A stretch of DNA of 64,000 bases from Methanobrevibacter gottschalkii DSM 11977 (GTDB lineage: Archaea > Methanobacteriota > Methanobacteria > Methanobacteriales > Methanobacteriaceae), in assembly GCF_003814835.1 (NCBI RefSeq), contig NZ_RKRG01000002.1, positions 248,001 to 312,000 on the forward strand. Reading direction: 5' to 3'. Below are positions 1 through 64,000 of this stretch, piece after piece (position 1 is the first letter of the stretch; each line of letters starts with the position of its first letter). A program made the position numbers and the translations under genes. Below the pieces are notes generated by a model. The model did no database searches and was not told where the DNA came from. It saw nothing but the letters and a program-made list of their open reading frames with translations.

Positions 1-42
1 GGTAATGCATTAGTAGATATCAAAAAAATTATGGGGGAATAG
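1..42 (+). CDS. C-terminal tail of an upstream gene (partial)
   Basis: An open frame enters from the left edge and stops at TAG (40-42), giving the tail GNALVDIKKIMGE. It ends 2 bases before the GTG of the cupin gene, so the two are probably co-transcribed. Thirteen residues are too few to name the protein. Confidence 0.5.
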   Translation, partial: GNALVDIKKIMGE

Positions 43-44
43 TT

Positions 45-374
45 GTGAATGAGGATATTAAAGCTAAGTCTTTAAATATCCAATTTTTATTGGACTATCA
101 AAAAGATAGTGTTGTCAGTCGTGAAATAATCAAAAAAGAGTTAGGTACAGTCACATTCTTTGCTTTTGATCAAGGTCAAGGATTGTCTGAACACTCAGCT
201 CCTTTTGATGCAATGGTTCAAATTATTGATGGTGAAGCTGAAATCACAATTTCTGGTAAAAAAAATACTGTTTGTGCAGGTGAAATAATTATCATGCCAG
301 CAAATGAACCGCATGCACTTCAAGCTGAAAATTGCCCATTTAAAATGATTTTAACCATGATTAAATCAGATTAA
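45..374 (+). CDS. Small single-domain cupin protein
   Basis: The 109-residue protein has the beta-barrel cupin pattern: a first motif around residues 46-65 (GLSEHSAPFDAMVQIIDGEAE) and a second with PANEPHALQA near residues 86-95. The first motif lacks the full two-histidine set, so metal binding is uncertain, but His49 and the His of the second motif remain. The family holds sugar isomerases, dioxygenases and small-molecule sensors; nothing in the sequence fixes the ligand. The start is GTG at 45, with a purine-rich GGGGGA upstream inside the end of the previous gene. Function unknown; a cytoplasmic ligand-binding or detoxification role is the usual guess for stand-alone cupins. Confidence 0.8.
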   Translation: MNEDIKAKSLNIQFLLDYQKDSVVSREIIKKELGTVTFFAFDQGQGLSEHSAPFDAMVQIIDGEAEITISGKKNTVCAGEIIIMPANEPHALQAENCPFKMILTMIKSD

Positions 375-422
375 TTTCATTTTAAATTTTTTATACCTAA
401 ATAAGAATATACCACGTGTATT

Positions 423-464
423 AACCATGATTATTGGATGGAATTTTATCCAATTCTTATGGTT
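423..464 (+). terminator. Two-part hairpin after cupin gene
   Basis: AACCAT (423-428) pairs with ATGGTT (459-464) and ATTGGAT (433-439) with ATCCAAT (448-454), followed by T-rich sequence (TTTAGTCTCTTTTT). It lies between the cupin gene and the converging methyltransferase gene and fits a transcription end. Confidence 0.5.
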
Positions 465-505
465 TTTAGTCTCTTTTTATCAAATTAAAAACAAGAATTT
501 GGTGG

Positions 506-1318
506 TTATTTTCTCCACCAAATCAAAATCCAATCAGCTTTGTCTTTAACATTATAATATTTTTTACTTTTTCTATTGTAAGTAAGAATTCTTTCTAAAT
601 ATTTTTCAAGAAGCTCTTTTTCTTTATCATTGTATAAATCAAGTCTAAATTTACCATTGTCCATTGCTTCTTTGATACTATCATATTCACGATAATTGCT
701 TAAGTCAAATCTTTCAATATTTGCATAAATTCCTAAATTAAATAATATGTTAAAGAAAAAGTTGTAATCTGGGAAATCTTCAGTTTTAATCCCTATTTCT
801 TTTTCAAAATCTTTTTCGATTTTCTTATTTTCAGGTCCAAAAATAGTTATGAAAACATACTTGTTTGCAATTTTATTTAGTTCAGATAATGTTTTATCAA
901 TGGGAACAATACCGTTTAGTGATCTTGAGCAAATTACTACATCTACATTTCCAATTTCATCATAAGTTATGTCTTCAATTGGTTTTAGAATTGTTTCAAT
1001 ATTATTTATATTATTTTCAATAGCTCTTTTTTTGAGATATTCAAGCATTTTAGGAGAAGAATCAATTCCTATTACTTTTCTTACTTTTTCAGCTATTGGG
1101 ATAGTGACTGAACCTTCACCACAACCGACATCTAAAACAGTATCATTTTCATCAAGTATTAATTTTTCAAATAATGCATCTTGATAGTCATCTTTTCTGG
1201 TTCTTTTATAAAAACCAGGCGCTGCTTTATCCCAATCTTTATTTTTTTTATTTTTTAAGCGTTCAGCCCAAAAATTCACCCAATCTACATCATTTGGGTT
1301 GTCAATACATTGTTTCAT
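506..1318 (-). CDS. Class I SAM-dependent methyltransferase
   Basis: The N-terminal half carries the Rossmann SAM-binding motif VLDVGCGEGSVTIPIAEK (about residues 60-78), then an acidic end of strand beta-2 (GIDSS) and a DVVICSRSLNG motif IV region. The C-terminal part (from about 170) is charged and of unknown fold and may bind substrate. I place the start at ATG 1318 rather than the GTG at 1324, because AGGTG at 1325-1329 is a well-spaced ribosome binding site for it; this gives about 270 residues. It is the last gene of a three-gene minus-strand run, 2 bases after the aldo/keto reductase stop. The substrate is not evident. Confidence 0.85.
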   Translation of the reverse strand: MKQCIDNPNDVDWVNFWAERLKNKKNKDWDKAAPGFYKRTRKDDYQDALFEKLILDENDTVLDVGCGEGSVTIPIAEKVRKVIGIDSSPKMLEYLKKRAIENNINNIETILKPIEDITYDEIGNVDVVICSRSLNGIVPIDKTLSELNKIANKYVFITIFGPENKKIEKDFEKEIGIKTEDFPDYNFFFNILFNLGIYANIERFDLSNYREYDSIKEAMDNGKFRLDLYNDKEKELLEKYLERILTYNRKSKKYYNVKDKADWILIWWRK

Positions 1319-1320
1319 AT

Positions 1321-2328
1321 TCACACCTTTGTTTTCCCACTTAAAACATTTTGATAATCTTCATAGTTTGATTTTAAAAGTTCAGGTATGTCAAGTTCAT
1401 ATGGGCATTTATCAACACATGAATAGCATTCAGTGCAGTCTTTTGTTTTTTCCATAATTTTTTGAGTTTTTTCATCTAAACTGGGTTCTGTCGGAAAACG
1501 TCTAAGCCATAAAGACATCCTTGAACATAAACTAATATTAATTTCTTCTGGACAAGGCATACAGTATCCACAACCTCTACAGAAGTTCACTCCAAGTTCT
1601 TCCTTATCTTTTTCAATATATTCTTTTAAATCAGCGGTTAAAATAGTATTGGCATCATAAGATAGAAATTCATCAAGCTCTTCTAATTCTTGAATCCCCC
1701 ATATTGGTAAGACATTATCAAATTGATTCATATATGCAAAACTGGCTTGGGAATTTTTAATTAATCCCCCGCCCATTCCTTTCATAGCAATAAAACCAAC
1801 ATCTAATTGCCTACATTTTTCAACAAGGTTTAACTCTTCTTCACCACTTAAGTATGAAAATGGGTATTGTAATGTTTCATAAAGTCCGCTATCTAGTGCT
1901 TCATGTGCATGTGTTATTTTATGGGTTGTAATTCCAATGTGTTTCACTGTTCCTTCTTCTTTAGCCTCAAGCATTGCTTTATATAATTCATCATCTTCTT
2001 TTGGACAAAATGAAATGTTATGAAACTGGTATAAATCAACATAATCAGTTTTTAATTCTTTAAGGGAGGTTTCCAAATCATTCCAAAATTCTTCAGGAGT
2101 TTCTGTTCCAGTTTTTGTTGCGATGTAAATGTTTTCACGAATATCTTCAAATGCTTTTCCGAGTTTCCCTTCGCTGTCTGTGTAAAAACGAGCTGAATCA
2201 TAAAAGTTAATTCCATTATCATATGCTTTTTTAAGTATTTCAATTGAATCTTTTTCATTTCTTCTTTGGATTGGAAGGGCTCCAAATCCATTTTTATTTA
2301 CTTTAAAATTAGTTTTTCCAAGCCTCAT
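1321..2328 (-). CDS. Aldo/keto reductase with C-terminal 4Fe-4S ferredoxin domain
   Basis: Residues 1-240 form an aldo/keto reductase barrel: DSARFYTDSEGKLGKAFE holds the catalytic Asp/Tyr region, followed by VDLYQFHNIS and GIQELEELDEF. The C-terminus adds two cysteine sets, CRGCGYCMPC near residues 250-259 and CTECYSCVDKC near 298-308, typical of two [4Fe-4S] clusters. This fused architecture is common in anaerobic archaea and clostridia and suggests ferredoxin-linked electron transfer rather than a simple NADPH reaction. I choose ATG 2328 over the ATG at 2340 because the latter lies inside the upstream gene's end, where GGTTAT can act as a weak ribosome binding site. Substrate unknown. Confidence 0.88.
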   Translation of the reverse strand: MRLGKTNFKVNKNGFGALPIQRRNEKDSIEILKKAYDNGINFYDSARFYTDSEGKLGKAFEDIRENIYIATKTGTETPEEFWNDLETSLKELKTDYVDLYQFHNISFCPKEDDELYKAMLEAKEEGTVKHIGITTHKITHAHEALDSGLYETLQYPFSYLSGEEELNLVEKCRQLDVGFIAMKGMGGGLIKNSQASFAYMNQFDNVLPIWGIQELEELDEFLSYDANTILTADLKEYIEKDKEELGVNFCRGCGYCMPCPEEINISLCSRMSLWLRRFPTEPSLDEKTQKIMEKTKDCTECYSCVDKCPYELDIPELLKSNYEDYQNVLSGKTKV

Positions 2329-2329
2329 T

Positions 2330-3334
2330 TTAATAACCATTTAATTTTAATATGATAAAAAATATAAAAATAATGAACAATATGATTAAAGATGTTTTAG
2401 TTGAGAAGAATTTACTTTTTCTGAATTCTTCATCTGTTACATTTCCTTTTTTCATAATTCTTTCCTTTTCAAAGGAACATTTCTGATATATTGCTTCAAT
2501 ATTTCTTGGAAGTCTTCCATGTTCATTTAACATGTTAATAGTTTTATTTAAATATTTTATAGCTTCACCATCATCTCCAAGATTGACACAACAAAATGCA
2601 GATTTGTAATTAAAATTAGTAATTAATTCTAAATCACCTTCTATTTTACTTTCATAATTTAGGCAGTTTTTGTATTCTTTTAATGCATCTTCATATCTTC
2701 CAAGGTCGAATAATGCATCACCTTTTGCATTAAATCCAACTAATGTATCTTCTTCAAGCAATGACTTGTTTAAATATACAAGTGCTTCTTTATTTTTACC
2801 GTTCTTTTGAAGCATTTGACCTTTGTATAAATCTGACTTTTGATTGCCGCCAAATTGATTTTCATAATTATTAAGATATTTTAATGCATCATCATATCTT
2901 TTTGCTTGCATTAGGAGTTCAATTTTTGCAATTAAAAGTTCTTTTTTAGAAATACGTGGTTTTTCAATTTTAGAATAATTTTTATAATTTTTATATGCCG
3001 TATCCATATATTTTAAAGATTCGTCAATTTGTCCTTTATTAAATCTGGACATCGCTTTGTCACACAGGGCATTAATGGATTTTGGTTGTTTTTTGAGATA
3101 TTCATCAAAGTATTTTTCACCATAATCTCCATTGTCATGTGTTTTATCATAATATTGATAATACATTCCTTTTTCTTCAATAGCTATTATGTAATCCGCT
3201 TCAATTAATAAATCTAAAATGGATAAATAAGTTTCAACATCATCTTTTGAATGTTTTTTGCGAGCTAGAATAATAGCATCTTTGTAATTTTCATCATCGA
3301 TGTATTTTTGTGCTTTGTTAATGTCAGTATTCAT
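2330..3334 (-). CDS. TPR repeat protein with C-terminal membrane anchor
   Basis: The 334-residue protein is mostly helical with tetratricopeptide-like repeats, for example SINALCDKAMSRFNKGQID, DDALKYLNNYENQFG, KNKEALVYLNKSL, LVGFNAKGDALFDLGRYEDA and FCCVNLGDDGEAIKYL. The last about 20 residues are strongly hydrophobic (TSLIILFIIFIFFIILKLNGY), so the protein is probably tail-anchored with the repeats in the cytoplasm. TPR proteins are scaffolds; no partner can be read from the sequence. It starts the minus-strand operon with the aldo/keto reductase and the methyltransferase, and its promoter region faces gltX. Confidence 0.82.
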   Translation of the reverse strand: MNTDINKAQKYIDDENYKDAIILARKKHSKDDVETYLSILDLLIEADYIIAIEEKGMYYQYYDKTHDNGDYGEKYFDEYLKKQPKSINALCDKAMSRFNKGQIDESLKYMDTAYKNYKNYSKIEKPRISKKELLIAKIELLMQAKRYDDALKYLNNYENQFGGNQKSDLYKGQMLQKNGKNKEALVYLNKSLLEEDTLVGFNAKGDALFDLGRYEDALKEYKNCLNYESKIEGDLELITNFNYKSAFCCVNLGDDGEAIKYLNKTINMLNEHGRLPRNIEAIYQKCSFEKERIMKKGNVTDEEFRKSKFFSTKTSLIILFIIFIFFIILKLNGY

Positions 3335-3439
3335 TATATCAACTTAATTTTTTTATAATTGAGCTTCCTAATATTTATATATATTCAGATAGATAAATAA
3401 TAATGCTTATTTTTATATTAATTAAATTGTGATGATTAA

Positions 3440-5110
3440 ATGAATGATTTAGAAAAAATTGTTTTTAAACATGCTTTATTAAATGCGGCTAAACATAAAG
3501 GAAGTGCAAATCCCGGTGCTGTAATGGGTTCAATCATGTCAAATGAAGTAGAACTTAGAAGTAAAGCAAAAGAAATTGGTTCACTGGCGGGTAAAATTGT
3601 AGCAAAGGTAAATGCTTTATCACCAGAAGAACAAGCTAGTGAAATGGAAAAGTTTGGTGTTGAAGTTCAGGATAAAAAACCAAAAACCAAGGATTCGGGA
3701 CTTCAAGAACTTCCGGGAACTCATGAAAATATAGTATTACGTTTTGCTCCAAATCCAAGCGGACCTTTACACATCGGACACTCAAGAGCAGCCGTTCCTA
3801 ATGCAGAATATGTTAAAAGACATGATGGCAAATTAATTTTGAGAATTGAAGATACTGATCCGAAAAGAGTATTTGAACCTGCTTATGAAATGATTCCTGA
3901 AGATTTAGCATGGTTGGGAATAGAACCAAATGAAATCGTTTACCAATCTGATAGATTTGAAATTTATTATGATTATGCTCGCCAATTAATCGAAAAAGGT
4001 GCTGCTTATATGTGTACTTGTGATGGTGAAACATTCAAAGAACTTAAGGATAATTGTAAACCTTGTCTATGTAGAGATAACAGCGTAGAAGAAAATCTTG
4101 CATTATGGGAAAAATTTGATACTATGGAATCTGGAGAAGCAGTACTTAGAATAAAAACAGATATTAATCACAAAAACCCGGCTATTCGTGATTGGGTCGC
4201 AATGAGATTGGTTGATGAAGAACATCCTCGTGTAGGTACTAAATATAGGATTTATCCAATGATGAATTTCTCTGTTTCTGTTGATGATCATTTAATGGGT
4301 ATGACACATGTTCTAAGGGGTAAGGACCACTTAGCAAACAGTGAAAAACAAAAATACTTATATAATCATATGGGATGGGATTTACCAGAATTTATCCATT
4401 ATGGAAGACTTAAAATGGAAGACATAGCTCTCAGTACTTCAAAGGCGATGGCGGGAATTGAAGATGGCACATACAGCGGATGGGATGATCCGAGGCTGGG
4501 AACATTAAGAGCTATTGCAAGAAGGGGAATTGATCCAAGAACAATTTATAACTTAATCACTGAAATTGGTGTTAAAATGGCCGATTCTGCAATTAGCTGG
4601 AAAAAAATTTATGGATTGAATCGTAATTTTGTAGAACCCATCGCAAACAGATATTTCTTCTGTGAAGATCCTGTTGAGATTAAAATTGATGGTTATAATG
4701 ATGGCGAAGTCTCAATCGAAAGACCGTTGCATGCAGACCACATAGACAGGGGGAATAGGATTTTGTCCTTTGACGGTAGTGCTTATTTAGCAAAAGAAGA
4801 TATTGCTGACGGTATTTTTAGATTAATGGATGCAGTTAATGTTGAAATTGATGGGAATAAAATAATTTATCATTCAACATCTTTTGAAGATGCGAAAAAA
4901 GTAAAAGCTAAGATTATTCAATGGGTTCCAACTAAAGATAATGTAAATGTTAAAATAGTTATGGATGATGCATCAGCTAAAACTGGAGTTGGTGAGGATA
5001 CACTTCGTGATTTGGAAGTTGGAGATATTGTTCAATTTGAGAGAGTGGGTTTTGCTCGTTTAGATGAAATCAAAGATGATAAATTAGTATTTTATTATGC
5101 ACATAAGTAG
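3440..5110 (+). CDS. gltX: Glutamyl-tRNA synthetase, archaeal type
   Basis: This class I aminoacyl-tRNA synthetase charges tRNA(Glu); in methanogens it also makes Glu-tRNA(Gln) for GatDE. The HIGH motif appears as FAPNPSGPLHIGHSRA near residue 105 and the KMSKS-type loop as ALSTSKAMAG near residue 335. Length (556) and the long N-terminal extension before the Rossmann core match the archaeal/eukaryal GlxRS branch, as does the beta-barrel anticodon-binding C-terminus. A GTGATGAT ribosome binding site at 3429-3436 supports ATG 3440. An AT-rich divergent promoter region (3335-3439) separates it from the TPR operon. Confidence 0.97.
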   Translation: MNDLEKIVFKHALLNAAKHKGSANPGAVMGSIMSNEVELRSKAKEIGSLAGKIVAKVNALSPEEQASEMEKFGVEVQDKKPKTKDSGLQELPGTHENIVLRFAPNPSGPLHIGHSRAAVPNAEYVKRHDGKLILRIEDTDPKRVFEPAYEMIPEDLAWLGIEPNEIVYQSDRFEIYYDYARQLIEKGAAYMCTCDGETFKELKDNCKPCLCRDNSVEENLALWEKFDTMESGEAVLRIKTDINHKNPAIRDWVAMRLVDEEHPRVGTKYRIYPMMNFSVSVDDHLMGMTHVLRGKDHLANSEKQKYLYNHMGWDLPEFIHYGRLKMEDIALSTSKAMAGIEDGTYSGWDDPRLGTLRAIARRGIDPRTIYNLITEIGVKMADSAISWKKIYGLNRNFVEPIANRYFFCEDPVEIKIDGYNDGEVSIERPLHADHIDRGNRILSFDGSAYLAKEDIADGIFRLMDAVNVEIDGNKIIYHSTSFEDAKKVKAKIIQWVPTKDNVNVKIVMDDASAKTGVGEDTLRDLEVGDIVQFERVGFARLDEIKDDKLVFYYAHK

Positions 5111-5117
5111 TGATAAA

Positions 5118-5579
5118 ATGACTATGTTTAGTAATGGTTATTCAACTCTTCGAATGCCGGAGGATTTTGAACCAGTTAATGCCAAAGACGAGTTCAATGA
5201 TTTGTATTTAGTAAATACTAAAATTCCAATGTCTATTAAATTTTCAACAACACCTACATTAGTTGGGCTTCCTTCTATAAAAGAGGATATTGAAAAGAAT
5301 ATTAATGATAATCCCAGAATTAATGTAATATTGTCTGATTTTATCCCAATAAATGAGGATATTTATTATTTGATTGTTTCCTCTTTTTCCGATGGTGAAA
5401 AAGAGATTAGACGTAATGAATTCTTATATGTTGAAGATAATAATTTATATATCTTCGAATTCACTTATCCTTATGCAGATAGGGAACTTGATGATTTTTA
5501 CCTGAATATCATCCGTTCTTTTAAGATTAGTGTTCCAAAATATATTGTTGAAGATGGAAATTATAAATTGAATGAATAA
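5118..5579 (+). CDS. Small protein of unknown function downstream of gltX
   Basis: I do not recognise this protein of about 153 residues. It is acidic, with no signal peptide or membrane segment, and alternates beta-strand-like stretches (MSIKFSTTPTLVGLP, IYYLIVSSFSDGEKEIRRNEF, NNLYIFEFTYPYADRELDDFY), suggesting a small alpha/beta domain of the PsbP/Mog1-like kind often seen in Methanobrevibacter hypotheticals; that is a guess. I prefer ATG 5118 to the ATG at 5097 inside gltX, because GTGAT at 5109-5113, overlapping the gltX stop region, is a standard ribosome binding site. It is likely translated from the gltX transcript. Confidence 0.75.
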   Translation: MTMFSNGYSTLRMPEDFEPVNAKDEFNDLYLVNTKIPMSIKFSTTPTLVGLPSIKEDIEKNINDNPRINVILSDFIPINEDIYYLIVSSFSDGEKEIRRNEFLYVEDNNLYIFEFTYPYADRELDDFYLNIIRSFKISVPKYIVEDGNYKLNE

Positions 5580-5732
5580 TTTCCATTATCCTTTTTATTA
5601 ATTATATAAACTGAAAATTATGATGAATAGATGATTCATTATCAAATATGAGAAAAAATTATATAAAATTATAAATTATTTAAGTCTATTTTAATTGATT
5701 TAAAGAAGAAATTAAGATATTAAAAAAGTTGT

Positions 5733-5757
5733 AAAAAGATATTTAATATATCTTTTT
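5733..5757 (-). terminator. Hairpin overlapping the stop of the 5743 gene
   Basis: AAAAAGATAT (5733-5742) and ATATCTTTTT (5748-5757) form a perfect 10-bp stem with a 5-base loop that contains the minus-strand stop. On the minus strand it is followed by ACAACTTTTTT, so it fits a T-run terminator. Confidence 0.5.
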
Positions 5758-7218
5758 AACATCAGCTGGTTTAATTATGATATTTTGACGTCTGTATTTA
5801 ACGGAGATATCATCACCATTAATAGCATAAACTTGGCTGGAATAAGTTTCACCTAAATGATTGAATATGATTTCGTCTCCTTTTTTAAGTACTACTTCAT
5901 TATTATTTAATTTTATTTTTATGTTGTTTCTTGAAGGTTTACTTTTAATAGTTGGGATTTTTTGTTGTGTAACTTCAGGTTTTGAAGAATCCTTAATCAC
6001 TTCAAAAGCTTTAGGTTTATTTTCTAATTTTAATGACTGATTATCTTCAAATGCAGGTTCAATATCTCCAATAGGATCTACATAATCGGCATGTGTCTCG
6101 TTTATAATAGGCTCAAAGTCATCATATTCTTTCACATTTCTAATATAAGTTTCATCTTTGGGAATTCCTTCTTCAATGTATTCTTCTGGTTCAGCAGTAA
6201 GTTTTTCTTTAACATCTTTGAAGAGTTTGGATCCTTTAATTTTTTGTGTAAATTTATCCAGATCTTTTCTATAATCTAAATCCATAGTTTCTTCATTGTC
6301 TTCTTTAAGAGGGGAATTAAATTCAGAATCGTTTGATTCATCGACTTTTGTTGGAGTTTTTAGAGTTGGTTCTTTAATCTCTTCATTAGGAATATCCATT
6401 TGATCATCATCTGCATGTAATAATACATCAGTTATGTTTTCGTTTTCAGAAAGGTTTTCAATTTCTTCTTTTTTTTCTTGAGAAGCAGAGGAAATTGCTT
6501 CTTCAATAGTTTTTTGTGATGTTGTTGATGTTTCAATTTCTTCAGATGTTTCATCCTCATTAAGTTCTTCTTCATTTAATAAACTTTCAATTGTTTCAAA
6601 TTCACCAATATCTTCTTCACTAGAAGATTTTTCGATAGTATTTTCTTGTTTCTTAGCAATACTTTCTTTAAGTTCAGTTAATTCACTATCTTCAACTTTT
6701 GGTTGCTCTTTTTCTCTTTCGTTATCTTTTCTTTTAGATTCTTTAATTAATTCATCAATTGTGAATAAATCTTTTAATTCTGTTTTATCATCTTTATTTT
6801 GATTCATAATATCCATCTGGCTTTGTTTAATTGGTTCTTGAAATTTTTTAACTTTATCTCCATAATCAATGAGAACTTGGTTTTCAGACTCATATTCATA
6901 AGTTTTTTTATTATTAACTTCGGGGACAATATAAACATCATAGTCTTGTGAGGTATGTTGTTTGTTTCCGTATAGTGATTTGGTATTTTGAGAATTTTGG
7001 GTTCGGGTTGTTTTTGAAGATAAACTATTAGTAAGGTTTTTTGAATTAATTTTTTCTTTTCCTTGTGATAATATTCCATTTAATTTATCTGTGCTTGGAA
7101 TTATTGATCCTTCATCTTGTTCGAGTTCATTACCTTTGTAGTGTAATTTAACTAATATGCAGGCAATTACACCAATTATTACAATAGTTATCCAAATTAA
7201 TATGGTTATTCCATTCAT
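5743..7218 (-). CDS. Membrane-anchored acidic repeat-poor protein with C-terminal beta domain
   Basis: The protein opens with one transmembrane segment (ITILIWITIVIIGVIACIL) followed by a basic HYK stop-transfer signal, so the bulk probably lies in the cytoplasm or, less likely, outside. Residues about 30-410 are low-complexity, rich in Glu, Asp, Ser and Lys, and probably disordered. The last about 60 residues (starting NNIKIKLNNNEVVLKKGDEI) look like a compact beta-barrel of SH3/KOW type, with alternating hydrophobic strands. I start it at ATG 7218, which follows GGGTTGGG, rather than at the TTG of 7227. No family recognised; the layout of anchor, long acidic linker and small domain suggests a tethered binding module. 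Confidence 0.75.
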   Translation of the reverse strand: MNGITILIWITIVIIGVIACILVKLHYKGNELEQDEGSIIPSTDKLNGILSQGKEKINSKNLTNSLSSKTTRTQNSQNTKSLYGNKQHTSQDYDVYIVPEVNNKKTYEYESENQVLIDYGDKVKKFQEPIKQSQMDIMNQNKDDKTELKDLFTIDELIKESKRKDNEREKEQPKVEDSELTELKESIAKKQENTIEKSSSEEDIGEFETIESLLNEEELNEDETSEEIETSTTSQKTIEEAISSASQEKKEEIENLSENENITDVLLHADDDQMDIPNEEIKEPTLKTPTKVDESNDSEFNSPLKEDNEETMDLDYRKDLDKFTQKIKGSKLFKDVKEKLTAEPEEYIEEGIPKDETYIRNVKEYDDFEPIINETHADYVDPIGDIEPAFEDNQSLKLENKPKAFEVIKDSSKPEVTQQKIPTIKSKPSRNNIKIKLNNNEVVLKKGDEIIFNHLGETYSSQVYAINGDDISVKYRRQNIIIKPADVKKIY

Positions 7219-7542
7219 TTTTCCCAACCCTAATTTTTTTATTATGTAATAATATATGTATAATTTATTAATTTAAATATTTTTATATTGCAATTAATTT
7301 TTCTAATTATTTCTGTTTAATTTTAAAATTACTTATTCTAATTTAATGAATTGATGTTTATTGTTTTGATTGATTTTATTTTTTTAAAAAAACTTTATTT
7401 TTAGTTTTTTTGAAAATATTGAATTATCTTAATTATATTTTTTCAAAACAGCAAATTTTAGTTAAAATTATCTAAACAATTACTTTATATATGCCTAAAA
7501 TAAAATATAGATTAGATTAATCATTTATTATGAGGAATAATC
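7219..7542. other. Divergent intergenic region upstream of dapL
   Basis: Very AT-rich with homopolymer runs and no reading frame. It holds the dapL TATA box and presumably the promoter of the 5743-7218 gene. I see no RNA gene. Confidence 0.6.
7484..7493 (+). promoter_or_regulatory. TATA box of dapL
   Basis: TTTATATATG lies about 58 bases before the dapL start, giving an expected start of transcription near 7515 and a short leader with GAGGAAT as ribosome binding site. Confidence 0.5.
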
Positions 7543-8772
7543 ATGGTTGTTAAAATTAATGAAAATTATCTTAAATTAAAAAGCAGTTATCTCTTTGTTG
7601 AAGTAGCTAGAAGGGAAGCGGAATTCGTAAAAAATAATCCTGATGTTGATGTCATTAAAATGGGTATTGGGGATGTTACAAAACCATTAGTGCCATCTGT
7701 TGTTAAAGCATTCAAAGATGCTGTTGATGAAATGGGAAGTGCAGATACTTTTATGGGATACGGACCGGAACAAGGTTATGAATTTTTAGCAGAAGCTATT
7801 GTGAAAGATTATGAAAAATATGGAATAACTCTTGATACATCAGAAATTTTCATTAGTGATGGTGCTAAATGTGACACTGGCAATATTCAGGAAATTTTCG
7901 GAATTGATAATAAAATTGCAGTAACTGATCCAGTCTACACTGTTTATGTTGATACAAATGTTATGGCAGGAAGAACTGGTGAAATGAATGATGGTATGTA
8001 TGAAGGTTTAACTTACCTCAAATGCAATGCTGAAAACGGATTTGTTCCAGAATTGCCTTCAGAACCTGTTGATATTATCTATTTATGTTATCCAAATAAT
8101 CCAACTGGTACTACATTAACTAAAGATCAATTAAAAGTGTTTGTAGATTATGCAAGAGAAAACAAAGCTATTATTTTATTTGATGCTGCTTATGAAGCAT
8201 TTATCAATGAAGAAAATGTTCCTCATTCTATCTATGAAATTGAAGGTGCAGAGGAAGTAGCTATTGAATTTAAAAGTTTTTCAAAAACTGCAGGATTTAC
8301 TGGAACTCGTTGTGCATTTACAGTTGTTCCTAAACAATTGACTGCATATGATAGTGAAGGCAATGAAGTAGAAGTTAACCCATTATGGAATAGGAGACAA
8401 ACTACCAAATTTAATGGTGTTTCATATCCGGTGCAAAAAGCAGCACAAGCAACTTATTCCATTGAAGGTCAAAAAGAAATTCAAGAAGTCATTGATTATT
8501 ACATGGAAAATGCAAAGGTTATTTGTGAAAGCTTATCTAATTTGGGATTGGAAGTTTATGGTGGAATTAATTCACCTTATATCTGGGTTAAAGCTCCAAA
8601 TAATATGGATTCATGGACTTTCTTTGATTTGTTATTAAATGAAGCAAATGTGATTGGAACTCCTGGTTCTGGATTCGGTCCAAGCGGTGAAGGTTATTTG
8701 AGGCTTACTGCATTTAATACATTAGAAAATACTAAAGAAGCAATGGATAGGATTTCTAAATTAGAATTTTAG
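7543..8772 (+). CDS. dapL: LL-diaminopimelate aminotransferase
   Basis: This PLP enzyme of fold type I converts tetrahydrodipicolinate to LL-diaminopimelate with glutamate in one step, the lysine route known from Methanothermobacter, plants and chlamydiae. Visible motifs are [14 protein letters not shown] (near residue 190), the PLP lysine in [17 protein letters not shown] (near 250) and the arginine-bearing C-terminus [11 protein letters not shown]. The length of 409 matches the family. GAGGAAT precedes ATG 7543. It is followed with no gap by three unknown genes that look co-transcribed. Confidence 0.95.
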
Positions 8773-8781
8773 GTGTTTAAT

Positions 8782-9474
8782 TTGAAAAAAATAGAAAAAC
8801 CGGTAGAAATTGAAGATGGGGATTCATTTAAAGTAATCTTATCAAAATATGGTGCACTGGCACTTGATAAACAAGAAAATTTAGCTGAATTAATTGGTGA
8901 AACAATTGGTGATTTGGATATTGAAAATGAGGTTATTTCTTTTGATGATATTAAGATGCCAATTCACGTTTTGGGTTTTTACTCACAAGACTTAAATCAA
9001 TGGTCTTGGGCATGGGATTGTGAAGAAATATTCGGCAATAATTTAATTGCATCTGCAGTGGAAATTAAAAAACTTGGAGATAAATTTGATGTTCCTGAAT
9101 TCAATTCCTCATTAATTAAAACAGATTTCAATTTTTGCCATACTATTGCAATGACTGCAACTACTATTCTTGGATTTGATGGTTATTATGCTGTTTCTGA
9201 AGATGGTCTGGATATTTTTGTTGCTATCGAATCTGATCTGGTTAAAGAGAACAATGATGTTAAAAAGTTCAGAGATACTTTTTATACTTTCCAAAAGAAT
9301 TTCAATATATTTCCAAAAATTGCTTTTGAATCTTACACTAAACTTAAAGGATATGGTTTTAAACCGCAAGATGGTTTTTATTTGGCTAAAATAGGTGAAT
9401 CTCGTGTTATGGCGGGGTTTACTGAAAGAGGAAATGTAACACGGATTTTAATGTTTGGTGAAGATGAACAGTGA
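8782..9474 (+). CDS. Unknown protein, DUF6882-like
   Basis: The protein (about 230 residues) is soluble and acidic. A segment near residues 70-130 (HVLGFYSQDLNQWSWAWDC, then A..IKKLGDKFDVPEF) resembles the WLWAWxNPS-then-LxELGxxxxIPEL pattern I associate with DUF6882, but I cannot run a profile search. The likely start is TTG 8782, since AGGTG at 8771-8775, overlapping the dapL stop, is well spaced for it; GTG 8773 would sit inside that ribosome binding site. First of three unknown genes behind dapL. Confidence 0.7.
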   Translation: MKKIEKPVEIEDGDSFKVILSKYGALALDKQENLAELIGETIGDLDIENEVISFDDIKMPIHVLGFYSQDLNQWSWAWDCEEIFGNNLIASAVEIKKLGDKFDVPEFNSSLIKTDFNFCHTIAMTATTILGFDGYYAVSEDGLDIFVAIESDLVKENNDVKKFRDTFYTFQKNFNIFPKIAFESYTKLKGYGFKPQDGFYLAKIGESRVMAGFTERGNVTRILMFGEDEQ

Positions 9475-9478
9475 TATT

Positions 9479-10075
9479 ATGAATCAGGATTTAGTTGATG
9501 AATTAGAATATATGGAAGAGTTACTCACTAAATCCGGATTTTTTGATAGTGAAGAGATATTGGAAATATTGGAAGATCAGTTCATTGATGAGGATATTGA
9601 TATTTCTCAATATTCTGTTTCTTCAAATGATTTTTCTAATGAAAATTTCTCAAAATTGGAAAATGCCTTTACAAATTTAGCTAGTGAAAAAATTGTAGCT
9701 ATTCATAATTGTGGCTATGATATTAGTGAAGGAGTAAATGATGCATTTGAATTATATGTTCATTTGCATAATAATAAATTCTCAGTTGAAGGTTTCAGTT
9801 TTTATACTTTTGAAGATATTGAAGAATCTATTTGTGAATGCAAATTAAAGATAACTTTCGGTGATTTTGAAAATAATGAAGAAATGGCATTAAAAATCGG
9901 TAAAATAGTTTTCAAATATCTAAAAGAAGAAAATTTCAATATTGCTTGGGATGGAACAATTAATAATCAAATTGAAATTTATCCGTTTAAATGGGATAAA
10001 TCTTATGATTCTGAAAAAGAATATGAAATTGAAGGAGCATATGAAGTTTTTATTAAAAATCAGGTGTTAAAATGA
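9479..10075 (+). CDS. Unknown acidic protein behind dapL
   Basis: I do not recognise it. The first about 55 residues are very acidic (MEELLTKSGFFDSEEILEI, QFIDEDIDIS), and the rest alternates helices and strands with a cysteine pair in CECKL. GTGAT at 9471-9475, which contains the stop of the preceding gene, is the ribosome binding site and sets the start at ATG 9479, rather than the TTG at 9455 inside that gene. It overlaps the next gene by ATGA, so translation is probably coupled. Confidence 0.68.
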   Translation: MNQDLVDELEYMEELLTKSGFFDSEEILEILEDQFIDEDIDISQYSVSSNDFSNENFSKLENAFTNLASEKIVAIHNCGYDISEGVNDAFELYVHLHNNKFSVEGFSFYTFEDIEESICECKLKITFGDFENNEEMALKIGKIVFKYLKEENFNIAWDGTINNQIEIYPFKWDKSYDSEKEYEIEGAYEVFIKNQVLK

Positions 10076-10656
10076 ATACTAGATCTTTAAAATTAATTCG
10101 CGAGGTTATGATTAATTCAGGTAAGTGGTCTTCAATTGAAATATCACAGGATTCAATTTACCTGCAATTTAGAGATGTTGAACTTGGAACTCCAAAAATC
10201 GATGAAGATTTTTCTCTGGTTGTTAGGTTTGCTGATGATTCATTTTTCACAGTATTCTATAATAATATTTGGGATATTGATTTTTTATCAAAATATGATT
10301 TTAAAAATCAGTTATTAAGTGAGGAAGTATCATTCAATATTAAAGATATTAAATTCATTGATTTTGAATATTTAAATACATTTTTCACTAATTATAAAAA
10401 AGAGAAATCAGTTTCTGTTGTTGAGGATTTTAATATTCACAATATTCGCAATGATTTTTTCATGTTGCTTGAAACTGATGAAATAGCTATTGTTGTTGGT
10501 GGAAACCAAATGGATTTCTTTTCACCTTTTGAAAGATTAGATGATGCATCGCTTCGTGAACTTTCAAATGATTGGATGCTTTATTTTTTAAGATATCATC
10601 AAAAAAGAAATATAGTTAGAGATCCGATGTGTGAAAACCACCCATTGAAATTATAA
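10072..10656 (+). CDS. Unknown protein, last of the dapL run
   Basis: A soluble 194-residue protein without recognisable motifs. Its N-terminal 120 residues alternate strands (SIYLQFRDVELGTP, DFSLVVRFADDSFFTVFYNNIWDI), resembling DUF6882-like or ligand-binding alpha/beta folds. Start ATG 10072 overlaps the stop of the preceding gene (ATGA) with GGTGTT upstream. The three genes 8782-10656 have similar size and tone and may be divergent relatives, which is inference. Confidence 0.68.
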   Translation: MNTRSLKLIREVMINSGKWSSIEISQDSIYLQFRDVELGTPKIDEDFSLVVRFADDSFFTVFYNNIWDIDFLSKYDFKNQLLSEEVSFNIKDIKFIDFEYLNTFFTNYKKEKSVSVVEDFNIHNIRNDFFMLLETDEIAIVVGGNQMDFFSPFERLDDASLRELSNDWMLYFLRYHQKRNIVRDPMCENHPLKL

Positions 10657-10762
10657 TTTTTACAGATTTTATTATTCCTTAAAAAATTCATCATTTACTG
10701 TTTTATGAAATTCAGACTATATTTTATAATTTTTATTTGGTATATTTTTATTTAATATGGTA

Positions 10763-10772
10763 TTTATATATT
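10763..10772 (+). promoter_or_regulatory. TATA box of purA
   Basis: TTTATATATT lies about 106 bases before purA and predicts a leader of about 75 bases. The leader contains the perfect 14-base palindrome ATTTTCATGAAAAT (10823-10836), a possible regulator site. Confidence 0.4.
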
Positions 10773-10868
10773 ATTTACAAAAGCTTTTTAATTATAAAAA
10801 ATATAATACTAGTGTTATGAAGATTTTCATGAAAATTTTCAAATATTAATTTTTTAAGGAGTTATTAT

Positions 10869-11891
10869 ATGACTTGTAATATTTTAGTTGGTGGAGCATG
10901 GGGTGACGAAGGTAAAGGAAAATGTATTACTTATCTTTGTGACAACGATAAACCAGATATTATTGCTCGTGCAGGAGTTGGGCCAAATGCAGGGCATTCT
11001 GTTGAATTTAACGGAGAAAAATATGGTTTAAGATTAACTCCATCTGGTTTCGTCCATACTGGTGCTAAACTCATGATTGGAGCGGGAGTTCTAGTAAATC
11101 CGGATGTTTTATTTAAAGAATTTGAAGATTTAAAGAAATATAATGTAAAAGAGAGAATGTGTATTGATTCTAGATGTGCTATTATTAATGAAGAGCACAT
11201 GACTAGGGATAAAGGTTCAGAACATTTAGCTAAAAAAATAGGGAGTACTGGATCTGGTTGTGGACCAGCAAATTCCGACAGAGTATTAAGAACTATTGAA
11301 TTGGCTCGTGATATTCCAGAACTTGAAGATTACATCACTGATGTTTCATTAGAATGTAATGAAGCTATTGATGAAGGTAAAGATGTATTTATTGAAGGAT
11401 CTCAAGGTTTTGCATTATCTCTTTATTATGGAAGTTATCCATATGTGACCAGTAAAGACACTACTGCATCTACATTCGCTGCAGATGTAGGTGTTGGACC
11501 AACTAAAGTAGATGAAGTCATTAATGTATTCAAATCTTATATTTCTCGTGTCGGTGAAGGACCATTCCCAACTGAAATGACACAAAAGGAAGCTGAAAGT
11601 CATGGATGGGAGGAATACGGTGTTGTAACTGGACGTCGTAGAAGGATTGGATATTTTGATATGGATCTTGCAAAAGAATCTTGCAGGATTAATGGTGCAA
11701 CTCAAATTGCTCTGACTTGTGTTGATAAATTATATCCCGATTGTGCAAGAACTCAAGATTATGATGAGTTATCTGCAGAAACTAAAGCTTTCATTGATGA
11801 TATCCAGTCTGCAACTGGTGTACCAGTAACTATCATTTCAACTGGGCCGGATTTGAAAGATACAATAGATTTAAGAAAAGAGTTATTATAG
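10869..11891 (+). CDS. purA: Adenylosuccinate synthetase
   Basis: It joins IMP and aspartate with GTP to form adenylosuccinate, the first AMP-specific step of purine synthesis. The P-loop-like [11 protein letters not shown] is at the N-terminus with the catalytic Asp and the IMP-binding [10 protein letters not shown] just after; [14 protein letters not shown] follows near residue 128, and RRIGYFD with CVDKLYPD near 255-285. At 340 residues it is the short archaeal form, lacking about 90 residues present in bacterial PurA. AAGGAG precedes ATG 10869. Confidence 0.96.
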
Positions 11892-11957
11892 CTTCTTTTT
11901 TAATATTTTTTTAATAACAACTATTTTTTTTGTTTTTCTAAACTTTTTTATATTTTA

Positions 11958-12100
11958 ATGTTAAATTCTGTACAAGAAAATCAGAATTTCATAAAATGTG
12001 ATGGCTGTAGAAAAATATTGTTTATAATAGATTAAATGGGAATATTAATTCTAAATATGGACTAAATGTTAAATTTTTTCATAAAAAAGAGTTAATGTAA
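11958..12100 (+). pseudogene. Possible broken zinc-ribbon (Com-like) small gene
   Basis: From ATG 11958 a frame reads MLNSVQENQNFIKCDGCRK and then ILFIID before stopping at 12033-12035. A different frame across the stop continues NGNINSKYGLNVKFFHKKELM and ends at 12098-12100, running into the end of the converging acetyltransferase gene. The CxxC in IKCDGCRKILF resembles the first knuckle of small Com-like zinc-ribbon proteins; the second knuckle is missing. This looks like a decayed small gene with one frameshift, though chance is possible. Confidence 0.3.
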
Positions 12101-12586
12101 TGGATTCATCCACTGATATGCAATTCTTGGAGATCCATCTGTTACATAAATTCTTCCACATTTTTGAAATCCATTTCTCTCTATTAACTTTTGCATTATT
12201 TTATTGTCGTGATGCGTATCTATTCTAATATTTTCGGATTTACTTTTACAATAATCTATTAAAAACTTAAAAATACCTTTTTGTGTTCCATCACTTGCAA
12301 TTCTGTGTATTGTGATATATTCATCTTCATTAAGCCATCTACCATTCTCAATATGTTTATAAGTTGGTTCAATACCTTTAAAAATTACAAAAACACCATG
12401 AATGTCTTCTCCATTACAGACTAGATAGCTATTTTTTTTATCTATATCCTCTTTTACTTTTTCTTCTGAAGGATTATTATGTCCCCATTGGTTTGGATTT
12501 CCCGATTCAATCATGAAATCCTGTGCAATTTTATAAATGCTCATGATTTTACTCAAATCATCAAGTGTTGCTTTTCGAATATACAT
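12092..12586 (-). CDS. GNAT-family N-acetyltransferase
   Basis: The 164-residue protein opens with MYIRKATLDDLSKIMSIYK, the usual first strand and helix of GNAT enzymes, then has EDIHGVFVIFKGIEP, TIHRIASDGTQKGIFKFLID (the acetyl-CoA-binding strand 4/helix 3 region, with an atypical pyrophosphate loop) and DTHHDNKIMQKLIERNGFQKCG, the typical C-terminal substrate/CoA segment. The acceptor is unknown. Its ATG overlaps the stop of the upstream methyltransferase by one base (TAATG), so the two are translationally coupled. Confidence 0.85.
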   Translation of the reverse strand: MYIRKATLDDLSKIMSIYKIAQDFMIESGNPNQWGHNNPSEEKVKEDIDKKNSYLVCNGEDIHGVFVIFKGIEPTYKHIENGRWLNEDEYITIHRIASDGTQKGIFKFLIDYCKSKSENIRIDTHHDNKIMQKLIERNGFQKCGRIYVTDGSPRIAYQWMNPLH

Positions 12587-13197
12587 TATTTTTTCCCGAT
12601 AACTACTAAAATGTATTCATCTTCTTTTTTAAATACTTCCACACTTCTAAATCCAGCATTAAGTAAGTACTTTTCTAATTCTGGAGCAGTATAAATTCTC
12701 ATTCCTTCAACAGTATTTACCCAAGTTTCATCATTCGGATTATTGCCGTCAGTTTCTTGAGCTATCATGAATTGCCCATTCGGTTTTATTATTCTTGAAA
12801 CTTCTTTAAAGGTTTCTTCAAGATTCGGCCAGAAATATATGGTTTCAAATGCACTTATAAAGTCATAGCATTCATCTTTAAATGGCATATTGCTCACATC
12901 TGCTTGAATAATTCTACATCTTCCATCATCAATAGCTTTCTGATTTCTTTTTATTGATTCGGTTACTGCAATTTCTGAATAATCAAGTCCGTCAACATTA
13001 TTTTTTGTTATTTTGAGGAATTTTTCAATGTTAACTCCACCACCACATCCGGCATCTAATATTTTATCATTATCTCCAATAATTGCACATTTAAATGCAA
13101 ATTCAGAGATGTTTTTGTGGTTTTCATTCATATTTTTAATTGTCTGAAGTCCTTCTTCACCATGCGGTTTCATATATTGATCAGTCATTTTATCCAT
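12586..13197 (-). CDS. Class I SAM-dependent methyltransferase (intact copy)
   Basis: The 203-residue protein has the SAM motif ILDAGCGGGVNIEKFLK near residue 46, GLDYSEIAVTES, the motif IV-like region YDFISAFETIYFWPNLEET and NGQFMIAQETDGNNP, like UbiE/ArsM-type small-molecule methyltransferases. The substrate is unknown. A degenerate tandem copy lies directly upstream (13185-13826), so this locus underwent a duplication with decay of one copy. ATG 13197 follows the remnant's reading frame with no gap. Confidence 0.87.
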   Translation of the reverse strand: MDKMTDQYMKPHGEEGLQTIKNMNENHKNISEFAFKCAIIGDNDKILDAGCGGGVNIEKFLKITKNNVDGLDYSEIAVTESIKRNQKAIDDGRCRIIQADVSNMPFKDECYDFISAFETIYFWPNLEETFKEVSRIIKPNGQFMIAQETDGNNPNDETWVNTVEGMRIYTAPELEKYLLNAGFRSVEVFKKEDEYILVVIGKK

Positions 13198-13826
13198 TCC
13201 CTATACTTTTTAATATTATTTTTTCCAATTACTACAATGATATAATCATTTTCTTTTTTAAATGTTTCCGCACTTTTAAAACCAGTATTAAGTAAGTATT
13301 TTTCTAATTCTGGAGCAGTATAAACATTCTTTTCTTCTACATTTGTCCAATTCGCATCTTCAGGATTATTTCCATCAGTTTCTTGGACAATTATAAATTG
13401 TCCATTTGGTTTTATTATTTTTGAAACTTTTTTAAAGGTTTCTTTAAGATCTGGCTAGAAATATATGGTTTCAAACGCTGTAACTATATCATATGTATTG
13501 CTGTTCATTGACATATTAGTAACATCTGCTTGAATAATATTGCATCTTTTATTATAAACTGATTTTTGATTTCTTTTTATTGATTCGGTTACTGCAATTT
13601 CTGAATAATCCATTCTGTCAACATTATTTTTTGTTATTTTGGGGAATTTATCAATATTAATTCCACCACCACATCCGATATCAAGAATTTTATCATTATC
13701 ATTGATGTTAATTCATTCAAAAGCAAATTCAGATACTCTTTTGGTGTTTTCATTTATTTCATCTATTATTTCTATGCCTTTTTCACCATGTGCTTTCATA
13801 TATTGGTAAGTTTTTTCAGCAGACAT
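13185..13826 (-). pseudogene. Decayed tandem copy of the methyltransferase
   Basis: On the minus strand an uninterrupted frame from ATG 13826 to TGA 13185 matches the downstream methyltransferase along its whole length (KILDIGCGGGINIDKF, DYSEIAVTESIKRNQK, YTAPELEKYLLN), but carries two nonsense codons: TGA at 13713-13715 where the intact copy has Cys, and TAG at 13455-13457 where it has the Trp of YFWPNLEE. No frameshift is seen, so inactivation is recent. Selenocysteine or pyrrolysine is unlikely because neither codon matches a family that uses them. Confidence 0.85.
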
Positions 13827-13877
13827 TTTATCAAAACATTTAATAATTTTTTTAATATATTATTAATTGGTGATTTA

Positions 13878-14816
13878 ATGGATAAAAAGATTATTGCAAT
13901 TATTGTTGCATTCATAGCTATTGTTGCTATTGGAGGATATTTCCTACTGGGTGGTGGTAGTGATAATGTAACTATAGGGTACTTGCCATCTGACCATGAT
14001 GCGGCTCTTTTTGTTGCTGATGCACAAGGGCAATATGCTAAAAATGGAATTAACACTAAACTTGTTCAATTTAACAATGGCGGGGATTTGATGACTGCTA
14101 TGGCTAGTGGGGAAGTTGATGTTGGTTATGTTGGAATCACTCCAGTTTTATCTTCAATTGAAAAAGGAGTTCCTGTAAAAGTTATTTCAGCAGCTCAAAC
14201 TGAGGGTTCCGGAATTGTTGTTGCTAAAAACTCTGGAATTAATTCTGTATTTGATTTGGAGGGTAAAAAAATAGCTACACCAGGTGAAGCATCTATTCAA
14301 CACATGTTGCTTCAATATTACTTAAAACAAAATGGTATTGATATTAAAGATGTTAAAGTATCTGCAATGAAAGTTCCTTCAATGAATGATGCTTTAAAAA
14401 CAAATAATATAGATGGTATGATTACTTTTGAGCCATATGTATCAATTGCTGAGAAAAACGGTGCAAAAGTTTTAGTTGATTCCTCTGAAATACTGCCGAA
14501 TCATCCATGTTGTGTTGTTGTGGCTTCTGATAAATTCCTTGATGAACATCCTAATGAAACTCAAAAGATTTTAGATATTCACAAAAATGCAACTGATTAT
14601 ATAAATAATAACACTGATGAAGCTGCAGAATTACTTCCTAGTGATATTGTTAGTGATGTGGATGTTGAAAAACAAGCACTTGCAGGATTTCCATTCATTT
14701 CTGGTTTAAATGATACTTATAAACAGAATGTAATGGAATTTATGAATTTGGAAGTTGAATTGGGCGTTTTAAAGAAACCACTATCTGAAGATAAAATATT
14801 TTGGAACGGTAGTTAA
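13878..14816 (+). CDS. ABC transporter substrate-binding protein, SsuA/TauA/NMT1-like (copy 1)
   Basis: An extracellular binding protein of 312 residues. Start ATG 13878 follows GGTGAT (13870-13875) and gives an N-terminal membrane segment (KIIAIIVAFIAIVAIGGYF) without a lipobox Cys, so it is probably a membrane-anchored protein. The body has the periplasmic binding protein fold of the nitrate/sulfonate/taurine group: TIGYLPSDHDAALFVADA, LMTAMASGEVDVGYVGITP and LPNHPCCVVVASDKFL. No permease or ATPase gene lies nearby. It is a close paralogue of the 16612 gene. Ligand unknown; sulfonates such as taurine or coenzyme M-like compounds are family candidates. Confidence 0.87.
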   Translation: MDKKIIAIIVAFIAIVAIGGYFLLGGGSDNVTIGYLPSDHDAALFVADAQGQYAKNGINTKLVQFNNGGDLMTAMASGEVDVGYVGITPVLSSIEKGVPVKVISAAQTEGSGIVVAKNSGINSVFDLEGKKIATPGEASIQHMLLQYYLKQNGIDIKDVKVSAMKVPSMNDALKTNNIDGMITFEPYVSIAEKNGAKVLVDSSEILPNHPCCVVVASDKFLDEHPNETQKILDIHKNATDYINNNTDEAAELLPSDIVSDVDVEKQALAGFPFISGLNDTYKQNVMEFMNLEVELGVLKKPLSEDKIFWNGS

Positions 14817-14846
14817 TTAATTTTAACTACTAATTTTTTATCAAAA

Positions 14847-14866
14847 TTTAAATATAACAACTGTTA
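14847..14866 (+). promoter_or_regulatory. Candidate promoter and operator of the glutamate-cysteine ligase gene
   Basis: TTTAAATATAA (14847-14857) is a plausible TATA box. Overlapping its downstream edge is TAACAACTGTTA (14855-14866), an imperfect palindrome close to the perfect ATAACAATTGTTAT found before the 16612 gene. Confidence 0.35.
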
Positions 14867-14931
14867 ATATTTAATTGGGTAATAACTGGATTTTTTAGGA
14901 TAACTAATGTAATTTAATAAATATGACAAAT

Positions 14932-14957
14932 ACAAAACAATTAATAGATTGTTTTGT
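14932..14957 (+). repeat. Inverted repeat just upstream of gshA
   Basis: ACAAAACAAT (14932-14941) and ATTGTTTTGT (14948-14957) are perfect 10-base arms with a 6-base spacer, ending 19 bases before the gene's ATG. It may be an operator or a leader hairpin near the ribosome binding site. Confidence 0.6.
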
Positions 14958-14976
14958 TTAAATTTAGGGATGTAAA

Positions 14977-16383
14977 ATGGAATTAATAAATTTAAGTAAA
15001 ATATCAAGTGAAGAAATTCTTGCAGGTTCCTTTGGTATAGAATGGGAAAGTTTAAGAGTCAAATCTAATGGGGAATTAGCATTAACTCCTCACCCTTCTG
15101 TTTTTGGGGATAAATTAAAAAATCCTGTTGTAACAACTGATTTTTCAGAAAGTCAAGTTGAAATAATAACTCCTGCTTTTGATACTGTTGATGAGGCTTT
15201 TGACACTTTTTCGGCATTATCTGATGTGGTTAATTCATCTCTTCCAGAGGGTGAGTATTTATGGTTCCAGTCCCTTCCATGTATTTTACCATCTCCAAAT
15301 CAAATTCCAATTGCACAATATTCACAGGAAGGTGAAGAATCCCAAAAATACCGGGAAAACCTTGCATCAAAGTATGGCGTTAAAAAACAATTGATTTCAG
15401 GTGTTCATTTTAACTTTTCATTTGATGATGGATTCATTGAGAAATTACGTAAAATTACAAAATCTGATTTGTCATTTAGACAATTTAGGGATGAAATTTA
15501 CTTAAAAATAACTAGAAATTATCTTAGATATTGTTGGTTGATAATTTATTTAACTGGTTGTTCTATTGGTGCACATGAGTCATTTTCATCTGAATGTATT
15601 AATTTAATGGATATGCAAGATGGATTTGGAGGTTATTACTCTACAAAAGGACCATCATTTAGAAATGCGTCATCCGGATATAAGAATTTAAAAAAGTTAT
15701 ATCCAAGTTATAATAGTATTTCTGAGTTTACTCGTGATGTAACTAATTTTATTGATAATGGTGATTTATCAGAAGCTAAAGAATTATACACACAAATAAG
15801 ATTAAAACCTAAAAATCCTTCTGATGTCTTAAATTCTCTTAACGAAACTGGAATTGAATATATTGAAATTAGAACTTTGGATATTAATCCATTTTATAAA
15901 TGTGGGCTTGTAAAACATGATATGAAATTTTTACATTTGTTCTTAATTTATATGTTTGTTAAAAATGAGTCTGATTATCCTGATTGGCAAAGGGAAGCTA
16001 ATATTAATGAGGAAAGAGTAGCTGAAAGAGCATTTGATGAATCTATGAGACTATTAAAAGATGGCAATGAAGTCACTCTTAAAGAATGGGCATATGATTT
16101 AATTAATGAGATGTATGGTATGTGTGATGTTTTTGATATTAATGAGTATAATACATTAAAATTAATGCATGATCGTGTTTTAAATCCAGAACTAACTCCG
16201 GGTAAAAAGTTATTGAAACTAATTAAAAGAGACGGTTTCATTAATGCACATATGTTTTCCGCTATTACTCATAAACAAACTAGTAAGAATTTAATTAAAA
16301 ATGTTGATAAAGAGGAATACGGCAGACTTAAAAAATATTTGAATATAGCTCTTTACAGGAAAAAATCTGATAAGAATAGTTAA
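14977..16383 (+). CDS. gshA: Glutamate-cysteine ligase (GshA/GshF N-terminal type)
   Basis: It joins glutamate and cysteine with ATP to gamma-glutamylcysteine. The family pattern is clear: GSFGIEWESLRVKSNGELAL at residues 17-36 (GIERE-type start), VTTDFSESQVEIITPAFD near 50, WFQSLPC near 92, IAQYSQ near 107 and QLISGVHFNFSF near 136, then IEIRTLDINPF near 302. Length 468 corresponds to the ligase part only; the ATP-grasp glutathione synthetase domain of bifunctional GshF is absent. The pattern is bacterial (Firmicutes or proteobacterial GshA/GshF), pointing to transfer into this methanogen. It sits between two paralogous binding protein genes. Confidence 0.88.
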   Translation: MELINLSKISSEEILAGSFGIEWESLRVKSNGELALTPHPSVFGDKLKNPVVTTDFSESQVEIITPAFDTVDEAFDTFSALSDVVNSSLPEGEYLWFQSLPCILPSPNQIPIAQYSQEGEESQKYRENLASKYGVKKQLISGVHFNFSFDDGFIEKLRKITKSDLSFRQFRDEIYLKITRNYLRYCWLIIYLTGCSIGAHESFSSECINLMDMQDGFGGYYSTKGPSFRNASSGYKNLKKLYPSYNSISEFTRDVTNFIDNGDLSEAKELYTQIRLKPKNPSDVLNSLNETGIEYIEIRTLDINPFYKCGLVKHDMKFLHLFLIYMFVKNESDYPDWQREANINEERVAERAFDESMRLLKDGNEVTLKEWAYDLINEMYGMCDVFDINEYNTLKLMHDRVLNPELTPGKKLLKLIKRDGFINAHMFSAITHKQTSKNLIKNVDKEEYGRLKKYLNIALYRKKSDKNS

Positions 16384-16480
16384 GCAGAATTAGATTGATA
16401 TTAGGAATTAAACAAATAGTTTAGAAATTGCTTTTTAATTGAATTTACAGTTGATTGTTTTTTAATGGATTGCCGTAATC

Positions 16481-16533
16481 TTTATATGTTATAAGCATTA
16501 TATTAATAATGAATTTGTTATAACAATTGTTAT
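16481..16533 (+). promoter_or_regulatory. Promoter with palindromic operator candidate before copy 2 binding protein
   Basis: TTTATATGTT (16481-16490) is a TATA box candidate predicting transcription from about 16513. The perfect 14-base palindrome ATAACAATTGTTAT (16520-16533) lies at the expected start, and TTATAACAAT recurs at 16551-16560. This is a good position for a repressor site. Confidence 0.4.
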
Positions 16534-16611
16534 TTATTGAGGCAATATATTTATAACAATGTTCCTAATATTAAATATTATAATGAATTTAAATTGATTG
16601 ATGGTGAAAAA

Positions 16612-17583
16612 ATGAATAAAAAAATTACATTTGTTTTAGTGTTTGCACTTGCTGCATGTTTAGCTATGGGTTCAGCTAGTGCTGGTCTTTTCGACTTTTT
16701 AGGTGGGGGAGATGACACTGTAAAGATAGGTTACTTACCTTCTGATCACGATGCAGCATTATTTGTTGCTGATGCTAAAGGTATGTATAAAGATAATAAC
16801 ATTACAACAGAACTTGTTCAATTCAACAATGGTGGGGATTTGATGACTGCTATGGCTAGTGGGGAAGTTGATGTTGGTTATGTTGGAATTACTCCAGTTT
16901 TGTCTTCAATTGAAAAAAATGTCCCTGTAAAAGTTATTTCTTCTGCTCAAACTGAAGGTTCAGGTATTGTTGTAACTGATGATTCTGGAATAAAATCTCC
17001 TGCTGATTTAAAAGGAAAAACTATTGCAACTCCTGGTGAAGCTTCTATTCAACATGCTTTACTTGTTTACTACTTAAATCAAAGCGACTTAACTGTTGAT
17101 GATTTAAATGTTTCTGCAATGAAAGTTCCTTCTATGAATGATGCTTTAAAAACCGGTCAAATTGATGGTATTGTTACTTTCCAACCTTATGTGTCCATTG
17201 CTGCAAATCAAAGTAATGCTCACATATTAGAAAATTCATCTGAAATATTGCCAAACCATCCATGTTGTGTTGTTGTAGCTTCTGATGATTTTATCAAAAA
17301 CCATGAAGATCAGGCAAAAACTATTGTAAAAATCCATGAAAATGCAACTAAATTCATCAATGATAATGTTAAAGCAGGCAACGCAGATAAAATTGTAAAA
17401 CTCTTACCTGAAGATATTGTATCTGATGCAAATTTGGAAGCTGATTCTTTAGCTAGTTTCCCATTTATTTCTGGTATTGATAATGATTTCAAAGCAGATG
17501 TGGATGAATTCCAAGCACTGGAAGTAAGTATTGGTCTTTTAAATAATACCATTCCTCAGGATAAAATATACTGGGAAGCATAG
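16612..17583 (+). CDS. ABC transporter substrate-binding protein, SsuA/TauA/NMT1-like (copy 2)
   Basis: The start is ATG 16612 after GGTGA; in-frame sequence upstream to 16537 is not needed. The N-terminus is a typical signal peptide (MNKKITFVLVFALAACLAM, cleavage likely after SASA), then the mature protein GLFDFLGGGDDTVKIGYLP. Shared blocks with copy 1 include DHDAALFVADA, NNGGDLMTAMASGEVDVGYV and ILPNHPCCVVVASD. Copy 1 keeps its membrane segment whereas copy 2 looks secreted, so the two may differ in location. No permease or ATPase genes adjoin. Confidence 0.88.
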   Translation: MNKKITFVLVFALAACLAMGSASAGLFDFLGGGDDTVKIGYLPSDHDAALFVADAKGMYKDNNITTELVQFNNGGDLMTAMASGEVDVGYVGITPVLSSIEKNVPVKVISSAQTEGSGIVVTDDSGIKSPADLKGKTIATPGEASIQHALLVYYLNQSDLTVDDLNVSAMKVPSMNDALKTGQIDGIVTFQPYVSIAANQSNAHILENSSEILPNHPCCVVVASDDFIKNHEDQAKTIVKIHENATKFINDNVKAGNADKIVKLLPEDIVSDANLEADSLASFPFISGIDNDFKADVDEFQALEVSIGLLNNTIPQDKIYWEA

Positions 17584-17597
17584 TTAATTAACTATGC
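17578..17597 (+). terminator. Perfect 20-base palindrome across the stop codon
   Basis: GCATAGTTAATTAACTATGC reads the same on both strands, includes the TAG stop (17581-17583) and is followed by a T-rich run. It fits a factor-independent end of the binding protein transcript. Confidence 0.55.
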
Positions 17598-17613
17598 TTT
17601 TATTTTTTTAAAA

Positions 17614-18240
17614 TTAGTATTTTTCGTATTCAGATTTTAAATCGGAAATTGCCTTTTTAGTTTTTTCATCTGAAACTTTATTTATAACTCTCTGATTTTC
17701 AATTAGTTTGTCCATATATTCTTTTCTTTTTTCTTCATCTACTATTTTGTATCTTGAAAAGTTAACTAATGATTCAATTAATGCAGACATTCCTCTATTG
17801 AATGCTGCTGCTCTTTCATCATTTACAACTAATTTTCTGATTTTTCCATATATAAAATAGATATTGCTATCTCCTTTAATTGGAAAATTTTCAGGTGTTT
17901 TAATTTCAACATTTTCAACATCAACAATAATGTAAGCTGGAGTGTTTTTAATGATGGCTATTGATTCATCATCAGTATAATATTCATCGCCTAAACAATC
18001 TAATGTAGCATATGTGAAAACTAGTGGATTTTGTGTTATGTTAACTACATATTCATTAGTATCTAGGATATTTTTTAAAGTTTTTGATCCTTCAAAGATG
18101 TGGCATTTTACTTTATCATCACCCAAATATTCAAATGCAAATGCACCTGCATTTTTCACACCTTCTTTGTTAACAGTTGTGGTAATGCATTCATATTGCA
18201 AGCCTGATTTAATTCCGATTTCGGATAAATCAAATTTCAT
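17614..18240 (-). CDS. DUF447-like FMN-binding split-barrel protein
   Basis: The 208-residue protein starts with QYECITTTVNKEGVKNAGAFAFEYLGDDKVKC, the strand pattern of the archaeal DUF447 family, a split beta-barrel related to FMN-binding flavin reductases. NILDTNEYVVNITQNPLVF and GDSNIYFIYGKIRKLVV continue the barrel, followed by a helical C-terminus. Role unknown; a flavin-linked redox or binding function is inferred from the fold. It overlaps the upstream 124-residue gene by 4 bases (ATGA), so the two form an operon. Confidence 0.72.
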   Translation of the reverse strand: MKFDLSEIGIKSGLQYECITTTVNKEGVKNAGAFAFEYLGDDKVKCHIFEGSKTLKNILDTNEYVVNITQNPLVFTYATLDCLGDEYYTDDESIAIIKNTPAYIIVDVENVEIKTPENFPIKGDSNIYFIYGKIRKLVVNDERAAAFNRGMSALIESLVNFSRYKIVDEEKRKEYMDKLIENQRVINKVSDEKTKKAISDLKSEYEKY

Positions 18241-18611
18241 TTGAATGCACCTCTTTTTTCAAAGTATTCATTACCCACTTTAATTAATTTCACAAAAAGG
18301 TCTGATAAACTATTCAATGCAACTTTAAGGTTTTCATCATCTATTTTTCCTATAGTTTCATCAATACTTTTGGTATATTCTGGAAACATCACCATTCCAT
18401 TTTCAAAAAATGGGTCATATTCATTAATATTAATTTCTTCTTTTGATAATTCGTTCAATATATCTTCATATATCTGGTTTAAATCATTAAAACAATCATT
18501 TATATCAGAAATTATATCAGTTACTATTTTTTTATCTTCAATTTTTTGAAAAATGGAATTTAATCGAATAATTGAAATTGTATATAATTCTAAATCAATT
18601 TCACCATCCAT
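18237..18611 (-). CDS. Small helical protein of unknown function
   Basis: A 124-residue acidic protein predicted to be nearly all helical (LELYTISIIRLNSIFQKI, DINDCFNDLNQIYEDIL, LKVALNSLSDLFVKLIK). No cysteine clusters or membrane segments. AGGTGAT precedes ATG 18611. Coupling to the DUF447-like gene suggests a partner or regulator of it, but no family is recognised. Confidence 0.65.
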   Translation of the reverse strand: MDGEIDLELYTISIIRLNSIFQKIEDKKIVTDIISDINDCFNDLNQIYEDILNELSKEEININEYDPFFENGMVMFPEYTKSIDETIGKIDDENLKVALNSLSDLFVKLIKVGNEYFEKRGAFK

Positions 18612-18673
18612 AAAATCACCTAATGGTTATTATGAATTTAATATTTATTAAAGTTTTAAAAAGAAAAAGAGGT

Positions 18674-18693
18674 AATTTCTCATGTGAGAAATT
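18674..18693 (-). terminator. Hairpin after the acyl-CoA synthetase gene
   Basis: AATTTCTCA and TGAGAAATT pair perfectly around a 2-base centre just past the stop of the minus-strand gene. On that strand ACCTCTTTTTCTTTTT follows, so it fits a terminator. Confidence 0.55.
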
Positions 18694-20788
18694 ATAATTT
18701 AATTTTAATATCAAGTGCACTTGAACCTTCTTCATAAACGAAGATCGGGTTAATATCTAACTCGGATATTTCTGGGAAGTCTAAAGTTAATCTAGCTACT
18801 CTTTTAATTGCTTCCTTAACTTCTTCAACATCACAAGCTGCTTCTCCTCTGTATCCTGCAAGCAATTGAGATACTTTGGTGGTGTTGATTTGTTCATCAA
18901 TTTCTTGTGAACTCATACCTTTTGCGAGGTTGAATGAAACATCTTCAATAAGGTTAACATAGATTCCACCCATACCAAATGCAATCATCGGTCCAAATTG
19001 TTCATCACGGATCATACCAACAATAACTTCTTCACCAGAATCCATCATTTTTTGTACTTCTACGCCGTCAGGGATAATGTCTGGGTGTGCTGCTTTTGCA
19101 TTTGCGATAATCTCATCATAAGTTGATTTGGCTTCTTCAGCACTGCTGATTCCTACTTTTACACCACCAATATCTGATTTATGTAATATTTTATCGGATG
19201 CAATTTTAAGTACAACTGGGAATTCCATTTCTTCTGCAAGGGAAGCCGCTTCTTCAGCATTTGTAGATAGTTTTATTGGTGCTGCTGAAATTCCATATGC
19301 TTCAGCAACTGCATATGCTTCACTACCAAGCAAAGTGTCTCTTCCATCTGCTTTAACTTTTTCAAAAATGGCTTTTACAGCATCTTTGTCAACATCATCT
19401 ATGTTTTCAACAACATCATCATATGATTTATCTTCGAGTTTTGCATAATCTGTCATTGCTTTGAGTGCTGTTACTGCAGTTTCAGGGAATACATATGTTG
19501 GAACACCATTTTCTCTTAAAGCATCGTTTGCTTTTTCGAATGATGGACCGCCCATGTTCACTACAATAATTGGTTTATCAAATTCTTTTCTTTCTTCTAA
19601 GATTGCATTTGCAATTCCATCTGGGTCTGCAGATGCTGTAGGACAAACCATAACAATCAAACTGTCAACTTCATCCTGACTCAATACAATCTCCAAGGAT
19701 TCTTTGTATCTGCTTACTGGCGCATCTCCTAATACATCAATAGGATTTTTAGCACTACCTTCTTCTGTAACACATTTTTTTAATCTTTCAGTTGTTTCTT
19801 CATCAAACTGAACGAGTTTTAGTCCTGCTTTTTCCATTGCATCTACAGTAACTACTCCTCCTCCACCAGCATTTGTAATGATAGCTACATGGTCTCCTCT
19901 TGGGAGTGGTGCTTTTGAGAATGCTAAACCTAAATCGAATAATTCCGCCATAGTGTCCACACGGATAATTCCGGATTGGCGGAATGCAGTATCAAATGCA
20001 AGGTCACTGCCTGCAAGTGCTCCTGTGTGGGAAGATGCAGCTGCTGCTCCTGCTGAACTTGAACCGGATTTAAGTATGATAATTGGTTTTTTACGTGCAG
20101 TTTCTCTCATTGTTCTAACGAAGTCTTCATTCTCAGAAATAGATTCTAAGTAACAAATGATAACTTTAGTTTCATCATCATCTGCTAAGTATTGTAATAG
20201 TTCAATTTCATTTACTCCAGCTTTGTTACCTAGACTGATAACTTTACTGAATCCAATTCCGGAGGTTACACTCCAGTCAATGATAGCTACCATCATAGCT
20301 CCACTTTGTGAGATGAATGCCATATTTCCAGTTGGTGGCATCATTTGTGAAAATGATCCGTTCATTGGAGTGTGGGAATCAGTAATTCCTAAACTGTTTG
20401 GTCCGATTATGTTTATTCCATATTCTTTGCCAATTGCTGTTAATTCTGCTTCTAATTTAGCACCTTCATCGCCTACTTCTTTAAAACCAGCAGTAATAAC
20501 TACCATATGTTCCACACCAGCTTCACCACATTCTTTAACTACTGCATTTACAAATACTGATGGGATAGTAATTATTGCAAGGTCTACTTTTCCAGGAACG
20601 TCTTCTATATTCGCATATGCTTTTTTACCTAAAATCTCTCCACCTTTCGGGTTGATTGGATATATTTCACCTTTAAAGCCGTCATTAATAAGATTATCAA
20701 CAATAATATATCCAACTTTGCCTGGAGTATTTGAAGCTCCAATAACTGCCACAGATTCAGGTTTAAACATTTTATTGAGATCTACCAT
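18692..20788 (-). CDS. Acetate/acyl-CoA ligase, ADP-forming (fused alpha-beta)
   Basis: It interconverts acyl-CoA, ADP and phosphate with acid, CoA and ATP; in a hydrogenotrophic methanogen it probably serves acetate or branched-acid assimilation or salvage. Domains in order: CoA-binding Rossmann (SVAVIGASNTPGKVGYII, residues 13-30), succinyl-CoA synthetase-like domain with ASSHTGALAGSDLAFD near 252, bearing the phosphorylatable His, and an ATP-grasp beta part with VVLKIASDKILHKSDIGG near 525-545. Length 698 matches fused Acd enzymes. AAGGAG precedes ATG 20788. A long open antisense frame is only a shadow of its codon use. Confidence 0.93.
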   Translation of the reverse strand: MVDLNKMFKPESVAVIGASNTPGKVGYIIVDNLINDGFKGEIYPINPKGGEILGKKAYANIEDVPGKVDLAIITIPSVFVNAVVKECGEAGVEHMVVITAGFKEVGDEGAKLEAELTAIGKEYGINIIGPNSLGITDSHTPMNGSFSQMMPPTGNMAFISQSGAMMVAIIDWSVTSGIGFSKVISLGNKAGVNEIELLQYLADDDETKVIICYLESISENEDFVRTMRETARKKPIIILKSGSSSAGAAAASSHTGALAGSDLAFDTAFRQSGIIRVDTMAELFDLGLAFSKAPLPRGDHVAIITNAGGGGVVTVDAMEKAGLKLVQFDEETTERLKKCVTEEGSAKNPIDVLGDAPVSRYKESLEIVLSQDEVDSLIVMVCPTASADPDGIANAILEERKEFDKPIIVVNMGGPSFEKANDALRENGVPTYVFPETAVTALKAMTDYAKLEDKSYDDVVENIDDVDKDAVKAIFEKVKADGRDTLLGSEAYAVAEAYGISAAPIKLSTNAEEAASLAEEMEFPVVLKIASDKILHKSDIGGVKVGISSAEEAKSTYDEIIANAKAAHPDIIPDGVEVQKMMDSGEEVIVGMIRDEQFGPMIAFGMGGIYVNLIEDVSFNLAKGMSSQEIDEQINTTKVSQLLAGYRGEAACDVEEVKEAIKRVARLTLDFPEISELDINPIFVYEEGSSALDIKIKL

Positions 20789-21111
20789 AAGTTTTTCTCC
20801 TTATTGATTTTTATTTAATAATAATTTATAATGATAAATAATTAAAAATTATATTAAATTTATTATAGTTTTTGTCATATTAATATTTAAATATATGCTT
20901 AATTTTCATTTATTTTTGTATATAATGGTCTTAACAATTCTTTAACAAATTTTTACAATGTGTAAAAATCTTTAAATAACTCTTTGATTTTGTTTCATTT
21001 TTACTTATTAAACTTTATAATATAAGATTATCATAAATATATATGATTATTAAACAATTGATATTTTGAAATAGTTAATTATTTTAATAAATATCAAAAT
21101 TAGGAGATATT
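20789..21111. other. Divergent intergenic region, 323 bases
   Basis: AT-rich sequence carrying promoters of both flanking genes. Near 20884-20895 TATTTAAATATA could be the minus-strand TATA box. No gene or RNA structure seen. Confidence 0.5.
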
Positions 21112-22032
21112 ATGAGCTTAATTATTGCTTACATAGGTAAAAAAGGATGTGTAATGGCTGCTGATAAAAGAAGAATAGGATATTTTGGTGATAAAAAGAA
21201 TTTAGATTTATTAGAAGAAGAATTGTATGAAGGATCTATTGGAAATGATGAAGAATTTTTAGCTAGGGCATCAGAACTTGGAATTTCAATTAAAATTACT
21301 GATGATGCAAATAAGTTAAAAACAGTTGGAAATTGTATTCGTGGTGAAGTAAGTACAAAAGGAACACTGGAAACTAAAAGAAGAAGGATTTATGGTACAA
21401 CTAATGGTTATCAAATCATTGAATTATTGGGTTCGGATACAAAATCACGTAATGCAGGTGAAAACGGAATTGTTATTTTTGGTAATAATTTCGCAAAACA
21501 ACTTGCTCACAATTTAATTTCAAAAAAATTAAAAGGTTCTAAAAGTTTAAGGTATATGGGAGAAGTATTTGAAGACATTTTAAAAGAAGTTTCTTCTAAA
21601 ACTCCCACTGTTGGAAAAAACATTGATGTTTTAATGCAACAACCGGATTTCAATAAAACAGAAGCACAAAAACATTTAAACTTGACAATTGATCACGATA
21701 TTAAAGTATTGACTAAATTCAGACAAGAATTAACAGAACAGATTGTCCAACAGTCTATTGAAATTGAAATGGCAAATAAAATTATCAATAAAGGTAGTGT
21801 AGGTCATGTTGTAAATGTTGATGGAAACATGTTATTCATCCAATTAAATGATAAAACACAAGCAATGGATGGTAACTGGAAGCAATTAGCAGCACCGGGT
21901 CAGAATGTGTTAATGTTTAGTGAAAGCAGTAATGTGGAAATTGGGGATGAAGTTGTTATTGAAAATGAAGAGTTATGTCTAAAAAAAGATAAATCTTCTC
22001 TTAAATGTGATATAATTTTATGTTCTTTATAA
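21112..22032 (+). CDS. Ntn-hydrolase-like protein, DUF2121 type
   Basis: The N-terminus MSLIIAYIGKKGCVMAADKR has the proteasome-beta-like start strand and turn seen in the methanogen family DUF2121, though the catalytic Thr/Ser position after processing is not obvious. The middle (GENGIVIFGNNFAKQLAHNLIS, then MGEVFEDILKEVSSKTPTVG) fits an Ntn alpha/beta sandwich, followed by a helical stretch and a C-terminal beta-rich domain (GHVVNVDGNMLFIQLNDKTQAM, NVEIGDEVVIENEEL). Activity unknown. TAGGAGAT precedes ATG 21112; the next gene starts 10 bases after its stop. Confidence 0.75.
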   Translation: MSLIIAYIGKKGCVMAADKRRIGYFGDKKNLDLLEEELYEGSIGNDEEFLARASELGISIKITDDANKLKTVGNCIRGEVSTKGTLETKRRRIYGTTNGYQIIELLGSDTKSRNAGENGIVIFGNNFAKQLAHNLISKKLKGSKSLRYMGEVFEDILKEVSSKTPTVGKNIDVLMQQPDFNKTEAQKHLNLTIDHDIKVLTKFRQELTEQIVQQSIEIEMANKIINKGSVGHVVNVDGNMLFIQLNDKTQAMDGNWKQLAAPGQNVLMFSESSNVEIGDEVVIENEELCLKKDKSSLKCDIILCSL

Positions 22033-22042
22033 GGCGATTCAA

Positions 22043-22966
22043 ATGAAAATTACATTTTTAGGAAGTGGTGGGGGAAGATTCTCCTCTATTTCTCAGCGAA
22101 GAATGACTGGCGGTTTTAGAATTGATAATCTTGGCGGTAAGAATTATCATATAGATCCTGGTCCGGGGGCACTTGTCAGAACATATCAATTTGGGTTTGA
22201 TCCTCGCAATCTAAGTGGAATTTTTGTTTCCCATGCACATACTGATCATTATAATGATGCTGAAATTTTAATTGAAGCAATGACCAAGGGTATGACTAAA
22301 AATAATGGGACTATTCTTGGAAGTGTTAGTGTTTTAGATGGTTATAAAAAATGGGGTCCATGTATTTCAAAATACCATCAGTCAAAATCAAGAACTGTCA
22401 TATTGGAACCGGGTGAGACTAACGAATTTGATTCAATTAAAGTAAAAGGTACTAAAACTCAGCATGGTGATCCTGTAGGTTCCGGATTTCAAATAGATTA
22501 TAATGGATTTAAAATATCTTATACTTCCGATACCGGCTATTTTGATGGATTAGCAAAAGATCACGAGGGTGCAGACATTTTAATAGCTAGTGTATTAAGG
22601 CCTGGAGAAAAATCAATACCTGGACATATGTGTTCACGTAATTTCATTGATTTAATCGAAGAAGTAAAACCGAAAGTTGCTGTAATGACTCATTTGGGTC
22701 TTAAAATGATATCCAATAATCCTGTTGTTGAGGCCAAAAAAATTTCCAAAAAAACGGGTGTTAAAACAATAGCTGCATTTGATGGGTTATCATTTAATAT
22801 AAACTATAATAATCCAAGAAAATTTAGGTTAATTTCACTTAAAGATGTTGAATCTTCAATGCATAGCACTAGTCATTCATTATTTAATAGTGGTAGGAGA
22901 AACTCATATCAAACTTCTTTTAGAAATAAAGAGTTTGATGAGTTGTCCATAGTAAAAAGAAACTAA
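22043..22966 (+). CDS. Metallo-beta-lactamase-fold hydrolase
   Basis: The 307-residue protein starts [15 protein letters not shown] and has the zinc motif [13 protein letters not shown] (HxHxDH) near residue 65, a second-metal region around THLGLKMIS and the phosphodiesterase-like [13 protein letters not shown] (Asp ligand) near 155-167. This pattern is that of the RNase Z/phosphodiesterase-like branch, without the RNA-binding KH part. Substrate unknown. It is in line with the Ntn-hydrolase-like gene and converges on aroC, overlapping it by 4 bases at the stops. Confidence 0.85.
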
Positions 22967-24063
22967 ATACTTTTATCCAAATTAGTAGGATGGATGAATC
23001 CTGAGCGAATCATATGGTCTGCAAGAACAATCGCAGTACTTGATTCGGCCACTACTGTTACTCTAGGACAGATACATGGGTCATGACGTCCTTTAATTTC
23101 TATTTTTTCATTTTCCATTTTTTCTAAATTAATTGAATTTTGGCATTTGGAAATGGAGGGTGTAGGTTTAACTGCAATTCTTGAGGTGATTGGCATTCCA
23201 TTACTCATTCCCCCAATAATTCCACCCGAATTGTTTGTCTTTGTTGTTATTTTATTATTTGTAATTTGATATTCGTCATTTATCTCAGATCCAGTATGAG
23301 TTGCTACATCAAATCCAAGGCCGATTTCAACTCCTTTCACTGATCCAATGTTCATCAATATTCTTGCAAGATCACCATCTAATCTTTCAAAGACAGGTTC
23401 TCCTAACCCCTGTGGAACTCCAATTGCTATTGTTTCTACAATCCCTCCAACAGAATCACCTTCTTGTTTTTTAGATAAAATAAATTCTTCCATTTCTTTG
23501 GAAGCTTTTAAATCTCCACACCTAATTGGATTTTTTTCAATATTTTTTTTGATTGTGCTGTAATCTTGAGGTTTTGCTTTAATATCTCCAATTTGGACGA
23601 CATGGGATATAATTTCAATTTTTTGTGTTTTTAAGAGTTTTTTAGCTATTGCTCCACCAATAACATGTCCAATAGTAACTCTTCCACTACCTCTACCTCC
23701 TCCATTGTAATCATAGTTTCCGTATTTCACCATCCAACTGTAATCACCGTGTGATGGTCGTGGAGTATTTTTAAACATTGAATAATCTTTTGAATGTTGA
23801 TTTTTATTAAAGATAATGCCTGTAATTGGTGTGCCATCTGTTTTTCCTTCAAATATTCCAGAAAGAATTTGAACTTCATCATTTTCTTTTCTAGGGGTGG
23901 TCACACTGCTTGTTCCGGGTTTCCGTTTATTGAGTTCTTTTTGTATGTCTTCTGTTGTTAATTTAAGATTTGCAGGACATCCGTCAACAATTGCTCCAAC
24001 ACCAAAGCCATGACTTGATCCGAAACTGGTTATTTTAAATTTTTCTCCGATTGAATTTGACAT
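22963..24063 (-). CDS. aroC: Chorismate synthase
   Basis: It converts 5-enolpyruvylshikimate-3-phosphate to chorismate with reduced FMN, the last shared step of aromatic amino acid synthesis. Signature sequences are [19 protein letters not shown] at the N-terminus, [22 protein letters not shown] near residues 108-129, [13 protein letters not shown] near 278-290 and [16 protein letters not shown] near 325-340. Length 366 is normal. The upstream side opens on the long intergenic region 24064-24593. Confidence 0.97.
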
Positions 24064-24593
24064 TTTTGGCCTCTTTTTAATAGCTATTCATATTATTTTT
24101 AAATTATCCTATATTAAGTTACACATCTAATTTAGATAGTAACTGTTTTCATTTTTATCAGATTAACTTAGTTTGGATAGTTTTCTTAATCTAATTAATA
24201 TTAAGATTCCGGTAAAAATTTTAATTTTATGATTGTGTCACCCATCCCTTTATGAAATTTAATAAATATGCGGCAAGTAATATATTACATTTTTAATTAG
24301 TAATACTTTCATTTTTATTAAAAAATAGCTGATTTTAGTCAGTTTAAGATAAAAACAATACTTTTTGTTTGATTTAATATAGTACTACTTTTATAAAATT
24401 GTTGAACATAGCATTAGAAAAATATGATTATTTTTGTAATTTTTCACAATATTGTTTTTTGTATTACATTTTTTAAAAAAATTATGAAAAAAGTAATAAG
24501 ATAGTTTTATATTATTATTACTATTAAAAAGAAACATGACTTGTTTAATTAACTTGTCTATTTTTTATAATTTATTATTGGAGGAACAAACAA
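24064..24593. other. Long intergenic region upstream of the FmdE-like surface protein
   Basis: 530 AT-rich bases without a reading frame. It contains the dispersed repeat copy (24218-24247), the perfect palindrome GTAATATATTAC (24277-24288), a TATA-like TTTTATAT (24505-24512) and, before the next gene, the strong ribosome binding site TGGAGGAAC. No RNA gene seen. Confidence 0.55.
24218..24247 (+). repeat. Dispersed intergenic repeat, copy 1
   Basis: ATTTTAATTTTATGATTG continues with TGTCACCCATCC. The reverse complement of 49199-49226 is identical over 28 bases except for one substitution, and lacks 2 bases (AC). The two copies lie in intergenic DNA in opposite orientation. Confidence 0.6.
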
Positions 24594-27221
24594 ATGAAAC
24601 GGCATGGACTTTTTATTTTAATATTGTTAATTGTAGTATTGGCTATAATGAATAGTGCATCTGCTGAAAATTCGTCAGCTGATTTGATTTCAGATACTCA
24701 ATATGAGAATAGTGTTGATATTGATGTTGCTGATGATAATTTAAAGTCTTATCAAAGTGTATCTTCTGATTTGGAAGATAATAATGAGGTATATAATCTT
24801 AAATTAAATGATAATTCTCAAGTGGATAATACATTTTTAAAAGATAATGCTTCTGTATCTGATTCAAAGATATATAAATTAGGTTATGATGTTACACATG
24901 TTGCAGATAAATTGCTTAATTTCTCATCTGCTGATGACATATTGGTAATTACAACTGCAGGTATGGCTTGGATTGATAATAAAACTACTGAAAGTGCATT
25001 AGGCGGGATAGTCGATGCTTCAAATAATTATGTAAGTTATGGAAAAGGCAATATATTGACATTATCTTCCACAAGGAACGATCCTACTAATATTGCATTT
25101 TTTATTAAAAAAGACAATTCATTAACCATGGCATTTTATAAAAATGGATCTTTAACTCCAATTTTCCATGGAAATGCAGGTCCAACATTAAGTGCTGGTG
25201 AATGGAAAAAACTACAAAAAGCATTAGGTGATGAAGATGCCTATTCATACATTAGTATAGCTAATGCATGGTCAGCCGGAATGCCTAATGATGTGTTAAC
25301 TCAAGCTACTTATCATGGACATGTTTGCACTGGTCTTATAAGTGGTCAGGCTATGATTCAAACATTATTAACTTATTATCCACCAAAAGATGAATTTGGA
25401 TTGCCCTTAGAGCATACAGCATATTATGTACTTGGAGTTCCGGGCGGATCTGAGGATGATGCATTTACATGGTCATTAGACATTACTCCAGGAAAAAGGG
25501 CGTACATAGGTATTGATACCATGGTAAATAAAGCCATGACTGGATTTATCCGATGGAATACAACTTCAAATACTGGAATTATTATTATAATGAGTTATAA
25601 TGAAACTGCAATAAAAGAAAGCTTTAAAAAAGTTTCTGGTTTAAATCCTGATGCAAGTGCAACTAATGACTTGAAATACCAAAATTGGCTTATTAGTACC
25701 TTACATACAAACCCAACATCACTTGTCACAATACTTTATGAATTTAAAGGATTAACTAAAGATAATCTTGAATATTTGATGGGATTGGAAATTGGTAAGG
25801 GTAATGTGGTTAAAAGTGCTCATGGTTTGGATATGAATTATATTCTTGGATTAAACTTAACTAAAGCAAATCGTGAAGCTAATGTTAATATTGCTGAAAT
25901 AAAATTAAGCGATGCTAAATTAAAACAGATAGGTATTGATGCTTGTAACAATGCAATTGAATATTTTAGTTCACAAGGAATTACCATTAGCAAAGATTTA
26001 AATAATTTATATGTTTTAACTTCTGCGGGATATGTTAGAATTAATGGTACTCCTACTTCAATGGTATTTGATGGTATTTACGAAGTATTAGGTTCAGCAC
26101 TATACAAAAAAACATTATTCCCAGTTCATACGCCTATATGGAAAGATTTAGTGTTTGATTTTTATTGGGTAGATCCAAATAATGTTACAAATGATTCTTC
26201 ATTTAGTTTGAAGTATGATGTTGCTAAAGATGAATTAATTGTTATAGGCAACACCACTAGAAATGCAAATTACATTCTTCAAAATGCTATAAAATATGAC
26301 CCTCCATATGATGTATTAATTGGATGGTTATTCCACAATCACGTATGTGGTGGAAGTGCACCAGGTTATTTAATTGCTGATTATATATATGAAAACTTCC
26401 CCACTAATGAAAATGAATCATATATCTACTTAACAACTAATGCGAATTGTAAGGATGATGTGATTTCAAGAGTTTTAGGTGTATCACCAGGTATGGGGAC
26501 ATATTATAATTTAAGATATGATAATAATAAAACAAACTCAACAAATGTAGGTATTGCAATTAAATGGAATAGCAAAACCAAAACTGGAGAATTAATTATT
26601 ATTAATCTTGATAATTGGGGTTCAGGAGCAATATTCAAAAAAGGATCCAATATGTATGAGGAATATATTAAACTATATAAAAAAGATTATTCCTCTCCAA
26701 ATTTAATTTCAAGACCGCAAATTTCAATAACAGCAAGAAAAGAAATTAATGAAGAAATGCTGAACAAAATTATTGGAGGAGCAACGGATACTAAAGAAGG
26801 AAATTCTATTGCATATATTATGAATCTTCCAGACAAACTTCCAATTAATAATGGAGAAAACAACAACAAAAAAGACAATAAAAAAACAAAAATAACTGGA
26901 AACAAAAAGAAAACGGATGGAAAGCATATAAATAATAGCAGTTCATCTTCAAATTCTATTGATTCTAATAGTCCTACAACTGGAACTTATGGAAAATCCA
27001 ATGCAGGTTTATCCGTCGGAATTTCAAAAAATATTATAAATGCAAATAGTAATTCTGAAAGTTCAGATGAAAGTTCTGGTGATGGAAAAACTTATGAAAT
27101 AAGTAAAAAAAGTCCTAATAAAAAAATTAATTCAAACAATGCCATTTTTGCAATTTTAGCAGTTCTTGTTTTAGGCGGTATTGTTGGATATGGTTACATT
27201 AGAAAAAATAGAGGTAAATAA
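24594..27221 (+). CDS. Cell-surface protein with two FmdE-like domains
   Basis: The 875-residue protein has a signal peptide (GLFILILLIVVLAIMNSASA), an acidic stretch to about residue 95, then two homologous domains. Each has an FmdE-type His/Cys site: YHGHVCTGLISGQ near residue 240 and FHNHVCGGSAPG near residue 580. After a Lys/Asn/Ser-rich linker (about 750-840) a C-terminal membrane helix (AIFAILAVLVLGGIVGYGYI) and RKNRGK end it, so the domains face outside. FmdE was named from a formylmethanofuran dehydrogenase operon; the extracellular form is seen in methanogens with unknown role, and metal or cofactor binding is inferred. TGGAGGAAC precedes ATG 24594. Confidence 0.82.
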   Translation: MKRHGLFILILLIVVLAIMNSASAENSSADLISDTQYENSVDIDVADDNLKSYQSVSSDLEDNNEVYNLKLNDNSQVDNTFLKDNASVSDSKIYKLGYDVTHVADKLLNFSSADDILVITTAGMAWIDNKTTESALGGIVDASNNYVSYGKGNILTLSSTRNDPTNIAFFIKKDNSLTMAFYKNGSLTPIFHGNAGPTLSAGEWKKLQKALGDEDAYSYISIANAWSAGMPNDVLTQATYHGHVCTGLISGQAMIQTLLTYYPPKDEFGLPLEHTAYYVLGVPGGSEDDAFTWSLDITPGKRAYIGIDTMVNKAMTGFIRWNTTSNTGIIIIMSYNETAIKESFKKVSGLNPDASATNDLKYQNWLISTLHTNPTSLVTILYEFKGLTKDNLEYLMGLEIGKGNVVKSAHGLDMNYILGLNLTKANREANVNIAEIKLSDAKLKQIGIDACNNAIEYFSSQGITISKDLNNLYVLTSAGYVRINGTPTSMVFDGIYEVLGSALYKKTLFPVHTPIWKDLVFDFYWVDPNNVTNDSSFSLKYDVAKDELIVIGNTTRNANYILQNAIKYDPPYDVLIGWLFHNHVCGGSAPGYLIADYIYENFPTNENESYIYLTTNANCKDDVISRVLGVSPGMGTYYNLRYDNNKTNSTNVGIAIKWNSKTKTGELIIINLDNWGSGAIFKKGSNMYEEYIKLYKKDYSSPNLISRPQISITARKEINEEMLNKIIGGATDTKEGNSIAYIMNLPDKLPINNGENNNKKDNKKTKITGNKKKTDGKHINNSSSSSNSIDSNSPTTGTYGKSNAGLSVGISKNIINANSNSESSDESSGDGKTYEISKKSPNKKINSNNAIFAILAVLVLGGIVGYGYIRKNRGK

Positions 27222-27228
27222 ATGCATA

Positions 27229-27253
27229 GTATTTTCACATTTTGTGAAAATAC
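27229..27253 (+). terminator. Strong hairpin between the two surface protein genes
   Basis: GTATTTTCACA and TGTGAAAATAC form a perfect 11-bp stem with a TTT loop, followed by AATTTTTTTTATT. It lies only about 13 bases before the next gene's ribosome binding site, so it should reduce transcription into that gene rather than insulate a separate promoter. Confidence 0.65.
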
Positions 27254-27280
27254 AATTTTTTTTATTAAAGGAGACATGGT

Positions 27281-27802
27281 ATTATTAATAAACAATTAAA
27301 ACAGATTTTGATTATAGTAATAGTGATTTCAACGGTTTTATCGGTATCTTATGCTCATCCGGGACATGGTCACTATGTAGATGAGATTACATCTGAAGAT
27401 GTTGGCCATAGTAACCACCCTTCAAGTGATTCACATGATAGTTCCGGTAAAGAATTATCATCAAAAAGTTCATCAAATAGCAGAATTGCTTCTTCTCATA
27501 GTAATTCGAAATCAAATAAGGTTTCAAGTTCGGATACCTCCAATTCAGATTTATCAAATAAACACACTTCATCACAAAGCATTAAAAGTTCAAAAGGTGA
27601 TGTGGAACCTATAAATTCTCAAAATGAGGAAATGCCAAATAATACTCAAGTTAAAAATACAAGCAATATTACTAATCATACAATAACTGAAGAAGCGGAA
27701 AATACAAACTTGCTGACTCAGTCAAACATATTATTATTCATTTTAGTGGCTATTGTTGGGTTTTGTATAGTTGTTCTATTTGATAAATTTAAAAATCGAT
27801 GA
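27281..27802 (+). CDS. His/Ser-rich surface protein with signal peptide and C-terminal anchor
   Basis: The frame reads INKQLKQILIIVIVISTVL as a signal peptide, then AHPGHGHYVDEITSED with further His residues, a Ser/Asn/Lys-rich low-complexity middle and a C-terminal membrane helix (ILLFILVAIVGFCIVVLFDKF). The His-rich mature N-terminus suggests metal capture (nickel, cobalt or zinc) next to the FmdE-like surface protein. No ATG, GTG or TTG fits the ribosome binding site AAAGGAGA (27267-27274): the ATG at 27276 is out of frame and stops after 7 codons, and the TTG at 27308 loses the signal's basic start. I use ATT 27281; a one-base error or frameshift near 27278 is equally possible. Confidence 0.6.
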   Translation: MINKQLKQILIIVIVISTVLSVSYAHPGHGHYVDEITSEDVGHSNHPSSDSHDSSGKELSSKSSSNSRIASSHSNSKSNKVSSSDTSNSDLSNKHTSSQSIKSSKGDVEPINSQNEEMPNNTQVKNTSNITNHTITEEAENTNLLTQSNILLFILVAIVGFCIVVLFDKFKNR

Positions 27803-28198
27803 TTAGAGTCACAATTTTATGTAAAGTTTTTAGATATCTGAATATTTTTAGTTTTTCGGATAATTGTTGTATGGCTGTATTTGGGTGGAATTTTTGTGAT
27901 ATGGAGGCATATCCTAAAAATACACTTTAATTCACTGTTTTTGTCAACTGATTTTTGCCCACATTTCTGTATTTTTTCATGTTGTGTCATTGTTTGGGTA
28001 ATGAAAAAATCCTAAAACGAAAAAAGAGATATAAAGAAATACTGTCAAAAAAATGCAAATTGAACATCCAAGACAGCTTTCAAATAAATCAAAAAAATCT
28101 TAGCTTGTCAGCATTGGATTTTTTCCATAAATTTAATTAACTATCCAAATCAAATTTTAATTATTATTAAAAATAGTTTAAATATTTACGTGATTATT
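27803..28198. other. Intergenic region before hemB, nothing recognised
   Basis: Near 396 bases. It contains a short open frame (27955-28140) with a Lys-rich middle but no ribosome binding site or known motif, and a weak hairpin near 27832-27860 that could end the preceding transcript. TGTTGTGTCATTG around 27982 resembles part of the dispersed repeat, which may be chance. Confidence 0.4.
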
Positions 28199-29203
28199 AT
28201 GGAATTTCCAACTACAAGATTGAGAAGACTTAGAAAAAATGCTAAAATTAGAGATATTGTTCGTGAAACTAAACTTCTAAAAGAAGATTTAATTTATCCA
28301 ATTTATTTTAAAGAAGACCTTCAGGGATTGGAAAAAGAAGAAATTTCATCACTTCCTGGTGAATTCAGATACTCTTTAGATAGTGGTGTTGAATTTGCAA
28401 AAGAACTTGAGTCAAAAGGATTAAAATCAATTATTGTATTTGGAATACCGAAAGAAGAAACTAAAGATGAAATTGCTTCTCCAGATTATTCAGCAACAGG
28501 TATTGTTCAAAAAGCGATTAGAAGACTTAAAAACGAAACAAATCTTGTTATAATTAGTGATGTGTGTTTATGCCAATATACATCTCATGGTCATTGTGGA
28601 TTGATTAAAGAAAATGAGGACACTGATGATGGAATTGAAATTTTAAACGATGAATCATTACCTTACATTGCAAAAGTGGCATTGTCTCATGCTGAGGCAG
28701 GTGCAGATATTGTTGCACCATCTGACATGATGGATGGGAGAATAAAATCTATTCGTGAAACTTTAGATGAAAATGGATATTATAATGTAATGATAATGGC
28801 TTATTCTGCAAAATATGCATCAGCTTTTTATGAACCATTTAGAGTTGCAGCTTGCTCATCCCCACATTTGGGAGATAGGAAATCTTATCAAATGGATCCG
28901 GGCAATGCAGTTGAAGCAATTCGTGAATGTGAGCTTGATGTAGTTGAAGGTTGTGACTTTTTAATGGTAAAACCGGCACTCCCATACTTGGATGTAGTTC
29001 GGATGGTTCGTGATGAGTTCATGTTACCTTTAGTTGCATATAATGTAAGCGGAGAATATGCAATGATTATGGCAGCTATTGAGAAAGGATTTTTAACAGA
29101 AAGAGCGATTACCGAATCGTTGCTCTCAATTAAAAGAGCTGGTGCAGATTTGATAATCACTAACTTCGCACCTTATTTGCTTTTAAATGATGTGATAGAA
29201 TGA
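28199..29203 (+). CDS. hemB: Porphobilinogen synthase (delta-aminolevulinate dehydratase)
   Basis: It condenses two 5-aminolevulinates to porphobilinogen for corrin and F430 synthesis. Motifs: [19 protein letters not shown] at the N-terminus, the zinc ligands [12 protein letters not shown] near residue 120, the Schiff-base lysines in [15 protein letters not shown] and [13 protein letters not shown]. The cysteine set marks the zinc-dependent type. I start it at ATG 28199, since GTGAT (28190-28194) is a ribosome binding site rather than a start codon. The stop overlaps the next start (ATGA). Confidence 0.96.
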
Positions 29204-30081
29204 ATGCATCTGAAATCGCAAAAATTGCTCAGATTGCATCAGCACTTGAAGTAAGCGGATATCCAAAACCTGGAAATGTTCACAGAATTCGTGATTATGA
29301 TGATATGGAGTTTGAGGACTTTGTAATCAGTGGAATTGTAATTGGAGACACTATTCGTGAAGCATGTGATGATGTTGATGTTAAAAATCCTAAGTTGGGT
29401 AAATACATCTTACAAGCAGTATCTGAAACTGATAAATGGATTAAAAATAACACAAATCTTGGTATTGTCATGATGATTATTCCAATTGCAGTTGCGGCAG
29501 CTATTAGTAATTCATTTGATGAAATTCGTGATAATATAAAAGTATTAATGAAAAATACTTCAGTTGATGATGCATGTGATCTTTATGATGCAATTAATAT
29601 TGCAGATGCAGGGGGGATGGGTGACCAAGATGAATATGATGTGGCTAGTGATAATGCTAAAAAGGGACTTAAAGAAAATAAACAGACAATGTATGATGTT
29701 TTAAAAATCTCAGCTCCCTGGGACATGTTAGCTCGTGAAATGACATCGGATATGCCCGCTGTTTTTGAAATTGGTTATCCTACTTATCATGAATTGTCTA
29801 AAAAGAAATCTAAAAATGAAACTTGCATTTTAACATTCTTAACATTGCTCTCTCAAGTTCCTGATACTTTAATCTCAAGAAAATATGGTTCTGATGAAGC
29901 TTTAAAGATTTCTATGATGACTAGGGATTTGCTTAATCTTAAAAATGAATCTGATTTTAAAGATAAGCTTAAAGAATTCGATGATTTCTTATTTAAAAAT
30001 AAATATAATCCGGGAACAACTGCCGATTTAACTGCAGCCTCTATTTTTGTAAGCTATTTGAAAGATAATTTTATGATTTAG
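29200..30081 (+). CDS. CitG-like triphosphoribosyl-dephospho-CoA synthase family protein
   Basis: The 293-residue helical protein matches the CitG/MdcB family: [22 protein letters not shown] at the N-terminus, then [38 protein letters not shown] near 138-152 and [14 protein letters not shown] near the end. In bacteria the family makes the citrate- or malonate-lyase prosthetic group. Methanogens lack these lyases, so the true substrate here is unknown; a nucleotide-transferase role is inferred. It overlaps hemB by 4 bases. Confidence 0.82.
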
Positions 30082-30095
30082 GGAATTTATTCCCT
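30080..30095 (+). terminator. Hairpin at end of hemB-citG-like unit
   Basis: AGGGAAT (30080-30086) pairs with ATTCCCT (30089-30095), overlapping the TAG stop and followed by TTATATAA. A short stem; moderate support as a transcript end. Confidence 0.4.
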
Positions 30096-30246
30096 TTATA
30101 TAATTTGGGGTTAAATGTTCAATTATATAATATTTAAATAGATATAGTTTAATCATTTTTCAATAACTATTTAAAGACCTAATTTAAAATAATATAAATA
30201 ACTTATTGGTGAAAATAGTAATACATAATATAAATGGGGATTTAAT

Positions 30247-30570
30247 ATGGAAATTGAATATAATAAACATGCAACATATCCTCCTTTAATTGAGGATTTA
30301 GTAAATGAATTGTTAAAAGATGATTTTGTGCATTTTAAAATTTTATGTGCAAATGAAGTGCATCATTTTAATAAATCTGATAATTCTATCATTAAATTTG
30401 AAACTACATATGTAAAAGAAACTTGTGAAAACGGTGATATGTTATATATTGCATATCCTGATATTTTCAGAGTTAAACTGTACAGGGATGCAACTCAATA
30501 CATTAAAGATAAAGAAAAAATTGATGCATTTAATGATGTCGACTGGACTGGAAATAGAATTATATTCTAG
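30247..30570 (+). CDS. Small protein of unknown function
   Basis: A soluble 107-residue protein with His-rich beginnings (HATYPPLIEDLVNELLKDDF, CANEVHHFNK) and later beta strands (SIIKFETTYVKETCENGDMLYIAYPD). No family recognised. GGGGATTTAAT precedes ATG 30247. It is monocistronic between the hemB unit and pheS. Confidence 0.65.
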   Translation: MEIEYNKHATYPPLIEDLVNELLKDDFVHFKILCANEVHHFNKSDNSIIKFETTYVKETCENGDMLYIAYPDIFRVKLYRDATQYIKDKEKIDAFNDVDWTGNRIIF

Positions 30571-30635
30571 TTTTACTTTTTTTTAATTTTTTAATTTATT
30601 TTTTTATTGATCTGTTTTTTACATTTTACCATATC

Positions 30636-30645
30636 TTTATAAATA
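30636..30645 (+). promoter_or_regulatory. TATA box of pheS
   Basis: TTTATAAATA lies 51-60 bases before the pheS ATG at 30696, predicting transcription from near 30668. Confidence 0.45.
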
Positions 30646-30695
30646 ATTTTAAACAGATATTATTATATTATTAATTTATATTTTATGGTGTTTAA

Positions 30696-32240
30696 ATGAG
30701 TGAGGATATTAAAAAAACCATTAATGAATTACATATTTACGAAAAAAAACTTTTAAAAGAATTGGAAGCAAGTGCAAATGCAAATCCCGAAAAAATAGCT
30801 GAAAAAACTGGCATGGATATTAAAGCAGTTATGAGTGCAGCCGGATCTCTTGCTTCAAAAGATATTATTGAAGTAGATAAAGAAGTTGAAGAGGTAATTT
30901 CTTTATCTGATGTGGGTTTGGAATTTGTTCAGGATAAACTTCCAGAACGTAAAATTCTTGATGTTTTAATTGAAAAAAAAGAAATACATATGAAAGATTT
31001 GACTGATATTTCTGGCCTTGATAAAAAAGAATCTAATATTGCTATTGGTTGGTTACGCCGTAAAAACTGGGCTCAAATTGATAAAGGTGTTGTTAAATTA
31101 ACTGATGATGGTATTGCATTTAAAGATAAACTAGGTGATGATGAAGAATTACTGAATATTTTATCTGAGACTAAAAACATTATAAAAGAAAATTTGTCCG
31201 GCGATTTAATTGACGGATTTAATAAATTAAATGAAAGAAAAAATATCTTAAACATTAAAAAAAATACCTCACATTCTTTTAAACTTTTAGATAAAGGTGA
31301 AGCAATACTCAAACAGGGATTCACTATTCAAAAACAAGCTACCCAATTAACACACCAACAATTAAAAGATGGGGAATGGAAAAACTTACAGTATCGTCCT
31401 TATGATATTAATGCTGAAGCACCTATTGTTTTTGCTGGTAAAAAACATCCTTTAAGGGTTATTATTGATGAAATCAGAGAAATCTTCTTAAACATGGGAT
31501 TTTCTGAAGATAATGGACAATATGTAGAATCAGCTTTTTGGAACTTTGATTCTCTTTTCCAACCACAAGATCATGCGGCTCGTGAAATGCAGGATACATT
31601 TTACTTAAAAAACCCTTTAACTTGTGATTTGCCAGATATGGATTTGGTAAAACGCACTGCTGAAACTCATGAAACTGGTGCCGGCACAGGTTCTGTTGGC
31701 TGGCAGTATGATTGGAGTGAAGATATTGCACGTCAAAGTGTTTTAAGAACTCATACAACAGGAATTTCTACAAAACATTTATTTGAACATGAGCCTCCAA
31801 TCAAAATGTTTTCTGTGGGGAGAGTGTTTAGAAGGGAAACTTTTGATTATAAACACTTACCTGAGTTTCACCAAGTTGAAGGACTTGTATGTGATGAAGG
31901 AATTAGCTTCCAAAATCTTCTTGGAACTTTAAAAGAATTTTATAAGAAATTAGGTTTTGAAGTAAGATTCAGACCGGCTTATTTCCCTTACACTTATTTA
32001 TCTACTGAAACCGAAATTTATTTGGAAGAAAAAGAAAGTTGGATTGAACTTGGAGGGGCGGGGATGTTTAGGCCAGAAGTGCTAAAACCTTTAGGAATCA
32101 ATCAACCAGCTTTAGCTTTCGGTTTAGGTATTGAAAGGCTTGCAATGATTAGATATGATGTGGAAGACATTCGTATGCTTTATAAGAGTGATATTAAATG
32201 GCTTCGTGAATTACCTATTGATAGGGGAGTCGAATTATAA
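30696..32240 (+). CDS. pheS: Phenylalanyl-tRNA synthetase alpha subunit
   Basis: Class II synthetase subunit, working with PheT (not in the window) as an alpha2-beta2 enzyme. The first about 200 residues are winged-helix-like DNA/RNA-binding repeats of archaeal and eukaryal PheS ([20 protein letters not shown]). Catalytic motif 2 is [19 protein letters not shown] near residue 390, and motif 3 is [18 protein letters not shown] near 480. Length 514 matches the archaeal type. Its stop overlaps the xth start by one base (TAATG). Confidence 0.96.
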
Positions 32241-33013
32241 TGTCTATAAAGCTAGTTTCTTGGAATGTTAATGGAATTAGGGCACTCTCAAAAAAAGAAG
32301 AATTTTGGGAATGGTTTGATAATACTGATGCAGATATTATTAATTTTCAAGAAGTAAGGTCTACAAAAGAACAAATTCCAGAAAAATTAGCAGATGTTGA
32401 AGGATTTCATAAATCATTTAATGAAGCCGAAAAGAAAGGGTACAGTGGTGTTGGAACTTATTCTAAGATTGAACCTGTTGATGTTGTTAAAGGTTTAGGT
32501 ATTGAAGAACTTGACGGTGAAGGAAGGGTTTTAAGAATCGAGTATCCTAACTTTATTTTATATAATATTTATTTCCCAAACAGCGGCACGGGAGCTAAAA
32601 GACTGGATTTTAAAGTTGAGTTCTGTAATGCATTATTAAAACAGATTGTTGATCTGAAAAATAAAGGTAAAAATGTTGTTGTTACTGGAGATTATAACAT
32701 TGCTCACAATCCAATAGATGTTTATAACCCTAAAAATTGCGAAGGAAAATCAGGATATTTGCCTGAAGAACGTTCATGGTTGGATGAACTTGAAAACGCA
32801 GGTTTTGTTGATACATTCAGGATGTTTGATGAAGGGGAAAATAACTTTACCTGGTGGAGTTATAGAACTCGTGCTCGTGAGAGAAATGCTGGTTGGAGAC
32901 TTGATTATTTTTATGTAAATGAAGAAATAAAAGGCAATGTAAAATCGGCTAAAATTTTAAATGAGGTTTTTGGTTCAGACCATTGTCCTGTGACTTTAGA
33001 GCTTGATTTCTAA
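32240..33013 (+). CDS. xth: Exodeoxyribonuclease III-type AP endonuclease
   Basis: A 257-residue enzyme of the ExoIII/APE1 family acting in base-excision repair. Motifs: LVSWNVNGIRALSKK (Asn), INFQEVRSTKEQIP (metal Glu), YNIYFPNSGTG (catalytic Tyr region), VTGDYNIAHNPIDV (catalytic Asp/Asn) and FGSDHCPVTL (Asp-His) at the C-terminus. Translationally coupled to pheS. It converges on the HAD phosphatase gene. Confidence 0.95.
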   Translation: MSIKLVSWNVNGIRALSKKEEFWEWFDNTDADIINFQEVRSTKEQIPEKLADVEGFHKSFNEAEKKGYSGVGTYSKIEPVDVVKGLGIEELDGEGRVLRIEYPNFILYNIYFPNSGTGAKRLDFKVEFCNALLKQIVDLKNKGKNVVVTGDYNIAHNPIDVYNPKNCEGKSGYLPEERSWLDELENAGFVDTFRMFDEGENNFTWWSYRTRARERNAGWRLDYFYVNEEIKGNVKSAKILNEVFGSDHCPVTLELDF

Positions 33014-33036
33014 AAAAGAGTTAAATTGATTGATGA

Positions 33037-33732
33037 TTATAATATTGTATCCACATCACCAATATTTTCAATAATTTTAATGTCTAATTTATTTTTCTTG
33101 ATAAATTCTCTGTCTTCTTCGGTTACATCAGAATTTACAAGAATTGCACTCATTCCTGCATTAACTGCACCTAATCCATCTTCTTTTAATTTATTACCTA
33201 TCATAACAGATTTTTCAGGATTTCCTCTCATTTTTCTAAGTGCAACATCATAAATTAAGTTGTCGGGCTTTTCTTTACCCACTTCTTCAGAGGTAATTAC
33301 TGCATCGAAAAATGAATAGACATTAAGCCTAACAAGTTTTTCCCATTGTTTAATGGTAATGCCGTTTGAAATAACAGCTAGACGGTATCCTCTACTTTTA
33401 AGATAAATTAAGGTGTCGATTGTTTCTGCAAAAGGTCTTAAAAGTGCCATTTTAACATTGTGGTAGGTAACCATTCCAAGTGCTACAAGCATTGGATCCT
33501 CATGGCCTAAGACAACTTGTGTTAATATGTTAAAATGTTTATTGTAATTAGATCCTTTTTCACGGATAATTGTTTTTAAAACACCGTATGCTTCATCTTT
33601 ATCTAAAGGCAAGCCATTATCTACCATTAATCCAATGGCTGCTTTTCTAGCGGTTTCAGCAAAATTTGATGTATCAAGTAATGTACCATCTATATCAAAA
33701 AAAACTACACGATCGTTGTCATTGTTAATCAT
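33037..33732 (-). CDS. HAD-superfamily phosphatase (TIGR02253-like)
   Basis: The 231-residue protein has HAD motif I VVFFDIDGTLLDTSN (residues 8-22), motif II LAVISNGITIKQW, motif III lysine in EEVGKEKPDNLIYD and motif IV MIGNKLKEDGLGA. The helical cap is of the C1 type. It resembles the archaeal TIGR02253 group, some members of which dephosphorylate glyceraldehyde 3-phosphate. The start ATG 33732 has no strong ribosome binding site and lies close to a TATA-like stretch, so the transcript may be nearly leaderless. Confidence 0.88.
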   Translation of the reverse strand: MINNDNDRVVFFDIDGTLLDTSNFAETARKAAIGLMVDNGLPLDKDEAYGVLKTIIREKGSNYNKHFNILTQVVLGHEDPMLVALGMVTYHNVKMALLRPFAETIDTLIYLKSRGYRLAVISNGITIKQWEKLVRLNVYSFFDAVITSEEVGKEKPDNLIYDVALRKMRGNPEKSVMIGNKLKEDGLGAVNAGMSAILVNSDVTEEDREFIKKNKLDIKIIENIGDVDTIL

Positions 33733-33770
33733 ATAAGACTTATTATAGTTTTGAAAATATTTAAATTTTT

Positions 33771-34454
33771 TTAGAAGAATGCATCTAAACTTTGCTGGAC
33801 TTCCCCTTTTGCCATGTCTTCTAAGTCTCTTTTTGTATATCCGAATGAATACATGATTCTCTCAATAGCTGGAATTAGCTGATTGTTGATATAATAATTT
33901 TTATCATATGTATAACCCTCACTGTATTCGTAAGGTACTGCACGCTGACTGATAGAACCTTTTCCTTTAACAATTATATACTGTATAATAGTTCCACGGG
34001 AGACTTTAATCCCATGTTCTTCAATTTTTCTTGCAGCTATTACATGAGGTCCAACTTGTTTGTATTGGTCAAGAGGTTTAGTGATTTGTGTGTGAATTAT
34101 CATTTCTTTTTTATCCACATTGCCTTTTTTAATATTTTTTAAGACTTTTTTAACTTCATTGATTGCTTTATCAGCATCACCTTCTTTTAAAATAGCCATT
34201 AAAACTGCTTCTTGTGTTTTTTTAACAATAGGTGCCCAGTCTCTTCTAACTAATTCTAATCCTTTTGCTATAATCTCCCCATCTTCGATTACAGCATATC
34301 TTTTTTTACTTACGAAAAATCCTCTTCTGTAAAATCCTTCGTATTCAAGTTCCATACTCTCTGGAAGAGTTGAATTAAGATATTTTAGAAATATTTGAGC
34401 TTGCTCTTTGATTTCTGCTTCAAGTTCTAATTGTTCTTTTGTCTCACTGACCAA
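33771..34454 (-). CDS. polB2: DNA polymerase B C-terminal subunit (PolB2 of the split enzyme)
   Basis: This is the thumb part of a family B replicative polymerase encoded as its own gene. It holds FFVSKKRYAVIEDGEIIAKG and LELVRRDWAPIVK (the KKRY region just after palm motif C), then QYIIVKGKGSISQRAVPYE. Polymerase motifs A, B and C and the exonuclease are absent and must lie in PolB1 elsewhere, as in Methanothermobacter. The last eight residues QQSLDAFF form a complete PCNA-interacting box. AGGTG sits at the GTG 34463, so TTG 34454 is the more likely start (about 227 residues). Confidence 0.9.
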   Translation of the reverse strand: MVSETKEQLELEAEIKEQAQIFLKYLNSTLPESMELEYEGFYRRGFFVSKKRYAVIEDGEIIAKGLELVRRDWAPIVKKTQEAVLMAILKEGDADKAINEVKKVLKNIKKGNVDKKEMIIHTQITKPLDQYKQVGPHVIAARKIEEHGIKVSRGTIIQYIIVKGKGSISQRAVPYEYSEGYTYDKNYYINNQLIPAIERIMYSFGYTKRDLEDMAKGEVQQSLDAFF

Positions 34455-34646
34455 TTCTGACACCTATTTTAAATTTTGATTTAGCTTATTAATAATACTT
34501 TTCTAATGCAATTTTTTAAAATTATATTAATTTTACTTACTTAAAATGCGATAATTGATATTAATAATAGTTTATATTAGTTTTCAAATGCTCTTAGATG
34601 TGTTTTATATGTTTCAACAAATATACTATCTGTGAGGTTTGATACG

Positions 34647-34991
34647 ATGAAAAAAAGATTGATTTCAAGCTATGATGAGATAAATGATATATTTGTTGGA
34701 AAAGTTGATGGTGAAAATGGTTTTTATGCGGACTTTGATATTTCGGATGGGATATTTCTTGGAATTAACAAAGATAACTGTCCAAATTCAATATATGTAA
34801 GTGATGCATCTCGTGTACTGAATGTTTCAAAACAAACTTTAGAAAATTCAGATGTTAAAATAACAGTTAGTTGTGATTCAACATGTTTGTATTTTTCAAT
34901 GTTTATTGGAAACTTACATATCTGTTCATATAGGTGTAAAAACATATTTAAAATTCCATTCATTGACTTTGAAATGGATAGTAACTATTAA
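34647..34991 (+). CDS. Small protein of unknown function
   Basis: About 114 residues from ATG 34647; the GTG at 34632 is part of a GTGAGGTTTGAT ribosome binding site. Mostly beta-strand-like (DIFVGKVDGENGFYADFDIS, IFLGINKDNCPNSIYVSDA). The pattern MKKRLISSYDEINDIFVGKV resembles small DUF2283-type proteins (DxxxD/Y-type repeats), which I offer as a guess. Cysteines in SCDSTCLYFS and HICSYRCKN are notable. First of three small genes before the S8e gene. Confidence 0.6.
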   Translation: MKKRLISSYDEINDIFVGKVDGENGFYADFDISDGIFLGINKDNCPNSIYVSDASRVLNVSKQTLENSDVKITVSCDSTCLYFSMFIGNLHICSYRCKNIFKIPFIDFEMDSNY

Positions 34992-35004
34992 TGTTACTGT
35001 CCAT
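34974..35004 (+). terminator. Hairpin after the 34647 gene
   Basis: ATGGATAGTAAC (34974-34985) and GTTACTGTCCAT (34993-35004) form a 12-bp stem with one G-T pair and a 7-base loop, overlapping the TAA stop. TTAAATTTTAAAT follows. Confidence 0.5.
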
Positions 35005-35054
35005 TAAATTTTAAATATTAAATAAATAATATTTATATTAAGGGAGAAGATATC

Positions 35055-35330
35055 GTGGATAATCCAAAAATAAATGTTAACTCGGAAGATGAAATAGTAA
35101 TTGTCGTTCCTAAAGATGTTGATGAAGACGAGTTAGTGATTGATTTAGATGAATTAGGTATTGATATTGAGCAATTGGGTGATGAAGTTAATATTGTAAT
35201 TCAAGTTGAAGGCGATGATGAGTTGGAAAGCGATTTCATCACTGATGAGGATTTTATATTGGAACCAAATGAATGGTATTTTGATGATGATCCTTATGGT
35301 ATTGTATATTATGAATTTCCAGAAGAATGA
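35055..35330 (+). CDS. Very acidic small protein
   Basis: A 91-residue protein with over a third Asp/Glu (NSEDEIVIVVPKDVDEDELV, DLDELGIDIEQLGDEVNIV) and no basic patches. Start GTG 35055 follows AGGGAGA. Four bases separate it from the next gene, so the pair is one unit. Unknown; strongly acidic small proteins can be nucleic-acid mimics, chaperones or partners, and nothing here decides it. Confidence 0.65.
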   Translation: MDNPKINVNSEDEIVIVVPKDVDEDELVIDLDELGIDIEQLGDEVNIVIQVEGDDELESDFITDEDFILEPNEWYFDDDPYGIVYYEFPEE

Positions 35331-35342
35331 CAGGTGGGATTA

Positions 35343-35573
35343 ATGGATAAAGAAATTCCTTATTATGTTTTAGATGAAAATGGTCAAATAGGTTCAATCA
35401 ATGAACCTTACATTGATGATGGTGATTTAAAAGAATTATTGTTATCAATTTTGGGGGATGACATTCCTCAAGAAGAGATTCAAAAGATTTTAGATGCTTC
35501 GGCCGATGAAAAATTAACTGAAGATGAATTTGATAAGTTGGTCGATGAATTTATTTTAAAAAATAAGAAGTAA
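35343..35573 (+). CDS. Small acidic protein of unknown function
   Basis: From ATG 35343 (76 residues), preceded by AGGTGG at 35332-35337; the GTG at 35334 lies inside that site. Acidic, helical (DLKELLLSILGDDIPQEEI, DEFDKLVDEFILKN). No family recognised. Co-transcribed with the 35055 gene. Confidence 0.62.
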   Translation: MDKEIPYYVLDENGQIGSINEPYIDDGDLKELLLSILGDDIPQEEIQKILDASADEKLTEDEFDKLVDEFILKNKK

Positions 35574-35604
35574 AATTACTGTTTTTGACCTTAAAAATAA
35601 AACA

Positions 35605-35615
35605 TTTATATATAA
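35605..35615 (+). promoter_or_regulatory. TATA box of the S8e transcript
   Basis: TTTATATATAA predicts transcription from near 35640, directly before the leader stem that begins at 35648. Confidence 0.5.
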
Positions 35616-35647
35616 GAATAAAGTAATATTTTAATATCATTATTCAT

Positions 35648-35718
35648 TAAGGCTCTTTTTTGCTCTCAAAATTAATTTATCACAAATCTTGCCGATAAGT
35701 TAATGGAAAAGAGGCTTA
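35648..35718 (+). ncRNA. Structured leader RNA before rps8e (candidate)
   Basis: Two nested stems are visible. The outer pairs TAAGGCTCTTTT (35648-35659) with AAAAGAGGCTTA (35707-35718), 11 of 12 pairs. The inner pairs TTAATTTATC (35672-35681) with GATAAGTTAA (35694-35703), 10 of 10 with one G-U, closing the loop ACAAATCTTGCC. A 12-base and a 3-base strand form the internal loop. The start matches the predicted transcription start and the rps8e ATG follows 47 bases later, so this is a candidate autoregulatory leader or a small RNA. Confidence 0.5.
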
Positions 35719-35764
35719 CTGACAGCGATTATTATTTGTATAATTATATTAATTAGGTGAAATA

Positions 35765-36139
35765 ATGGCAATTTCTCAAGGAAAATCAACAAGGAGTCCT
35801 TCCGGTGCAAGAAATGTTGCAAACCGTGGAAAAAGAAAATCCGAATTAGGAAGAGACCCAGCAGAAACTAGGTTAGATGCAAAAAGATTAAGAAAAATTA
35901 GAACTCGTGGCGGAAACGAAAAACTCAGATTGGCTACTGGTAATAGAATCAATGTTACTGATGCAGATGGTAAAACCAAGGTTTTAGATATTCTCAACGT
36001 AGTAGAAAACACTGCAAACCCTAACTATGTAAGAAGAAACATCATTACCAAAGGTGCAATTGTAGAAACTGCTGAAGGTAAGGCTAAAGTAACATCAAGA
36101 CCTGGTCAGGATGGTGTTATTAACGGAATTTTAATTTAA
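35765..36139 (+). CDS. rps8e: Ribosomal protein S8e
   Basis: Small-subunit ribosomal protein of archaea and eukaryotes. The 124 residues start with [19 protein letters not shown] and [16 protein letters not shown], the family signature, and end in a small beta-barrel ([40 protein letters not shown]). AGGTGAAAT precedes ATG 35765. It has its own promoter and an unusual structured leader. Confidence 0.96.
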
Positions 36140-36156
36140 AGATTTTTCTTTAAATT
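36133..36156 (+). terminator. Hairpin across the rps8e stop
   Basis: AATTTAAAGA (36133-36142) and TCTTTAAATT (36147-36156) pair perfectly with a TTTT loop, include the TAA stop and are followed by TCTCTTTTTTT. Confidence 0.55.
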
Positions 36157-36523
36157 TCTCTTTTTTTGAGTCTGTAATTAATTTTATAGGCTTTTTTGAT
36201 TTTTATTTTTTTATAATTGAAGTTTTATTTCGATAAAACCAATTCTAATTTTGTTTAATTGAATTTTAATTATTAAAATAGCAGATTACATTAACAAGTG
36301 ATGTGAATATTATTTTATGAGTAAATAATTAATATAATTCTAATAATAAACTTAATAGAGTTATTTTTTTTGATAAAATTTAATAAAATCTCAAAATCAA
36401 AAATGCTAATCTTTCTGACAGTTCCTTAAATTAATAAAAACCATATATATTTAATATATAGATATATAATCTATAAGATTAATTTAATGATTTATTTATT
36501 AATTGAATAGAAGGATGAATAAA
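36140..36523. other. Intergenic region before the MFS gene
   Basis: About 384 AT-rich bases with no open frame beyond the terminator hairpin. Its right end carries the TATA-like and inverted-repeat promoter sequence of the transporter gene. Confidence 0.5.
36457..36475 (+). promoter_or_regulatory. Inverted repeat in the MFS promoter
   Basis: TATAGAT (36457-36463) and ATCTATA (36469-36475) are perfect arms around ATATA, overlapping the TATA-rich promoter (ATATATATTTAATATATA from 36443). It is a plausible operator for a drug-responsive repressor; AT-rich DNA makes chance arms common. Confidence 0.35.
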
Positions 36524-37903
36524 ATGAAACTAAAAAAATCAGATTATATTATAATAATATCTTTTATAGCTTCATTTATTGCAGCATTCATCTCAGCAGC
36601 ACCTGCAGTTGCACTTCCCCAACTAGCAAATGAATTTAATTTAAATAATATTATGCAAAATTGGGTTGTGAATATATTTTTATTTACTGTTGCAATAACT
36701 GCCGTACCTCTTGGAAAATTCTCTGGAAAAAATGGAATAAAAAAAACATTAAACCTTGGATTAATTTTGTTTTTAATTGGAACAATAATTACTACATTTG
36801 CAAATTCTTATATAACTTTATTAATTTTTAGAGCAATACAAGCAATTGGTACAGCAATGATTTATAATACACAAACAAGTATTGTTGTATTAGCTGTAGA
36901 AGAAAAAAATAGGGGAAAAGCATTAGGAATAATAATATCTGGCGTATACATTGGACTTGCGATTGCACCATTTATTAGTGGAATATTAACTTATAATTTT
37001 GGTTGGAGAACTATATTTTACTTTACAATACCATTTACATTACTTGCATTATTCTTATCATTATATAAAGTCAAAGATGAATGGAATATGTATGAAGATG
37101 AGAGTTATGATAAATTTGGATCTATATTATATATGATTGGAATATTCTTCTTTATTTATGGATTTACAATATTAAATCAAACAAAAGGTGTGATATTCAC
37201 AGTAATTGGTATAGTTTTATTAATTGGATTTGCAGTAATTGATTTAAAAATTAAAAATCCAATATTCGACCTTAAATTATTTAAAAATAAAAGATTTTCA
37301 TCTTCAAATATTGCATCATTAATAAGTTATATTGCAACATTTGTAGTAACATATATACTTAATTACCATTTCCAGTATATTTTAAGTTTAAATTCACAAA
37401 CAACAGGCATATTACTGGTAGTTACGCCGGTTATAATGGCAATAATATCGCCATTTTCAGGAAAATTTTCAGATAAGATTGATTCACAAAAATTAGCAGC
37501 AATTGGAATGGGCTTTGTAACTATTGCAGTATTTATATTAATATTTTTAGATTATTCAACACCATTATGGGTAATAATTATTGCTATGGCATTACAAGGT
37601 TTGGGTTATGGAATATTTTCATCACCAAATACAAACATGATAATGAGTTCAGTTCCGCAGGAGGAAACACCAAGCGCATCAGTATCTATTACTGTAATGA
37701 GAGTAATAGGTCAAACTATGAGTCTTGCAATGTTGACTATAATATTTTCAGTAATAATGGGTAATGTACCAATAATTCCAGAATACTTTAGTTTATTAAC
37801 AAAAAGTTCTCAAACAGCATGTATAATATCCACATTATTATGTTTTATTGCAGTTATAGCTTCACTTGTAGGAATTGGTGGAAAAAACGATTTAACTAAT
37901 TGA
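36524..37903 (+). CDS. MFS efflux transporter, DHA2 (14-TM drug:H+) type
   Basis: About 459 residues with 12-14 hydrophobic helices, opening with IIIISFIASFIAAFISAAP. The A-motif loop is GKFSGKNGIKKTLNLG near residue 70 and the motif C-like GVYIGLAIAPFISGIL near 145, typical of antiporters. Start ATG 36524 follows AAGGATGA; the TTG and ATG upstream are less well placed. Its Ile codons are unusually often ATA compared with neighbours such as hypE, suggesting gain from an even more AT-rich archaeon such as Methanosphaera. Substrate unknown. Confidence 0.9.
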   Translation: MKLKKSDYIIIISFIASFIAAFISAAPAVALPQLANEFNLNNIMQNWVVNIFLFTVAITAVPLGKFSGKNGIKKTLNLGLILFLIGTIITTFANSYITLLIFRAIQAIGTAMIYNTQTSIVVLAVEEKNRGKALGIIISGVYIGLAIAPFISGILTYNFGWRTIFYFTIPFTLLALFLSLYKVKDEWNMYEDESYDKFGSILYMIGIFFFIYGFTILNQTKGVIFTVIGIVLLIGFAVIDLKIKNPIFDLKLFKNKRFSSSNIASLISYIATFVVTYILNYHFQYILSLNSQTTGILLVVTPVIMAIISPFSGKFSDKIDSQKLAAIGMGFVTIAVFILIFLDYSTPLWVIIIAMALQGLGYGIFSSPNTNMIMSSVPQEETPSASVSITVMRVIGQTMSLAMLTIIFSVIMGNVPIIPEYFSLLTKSSQTACIISTLLCFIAVIASLVGIGGKNDLTN

Positions 37904-37921
37904 AGATTTTTATCTTCAATT
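37898..37921 (+). terminator. Hairpin across the MFS stop
   Basis: AATTGAAGAT and ATCTTCAATT form a perfect 10-bp stem with a TTTT loop, including the TGA stop, then CTTATTTTTTT. Confidence 0.55.
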
Positions 37922-38184
37922 CTTATTTTTTTAAATTAACTTAACTTTTTTGAGTTTTTAAATAGGCATTTTTTATTTCTTTTTTAATTAGCTTATTGTT
38001 TTTAACCTTTTAATTTCAGATTAAATAAAAATTTGAACGGATTTCTTGAAATAGGATTTTCACTATAAATCGAAAAAGCTTATGAAATTTTACAGGCTGT
38101 GTTTATTTAAATTTTTTATAATTATATTAATATACTTGTTTTTACAAATAATATTTCGTTAATTATTATTGATTAGGAGATAAA

Positions 38185-39207
38185 ATGTCAGAAGATAAGA
38201 TTAGTATGAATCATGGTGCTGGCGGAGAAGTAATGGCTAATTTAATTGCTAGCACAATTTTAGATAATATCACTAAAAAAAGTGTTAATGGAGGTATTAG
38301 TTTAGATGCATTGGATGATGGTGCATCAATACCTATTGGAGAGGATTATGAACTTGTTTTAACAACTGACGGTCACACTATTGATCCATTATTCTTCCCA
38401 GGAGGAGATATTGGTAGGATTTCAGCTGCTGGAACAATAAATGATGTTTCAGTAATGGGTGCTCGTCCATTAGCGATTTCAAATGCAATAATTATGCAAG
38501 AGGGATTTCCAATTGAAGATTTGGATAGGATTATCAAATCATTAAATGAAGCTTGTGAGGAAGTGGATGTTGCTGTGATTACTGGAGATACAAAAGTAAT
38601 GCCTCAGGACAAACTTGAGGGTATTGTAATGGTTACAACCGGTCTTGGAATAGCTAAAAAAGGTGAAGTTGTTCGTGATTCAACTTTGGAAGTCGGAGAC
38701 AAGATAATTGTCACCGGTAGTCTGGGTGATCATGGAATGAGTTTAATGTCTTTTAGAGAAGGTTTCGGATTTGAAACTGATTTAAAATCTGATGTTGCTC
38801 CAATGTGGAATATTATTAAAAAAGCTTTGGAGATTGGAGGAGTTACTGCTATGAAAGATCCAACACGTGGAGGATTTGCAAATGCTATTAATGAAATGGC
38901 ATCAAAATCTGGTGTAGGGGTTGTTCTTGAACAAGAAGCGATTCCAATCAAAGAAGAAGTTCATGCTGTATCTGAAATGTTAGGTATTGATCCGTTTGAA
39001 GTAGCAAATGAAGGAAAAGTTGTCATGGGTGTTAAAGCCGATAAGGCAGAAGCAATCCTTGAAGCTATTAAAAATGAAAAATACGGTGAGAATGCAGCTA
39101 TAATTGGTGAAGTAGTTGAAGGAGACTATGTTGTAGTTAACACTCCTATTGGTGGTGAAAGGATACTTGAAGCACCTATTGCGGATCCGGTTCCTAGAGT
39201 TTGTTAA
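38185..39207 (+). CDS. hypE: Hydrogenase maturation protein HypE
   Basis: HypE dehydrates a carboxamide carried on its C-terminal Cys to the cyano ligand of [NiFe]-hydrogenase. The PurM-like fold shows ISMNHGAGGEVMANLI at the start, DDGASIPIGEDYELVLTTD, the ATP-binding GDIGRISAAGTINDVSVMGA, KDPTRGGFANAINEMA and the essential C-terminal PRVC. The 340 residues are standard. TAGGAGATAAA precedes ATG 38185. Methanogens depend on [NiFe]-hydrogenases for hydrogen use. Confidence 0.97.
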   Translation: MSEDKISMNHGAGGEVMANLIASTILDNITKKSVNGGISLDALDDGASIPIGEDYELVLTTDGHTIDPLFFPGGDIGRISAAGTINDVSVMGARPLAISNAIIMQEGFPIEDLDRIIKSLNEACEEVDVAVITGDTKVMPQDKLEGIVMVTTGLGIAKKGEVVRDSTLEVGDKIIVTGSLGDHGMSLMSFREGFGFETDLKSDVAPMWNIIKKALEIGGVTAMKDPTRGGFANAINEMASKSGVGVVLEQEAIPIKEEVHAVSEMLGIDPFEVANEGKVVMGVKADKAEAILEAIKNEKYGENAAIIGEVVEGDYVVVNTPIGGERILEAPIADPVPRVC

Positions 39208-39216
39208 GGTGATAAA

Positions 39217-39612
39217 ATGGTAAGTATATTTTCAAGAAGAATTATTGCATATTTTGTTGATTTCTTTGTAGTTTCAGCTTTCATGTGGATTGTATCTTAT
39301 TTGTTATCATTAGTAATTGGCACTAATAATCCTATATATCATTATTTTATATATTTAGTTCCAATTTTAATAATGATTTACTTTGTTTTATGTGAAAAAA
39401 TTGTCGGGGCTTCTGTTGGAAAATCTTTATTGTACTTGCAAGTAAGATCCCAAAATGGTGCACATATTTCTTGGTCTCAAGCTATTGTACGCAATTTAAC
39501 TAAAATTTATTGGATTCCAATAATTTTTGACTGGGGTATTGGTAAAGTATTAAAAAAGGACAGGTTATTTAATAGCATTACAAAAACTGTTGTTATTGAT
39601 GAGCTTAATTAA
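39217..39612 (+). CDS. RDD-family membrane protein
   Basis: 131 residues with three hydrophobic segments, and the RDD pattern: FSRRIIAYFVDFFVVSAFMW (Arg-Asp), then YFVLCEKIVGASVGKSLLYL and AIVRNLTKIYWIPIIFDW. The function of RDD proteins is poorly known; transport or signalling has been proposed. AAGGTGATAAA precedes ATG 39217, 9 bases after hypE, so the two are an operon. Confidence 0.88.
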   Translation: MVSIFSRRIIAYFVDFFVVSAFMWIVSYLLSLVIGTNNPIYHYFIYLVPILIMIYFVLCEKIVGASVGKSLLYLQVRSQNGAHISWSQAIVRNLTKIYWIPIIFDWGIGKVLKKDRLFNSITKTVVIDELN

Positions 39613-39616
39613 GCTC
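39601..39616 (+). terminator. Perfect 16-base palindrome across the RDD stop
   Basis: GAGCTTAATTAAGCTC is self-complementary, includes the TAA stop and is followed by ATTCTTATTTTT. Confidence 0.5.
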
Positions 39617-39753
39617 ATTCTTATTTTTCAGAATTAAAGAACTTAAATAAATCATATGTTGGTAGTTTAATTTCAAATAAATGTCATATTGCTGCTGATG
39701 CTTGAATAAAATATTAAATAGAAAAGTAAAATTTACTTGATTAGTTCTGAATA

Positions 39754-40203
39754 TTAAATATCTCCTTTTTTAAATTCACTTGGTGTAAAGTAAGATATTT
39801 CAGATAAGTTATTGTTAATTAATTCTTTATTGACATCAACAGTGTCTGTATAAACAATAGCTAATGCACGACCATATTCATCTTCTACTTTTTTATCATC
39901 AATATCCAGATATACTGTTTTTCCAAGGCAATTATTTTCAACAAAGTCTTTAGCTTCACTACTTGGACTTCCAACTTGTGTAAGCTGAACTTTACCGATG
40001 CCATAAACTTTTATTGTATTTCCATCAATTACTTCTAAACATTTTCCGGATTTTTCATAGTGTATGGTTTTATTGTTGATTTTTAAGGTTCCCGCTTGAT
40101 TTTCTAGTGGAGTATTGTCATTAATTAATATATTTGCAGTAGTGAATATTATTGTTATTGAAAAAATAATTAGTAAAATTACTGAAATGGATTTTTTATT
40201 CAT
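39754..40203 (-). CDS. Secreted SNase-like protein with degraded active site
   Basis: 149 residues: N-terminal membrane/signal segment (SISVILLIIFSITIIFTTANIL), then a thermonuclease-like OB-fold with CLEVIDGNTIKVYGIGKVQL, AKDFVENNCLGKTVYLDI and DEYGRALAIVYTD. In active nucleases the first block is DGDT followed by an Arg and a D/E pair (xxRLxGIDxPE); here DGNT and VQLTQVGSPS lack the Asp, Arg and Glu. The second Arg (YGR) is kept. I infer a binding rather than cutting role. It follows the Cas4-like gene by 6 bases. Confidence 0.75.
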   Translation of the reverse strand: MNKKSISVILLIIFSITIIFTTANILINDNTPLENQAGTLKINNKTIHYEKSGKCLEVIDGNTIKVYGIGKVQLTQVGSPSSEAKDFVENNCLGKTVYLDIDDKKVEDEYGRALAIVYTDTVDVNKELINNNLSEISYFTPSEFKKGDI

Positions 40204-40209
40204 TTTAAT

Positions 40210-40896
40210 CTATTGTGCATGTTCGCAGTCATGTTTAAATCTGCATGAATGACATTTTTTAGGATTTTTAGTTGGCATGAATGGTTTGGATCCATTAAAT
40301 AATCCATGTATTCTATCAATTGTGAATTTAATTTCTTTTTCAACATCTTCTGTGAATGGTTCAATCCAGAAGAGATTTTCAGTACCTCTTTCACGAAGCG
40401 CTCCTTTAATTTTTCTATCATCTCCAGACATGTCTTTAAATGCAAGGCAATATGCTCTTACTTGATTCATTGTAGATTTATAAGGTGTTCTTCCAGGTTT
40501 ATCGTCAATTATTACAATTTCCTCTGGTTTCATCCATATTTCATCAATATGTCCTCTGATTCCATATTTGGGAGATATGACAAAGCATTCTCTAGACATT
40601 GAGGCTTCACTTTTAGATGATTCAATCACTTCTTCAAAGCTGACTTGTGCAGATTCTTGTTTGAATATATCCTCAAGTTGCTTGTGAATTTCACTTCCAT
40701 GGGTCATTTCAGGTGTTGTTGGTGATTTTATATTTTTTACATGTTCCAGATATAGTTGGTATTCGCAATATCCTTGTTTATTTAACCAACTAATGGGGAA
40801 ATTGTTTTTTCCTTCAATTATCTGAAGACCTTTCACTGAAGGATGCTGTTTAGTTTCATAATTAATTGAGTATTGTGTAATGTTTTTTTGTTCCAT
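40210..40896 (-). CDS. Cas4-like PD-(D/E)XK nuclease with Fe-S cysteines
   Basis: The 228-residue protein shows the RecB/Cas4 order: a first Cys in QGYCEYQLYLEHV, the His motif THGSEIHKQLED, GIRGHIDEIWM (metal Asp), EIVIIDDKPG (D-x-K in place of E-x-K), QVRAYCLAF (QxxxY) and C-terminal CHSCRFKHDC giving three more Cys for a 4Fe-4S cluster. No CRISPR array or other cas gene is in the window, so it is a stand-alone form, likely in DNA repair. It is divergent from the radical SAM gene and heads an operon with the SNase-like gene. Confidence 0.85.
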   Translation of the reverse strand: MEQKNITQYSINYETKQHPSVKGLQIIEGKNNFPISWLNKQGYCEYQLYLEHVKNIKSPTTPEMTHGSEIHKQLEDIFKQESAQVSFEEVIESSKSEASMSRECFVISPKYGIRGHIDEIWMKPEEIVIIDDKPGRTPYKSTMNQVRAYCLAFKDMSGDDRKIKGALRERGTENLFWIEPFTEDVEKEIKFTIDRIHGLFNGSKPFMPTKNPKKCHSCRFKHDCEHAQ

Positions 40897-40955
40897 ATTT
40901 CAATGTTTGTTTTTTGAAGTATAATTATTTATCTTTCAAAATTAAAATTAAGTTC

Positions 40956-41816
40956 ATGCACTATATTAATTCAAAAACAATACTGTCACCAAAAAACGGA
41001 ATGAACCTATATCGCGGTTGTACTCATGGTTGCATATACTGTGATTCTAGAAGTGACATATATAATATGAATCATAGATTTGAGGATGTTGAAGTTAAAA
41101 AGAATGCTTTAGTGTTACTTAAAAATGAACTTCTTAAAAGACCGCAATCTATGATTGGAACTGGAGCAATGACTGATCCATATATCCCACTTGAAAAACA
41201 CTTGGAATATCTTAGAAAATCTCTGAATCTAATTTATAGATATGGTTTTGGATTTACATGCATTACAAAATCCGATTTGATTTTAAGAGATTTGGATTTA
41301 CTTAAAAAAATCAATGAAAAAACAAAAGTTGTTGTTCAAATGACTTTAACTACCTCTGATGATGATTTGTGCAGAATATTGGAGCCTCATGTATGTAATA
41401 CAACAAGAAGGGTTGAAGTTTTAAAGATACTTCAGAAACATGGTATTCCAACAGTTGTTTGGTTAACTCCAATTTTACCTTATATTAATGATAATATTGA
41501 GAATATTGAATCCATTTTGAATTATTGTATTGATGCGGGTGTTAAAGGAGTAATCTGTTTTGAAATGGGGATGACATTAAGAGAGGGGGACAGGGAGTAC
41601 TATTATAAAAAATTAGATGAATATTTCCCGGGTCTTAAAGATAAATATATTGAAGAATTTGGAAATAGTTACTCAATTCCAAGTCCAAATAATAAACAAT
41701 TAATGTCTATTTTTAATGAAAAAACAGATAAACATGATATTTTAAACAAACCTGATGAAGTATTTGACTATATTTCTTATTTTCCTCAAAAATCAGTTCA
41801 ATCTAGATTAATCTAA
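40956..41816 (+). CDS. Radical SAM protein, SPL-like (Rv2578c type)
   Basis: The cluster motif is YRGCTHGCIYCDSRSD (CX3CX2C) near residue 20, then IGTGAMTDPYIPLEKHL and FTCITKSDLILRDLD, the layout of the spore photoproduct lyase-related group rather than the true DNA lyase. About 286 residues from ATG 40956, which lies about 30 bases after a TATA-like GTATAATTAT, suggesting a leaderless message. The in-frame TTG at 40914 is unlikely. Substrate unknown. Confidence 0.88.
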   Translation: MHYINSKTILSPKNGMNLYRGCTHGCIYCDSRSDIYNMNHRFEDVEVKKNALVLLKNELLKRPQSMIGTGAMTDPYIPLEKHLEYLRKSLNLIYRYGFGFTCITKSDLILRDLDLLKKINEKTKVVVQMTLTTSDDDLCRILEPHVCNTTRRVEVLKILQKHGIPTVVWLTPILPYINDNIENIESILNYCIDAGVKGVICFEMGMTLREGDREYYYKKLDEYFPGLKDKYIEEFGNSYSIPSPNNKQLMSIFNEKTDKHDILNKPDEVFDYISYFPQKSVQSRLI

Positions 41817-41851
41817 ATAATTAAATAGTTATTAAGCTAAATATTTATGTA

Positions 41852-43135
41852 ATGAATTTTAATGAATTAAATATTTCTGATAATATTAAAAACGGACTAA
41901 AAGGAATGGGTTTTACAAAAGCAACTCCCATCCAAGAACAATCAATTCCTGTAACTTTAAAAGGAAAAGATGTAATGGGTCAGGCACAAACAGGTTCCGG
42001 TAAAACTGTTGCATTTGCAATTCCAATTATTGAAAAGATTTTCATTGATGATAAATCTCCTCAAGCTATTGTATTATGTCCAACAAGAGAACTATGTATG
42101 CAGGTAGCAGATGAAATTTCGAAAGTAGCATCAAACATTAAAAAACTTAAAATTTTATCTGTATATGGTGGCCAACCAATTGGAAGACAGACAAGAGTCC
42201 TTAAAAAAGGGGTTCATATTGTTGTCGGAACTCCTGGGCGAGTAATTGATCATATTAATAGGGGCAATCTTGATTTAAACGGCATTGAAAGTGTTGTTTT
42301 AGATGAAGCTGATGAAATGCTGAATATGGGTTTTAGAGATGATATGGAATTTATATTAAAAAACACTCCTAAAACTAGACAAACATTACTGTTCTCAGCC
42401 ACAATGCCTGATGAAATTAAAAAAATAGCTAGAAAATACCAAAGAAATCCCAAATTTATTAAGGTTAAAGCAAACAAGAAGAACTCTCCAAAAATAACTC
42501 AATATTCTTTTAAATGTAATGCGAAATATAAATTCGATGACATGACAAGGTTACTTGATGTATTTGATGTTGAACTTGCTTTAATATTCTGTAACACTAA
42601 AAAAGGTGTTAATTATGTTGCAAAACACTTAAAAAAAAGAGGATACTCTGTTGACGGTCTTCATGGGGACATGACTCAAAAAATGAGAGATAAAGTGATG
42701 AACAAGTTTAGAAATGATAATATTGACATTTTGGTTGCAACTGACGTGGCAGCACGAGGACTGGATGTTGATAATTTGGATGTTATAATTAATTATGATG
42801 TTCCTCAAAACCCTGAAAATTATATCCACAGAATTGGAAGAACTGCAAGAGCAGGTAAACTTGGTTATGCTTTTACTTTAGTATGCAGGGATGAAACTAG
42901 GAGATTTGCAGCTATTAAAAAAGCTAATAACACTAAAATTACAGAAAAACAGATTCCTTCTTATAAGGAAGTTGAAACTATTAAAAATAAACTGATTTTG
43001 GATAAAGTTATAAACTGTATAGAACGTGGAGAATTGGAAGACAGTTATATTAATTCAATTAAAGACAGTATGAATAAAAAAATAAACGCACAGCAATTAG
43101 CTGCGGGTTTATTGAAGATGGTAAGAGAAAATTAA
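41852..43135 (+). CDS. DEAD-box RNA helicase
   Basis: An ATP-dependent RNA-unwinding enzyme of 427 residues. In order: Q motif KATPIQEQSIPV, Walker A AQTGSGKTVAF, PTRELCMQ, TPGRVIDH, LDEADEMLNMGF, SATMPDE, ALIFCNTKKG, VATDVAARGLDV and YIHRIGRTARAGK. The C-terminus is short. Cold or stress adaptation and ribosome assembly are usual roles. No ribosome binding site is visible, so the transcript may start at or near the ATG. It converges without a gap on the regulator gene. Confidence 0.95.
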   Translation: MNFNELNISDNIKNGLKGMGFTKATPIQEQSIPVTLKGKDVMGQAQTGSGKTVAFAIPIIEKIFIDDKSPQAIVLCPTRELCMQVADEISKVASNIKKLKILSVYGGQPIGRQTRVLKKGVHIVVGTPGRVIDHINRGNLDLNGIESVVLDEADEMLNMGFRDDMEFILKNTPKTRQTLLFSATMPDEIKKIARKYQRNPKFIKVKANKKNSPKITQYSFKCNAKYKFDDMTRLLDVFDVELALIFCNTKKGVNYVAKHLKKRGYSVDGLHGDMTQKMRDKVMNKFRNDNIDILVATDVAARGLDVDNLDVIINYDVPQNPENYIHRIGRTARAGKLGYAFTLVCRDETRRFAAIKKANNTKITEKQIPSYKEVETIKNKLILDKVINCIERGELEDSYINSIKDSMNKKINAQQLAAGLLKMVREN

Positions 43136-43942
43136 TTATTTTTTACCATCAATAACATTATATTTTATTTTTTCAGATTCGAGCTCACGAGTAAATGCTT
43201 TACTCATATCACCAACACAGATTGCAAGAACATTCAAACCTTTACGTGCAGCATTTGCAGTTGCATTTGGAGCAGCATATTCAATATCTAGTGGTAATTC
43301 TAATTTATTGATAATGGCGCGTGAAACAGTACCTGCACATGCAATTTTATCGATTGGCTCACCACTGTTTGTTCCGTTCTCATAAACTTTTTTAATTAAT
43401 TCTAAATCAGAAGCTTTGGATCCGCCATCTTTTATGGTTGGAACATTAATTATAGTTACCTCACCATTACTTACATCAATAGTTCCTGTAAGGTTTGATA
43501 ATGCCACATCCATTCCTTCTTTAGTATTATCCATAACAATGCCTGTTGCATTTTCTTCTTTTTTATGGGCATATAATACTCCATCATCCATAAATAAACC
43601 CACTATATCATCTTTTTGGAGATCTTCTCTTGCAATAGCTGGCCAAATAGTTTTATAATGGTTCATAGTCTCTAAAACTGCATCTGAATATTTTCTAAGA
43701 CTAATTGCATCTTTTTTAACTTTTTCAATACCTTTTTGAGTTATTTTATATGGTGATCTGCCGTCTTTAGAACTGATGTATCCTTGTTCAATTAATGTTT
43801 TTATGTTTTCGGAAACTGCTTGTATTGTAATTCCTAATTTATTAGCCAAATCTTTTTGTTTGAGGTGAGGGTCCTGTTTTGAGATTTCACTTAAAATCTG
43901 AAAATGAGTTAATGCACCTCTTTTTTTAAATGCTTTCATCAT
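43136..43942 (-). CDS. Winged-helix regulator with C-terminal ligand-binding-like domain
   Basis: The 268-residue protein has an N-terminal MarR/winged-helix DNA-binding part: FQILSEISKQDPHLKQKDLANKL and GITIQAVSENIKTLIEQGYI, wing SKDGRSPYKITQKG. After a linker, residues about 100-268 form an alpha/beta domain (VGLFMDDGVLYAHK, GEVTIINVPTIKDGG, KIACAGTVSRAII, LAICVGDMSKAF) of an archaeal family I cannot name surely. It likely senses a small molecule. GAGGAATGA precedes the start. Confidence 0.82.
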   Translation of the reverse strand: MMKAFKKRGALTHFQILSEISKQDPHLKQKDLANKLGITIQAVSENIKTLIEQGYISSKDGRSPYKITQKGIEKVKKDAISLRKYSDAVLETMNHYKTIWPAIAREDLQKDDIVGLFMDDGVLYAHKKEENATGIVMDNTKEGMDVALSNLTGTIDVSNGEVTIINVPTIKDGGSKASDLELIKKVYENGTNSGEPIDKIACAGTVSRAIINKLELPLDIEYAAPNATANAARKGLNVLAICVGDMSKAFTRELESEKIKYNVIDGKK

Positions 43943-44285
43943 AATTCATTCCTCAATTGTATTTGATTATTTTATATATTTAATTTTATATTATTTATAT
44001 TATCTTTTTTTAGGTGGATTTGTATGGTATATTTGTCTTATTTTTTAGGCATAATTTTGAATATTATTTTATTTTTTGGGTTTTTAATTTAATTGATTTG
44101 TAATTTTTTTAAAATAAATCATGTTAAAATAAAAATCATATTTTATTTAAAAATTATAAATGACATTTTAAATTAAGATTATCAATTGATATTAATAAAT
44201 TTTAGTTCATGATGATGGTTTAAGTAAATCGGCTGATATGAATTGATATAAGTTAAATAGATGTGGATTAAAGAACAATATCTGT
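43943..44285. other. Intergenic region, 343 bases
   Basis: AT-rich sequence between divergent sides: it holds the regulator's promoter and the end of the recJ-like operon. No gene seen. A C/D-box-like ATGATGA at 44209-44215 is not supported by good partner boxes. Confidence 0.5.
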
Positions 44286-45692
44286 TTATTTTGTTAATTT
44301 TCCATCTAATCTATTATTAAACTCTTCTAAAAATTCATATTTTTTATCAATTGGGATGTAAGCTCCACAAGCCATTGCGTGACCTCCACCAGATCCTCCA
44401 ACATCACTTGCAACTTCTCGTATGATATTTCCAAAGTGAATTCCATCATATGAAAGTAATCTGGAACATCTAAGAGATACTTTAAGACCGTCACTATCTG
44501 TTTGTGTAAAACCAATAATTGGTTTTTTCCAATTACAGTATCCTAAAATCATTCCTGTTATTGTTCCAACAATTTCAGGAGCAATTCCGGTTCCATCAAA
44601 GTATTGTAAATTTTCGAGTTCTATGATATTTGTTTCATCATTTTCTGCAACACTACTAATCCCTTTAGCAAGGTTTGTTCTATGAATTTTACTTACAACT
44701 TCAAGTTCATCAAGTGCAACAAATCTGTCCCCTTTCAAAACTTCCATAGCTATCTGCTCTTCATGATTTCTTCCACACGCATTCATTGCTGTTGAAAATT
44801 CAGAACCATCTCTTAAAAAGCTATGTTCATCCTCTTTTAAGAAAGTATATGAGTCCCCTAAGATTAATTGAGGTAAATATTGAATATATTTCGGTGGAAC
44901 GGCCTGTGTAAGCATGGACATGAGACGTTGGAAAAGTTTACCTTTTTCCTCCATTGTTAACTCATTTAAAGTTTTTCTGTTATGTTTTTCATCAATACCT
45001 AACTCCTCTAAAATAGCCATGGTTTCATTGGTATTATTGGTGATTGGAAGTTTAACATCACTAAAATAAGAAAGTGCAACAAATAATGGGCGGGTGTTCC
45101 TTCCGTAAATGTTGATGTCGCTTTTTATTATTTCAAGGTATCCTCCATCAATTGCATCCTGTTGTATGATTTTATTCAAACCTTCAAAATGACCTGTTTT
45201 TGTATTTTGCATATCTCCAATTGCAGATAAAACACCAATCCAGCTTAAATCATCATATCCGAATCTTTTTGCAAGAAAATAACATAATCCTCCACCACAA
45301 ACATAGTATGATCCATCGATACCGTGATGGTTGGGATTAATTTCTAAATAAGTATAATCCTTGTTATTTTTATAGTCCAAATCCCTTAAAGGAGGGTGGT
45401 GGTCTAAAATGAGTATTTTCTGATTTTTTTGAGCTTTTGCATCAATTTTTTGCCCTGAACCCAAATCTGAAAATATTGTAAGTTCATGGGTAAGTTCAAT
45501 GTCATCCAACACGTCTAAATTCACAAATTCTATTTCATATTCCTTATTTTGCCTATCTAGTATGGTTGATAAGATTGCACCTGAACAGATACCGTCACAA
45601 TCGATATGGGAATAAACTTTAATGTCTTCCGCATTTTCGATAAGTTCTTTTGCTTGCCTGTATTGCTCGTGCATTAATTGTGGTATTTGCAT
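44286..45692 (-). CDS. DHH-family phosphoesterase, archaeal RecJ-like
   Basis: The 468-residue protein shows DHH motifs in order: SHIDCDGICSGAIL (residues 28-41), FSDLGSG near 74 and ILILDHHPPLRDLD near 92, then the DHHA1-type GSGGGHAMACGAYIP near the end. Archaeal members are 5'-3' exonucleases or the GINS-associated nuclease (GAN), and some are Cdc45-like. The full metal set suggests active enzyme. Last gene of the minus-strand operon, 5 bases after srp19. Confidence 0.9.
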   Translation of the reverse strand: MQIPQLMHEQYRQAKELIENAEDIKVYSHIDCDGICSGAILSTILDRQNKEYEIEFVNLDVLDDIELTHELTIFSDLGSGQKIDAKAQKNQKILILDHHPPLRDLDYKNNKDYTYLEINPNHHGIDGSYYVCGGGLCYFLAKRFGYDDLSWIGVLSAIGDMQNTKTGHFEGLNKIIQQDAIDGGYLEIIKSDINIYGRNTRPLFVALSYFSDVKLPITNNTNETMAILEELGIDEKHNRKTLNELTMEEKGKLFQRLMSMLTQAVPPKYIQYLPQLILGDSYTFLKEDEHSFLRDGSEFSTAMNACGRNHEEQIAMEVLKGDRFVALDELEVVSKIHRTNLAKGISSVAENDETNIIELENLQYFDGTGIAPEIVGTITGMILGYCNWKKPIIGFTQTDSDGLKVSLRCSRLLSYDGIHFGNIIREVASDVGGSGGGHAMACGAYIPIDKKYEFLEEFNNRLDGKLTK

Positions 45693-45697
45693 GATAA

Positions 45698-45967
45698 TCA
45701 GTTTCTAATTTCTTTAATCTTTAAGCTAATTTCTTTTATTAATTCTAATTTGCTTTTATCCCATTCAACGAGTGCTCTTCCGGATTTTTCATACCATTTT
45801 CCAGGGTATGATTTATCTTTTTCAAGTTCATAATTAAGTCCCAGTCTCTTCAATGCCCTTTCTATGTCATTTATAGTCGGATCTTTTACACAATCCTCTT
45901 TTGAAATCTTACGGCCTTCATTGAGGGATAATTTTTTATTTAAATATTGTGGCCAAACAGTAATCAT
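45698..45967 (-). CDS. srp19: Signal recognition particle protein SRP19
   Basis: A subunit of the archaeal SRP that binds the tips of helices 6 and 8 of 7S RNA and helps SRP54 load. Family features: ITVWPQYLNKKLSLNEGRKI at the start, KRLGLNYELEKDKSYPGKWY and SGRALVEW. The start is ATG 45967, with AGGTGTT upstream in the end of glf; the TTG at 45976 is less likely. About 89 residues. Confidence 0.93.
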   Translation of the reverse strand: MITVWPQYLNKKLSLNEGRKISKEDCVKDPTINDIERALKRLGLNYELEKDKSYPGKWYEKSGRALVEWDKSKLELIKEISLKIKEIRN

Positions 45968-45976
45968 AGTCAACAC

Positions 45977-47071
45977 CTATTTAATTTCATTTTCAAAAAT
46001 TTCTAATGCATCTTTAACAACTAAATCCATATTGTAATATTTGTATTTTGCAAGTCTACCTGCAAAGATTACATTTTCTTCTTTTTCCATTTCTGATTCG
46101 TATAATTTGAATTTATCCAGATATTCCTGAGTAGGGTAGGGATAACATTTTTCTCCATTGAATCCGGGATATTCTCTCATAATAGCAGTTTTTCCACCAA
46201 CTTTTTGTTGAGTTAATTTTTTAAATTCAGTTATCCTTGTAAAATACGGGTCATTTGGATAGTTTACAACACCTGCTTCCTGATATGAATCTTCATCTAA
46301 AACTTCATATACAAAATTTAAGCATCTGTATAACAATTCCCCATATTTGTAATCGTAAAAGTAATCGATTGGACCTGTGTAGACTAATTTTTCATAATTA
46401 ATTTTACCAATATAATCTTTATAGTCGGAATTAAGGCCAATATGAATATTGTCTGATTTTGCCATGTTTTCACACATTTTAGTAAATCCTTCTTTAGGCA
46501 TTCCTTGATAAGTGTCACTAAAGTATCTGTCATCATGATTAAATCTGAATGGAATTCTTGAAATGACTGCTGGACTTAAATTAGCTGCTGATGTCCCCCA
46601 TTGTTTTTCTGTATAATTTTTAAATAATTTATTGTAAATATCACGACCAGCATTTTTCAGCACAACATCTTCAGAGGATTTTATCTCGTCAATGTCTTCT
46701 TTGTGTTCCTCAATCCATTCTTTCATTGAATTTTCATCTAAATCTAAATCATATAATTTATTTAATGTATCTATACAAATGGGCATTGGTACGAGCTTAT
46801 CATCAACATAACTTAAAACTTTGTGCACATAATCTGTCCATTCAGTAAATTTAGATAAGTAATCGTGAACTTTTTTATAATTTGTATGATAAATGTGAGG
46901 TCCATATTTCTGAATTAGTATGCCGTCTTTGTAGAAATCATAAACATTACCTCCGATGTGGTCACGTTTTTCAATTATCAATACTTTTTCATTTAATTCA
47001 TTTGCAATTCTCTCAGCAATTGTTAAACCAGAAAGTCCAGCACCTACAATCACATATTTATAATCGGCCAT
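45977..47071 (-). CDS. glf: UDP-galactopyranose mutase
   Basis: It turns UDP-galactopyranose into UDP-galactofuranose using reduced FAD; the product feeds surface glycans. Signature: YVIVGAGLSGLTIAERIA at the N-terminus, HIGGNVYDFY, GPHIYHTNYKKVHDYLS, FKNYTEKQWGTSAANL and RIPFRFNHDDRYF. Start ATG 47071 follows AGGAG in the end of the GT2 gene, giving 364 residues. It supports galactofuranose in the cell envelope, next to a glycosyltransferase. Confidence 0.95.
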   Translation of the reverse strand: MADYKYVIVGAGLSGLTIAERIANELNEKVLIIEKRDHIGGNVYDFYKDGILIQKYGPHIYHTNYKKVHDYLSKFTEWTDYVHKVLSYVDDKLVPMPICIDTLNKLYDLDLDENSMKEWIEEHKEDIDEIKSSEDVVLKNAGRDIYNKLFKNYTEKQWGTSAANLSPAVISRIPFRFNHDDRYFSDTYQGMPKEGFTKMCENMAKSDNIHIGLNSDYKDYIGKINYEKLVYTGPIDYFYDYKYGELLYRCLNFVYEVLDEDSYQEAGVVNYPNDPYFTRITEFKKLTQQKVGGKTAIMREYPGFNGEKCYPYPTQEYLDKFKLYESEMEKEENVIFAGRLAKYKYYNMDLVVKDALEIFENEIK

Positions 47072-47075
47072 TGTT

Positions 47076-48179
47076 TCACTCCTTTTGAATTTGAATTTTA
47101 GATTCAATTGCGGTTGAAATTGAGCTTAATAAAATTTTAGTTTTTAAATCTGTATTATGAATGCTTTTAAGTTTATTTACTTCACTAAGTAACAATTTAT
47201 TTTCTTCTTTGGTAAATGGAGAGCTTTTCCAAGAATTAGTCCAATGAAGTAAATGTGGATTTATGGAGACAGTTTGAACTTCTTTAGAAAATCCTTCAGT
47301 ACATTGTCTGCAGTAAATGTATGATTCCATTAATTCATATAAAAGTCTAACATTAACAGTATTGGTAATGGATTTATCATTAGGCAAATCCCTGATGTAG
47401 TAATTATAACACATGAAATTGTTTAAAAACACAATTCCCTTTGCTTTTAATAGTGCTTCGAGTGAAAATGCCATATCATCACCTGAAACAAATGGCTGGA
47501 ATCGTAAGTTATTATCCGTAATCAACTCTCTTTTATAGATTTTACTCCAGACAGCAGGAGCCATTTTTAATAAATCTGGTTCCTGCTCGATATTCTCAAC
47601 ATGGATAGTGTCAATTGGAACATCCCTTGGATAAGTTACTTCTAAGGTTTTGCCATAAAGAAATCTTTCAACAAAATTATCCCAAATGAAATCTGGAACA
47701 TCTAAAAAGTTTGCAGTATCAAAAGTTTCATTTGGATAGCTATTTTCTAGAGTGTCAATGTAGGGCGAGAACGATTTTTGAACTTTACCGCCATATTCAA
47801 ATATTCTTCTAAAACGACCAAAAGCAACATCTGCATTATTTTTTTTAGCTGCATGGTATAATGTTTCACATGCATCTGGTGTGTATCGGTCATCCGGATC
47901 TAAAAACATTATATAATCCCCGGTACAAGCATCAATGCCGGTGTTACGTGGTGTGTATGCCGCACCACTGTTTTTTTCATGATGGATTGCAATACAACAG
48001 TCGTATTTTTCCGCATATTCATCTATGATTTTATCGGATCCATCGGTTGAACAATCATTGACCATTATTATTTCCAAATTTTCATTTCCTATTGTTTGAT
48101 TAATAAGTGAGTCAATTCCTCCTCTGAGATGGTCACCAACATTAAAAATTGGTAAAATAATGCTTATTTTATCATTCAT
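47076..48179 (-). CDS. Family 2 glycosyltransferase
   Basis: A GT-A fold enzyme of 367 residues: SIILPIFNVGDHLRGGIDSL, IMVNDCSTDGSDKIIDEY, GAAYTPRNTGIDACTGDYIM and the metal site FLDPDDRYTP (DxD). Donor and acceptor are unknown; adjacency to glf suggests galactofuranosyl transfer. GGAGAG precedes ATG 48179, which lies 8 bases inside hemD. Confidence 0.9.
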   Translation of the reverse strand: MNDKISIILPIFNVGDHLRGGIDSLINQTIGNENLEIIMVNDCSTDGSDKIIDEYAEKYDCCIAIHHEKNSGAAYTPRNTGIDACTGDYIMFLDPDDRYTPDACETLYHAAKKNNADVAFGRFRRIFEYGGKVQKSFSPYIDTLENSYPNETFDTANFLDVPDFIWDNFVERFLYGKTLEVTYPRDVPIDTIHVENIEQEPDLLKMAPAVWSKIYKRELITDNNLRFQPFVSGDDMAFSLEALLKAKGIVFLNNFMCYNYYIRDLPNDKSITNTVNVRLLYELMESYIYCRQCTEGFSKEVQTVSINPHLLHWTNSWKSSPFTKEENKLLLSEVNKLKSIHNTDLKTKILLSSISTAIESKIQIQKE

Positions 48180-48942
48180 TTTGCTCTCTCCATTTTTTAA
48201 ATAACAATTCCATCATATCTGGAACTGTGTAAGTATCAGGGTGAATGTAAGTAATATTATATTTTTTTAAAACTTTTGCAGTAATAGGTCCAATACAAAC
48301 GGTAAGTATGTTGTCAGATAGCAGTTTAGCAATTTTTTCTTTATTCTCTATTATCTTAAAGAAGTTTTCAACAGTTAATGGACTTGTAAATGTAATTGCA
48401 TCAATTTCTTTGTTTTCAATTTTAGAAATTAATTCTTTTACCGCTTTTTTATCCATTGGAAATAAAGATTTATATGCTTCTGCTAGAATCACAGTATTTC
48501 CCATTTTTTCTAACTCTTCTGGTAAGACTGGTCTTGCAGATAAAGTTCTAGGAATTCCAATAATTTGGTTTGTTATTTTCCTTTCTTTAAACTCTTCAAT
48601 CAAACCTTCTGCTGTAAAATCTTCAGGAATTAAATCAACTTTAAGTCCGTTTTCTTCAGCAAGTTTTCCAGTTTTATTTCCAATAACAGCTAATTTACAA
48701 TTTAAACTTCCTAAAAAATCAGGGTAAAATTTATTCAGTGAAACGATGGTTGTAGGGGATGTAAAAATAATCCAGTCAAGTTCATCCTTTCTTTTAATTA
48801 AATCTTTTAAAGATTTGCTGTTTACAGGTTCCAAATCAAGTGTTGGTGCTAAAAAAGGTTCTCCACCTAATTTTTCTACAATATCACAAGCCTTTTTTGC
48901 TCTATCTTCAGGTCTTGTTATTGCAACAACGGGTTTCGACAT
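48172..48942 (-). CDS. hemD: Uroporphyrinogen-III synthase
   Basis: It cyclises hydroxymethylbilane to uroporphyrinogen III for F430 and B12. HemD is poorly conserved, but the pattern is clear: VAITRPEDRAKKACDIVEKL at the start, LDWIIFTSPTTIVSLNKF, IGIPRTLSARPVLPEELEKM, AITFTSPLTVENFFKI and TVCIGPITAKVLKKY. Length 256. First gene of the operon with the glycosyltransferase, glf, srp19 and the recJ-like gene, an unusual company. Confidence 0.9.
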   Translation of the reverse strand: MSKPVVAITRPEDRAKKACDIVEKLGGEPFLAPTLDLEPVNSKSLKDLIKRKDELDWIIFTSPTTIVSLNKFYPDFLGSLNCKLAVIGNKTGKLAEENGLKVDLIPEDFTAEGLIEEFKERKITNQIIGIPRTLSARPVLPEELEKMGNTVILAEAYKSLFPMDKKAVKELISKIENKEIDAITFTSPLTVENFFKIIENKEKIAKLLSDNILTVCIGPITAKVLKKYNITYIHPDTYTVPDMMELLFKKWREQNE

Positions 48943-49049
48943 TTATATTACCTTCATCAATTTATAAGTAAGGTAAAATTTTACCATTTACCAATACTTA
49001 TTATACTTTAAATAATTAAAATTTAGATTGAACTATTAATTAAATTTTT

Positions 49050-49154
49050 TTCAAATGTCCAATTCATGGAATATCAGATTTGACAAATTGGAATTCTAAT
49101 GGTTATTTTAGTGATAAATTTCCAACCATTCTTGAAGAGAAATTTAATGATTAA
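49050..49154 (+). pseudogene. Possible C-terminal gene remnant
   Basis: The frame reads FKCPIHGISDLTNWNSNGY and then FSDKFPTILEEKFND to TAA at 49152-49154. A stop lies three codons upstream and there is no start. The composition looks like protein, and a CPxHG start of this kind suggests a metal or zinc knuckle, but no family is assigned. Confidence 0.3.
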
Positions 49155-49198
49155 TTTCTTTAAAATTTAGAGCTTAAACTTTTTTTATTCTTATTTGA

Positions 49199-49226
49199 GG
49201 ATGGGACACAACCATAAAATTAAAAT
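49199..49226 (-). repeat. Dispersed intergenic repeat, copy 2
   Basis: GGATGGGACACAACCATAAAATTAAAAT is split here as GGATGGGACACAACC and ATAAAATTAAAAT; its reverse complement matches 24218-24247 with one substitution and a 2-base gap. Confidence 0.6.
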
Positions 49227-49435
49227 CTTTGCATATCTTTTGGTTTCTCAACTGTTTTTTATTAAAAATAGTTAGGGTTATAAATATCATTCTGGTGGTC
49301 TGATTGATTGTTTTCATAACTTATATTCCTCATTAGTTATTTTTATGCTTTTTTATAAAGTCACAGTTTGCAAGTATTTATAATATATGAGATAAATAAT
49401 ATCAATTATCATAATATATTTATTCGGTGATTGTA

Positions 49436-49741
49436 ATGCATGATAGGATTGAGATTGCTCGTGAGTTCGCAAATGCAATTAAATCAGATAAAATCATTAA
49501 AATTATTTTATTTGGTTCTGTTGCTCGCGAAGACGATATTGAAGACTCTGATATTGATATTCTGATTATATCTAATGAATGGGAGCAAATTGATTCATTA
49601 ATAACTGATGAAGTCTTCAAAGTTGTCCTAGACACACAAGAACTTATCTCTCCACATATATTGTCTGAAAAACAATTTGAGGAAACTAAAAATTTCAATT
49701 TCTTAACTAATGTTTTAAAGGATGGTGTTGAAATTGGATGA
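49436..49741 (+). CDS. MNT-type nucleotidyltransferase antitoxin
   Basis: A small (about 101 residues) polymerase-beta-like nucleotidyltransferase with the motif LFGSVAREDDIEDSDIDIL (GSx10DxD) near residue 27. Pairs of MNT and HEPN genes act as toxin-antitoxin systems in which MNT can AMPylate the HEPN RNase. ATG 49436 follows CGGTGATT. Its 3' end overlaps the HEPN gene. Confidence 0.88.
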   Translation: MHDRIEIAREFANAIKSDKIIKIILFGSVAREDDIEDSDIDILIISNEWEQIDSLITDEVFKVVLDTQELISPHILSEKQFEETKNFNFLTNVLKDGVEIG

Positions 49742-50084
49742 ATGTGAAGCATTCATCAAAAAAGCAAAAAGTAAATTAACCTCCAGTAGAGCATTATACG
49801 AAATAGGGCAATATGGGGATTCTGTTGGAAGATCATATTATGCAATGTTTCTATCAGCAAAAGCATTACTTGTTAGAGATGGTTATGATGTAAGTTCACA
49901 TAAATCCTTAATTGGTATTTTTGGTAGGGATTATGTTAAAAAGGGAGATTTTGACAGTAATATTGCCAAATATCTTTCAGGTACGCAATCCTTAAGGGAT
50001 AATGCTGATTATGATGCTATTGATGCAATTTCAAAAGAAATTGCACATGGTAGAATCAAACAAGCTGAAAGATTCATAGCCTAA
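49722..50084 (+). CDS. HEPN-domain protein (MNT partner)
   Basis: A 120-residue helical HEPN protein: AFIKKAKSKLTSSRALYEIG, DSVGRSYYAMFLSAKALLVRDG and SLRDNADYDAIDAISKEIAHG. The Arg of the RX4-6H catalytic motif of HepT-like toxins is present (RDNADYD), but the His is not, as in the RxxADY subgroup; RNase activity is therefore uncertain. The ATG at 49722 overlaps the MNT gene by 20 bases; TTG 49728 or 49734 could be used instead. Confidence 0.85.
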   Translation: MVLKLDECEAFIKKAKSKLTSSRALYEIGQYGDSVGRSYYAMFLSAKALLVRDGYDVSSHKSLIGIFGRDYVKKGDFDSNIAKYLSGTQSLRDNADYDAIDAISKEIAHGRIKQAERFIA

Positions 50085-50095
50085 GCTGAAAGATT
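50062..50095 (+). repeat. 21-base tandem duplication at the HEPN stop
   Basis: AAGCTGAAAGATT occurs at 50062-50074 and again at 50083-50095 with a 21-base period. The second unit lies in frame just past the TAA stop, reading AERLL before another TAA, which suggests slippage duplicated the gene end. Confidence 0.6.
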
Positions 50096-50411
50096 GCTCT
50101 AAAAACTTTTTTTTAATCTGGAGGGTTCGCCAAAATTGATTTTTGATTTTTTGCTGAATAATTTTGGGTTTAATTTTTTCTTATTTTCACCATATTTTAT
50201 TAACTTTTCCGCATTCATTGCGATTAGGAATTAATATTTATTTAAATTAATTCAAGGGATTATTATGATTTTTGCAACTGGTATTTGATTGGATGTTTGA
50301 TAATACATATGGAATTAGATTAACTAAATTTTAAACTGCTTTTTATAATATTGTTGTAAATGTAAACAATTATATAATTGGAATATATATCATATTATTA
50401 AAGGTGATAAA
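50085..50411. other. Intergenic region before flavodoxin gene
   Basis: AT-rich, 327 bases, apart from the tandem duplication at its left end. No open frame of note; AAGGTGATAA at its right end is the flavodoxin ribosome binding site. Confidence 0.5.
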
Positions 50412-50879
50412 ATGACTAATGTTTTAATTGCATATTTCTCAGCCAGTGGTGTTACCAAAAATCTTGCTGAAAAAATAGCCAATGATAATGATTATGATAT
50501 ATTTGAAATTGTTCCAGAAGAAATCTATACTCCTGAAGACCTTGACTGGACCAACAAACAGTCAAGATCAACTATTGAAATGAATGATAAATCATTCAGA
50601 CCTCCAATTTCTGAATCATGTGATGTAGGTGAATATGAGACTGTTGTAATTGGTTTTCCGGTATGGTGGTATACTGCACCTACAATAATTAACACATTCA
50701 TCGAAAGTGTTGATTTAACTGGTAAAAAAATTAAAATATTTTGCACTTCCGGTGGATCTGGGGTTGACAAGTGTGTAAATGATTTAAAAGCCACCTATCC
50801 TGAACTTAATTTTACAAAAGGTATTCGATTCACTGGTAATGTTTCAAATGCAAAAGAATGGATTGAACAGGATTTGTGA
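50412..50879 (+). CDS. Flavodoxin-like protein
   Basis: 155 residues with an FMN-binding fold: NVLIAYFSASGVTKNLAEKIA (phosphate loop), then FEIVPEEIYTPEDLDW, YETVVIGFPVWWYTAPTIIN and KIKIFCTSGGSGVDKCVNDL. The WWY stretch is typical of the long-chain flavodoxin/NAD(P)H-reductase-like group found in anaerobes. It may carry electrons in redox stress response. GGTGATAAA precedes ATG 50412. Confidence 0.9.
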   Translation: MTNVLIAYFSASGVTKNLAEKIANDNDYDIFEIVPEEIYTPEDLDWTNKQSRSTIEMNDKSFRPPISESCDVGEYETVVIGFPVWWYTAPTIINTFIESVDLTGKKIKIFCTSGGSGVDKCVNDLKATYPELNFTKGIRFTGNVSNAKEWIEQDL

Positions 50880-50901
50880 ATAAAAAATTAGTTTGTAATA
50901 A

Positions 50902-51238
50902 GTTATTCAACAAGAATCGGGAAACTCAGGTTTCTGTGATGAATTTATAAAATGAGCAATTGATTATGGTAATGGTGCTGTAAAATAGAATTTAAAATTA
51001 ATTAACATTGGATCATGTAAGCATTTATGTAATGTAGACTCCTGATGAAATGTTTTAAAAAGAGTATAATATTGGAATTTGCCGATAAAATGATGGAGTC
51101 GGATTGATTGTATATGCAACTGCAGATTACTATTATTCAATGTGTGGATAATTAAACTTCTTTGATATGACTTATCCTATATTAAATAAAAATTACTGTA
51201 TTTTAACTTCTGTTGTTCATATGAGAATAATGCATTAG
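50902..51238 (+). pseudogene. Decayed iron-sulfur flavoprotein gene (NADPH-dependent FMN reductase-like)
   Basis: Translation with stops ignored gives SGNSGFCDEFIK, AIDYGNGAVK and NLKLINIGSCKHLC in one frame, then after a shift TPDEMF, KEYNIGICR, NDGVGLIVYATADYYYSMCG, LNFFDMTYPILNKNYCIL in another. The series matches the iron-sulfur flavoprotein/FMN reductase family (CxxC region, TPDE-C, then VxATPVYxYSMCGQLKxFxDRTYP). Several nonsense codons and at least one frameshift show an old loss. It lies behind the intact flavodoxin gene. Confidence 0.75.
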
Positions 51239-51317
51239 TGAAATTAAAGATTTCATTGGATTTTCTAAAACCTTGGTAAGTATTAATTTTTTATATTAAT
51301 AAATTATATATTAAATT

Positions 51318-52286
51318 ATGTTTTCAAATATAGGTGTTGTTGGTGCAGGTGCTATGGGGACTGCAATTTCTCAAACCATCTGTGATAATACTCAAAAAGT
51401 TTCACTGTATGCTAGAAGGGAAGAATTAGTTGATTCAATAAATACAACTCGTTTTAATAAAGATTATTTTCCAAATATTCGTTTAAAAGATAATATAATA
51501 GCTACTAATGATTTAAATGATTTGAAAGATGCAGAAATAATCTTTTTAACATTGCCTTCTTCTACAATAAGGGAAGTTTGTTCTCAATTGAAATATATTA
51601 TTTCTCAAGATTGTGTTTTAGTAAACACTGCTAAAGGTCTTGAAAAGGGTTCTCAAAAAAGGATGAGTGAAGTTATCATGGAAGAAACTGGTAGGCCAGC
51701 TTGTGTATTATCAGGACCAAATATTGCTGTTGAAATGGTTGAAAGAACATTTTCTTCAGCATCTATTGCATGTGAAAATAAACAGTACCTTGAAAAAGTT
51801 GAAAAAGCACTATCAACTTTTAGATTCAAAGTTTCGGCCAGTTGTGATGTTATTGGTGTTGAATATTGTGGTGTAATTAAAAATATTATTGCAATATCCC
51901 AGGGAATCTGTGAAGGGATGAAAATAAATGACAATGCACGTTTTTCTGTATTTACAAAGACTTATAATGAAACTAAAGATATGATAGAAAAATTTGGTGG
52001 TAATAGGAACACTGTTGATGATTATTGTGGTTTTGGGGATATTATTACTGCTTCTACTTTAAATGTAAGTAGGAACCATACATTGGGTGTTTTATATGGT
52101 CAAAGAATTGTAATTGATGAGAAAGCATCAGGTGTTCTTTTTGAAGGAAAAAATACAATTGTAATAATGAAAAAATTATGTAAAAAACATAATATTGATT
52201 GTGCAACAGTTGATTTTACTTATGATGTAATTATCAATAGAATTAATCCTAAAAAAGCATTTGAAATATTTTGGGATAAATTATAG
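51318..52286 (+). CDS. gpsA: Glycerol-3-phosphate dehydrogenase, NAD(P)-dependent
   Basis: The 322-residue enzyme reduces dihydroxyacetone phosphate to sn-glycerol 3-phosphate. Motifs: IGVVGAGAMGTAISQTI (Rossmann), VSLYARREELVDSIN, VNTAKGLEKGSQKRMSEV, LSGPNIAVEMVERT, EYCGVIKNIIAISQGI (catalytic Lys region) and DYCGFGDIITAS. Archaeal lipids are built on sn-glycerol 1-phosphate, so a GpsA is unusual and fits surface polymer synthesis with the following cytidylyltransferase gene. Confidence 0.88.
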   Translation: MFSNIGVVGAGAMGTAISQTICDNTQKVSLYARREELVDSINTTRFNKDYFPNIRLKDNIIATNDLNDLKDAEIIFLTLPSSTIREVCSQLKYIISQDCVLVNTAKGLEKGSQKRMSEVIMEETGRPACVLSGPNIAVEMVERTFSSASIACENKQYLEKVEKALSTFRFKVSASCDVIGVEYCGVIKNIIAISQGICEGMKINDNARFSVFTKTYNETKDMIEKFGGNRNTVDDYCGFGDIITASTLNVSRNHTLGVLYGQRIVIDEKASGVLFEGKNTIVIMKKLCKKHNIDCATVDFTYDVIINRINPKKAFEIFWDKL

Positions 52287-52298
52287 TGAGATGGTTTG

Positions 52299-52994
52299 AT
52301 GATTTGTGCAGCAATACTTGCTGGTGGTATAGGGAGTAGATTAAAACAAGGAAAACCTAAACAGTTTGTTAACATTAATAATAAGCCAATTTTGGTTCAT
52401 TCTGTTGAAATATTTTTAAGTGTTGATGAATTAGATAAAATTATTGTATCCTCTCCAAAAGAATGTGTTGATAAAACAAATGATTTAATGGATGAATATT
52501 TCCCTAAAAATGATAAAATAATTGTTATTGAAGGTGGAGAAACTCGTAATGGCACTATATTAAATTCAATTCAATATATGAAAGGTCAAAATTGCGAAAA
52601 AGATTCTATTTTAGTAACTCATGATGCATCAAGAATATTTGTGTCTAAAAAATTAATTAAAGATAGTATTAAATACGCAATTGAAGTTGGTGCAGCTAGT
52701 GCTGCAATACCTGCAACAGATGTTATATTTGAAACAGAAATAGATGGGAAGCTTACTGGTGTTCCATTAAGGAAATATTTATGTCATGCACAAACTCCAC
52801 AGTCATTTAACATTGATAAATTTTTAGATATTTATGAAGATTTATCAGAAGAGGAAATATCTAAATTAGATGAAGCTATGGTGCTTTTCCATTTAAGGAA
52901 TGCCGATGTAAAATTATTCCCCGGCGATCAAAATAATTTTAAAATAACTCGTCCTTTTGATATTAAATTAGCTGAATCTATTTTTAAAAATTAA
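52299..52994 (+). CDS. IspD/TarI-type CTP:polyol-phosphate cytidylyltransferase
   Basis: About 231 residues from ATG 52299. The GT-A-like nucleotidyltransferase fold shows AAILAGGIGSRLKQGKPKQF at the start, ILVTHDASRIFVSKKLIKDS, PLRKYLCHAQTPQSFNIDKF and LFPGDQNNFKITRPFDIKLA, as in TarI and IspD. Archaea use the mevalonate pathway, so IspD is not needed; a CDP-ribitol or CDP-glycerol role is more likely. Adjacency to gpsA suggests sn-glycerol 3-phosphate as substrate, which is inference. Confidence 0.85.
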   Translation: MICAAILAGGIGSRLKQGKPKQFVNINNKPILVHSVEIFLSVDELDKIIVSSPKECVDKTNDLMDEYFPKNDKIIVIEGGETRNGTILNSIQYMKGQNCEKDSILVTHDASRIFVSKKLIKDSIKYAIEVGAASAAIPATDVIFETEIDGKLTGVPLRKYLCHAQTPQSFNIDKFLDIYEDLSEEEISKLDEAMVLFHLRNADVKLFPGDQNNFKITRPFDIKLAESIFKN

Positions 52995-53070
52995 CTAATG
53001 TAAATAATGTTTAAATATCTAAAAAGGGATATAAAGTATTATTAAATTAATTGTAAATATTATTGATAAA

Positions 53071-54138
53071 ATGGACAATTTTAAGTGTGGAAGTATGGAT
53101 TTTAAGATTAGTGTTATTGCACCGGTTTATAATGCTGTTGATTCTTTAGAAATAGCAATAAATTCTATCATCAATCAAACAATTGGTTTTAAGAATATTG
53201 AATTAATTTTAGTTGATGATAAATCTAATGATGGATCTCAAGACATTATTAAAAAATATGCTGATAAATATGAAAATGTTATTGGAATATTTCTAAAGGA
53301 AAATTCAGGACTTCCAGGAAAACCAAGATCACTTGGAATTAAATATGCATCAGCACCTTACTTAATGTTTTTAGATGCTGATGATGAATATCTGCCTAAT
53401 GCTTTTGAACTGCTTTATAATACCATTGTTAATGAAAAATCTGATTTTGTAATGGGTTCTCATTTCTGGAATATGAATGGGGAGAGAATGAAAATTAATA
53501 TTTTACATGATTGTAATGATAAATCAGATGTAATTAATATTAATCCTTTTTTAAATCAAAGAAATTTTATTTTACTTAGTTATAATCATGTTGCACCATG
53601 GGGTAAAATTTTTAACAAAGAGTTAATATTAAAAAATAATATTTCTTTTCCAGAAGATACATTGGCTGAAGATACTTATTTTTATTTTAAAACTCTAATT
53701 AACTCAAAAAAAGTTACATTATTGCCTAATGATTCATTATATATGTATAATGTATTTGAAAATAAAGATTCTGTAATTCATACTCATAACCTATCTAAAT
53801 TTAACTATTTTTTAAAAGGTTTTGCTAATGTGATGGAGTTAATTAAGGATATTCCATTTTCTAAAGAGCGGATTTTAATTAGTAATATGGGAAGTTTGTT
53901 ATTAATATTTTCGAATTTATCTATGAAAGAAAAAAAAGAAGCTGTCCCGAAAATTTATTATTTTGAAAAATCATTAGATGAAGAAGTTGTTCTTAAAAGA
54001 AAGGAACTCATATTATTAAATAAATTGATTTTAAAAAAACATTTTTATTTAGCAATTATTATTTCTGATATTTACTCTATTCTGTATAATAATGAAAAAA
54101 TTAAAAATTTGTATAGAAAATGGGGTCATAAGGAATAG
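53071..54138 (+). CDS. Family 2 glycosyltransferase
   Basis: 355 residues: ISVIAPVYNAVDSLEIAIN, LILVDDKSNDGSQDIIKKYA, GLPGKPRSLGIKYASAPYL and FLDADDEYLP (DxD) in the catalytic half, and a helical, basic C-terminal half that may bind membranes. It follows the gpsA and cytidylyltransferase genes and may build the polymer they feed. The similar N-terminus of the 47076 glycosyltransferase marks them as relatives. Confidence 0.88.
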   Translation: MDNFKCGSMDFKISVIAPVYNAVDSLEIAINSIINQTIGFKNIELILVDDKSNDGSQDIIKKYADKYENVIGIFLKENSGLPGKPRSLGIKYASAPYLMFLDADDEYLPNAFELLYNTIVNEKSDFVMGSHFWNMNGERMKINILHDCNDKSDVININPFLNQRNFILLSYNHVAPWGKIFNKELILKNNISFPEDTLAEDTYFYFKTLINSKKVTLLPNDSLYMYNVFENKDSVIHTHNLSKFNYFLKGFANVMELIKDIPFSKERILISNMGSLLLIFSNLSMKEKKEAVPKIYYFEKSLDEEVVLKRKELILLNKLILKKHFYLAIIISDIYSILYNNEKIKNLYRKWGHKE

Positions 54139-54197
54139 TTTTTTCTAAAAATATAATAAAAAATTAATCTTTTGAATGAAGATTGATTTAATATGGA

Positions 54198-55196
54198 TCA
54201 TATTCCACTAAATGTTCTTACATAAGGAATTTTGCTTAAAATATAAGGCATTAACCAAGATAAAAAAATTATCATTATGAACATTAATGGAAACATTAGA
54301 TTGGAATGGGGATTGTAATAAGATAAAAATTTAGTTACAATTACATGTGAAAAGTACATTCCATAACTACATATACTTAAAGAAATAATGCTTTTGCCAA
54401 TGAAGTTATCTTTTATCGCTTTAAATTTGTTTAATTTATCTGCATACTTAATAGATATGAATAAACCTAATCCCATAAATACAATTGGGATATTCTGATA
54501 AATAGAATGGATAGCAGTACTATTTATGTAATTTAAGTATACAAAACAACTTAATGAAATTAAAAGAGTGATAACTCCTAGAATACAAATTTTTTCATTA
54601 TTTAGTTTAAATTCTTTATTTTCTAAGTAGTAACCTAAAACTGGATAACCAACATAACCAGCAAAATAGCTTAAATCAAGGTTAGTCCACAATGGATAAA
54701 CATTAAATGTTTGTAAAATTATAATGCTAAACCATATAGCTAAAAAATATTTTAAACCTTTTTCACCATATTCTTTTACAAATGAATTGAGTATTGGTAG
54801 AAATAAATAAATTCCAATTAAAACCCAAAAATACCAAGTAATTGAGGGTTCACCAATAAATACTTTCCAGAGATATGTTGGATTGCCCCCATAATAATAT
54901 ATTTGAGCTAAAATAAGTATTATCCAAAAGATAAATGGGTAAATAATCCTTACAAATCTTTTCTTTAAAAATTGACTTAAATCAGGATATTCGCGATTTA
55001 ATAGAAGCGCTCCGCTTATCATTAAAAATATTGGCACACCAATTCTTCCAATATCATGAAAAGTCATTTGAACAATTATTTGTGTTGTACTTGTTAGTGG
55101 GCCAAAAAAATAGTCCACATGGCAAATAATAACTGCAATAATTGCAAATGCTCTTAAAAAATCGTAATAAAATATTCTCTCTTTTTTGGTTTTCAT
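54198..55196 (-). CDS. Membrane acyltransferase, family 3
   Basis: 332 residues with about ten hydrophobic helices. The family pattern is YDFLRAFAIIAVIICHVDYFF at the N-terminus (Arg-His catalytic region), then GRIGVPIFLMISGALLLNRE. Such enzymes O-acetylate or O-acylate surface polysaccharides from acyl-CoA. It is in opposite orientation inside the island. Confidence 0.9.
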   Translation of the reverse strand: MKTKKERIFYYDFLRAFAIIAVIICHVDYFFGPLTSTTQIIVQMTFHDIGRIGVPIFLMISGALLLNREYPDLSQFLKKRFVRIIYPFIFWIILILAQIYYYGGNPTYLWKVFIGEPSITWYFWVLIGIYLFLPILNSFVKEYGEKGLKYFLAIWFSIIILQTFNVYPLWTNLDLSYFAGYVGYPVLGYYLENKEFKLNNEKICILGVITLLISLSCFVYLNYINSTAIHSIYQNIPIVFMGLGLFISIKYADKLNKFKAIKDNFIGKSIISLSICSYGMYFSHVIVTKFLSYYNPHSNLMFPLMFIMIIFLSWLMPYILSKIPYVRTFSGI

Positions 55197-55364
55197 ATTA
55201 TTGTTTAGGGTTAAATGAGTAAATATAGTTATTTTTTTTAACTAGTTTTAATATTATTATTGTTTTGTAATGTAATATATTTATTATTAATAATTCCTAA
55301 AATATATATTAATTGTTAATATTAGATATGATATTTTGAAATAAACATTACTGGTGCTTTTTAA

Positions 55365-56447
55365 ATGAATTTAACTGAACTTTATTATAAATTACCTAAA
55401 AAAATTCGTTATTCTGAGAGATTTATATTGTTTTGTATCAAATTAGCTAAACCATTCCACAAGAAAAAAACACATGAAAAGGAGATTAATTATACATTAA
55501 ATTATTTATTCAAGTCATCTGATGTTAAAATTGAAGGTACTTTAAGGAATATTCAATTATTGTATGCTGAATTATTAAGATTCATTGATAATATATGTAA
55601 AAAATACAATTTAGATTATTGTTTAGCTTATGGAACTTTATTGGGTGCTATTCGTCATGATGGTTTTATTCCATGGGATGATGATTGTGATATCATCATG
55701 ATTAGAAATGATTATAATAAATTAATCGAGGTATTGCCTTCCGAAATCAATAAACACAAATTTTTAAAAGAAAATATTGGTTTAACAAAATTAGTCGGTT
55801 TTAGAGAAAATTATTTTAATAATGTTAAAACTCTTTATGATGAAGAATTGGGGCATGATGTTTATTTTCACGATTATAATAAAGCACCTAAACAATTTGA
55901 TAGTAAGTATAATGAAAAGTTACCGAATTTATGTAAATCATTATTTTTACAGATAGGTTGGCTAAAACCGATGGTTAGGTTAGATATATTTCCATATGAC
56001 TATATTGAAGAAAAATCCCTAAATCATTATGATAAACATTATCGTCCGGCTAAAGTGTCATTTAGAAATTTCTTTGCAGATGATGATTTTTCTTATGAAA
56101 AAGAATTTAATAAGCATTTTGATAAATTAGGCTTAACTCTTGAGAAAACTAAATATGTTGGTGAAGGTATAGATGGATCTGATGAATATGTAGGATCTTA
56201 TGATTCAAGCATGTTTTTCCCAGTAAAAACACATAAATTTGAAGGATATGATCTTAAATGCCCAAATAAATCTGAAGAGTTGCTTAAAAGATGGTATGGT
56301 GAAAGTTATATGAGTATCCCACAAGCTATTGTAATGCACGGATACTCAGAGTATAATTCTCGTTTCTTTGATTCAATTGAAGATATGAATGAATCATTTA
56401 AACTTGCTATAAATGAACTTAAAAAGATTAATGACGAATTCGAGTAG
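55365..56447 (+). CDS. LicD-family phosphotransferase
   Basis: The 360-residue protein has the LicD nucleotidyltransferase-like core DYCLAYGTLLGAIRHDGF and IPWDDDCDIIMIR near residues 90-120, followed by a large variable part and a conserved KCPNKSEELLKRWYG near residue 305. Family members (LicD, FKRP/FKTN) move phosphocholine or polyol phosphate from CDP-linked donors to glycans. GGTGCTTTTT precedes ATG 55365. Confidence 0.9.
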   Translation: MNLTELYYKLPKKIRYSERFILFCIKLAKPFHKKKTHEKEINYTLNYLFKSSDVKIEGTLRNIQLLYAELLRFIDNICKKYNLDYCLAYGTLLGAIRHDGFIPWDDDCDIIMIRNDYNKLIEVLPSEINKHKFLKENIGLTKLVGFRENYFNNVKTLYDEELGHDVYFHDYNKAPKQFDSKYNEKLPNLCKSLFLQIGWLKPMVRLDIFPYDYIEEKSLNHYDKHYRPAKVSFRNFFADDDFSYEKEFNKHFDKLGLTLEKTKYVGEGIDGSDEYVGSYDSSMFFPVKTHKFEGYDLKCPNKSEELLKRWYGESYMSIPQAIVMHGYSEYNSRFFDSIEDMNESFKLAINELKKINDEFE

Positions 56448-56475
56448 TTTTTTATTTTTTCATATTTTAATTAGT

Positions 56476-56497
56476 AAACTAAACAATTGGTTAGTTT
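56476..56497. terminator. Hairpin between converging LicD genes
   Basis: AAACTAA (56476-56482) pairs with TTAGTTT (56491-56497) around an 8-base loop, with T and A runs on the two sides, between stops at 56447 and 56500. It could serve both strands. Confidence 0.45.
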
Positions 56498-56499
56498 TT

Positions 56500-57333
56500 T
56501 TAATATTCGCCAAAATCAATCTCGTCAGGTGCTGGACTCCATTTGGATTCTTCTGGGGGTAATGCCATATAATTTCCGTATGTTCTGGTAAGAACTTTAT
56601 CATAATTATTCGGTATATTTACTTCAATATCTTCAAATTGTGCTTTTTTTGGAGGTAACCAATCAGTTTTATGATAAATTGGCATTTGGCATATTGCCGG
56701 GAAATCACATATGTCATCACAGTCATCATTTTGGTATTTGCGATAAGAATTCACACATCTTTTTTTAATTCCATATGCTGAAATAGGGATTATTTTTATT
56801 AAATAATGTATTGTTTGTTGTAATATTTTTTTTAATTTTGACTGATTGTCATATTTAATGAATGCATACATGGTTAACTGATTAAGTGAAAAACTAACCC
56901 ATTTATGAATAAATCTTTTGAAGCTATTATTTGGAATATTATCTAAAATGAATACATCAATAAAAATATTTTGAGTGTAATCAACTTGATCTGCCCACCA
57001 TTCATTTATTACAGTATTTTTTAGCATTAACCTGCCCCATGTGTAATGGTATGTTTCTTCATTTAAAACATTGATAAATCTGTATTTATCATCAATATCC
57101 TTCTCTATAATTTTATTTAATTTTTCAAATTCTTCTCTAAACATTATCACGTCAATATCATCATCCCATGGGATGAACCCTTTATGTCTTATGGTTCCAA
57201 GTAGGCTTCCGCCATATATGAAATAAGTTAAATCATTTTCTTCACAGAGTTTAATGAAATACTTTAAAATACACATTTGGACTTTTTGTAAATGTTTTAG
57301 AGTCTCATCATCGTATCGTTTTGTCCTGAACAT
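56500..57333 (-). CDS. LicD-family phosphotransferase
   Basis: 277 residues with FIYGGSLLGTIRHKGFIPWDDD and DVIMFREEFEKLN near residues 38-70. It is much closer to the partial third LicD gene at 63621 (both start YDDxTLKHLQ and share SLLGTIRHxGFIPWDDD) than to the 55365 copy, so the two flank the phosphonate genes as paralogues. The conserved C-terminal part is shorter than in the 55365 protein. Confidence 0.9.
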   Translation of the reverse strand: MFRTKRYDDETLKHLQKVQMCILKYFIKLCEENDLTYFIYGGSLLGTIRHKGFIPWDDDIDVIMFREEFEKLNKIIEKDIDDKYRFINVLNEETYHYTWGRLMLKNTVINEWWADQVDYTQNIFIDVFILDNIPNNSFKRFIHKWVSFSLNQLTMYAFIKYDNQSKLKKILQQTIHYLIKIIPISAYGIKKRCVNSYRKYQNDDCDDICDFPAICQMPIYHKTDWLPPKKAQFEDIEVNIPNNYDKVLTRTYGNYMALPPEESKWSPAPDEIDFGEY

Positions 57334-57449
57334 TGTATTCCCATTATCTTTTTTTTTTAATTAATTTTATTTATGTGTTGGAAATTTTTAAATATTTCTT
57401 TTTTTAAAATTTATAATATAATAAACATAAATTTTATTAAGGTAATATT

Positions 57450-58757
57450 ATGAAATCTGATAATCCAATTGTATATACTTGTTTCTGTACCGATATTATT
57501 CATGATGGGCATCTAAATTTAATTAATGAAGCAAAAAAATATGGAGATGTTGTTGTCGGAGTTCTTTGCGACTCTGAAATGGTCAAATATAATAGATTTC
57601 CCTTAAAAACAACTGAAGAACGTATTGAATTAGTTAAAGAGATTCCGGATATAAAAGATGTAATTGTTCAAAATAAAATTATGTATGATGATGTGGTTTC
57701 TGAACTCAAACCGGATTATATTATTCATGGAGATAACTGGTCTGAAGAATCTATGAAGGTTATAAGGAGAAATATTATTTCTGTTCTTGATAAGTATGGG
57801 GGGAAATTAATCGAAGTTCCATATACTTTCAATGAAAAAATACAAAAAGTTGATAGGCAAATGAGAGAAAAGTTAGCAATGCCTGAACTCAGAAGAGCCA
57901 GATTAAGAAAATTATTAAACATGATTCCTGTTGTAAAAACAATTGAAGTGCACAGTGGATTAACAGGTTTAATAGCTGAAAAAACTGTTGTTGCTGACGA
58001 TGAACACATTGACCAATTTGATGCAATGTGGATTTCAAGCTTATGTGACAGTACAGAAAAAGGTAAACCCGATATTGAATTAGTGGATATGACTTCAAGA
58101 TTTAGAACAATTAATGACATTATGGAAGTCACTACAAAACCAATCATATTTGATGGGGATACAGGGGGAATAGCAGAACATTTTGTTTATACTGTAAGAT
58201 CTCTTGAAAGAATGGGTGTTTCAGCAGTGATTATTGAAGATAAAATTGGATTAAAGAAAAATTCGTTGTTTGGAAATGAAGTTAAACAGACACAAGATGA
58301 AATTGATCATTTCTGTGAAAAAATTTCTGCAGGTAAAAATGCTCAGTTATCTGAGGATTTCATGATTATAGCAAGAATTGAAAGTCTTATTTTAGAACAA
58401 GGTATGGATGATGCACTTAAAAGGGCATTTGCATTTCGTGATGCTGGTGCAGATGGCATCATGATTCACAGCAGAAGAAAAGAACCAGACGAAATCTTAG
58501 AATTTTGCGACAAGTTTAGAGCAGAAGATAAAGAAACCCCAATTGTAGTGGTTCCATCTTCATATAATACAATTACTGAAGATGAATTAAAAGCGCATGG
58601 AGTTAATATTGTAATTTATGCAAATCAGTTATTAAGAGCAGCGTTTCCATCAATGCAAAATGCTGCAAAAAGTATTTTAAAACATCATAGGGCTCATGAA
58701 ATAGATGAAAAGTTATTGTCTATTAAAAAAATTATTACTTTAATAGATGAATTGTAA
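57450..58757 (+). CDS. pepM: Cytidylyltransferase fused to phosphoenolpyruvate mutase
   Basis: The 435-residue protein has two domains. Residues 1-140 are a TagD-like cytidylyltransferase: TCFCTDIIHDGHLNLINEA (HDGH at 18-21) and IIHGDNWSEESMKVIRR. Residues 160-435 are PEP mutase, which makes phosphonopyruvate from PEP: FDGDTGG at 234-240 and the signature EDKIGLKKNS at 263-272, then MIHSRRKEPDEILEFCD. The mutase signature separates it from isocitrate-lyase-like relatives. AAGGTAAT precedes ATG 57450. It starts the phosphonate run. Confidence 0.93.
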   Translation: MKSDNPIVYTCFCTDIIHDGHLNLINEAKKYGDVVVGVLCDSEMVKYNRFPLKTTEERIELVKEIPDIKDVIVQNKIMYDDVVSELKPDYIIHGDNWSEESMKVIRRNIISVLDKYGGKLIEVPYTFNEKIQKVDRQMREKLAMPELRRARLRKLLNMIPVVKTIEVHSGLTGLIAEKTVVADDEHIDQFDAMWISSLCDSTEKGKPDIELVDMTSRFRTINDIMEVTTKPIIFDGDTGGIAEHFVYTVRSLERMGVSAVIIEDKIGLKKNSLFGNEVKQTQDEIDHFCEKISAGKNAQLSEDFMIIARIESLILEQGMDDALKRAFAFRDAGADGIMIHSRRKEPDEILEFCDKFRAEDKETPIVVVPSSYNTITEDELKAHGVNIVIYANQLLRAAFPSMQNAAKSILKHHRAHEIDEKLLSIKKIITLIDEL

Positions 58758-58766
58758 GGTGGTTAA

Positions 58767-59498
58767 ATGTCAAGATATGCAATTTTATCGGATATTCATG
58801 GAAATCTATTTGCTCTAAAAGAAGTTTTTAAGGATTTAAGTACACAAAAAACCGATTATATAATTCTTTTAGGGGACTTAATTGATTATGGGATGCAGTC
58901 TAATGAAGTTGTTGAGTTCATCCGTGATAATTTATCTTCAAAAATAATCTGTAATATCTGGGGAAATCATGAAATGGCTATTTTGACAAAAGATTTTAAA
59001 CATTTTTCAAGCTCAAGAGGTGTTGAATCAGCAAAATTTACTGATTCTATTTTAACTAACGATTCTAGGAGCTATTTAAACAATGAATTGGTTAAAGAGG
59101 GTAAATTAGATTTTGAAATATGTGAAAAACAAGTTTTAGCAGTTCATGGATCTTTAACGGATTATTATTGGAAAGCTATTTTTCCAGATAATTTAAATGG
59201 AAATTATATTGATTATGACATTGTTTTATCAGGCCATTCCCATTATCCTCATGTTTTTCAAAAGTTTTATGAAGTTGATGATCCGGACATGAGAAATAAG
59301 AAATCCGTATTGTTTATTAATCCGGGATCTGTTGGCCAGCCTAGAAATCATAATCCTAATGCTCAATATGCAATTTTAGACACTGATTTAATGAATATCG
59401 AATTAAAATCAGTTAAATACCCTAAATATGATGCTATGGATTTATATGATGGTAATATTGATGATTTTTATAGAAAAAGATTAAAAAATGGAATTTAA
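58767..59498 (+). CDS. Metallophosphoesterase
   Basis: 243 residues with the calcineurin-like metal motifs in order: ILSDIHGNLFALKEV, ILLGDLIDYGMQSNE, IWGNHEMAILT, VHGSLTD and LSGHSHYPHVF. The family hydrolyses phosphomono- or diesters. Position between pepM and the epimerase gene suggests a part in head-group processing or sugar-phosphate turnover, not certain. AAGGTGGTT precedes ATG 58767. Confidence 0.9.
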   Translation: MSRYAILSDIHGNLFALKEVFKDLSTQKTDYIILLGDLIDYGMQSNEVVEFIRDNLSSKIICNIWGNHEMAILTKDFKHFSSSRGVESAKFTDSILTNDSRSYLNNELVKEGKLDFEICEKQVLAVHGSLTDYYWKAIFPDNLNGNYIDYDIVLSGHSHYPHVFQKFYEVDDPDMRNKKSVLFINPGSVGQPRNHNPNAQYAILDTDLMNIELKSVKYPKYDAMDLYDGNIDDFYRKRLKNGI

Positions 59499-59506
59499 GG
59501 GATATT

Positions 59507-60511
59507 ATGAATATATTATATATTATTAGTGGTGTTACTGGAATGACTGGTAACGAGTTAGTTCGCCAGTTGTTAAATCAGAATGAAGATGAAGTGAAAA
59601 TCATCGGCTTCGATAATTTTTATGCATCTTCAATTGATACTGTAAGCGATTGTATTAATGACGGTCGTTTTGATTTTTATGAATATGACTTAAACAGTAA
59701 TGATGATATGGATAAAATTGAAGCACTGGTTTTAAGTATTAAAGATGATTTCGATGAATTAGTATATATTAACTGTGCAGCTGTTGTTCATACCGAACAC
59801 TTCTATAAAGTTTATGAAACTTATCAAACTAATGTTGCTAGTATGAATGACTTCTTACAACAGGCTATTCGTGTGGGTGCTGAAAAATACATTAATTGTT
59901 CCACATCAGAAGTTTATTCCATGAATTCATGGAATGAAGAGGGTGGGGTTAAAGAATCTGATTTCATCACTATGGCTGATGCAGAACACAGTCAAAGAAC
60001 TAGTTATGCAACTGGTAAATTGTTAACAGAGTTTTTTATGAAAGATTCTGTAGATAATGGCAAAATCAAGGGATGTTCTATTCGCTTTGCCAATGTTTAC
60101 AGTAAAGATGAAAAGTATCCAAAACATATTATTCCACATATTATTGATAGCTTTAAAAACAAGGGTGAAGTTGTTTTACTTGAAAATTCTAAAAAGAATT
60201 GCAGAACTTTCTTAAATAATTATGATAGTTGTAGTGCAGTAATTGAATTAGCTAAAACTGATTCTGCACTTGATGGTACAATTTATAATGTTGCAACAGA
60301 TGAAGAAATTTCAATTATTGATTTGGCAATATTAATTGCTAAAAAAATGGGAATTGATAAACCTGTTATTAAATTTGAAGGTTACCGTGAATCTGATCCT
60401 GAAAGAAGACTATTGTCCACTGAAAAAATTATAACCAGAACTAACTGGAAACCAATTATTGACTTGGATAAAGGATTGGATGAATGTATTGAGAACTACA
60501 CTAAAAATTAG
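59507..60511 (+). CDS. NAD-dependent epimerase/dehydratase (extended SDR)
   Basis: 334 residues. NILYIISGVTGMTGNELVRQL is the dinucleotide loop (GxxGxxG), INCAAVVHTEHFYKVYETYQ and NCSTSEVYS follow, and the catalytic pair is SYATGKLLTEFF (YxxxK). The C-terminal substrate region DPERRLLSTEKIITRTNWKP is GalE/RmlB-like. It probably modifies a nucleotide sugar; a phosphonate substrate is also possible given its neighbours. Confidence 0.88.
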   Translation: MNILYIISGVTGMTGNELVRQLLNQNEDEVKIIGFDNFYASSIDTVSDCINDGRFDFYEYDLNSNDDMDKIEALVLSIKDDFDELVYINCAAVVHTEHFYKVYETYQTNVASMNDFLQQAIRVGAEKYINCSTSEVYSMNSWNEEGGVKESDFITMADAEHSQRTSYATGKLLTEFFMKDSVDNGKIKGCSIRFANVYSKDEKYPKHIIPHIIDSFKNKGEVVLLENSKKNCRTFLNNYDSCSAVIELAKTDSALDGTIYNVATDEEISIIDLAILIAKKMGIDKPVIKFEGYRESDPERRLLSTEKIITRTNWKPIIDLDKGLDECIENYTKN

Positions 60512-60521
60512 GTGAATAGAC

Positions 60522-61292
60522 TTGAAAATTTCCATTATTACTGTTGCTGGTGTTTCCAGCAGGTTCAATAAAGATATTTCTGAAGAAGAAAAGATGTTAA
60601 AATGCATATATTATGAAGAAAATCCTAAAGACACTTTAATTTATAAAATGATTAATAAATTATCATATTGTGATAAAATAGTTGTTGTTGGAGGATACAA
60701 ATACTCTGATTTAACTGAATATGTCAATAAAGAAATTCCTATAGAGTTACAGGAAAAAATCATGCTTGTTGAAAACGACCGTTATGCTGATCTAAGCTCA
60801 GGTTACAGTTTATACTTAGGAATCAAAGAATCTTTAAATAATTTTGATGGTATTGAGGAATTACTTTTTGTAGAAGGTGATTTGGACATTGATTCAGAAT
60901 CATTAACAAAGGTAATCGATTCTGATAAAAATGTTTTAACATTCAATAGAGAACCAATTTTTTCAAATAAATCTGTTGTTTTATATCAAAATGAAAATGA
61001 TGAATACCATTACTTATTTAACAGTAATCATGGAATGTTAATCTTAAATGAACCATTTAAAGCTATTTTTAATTCAGGTCAAACTTGGAAATTTAGAGAT
61101 ATTGAATTACTTAAAATAGCTAATGATTATTTTTATGAAAATTGTATAGATGATACTAATTTGGGCATTATCCAAAAATATTTTGATTCAGTTGAAAATA
61201 AAGATACTATTGAGATTATCGGATTGGAACATTGGGTTAATTGTAATACTCGTGCTGATTATCAATATATAAAAGAATACTGGGGGAAATAA
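60522..61292 (+). CDS. Sugar-phosphate/choline-phosphate-type nucleotidyltransferase
   Basis: The 256-residue protein has the NTP-transferase start SIITVAGVSSRFNKDISEEEK (Gly-rich loop with SRF), IVVVGGYKYSDLTEYVN, LVENDRYADLSSGYSLYLGI and LLFVEGDLDIDSESLTKVI (metal Asp), like LicC and MobA-related enzymes. LicC makes CDP-choline, so this is a candidate for activating a phosphonate head group. Start TTG 60522 follows AGGTGA. Confidence 0.83.
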   Translation: MKISIITVAGVSSRFNKDISEEEKMLKCIYYEENPKDTLIYKMINKLSYCDKIVVVGGYKYSDLTEYVNKEIPIELQEKIMLVENDRYADLSSGYSLYLGIKESLNNFDGIEELLFVEGDLDIDSESLTKVIDSDKNVLTFNREPIFSNKSVVLYQNENDEYHYLFNSNHGMLILNEPFKAIFNSGQTWKFRDIELLKIANDYFYENCIDDTNLGIIQKYFDSVENKDTIEIIGLEHWVNCNTRADYQYIKEYWGK

Positions 61293-61293
61293 C

Positions 61294-62475
61294 ATGAAAA
61301 ATTTAGATGAAAGGTTAAAAATAGTAGAAAAACATGTAAAAGATGATGAAATTACAATAATGATTATTGGTTTAGGTAGTGTTGGAACATATTTGCTTGA
61401 CTTTTTAGTAAGTAAAAATGATGCTGCGATAAAATTAGTAGTTGTTGGAAGAAATCAGGAAAAAATGCAATCTGATGTTAATATTGTCCGTGTTGCAGGT
61501 CTTATTCGTGAAGTTAACAAATCTCAAATTGTAGTTGAAGCAGGTGTTGACTTAAACGATATTGATTCAATTCAAAAAGCAATCAGTAAACATAATCCTG
61601 ATTTTATTGTTAATTCAAGCAGAGCATATCCTGGTCTTAAATATGGAAGTATATCTTGGAGTAATGTAAGGGCTTACGGTATTTGGACTCCTTTGTCAAT
61701 TAAATTTACTAAAAATATTATGGAAGCATGTGAAAATGTTGACACTGATGCAGTTGTCATTAACACTTCATACTCTGATGCAGTTATTCCATGGCTTAAA
61801 AGTGCTGAAAAAGCATATCCTGACTTTGGAAGTGGAAATTTAAATCACTTAATTCCTAGAATGAAATTTGCAGTAGCAAATATTTTAGGGGTGGATGATT
61901 TCTGGAATGTTGACTTTAATTTTGCAGCAGCTCATTTCCATGATGTATGTATTAGTAAAGAAGGACAAACCGAAGGTGTGGACTTGCCTCTCAAGATATA
62001 CTACAAAGGCGATGAACAAGACATTCCTCATGATGAAATTTATAATGCATGTTCAATTAGTATGCCCGTTGATCAAAAAAGGAATATGATGAATGCTTCT
62101 AGTAATTATCGTATTATTTCAGCAATAATTGATGCAATACGCACCGGTGAGAATCAAAAAATATTTTCTCCAGGAGCGTTTGGTCATATTGGAGGATATC
62201 CTGTAATTATTGGTTATAAAGAGGGTAAAATTTCTGCTTGGATTGATGAATCTGTATTTACATTTGATGAAATGGATAAAGCAAATCGTAAATCCCTTGC
62301 TTTAGATGGTGTGGAAGATATTCTTGATGCAACCTTAATCTACACTGATGATTTAATTAAAAAAGTTGAAAAAGCATTTGGTGAAGATTTACCGAAAAAA
62401 GTAAAATATGATGAAATTGAAAAAACCGCTGAATTTCTCATTGAAAAGATAATCACTCCACAATTAAATAAATAG
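61294..62475 (+). CDS. Rossmann-fold oxidoreductase of unknown specificity
   Basis: The 393-residue protein starts, after a short lead, with ITIMIIGLGSVGTYLLDFL (GxGxxG), then KLVVVGRNQEKMQSDV and HNPDFIVNSSRAYPGLKYG, like a saccharopine-dehydrogenase or glyceraldehyde-phosphate-type NAD(P) protein. The central HLIPRMKFAVANILGVDDFW and AAAHFHDVCI are unfamiliar to me. It is a candidate for the step after phosphonoacetaldehyde in the cluster. GGGGGAAAT precedes ATG 61294. Confidence 0.8.
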   Translation: MKNLDERLKIVEKHVKDDEITIMIIGLGSVGTYLLDFLVSKNDAAIKLVVVGRNQEKMQSDVNIVRVAGLIREVNKSQIVVEAGVDLNDIDSIQKAISKHNPDFIVNSSRAYPGLKYGSISWSNVRAYGIWTPLSIKFTKNIMEACENVDTDAVVINTSYSDAVIPWLKSAEKAYPDFGSGNLNHLIPRMKFAVANILGVDDFWNVDFNFAAAHFHDVCISKEGQTEGVDLPLKIYYKGDEQDIPHDEIYNACSISMPVDQKRNMMNASSNYRIISAIIDAIRTGENQKIFSPGAFGHIGGYPVIIGYKEGKISAWIDESVFTFDEMDKANRKSLALDGVEDILDATLIYTDDLIKKVEKAFGEDLPKKVKYDEIEKTAEFLIEKIITPQLNK

Positions 62476-62486
62476 GATCAATCATA

Positions 62487-63605
62487 ATGAAAGTTGAAGA
62501 TTTTGTTGATGTTTTGGATTGTGAATTTTATACTGGTGTTCCGGATTCACAATTAAAAGCATTATGTAATTATTTGATAAATGAATATGGCATTGATGAA
62601 AAGCATCATTTAATCGCAGCTAATGAAGGTAATTGCACCGCTCTTGCTGCAGGTTATCATTTAGCAACTGGAAAAGTTCCAGTCGTTTATATGCAAAATA
62701 GTGGTGAAGGAAATATTATCAATCCTGTTGCATCACTTTTAAATGATCAAGTTTATGCAATTCCAGCTATTTTTGTCATCGGATGGAGGGGACAACCTGG
62801 AATTCATGATGAACCTCAACATATTTATCAAGGAAAAATTACTTGTGATTTGCTTGATTTAATGGATATTGAGAACTTTACAGTCAGTCCGGAAACTTCT
62901 GTTGATGAACTGAATGATGTAATGATTAAATTTAATAATGTTTTAAAATCAGGTAAAAGTGTTGCATTTGTTATTCTTAAAAATGCTTTAACTTATGATG
63001 GGAAAACTATTTATGAAAATGATAATGAACTAATTCGTGAAGAAATTATAGAACACATTGTTAATGTATCTGATAGTGATCCAATTGTATCAACAACGGG
63101 TAAAGCAAGCCGTGAGCTATTTGAAATAAGGGAATCTAAAAATCAAGCTCATAAACATGATTTTTTAACAGTTGGTTCAATGGGGCATTCTTCTTCTATT
63201 GCTCTAGGGATTGCAATAAATAAGCCGGATAAACGTGTTTGGTGTATTGACGGTGATGGAGCTTTATTAATGCATATGGGATCAATGCCGGTTGTTGGAA
63301 ATGTTAATCCTGATAATTTAATTCATATTGTAATAAATAATGGTGCTCATGAAACCGTTGGTGGAATGCCAACTGCAGCGGCAGGTACTGATTTAGTTGC
63401 TATTGCAAAAGCTTGTGGTTATTCTTATGCAGTTTCTGTGGATAATATTGATGATTTGGATGAAGAACTTATTAAAGTAAAAAATATGGGTAATTTATGC
63501 TTTATTGAAGTATTATCTTCAATTGGTTCACGTGCTGATCTTGGAAGGCCGACTACAACAGCATTAGAAAACAAAAAAAGCTTTATGAACTTTTTAAATC
63601 AATGA
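62487..63605 (+). CDS. ppd: Phosphonopyruvate decarboxylase
   Basis: The 372-residue TPP enzyme turns phosphonopyruvate into phosphonoacetaldehyde and pulls the unfavourable PEP mutase reaction forward. Its PYR part shows DVLDCEFYTGVPDSQLKAL and HHLIAANEGNCTALAAGYHLA near residues 41-60 with VVYMQNSGEGNIINPV; the PP part shows VWCIDGDGALLMHMGSM and LIHIVINNGAHETVGGM (GDG...NN TPP motif). Its length and order match AepY. It completes the core pair with pepM. Confidence 0.95.
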   Translation: MKVEDFVDVLDCEFYTGVPDSQLKALCNYLINEYGIDEKHHLIAANEGNCTALAAGYHLATGKVPVVYMQNSGEGNIINPVASLLNDQVYAIPAIFVIGWRGQPGIHDEPQHIYQGKITCDLLDLMDIENFTVSPETSVDELNDVMIKFNNVLKSGKSVAFVILKNALTYDGKTIYENDNELIREEIIEHIVNVSDSDPIVSTTGKASRELFEIRESKNQAHKHDFLTVGSMGHSSSIALGIAINKPDKRVWCIDGDGALLMHMGSMPVVGNVNPDNLIHIVINNGAHETVGGMPTAAAGTDLVAIAKACGYSYAVSVDNIDDLDEELIKVKNMGNLCFIEVLSSIGSRADLGRPTTTALENKKSFMNFLNQ

Positions 63606-63620
63606 ATTTTAAGTGGTATT

Positions 63621-64000
63621 TTGAAATATAATGAATATGATGATAAAACATTAAAACATCTGCAAAGTTTGGAATTAATGATTTTAAAGGATTTCATTAA
63701 AATTTGTGAGGAAAATAATCTTACATATTACATGTATGCTGGTTCCCTTTTAGGAACCATTAGGCATAACGGGTTTATTCCTTGGGATGATGATCTGGAT
63801 GTAATCATGTTTCGTGATGATTTTGAAAAATTCAAAAAAATTTTTATTTCATCTCAAAGTGATAAGTATGAATTATTGTCCAATGAAACTGAAAAAGATT
63901 ATTTTCATTTGCTTTCAAAATTAATGCTTAAAAATACTAAATTTGAGGAAGACTGGGTTAATCAGGTTGATTTTCATATTGGAATAAATATGGATATTTT
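63621..64000 (+). CDS. LicD-family phosphotransferase, cut by window end
   Basis: The frame from TTG 63621 reads LKYNEYDDKTLKHLQSLE and then YYMYAGSLLGTIRHNGFIP with WDDDLDVIMFRDDF, continuing off the right edge. It is a close paralogue of the 56500 gene. AGTGGTATT upstream is a weak ribosome binding site; no ATG is better placed. As the next gene after ppd it is the best candidate for transferring the activated phosphonate. Confidence 0.88.
   Translation, partial: MKYNEYDDKTLKHLQSLELMILKDFIKICEENNLTYYMYAGSLLGTIRHNGFIPWDDDLDVIMFRDDFEKFKKIFISSQSDKYELLSNETEKDYFHLLSKLMLKNTKFEEDWVNQVDFHIGINMDI

Follow-up and report, generated by a model that had tools for sequence, protein, structure and literature searches.

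Why does a gut methanogen encode GpsA, and why directly in front of a cytidylyltransferase gene? Studies of the lipid divide count the GpsA of Methanobacteria as a bacterial lipid gene whose role is unclear (PMC5059525, PMC6431249), and Yokobori 2016 and Coleman 2019 list it in Methanobacteria or in archaea generally with no surface-polymer role assigned. We analyzed a window of 64,000 nucleotides from Methanobrevibacter gottschalkii DSM 11977, which lies on contig C2; the genome measures 1.88 Mb and is 99.98% complete. A sequence-only reading of this window had proposed that GpsA supplies sn-glycerol-3-phosphate (sn-G3P) to a CDP-glycerol-like donor for decoration of the cell wall. Our analysis indicates that a role in CDP-polyol synthesis very probably accounts for the presence of this "bacterial lipid" enzyme in the gut methanogen.

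The first gene of the pair (51318..52286, + strand) is an intact open reading frame of 322 aa. Pfam, NCBIfam, a residue table and a phylogenetic tree identify its product as a GpsA-type NAD(P)H-dependent glycerol-3-phosphate dehydrogenase belonging to a TarI-paired clade. It contains PF01210 (1e-43) and PF07479 (1.5e-32) and scores 266 bits against NF000942 (cut-off 257), while remaining under the cut-offs of the equivalog-level GpsA models. Compared with 52 bacterial GpsA, the protein retains K106, K188, N189, D241, R252 and N253, positions that are invariant in bacteria and to which a part in catalysis or in binding of the phosphate is generally ascribed; human K204, K120, D260, R269 and N270 correspond to K188, K106, D241, R252 and N253. 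The archaeon therefore does carry an sn-G3P-type GpsA, as evidenced by the intact gene, both domains and the NF000942 score, and the catalytic lysine that the earlier reading had singled out for checking is present as K188. Judged by these residues the enzyme is catalytically intact and would reduce dihydroxyacetone phosphate (DHAP) to sn-G3P. The sole exception among the placeable residues is the pocket threonine (human T264, E. coli T252), which is replaced by A245. Human T264 is listed with the binding-pocket residues of GPD1 (PMC11187211). Alanine occupies this position in all 20 GpsA of the A-type, threonine in 61/61 other archaeal GpsA compared and in 52/52 bacterial ones. The A-type sequences form a monophyletic clade (SH-aLRT 95), and 19 of the 20 have a TarI partner; the exception, L090, has a LicD gene as its neighbour and a TagD-type fusion further on.

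The second gene (52299..52994, + strand) starts with an ATG at 52299, following a mechanically called TTG at 52296, and is separated from gpsA by 12 bases. Its product is, by NCBIfam and PDB scores, residues and an AlphaFold model, a TarI-type and not an IspD-type cytidylyltransferase. It matches PF01128 (4.8e-45) and reaches 278 bits against NF001183, D-ribitol-5-phosphate cytidylyltransferase (cut-off 166), but only 155 bits against the IspD equivalog TIGR00453 (cut-off 181). Likewise, PDB entries of TarI score 151-180 bits and those of IspD at most 87, and the fold nearest to the AlphaFold model is S. aureus TarI. Of the original label "IspD/TarI-type" the TarI half thus stands and the IspD half falls away. 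An IspD of the MEP pathway was rejected on these scores and on the absence of IspF from the genome, where the search for DXR returned nothing but a spurious 36-residue match; that the cytidylyltransferase has no MEP pathway to serve was correctly anticipated. The enzyme keeps the catalytic residues R15, K22, D110, R113, R159, T167 and K216, and the CTP-binding/catalytic positions (R20, K27, D106, R109, R157, T165 and K213 in E. coli IspD) are invariant across 17 clade, 47 archaeal and 30 bacterial sequences. Two further positions, P110 and T140 in E. coli IspD numbering, which we take from structure 1INI to be substrate-pocket positions, are changed to isoleucine and valine (window I114 and V143, numbered from the TTG at 52296). 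All 19 TarI of the window clade carry I and V here, all 78 others P and T. The AlphaFold model is least confident at the pocket loop, residues 139-144 (pLDDT <50). The clade is monophyletic with a support of 100/100. From CTP and sn-G3P this enzyme would be expected to form CDP-glycerol.

In this TarI clade of 19 sequences, GpsA has replaced TarJ, the enzyme that converts ribulose-5-phosphate to ribitol-5-phosphate, as the dehydrogenase partner. Clade TarI occurred with GpsA at every locus read (16 loci, plus L103-L110 and others), although 1.3-1.5 kb separates the two in L076 and L077. Even a far-diverged pair with reversed gene order (L252) has the same three pocket states (I, V and Ala). 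Other TarI adjoin TarJ, both in the neighbourhood set (7/7) and in 70 of the 72 archaeal and bacterial TarI of L111-L182; one of the two remaining lies at a contig end (L137) and the other, with the usual P,T pocket, has no detectable TarJ (L149). At the sequence level, matching changes in both active-site pockets are shown to accompany the partner exchange. Since both clades are monophyletic, these pocket changes represent one evolutionary event and not many. The dedicated pairing of GpsA with a nucleotidyltransferase and the exchange of partners appear to be new; we found no paper on a GpsA-TarI pair in the openly searchable literature. This swap of GpsA for TarJ, with pocket changes that match, provides a clean natural experiment on substrate specificity.

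For a census across the order, we looked for both proteins in 151 genomes and compared the stretches around the matches. After removal of duplicates, 82 distinct GpsA places remained, and at 76 of them a TarI, LicC-like or TagD-type nucleotidyltransferase lies within 2.5 kb, in nearly all cases as the immediate neighbour and on the same strand. Three of the other six places (L259, L265, L274) lie at contig ends; at L285 a LicC-like gene is one gene off from GpsA, and at L023 and L025 the stretch stops within the gene next to it. No clear counter-example to the pairing was seen among the 82 places. Families f2 and f3, whose GpsA are only 32-36% identical, also have a gpsA and LicC-like pair. 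Other GpsA adjoin TagD-type domains, for which the closest model is glycerol-3-phosphate cytidylyltransferase (115 bits, below the cut-off of 165). Overall, comparative genomics links GpsA across the order to nucleotidyltransferases and to LicD or TagF-type transferases, and this near-universal pairing argues that GpsA in this order is, as read from gene context, an enzyme of surface-polymer precursor synthesis and not of lipids. Several relatives have a LicD gene some 20-40 bp upstream of their gpsA and in the same orientation. The corresponding region of the window (50880-51317) is non-coding and degenerate-looking, and several relatives have LicD there; a hidden LicD was considered and dropped, as tblastn gave no match or LicD remnant at 50880-51317.

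Could the sn-G3P instead feed bacterial-type or hybrid phospholipids? In bacteria it is GpsA that determines the stereochemistry of glycerol-3-phosphate (PMC6431249), but the genome encodes EgsA (C3:78154) and lacks PlsY, which disfavours lipid use, and nucleotidyltransferases stand beside GpsA throughout the order. We consider this explanation extremely improbable and rejected it as the main role of the enzyme, in agreement with the initial view that this GpsA does not serve archaeal lipids. GpsA thereby gains a concrete surface-polymer role and ceases to be evidence for bacterial-type lipids in the order. A bacterial origin was examined as well. Recent transfer from gut Clostridia is not supported, the best GpsA in 391 Clostridia genomes being 35% identical, and no closer bacterial GpsA was found when 22 other bacterial genomes were included. 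Plasmid-borne GpsA as a donor was discarded, with matches of only ~30-35%. A GpsA-like gene on a Streptomyces plasmid (L247:4800-9008) follows TfuA-like, YcaO-like and methyltransferase genes, which suggests a natural-product role for this GpsA homologue. The best bacterial TarI is ~43% identical to that of the window and bacterial TarI nearly always adjoin TarJ; this search used two peptide patterns, by which divergent relatives could be missed. In a broad GpsA tree with bacteria, the phylogeny proposed in the sequence-only reading, the archaeal sequences lie to the same side of a branch whose support is weak (66). Transfer, if there was any, would be old or from an unsampled donor, which differs from the recent rumen transfer that was expected.

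The same genome holds other polymer genes. PmurB, a pseudomurein protein, exceeds its curated cut-off. Outside the window, and thus missed by the sequence-only reading like the other genes described next, a second gpsA is followed in a row by a LicC-like gene and a PF04464 (TagF-family) gene (L064:9798-13297, contig C2), an apparent CDP-glycerol polymer operon. The best PDB match of the LicC-like protein is a CTP:phosphocholine cytidylyltransferase; the gpsA-licC-tagF context points to CDP-glycerol. Moreover, a true tarI-tarJ pair is located at C5:54452 (L063:8453-10172), and with its TarJ scoring 368 bits against S. aureus TarJ the genome also has a complete-looking CDP-ribitol pair. Almost every genome of the genus has this apparent CDP-ribitol pathway. 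In total we counted eight PF04464 and four LicD matches, so that CDP-polyol synthesis and PF04464 or LicD transferases, the combination that marks teichoic-acid-type systems, are both present.

Downstream of the pair, the window continues with a GT2 glycosyltransferase probably belonging to a surface-glycan cluster (53071..54138, + strand; PF00535, 3.2e-30) and a membrane acyltransferase of the Acyl_transf_3 type (54198..55196, - strand; PF01757), which may O-acylate a glycan and belongs to a family that relatives also have next to the pair. Two LicD-family phosphotransferases follow, one of 360 aa (55365..56447, + strand; PF04991, 1e-31) and one of 277 aa (56500..57333, - strand). The claim that the pair is placed next to LicD genes thus holds loosely: two LicD genes are in the window, but 2.4 and 3.5 kb downstream and not adjoining. 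Orthologues of the second (63-83% identical) adjoin most GpsA-TarI pairs, and its sole PDB relative is FKRP (fukutin-related protein); this LicD is the best candidate user of the CDP-polyol.

A phosphonate cassette occupies 57450-63998 and is a sub-module separate from the GpsA-TarI pair that it adjoins. It opens with a CTP_transf-like/PEP mutase fusion (57450..58757, + strand; PF01467, PF13714, TIGR02320 with 414 bits versus 320) carrying the EDKx5NS motif as EDKIGLKKNS, and continues with a metallophosphoesterase, an NAD epimerase, DUF6564, a saccharopine-DH-like protein and a phosphonopyruvate decarboxylase (62487..63605, + strand; TIGR03297, 458 bits). It also includes a third LicD, of which the window end leaves only the start (63621..63998, + strand) and whose match is complete at C2:311705-312382. 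As the cassette has no PhnW-type aminotransferase, its product is possibly CMP-hydroxyethylphosphonate, as for Fom1. The gene order is conserved in L068 and L071-L075, and for M. millerae ZA-10 a PEP mutase and a phosphonopyruvate decarboxylase have been reported, with a suggested role in modifying the wall. Other loci have a TagD-type/MocA oxidoreductase fusion beside LicD (L067:12134-15390; also L066, L070, L078, L090, L095 and L096), often together with a PhnW-like aminotransferase and a methyltransferase, and this arrangement alternates with the phosphonate cassette; from its gene content it looks like the synthesis of a CDP-amino-polyol (choline-like) decoration. In L076-L078, the pair adjoins what by sequence reading is an apparent nonulosonic-acid cluster of the pseudaminic or legionaminic type, where the profile scan covered the "surface carbohydrate" protein TIGR04396 only.

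Taken together, these data make it highly likely that the GpsA-TarI pair acts as a module that supplies a CDP-polyol for the cell surface, and we propose that it works as a dedicated unit of two enzymes. GpsA would reduce DHAP to sn-G3P, as suggested by its catalytic residues, and the TarI-type enzyme would use CTP to convert this to CDP-glycerol, as suggested by its conserved CTP-binding and catalytic residues. The gene neighbourhood suggests that LicD transferases would then place the polyol phosphate on a surface polymer or glycan, which may be decorated further by cluster-specific cassettes such as the phosphonate one. That the polyol is sn-glycerol we consider somewhat favoured, and the route as a whole, from sn-G3P through CDP-glycerol to a LicD-dependent teichoic-acid-like or surface-glycan decoration, is our best overall reading, held with modest confidence. 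The neighbours (the phosphonate and nonulosonate cassettes, GT2, acyltransferase and LicD) are compatible with a wall teichoic acid and equally with a decorated surface glycan.

What may speak against glycerol is the pocket threonine missing from all clade GpsA together with the clade-wide changes in the TarI pocket. Additionally, 11 of the 19 genomes that hold A-type GpsA also have a canonical T-type GpsA, which would make a second supply of sn-G3P redundant. Both observations allow for a different polyol: the pair may have shifted together to another ketose/polyol phosphate, for instance a C4 compound, and make a CDP-polyol other than CDP-glycerol and CDP-ribitol. The matched pocket states and the co-occurring T-type enzyme are what this shift would predict, but each change arose once, so the correlation counts as a single event and may reflect inertia; the nearby genes encode no candidate ketose phosphate, and the A-type GpsA of L090 adjoins LicD and a TagD-type fusion and not TarI. 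We regard such a shift as possible though rather unlikely; if true, an undescribed surface CDP-polyol would exist beside separate CDP-glycerol and CDP-ribitol modules in one genome.

That the window TarI still makes CDP-ribitol, with ribitol-5-phosphate from a TarJ encoded elsewhere and GpsA as an unrelated neighbour, would suit the NF001183 family name and the tarI-tarJ pair on contig C5. This is very unlikely, given that GpsA is paired at 19 diverse loci including the reversed L252, that the pocket residues are unlike those of all 78 other TarI, and that the genome already has a TarI beside its TarJ. Proximity to the phosphonate cassette, in the window and in L068 and L071-L075, might suggest that the pair works for it by activating the phosphonate or making its carrier. 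However, no phosphonate genes were seen around the pair in L065-L067, L069, L070 and L076-L079, and the mutase has its own fused nucleotidyltransferase domain, which leaves a service to the cassette highly improbable.

Two elements were on record before: the occurrence of GpsA in Methanobacteria and that of teichoic-like genes in M. ruminantium. The M1 genome paper, in the parts considered here, describes M. ruminantium walls with high, teichoic-like phosphate and proposes teichoic homologues (Leahy 2010, PMC2812497), and an M1 annotation paper uses the names TagF and TagD. Our system shares the genus and this setting; the GpsA-TarI pairing, the GpsA-LicC-TagF operon and the partner exchange are unnamed in those parts. 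With the pair, the teichoic-like phosphate of Methanobrevibacter walls gains an enzymatic basis that can be tested; these walls matter for host interaction and for methane mitigation. With GpsA as known, the window protein shares both Pfam domains, a score above the NF000942 cut-off and the catalytic Lys, Asp, Arg and Asn; it is ~30-35% identical to the Bacillota GpsA compared and differs in its pocket alanine and in being set among nucleotidyltransferases instead of lipid genes. Similarly, the TarI-TarJ system, which makes CDP-ribitol for the wall teichoic acid of Bacillota, has the same cytidylyltransferase family, fold and operon logic of dehydrogenase plus cytidylyltransferase, whereas here the partner is GpsA, P110 and T140 are replaced and the host is archaeal. 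In the capsule of Actinobacillus pleuropneumoniae, the LicD-family CpsC transfers Gro3P from CDP-glycerol made by GCT to build poly(glycerol-3-phosphate) (PMC11666461). The archaeal module would share the CDP-glycerol donor and has the LicD-family transferase, with the role of the glycerol-3-phosphate cytidylyltransferase falling to a TarI-type enzyme. Finally, in dystroglycan modification ISPD provides CDP-ribitol for Fukutin and FKRP, again an IspD-like cytidylyltransferase supplying a LicD/fukutin-type transferase, but with a different dehydrogenase source and acceptor and no close homology.
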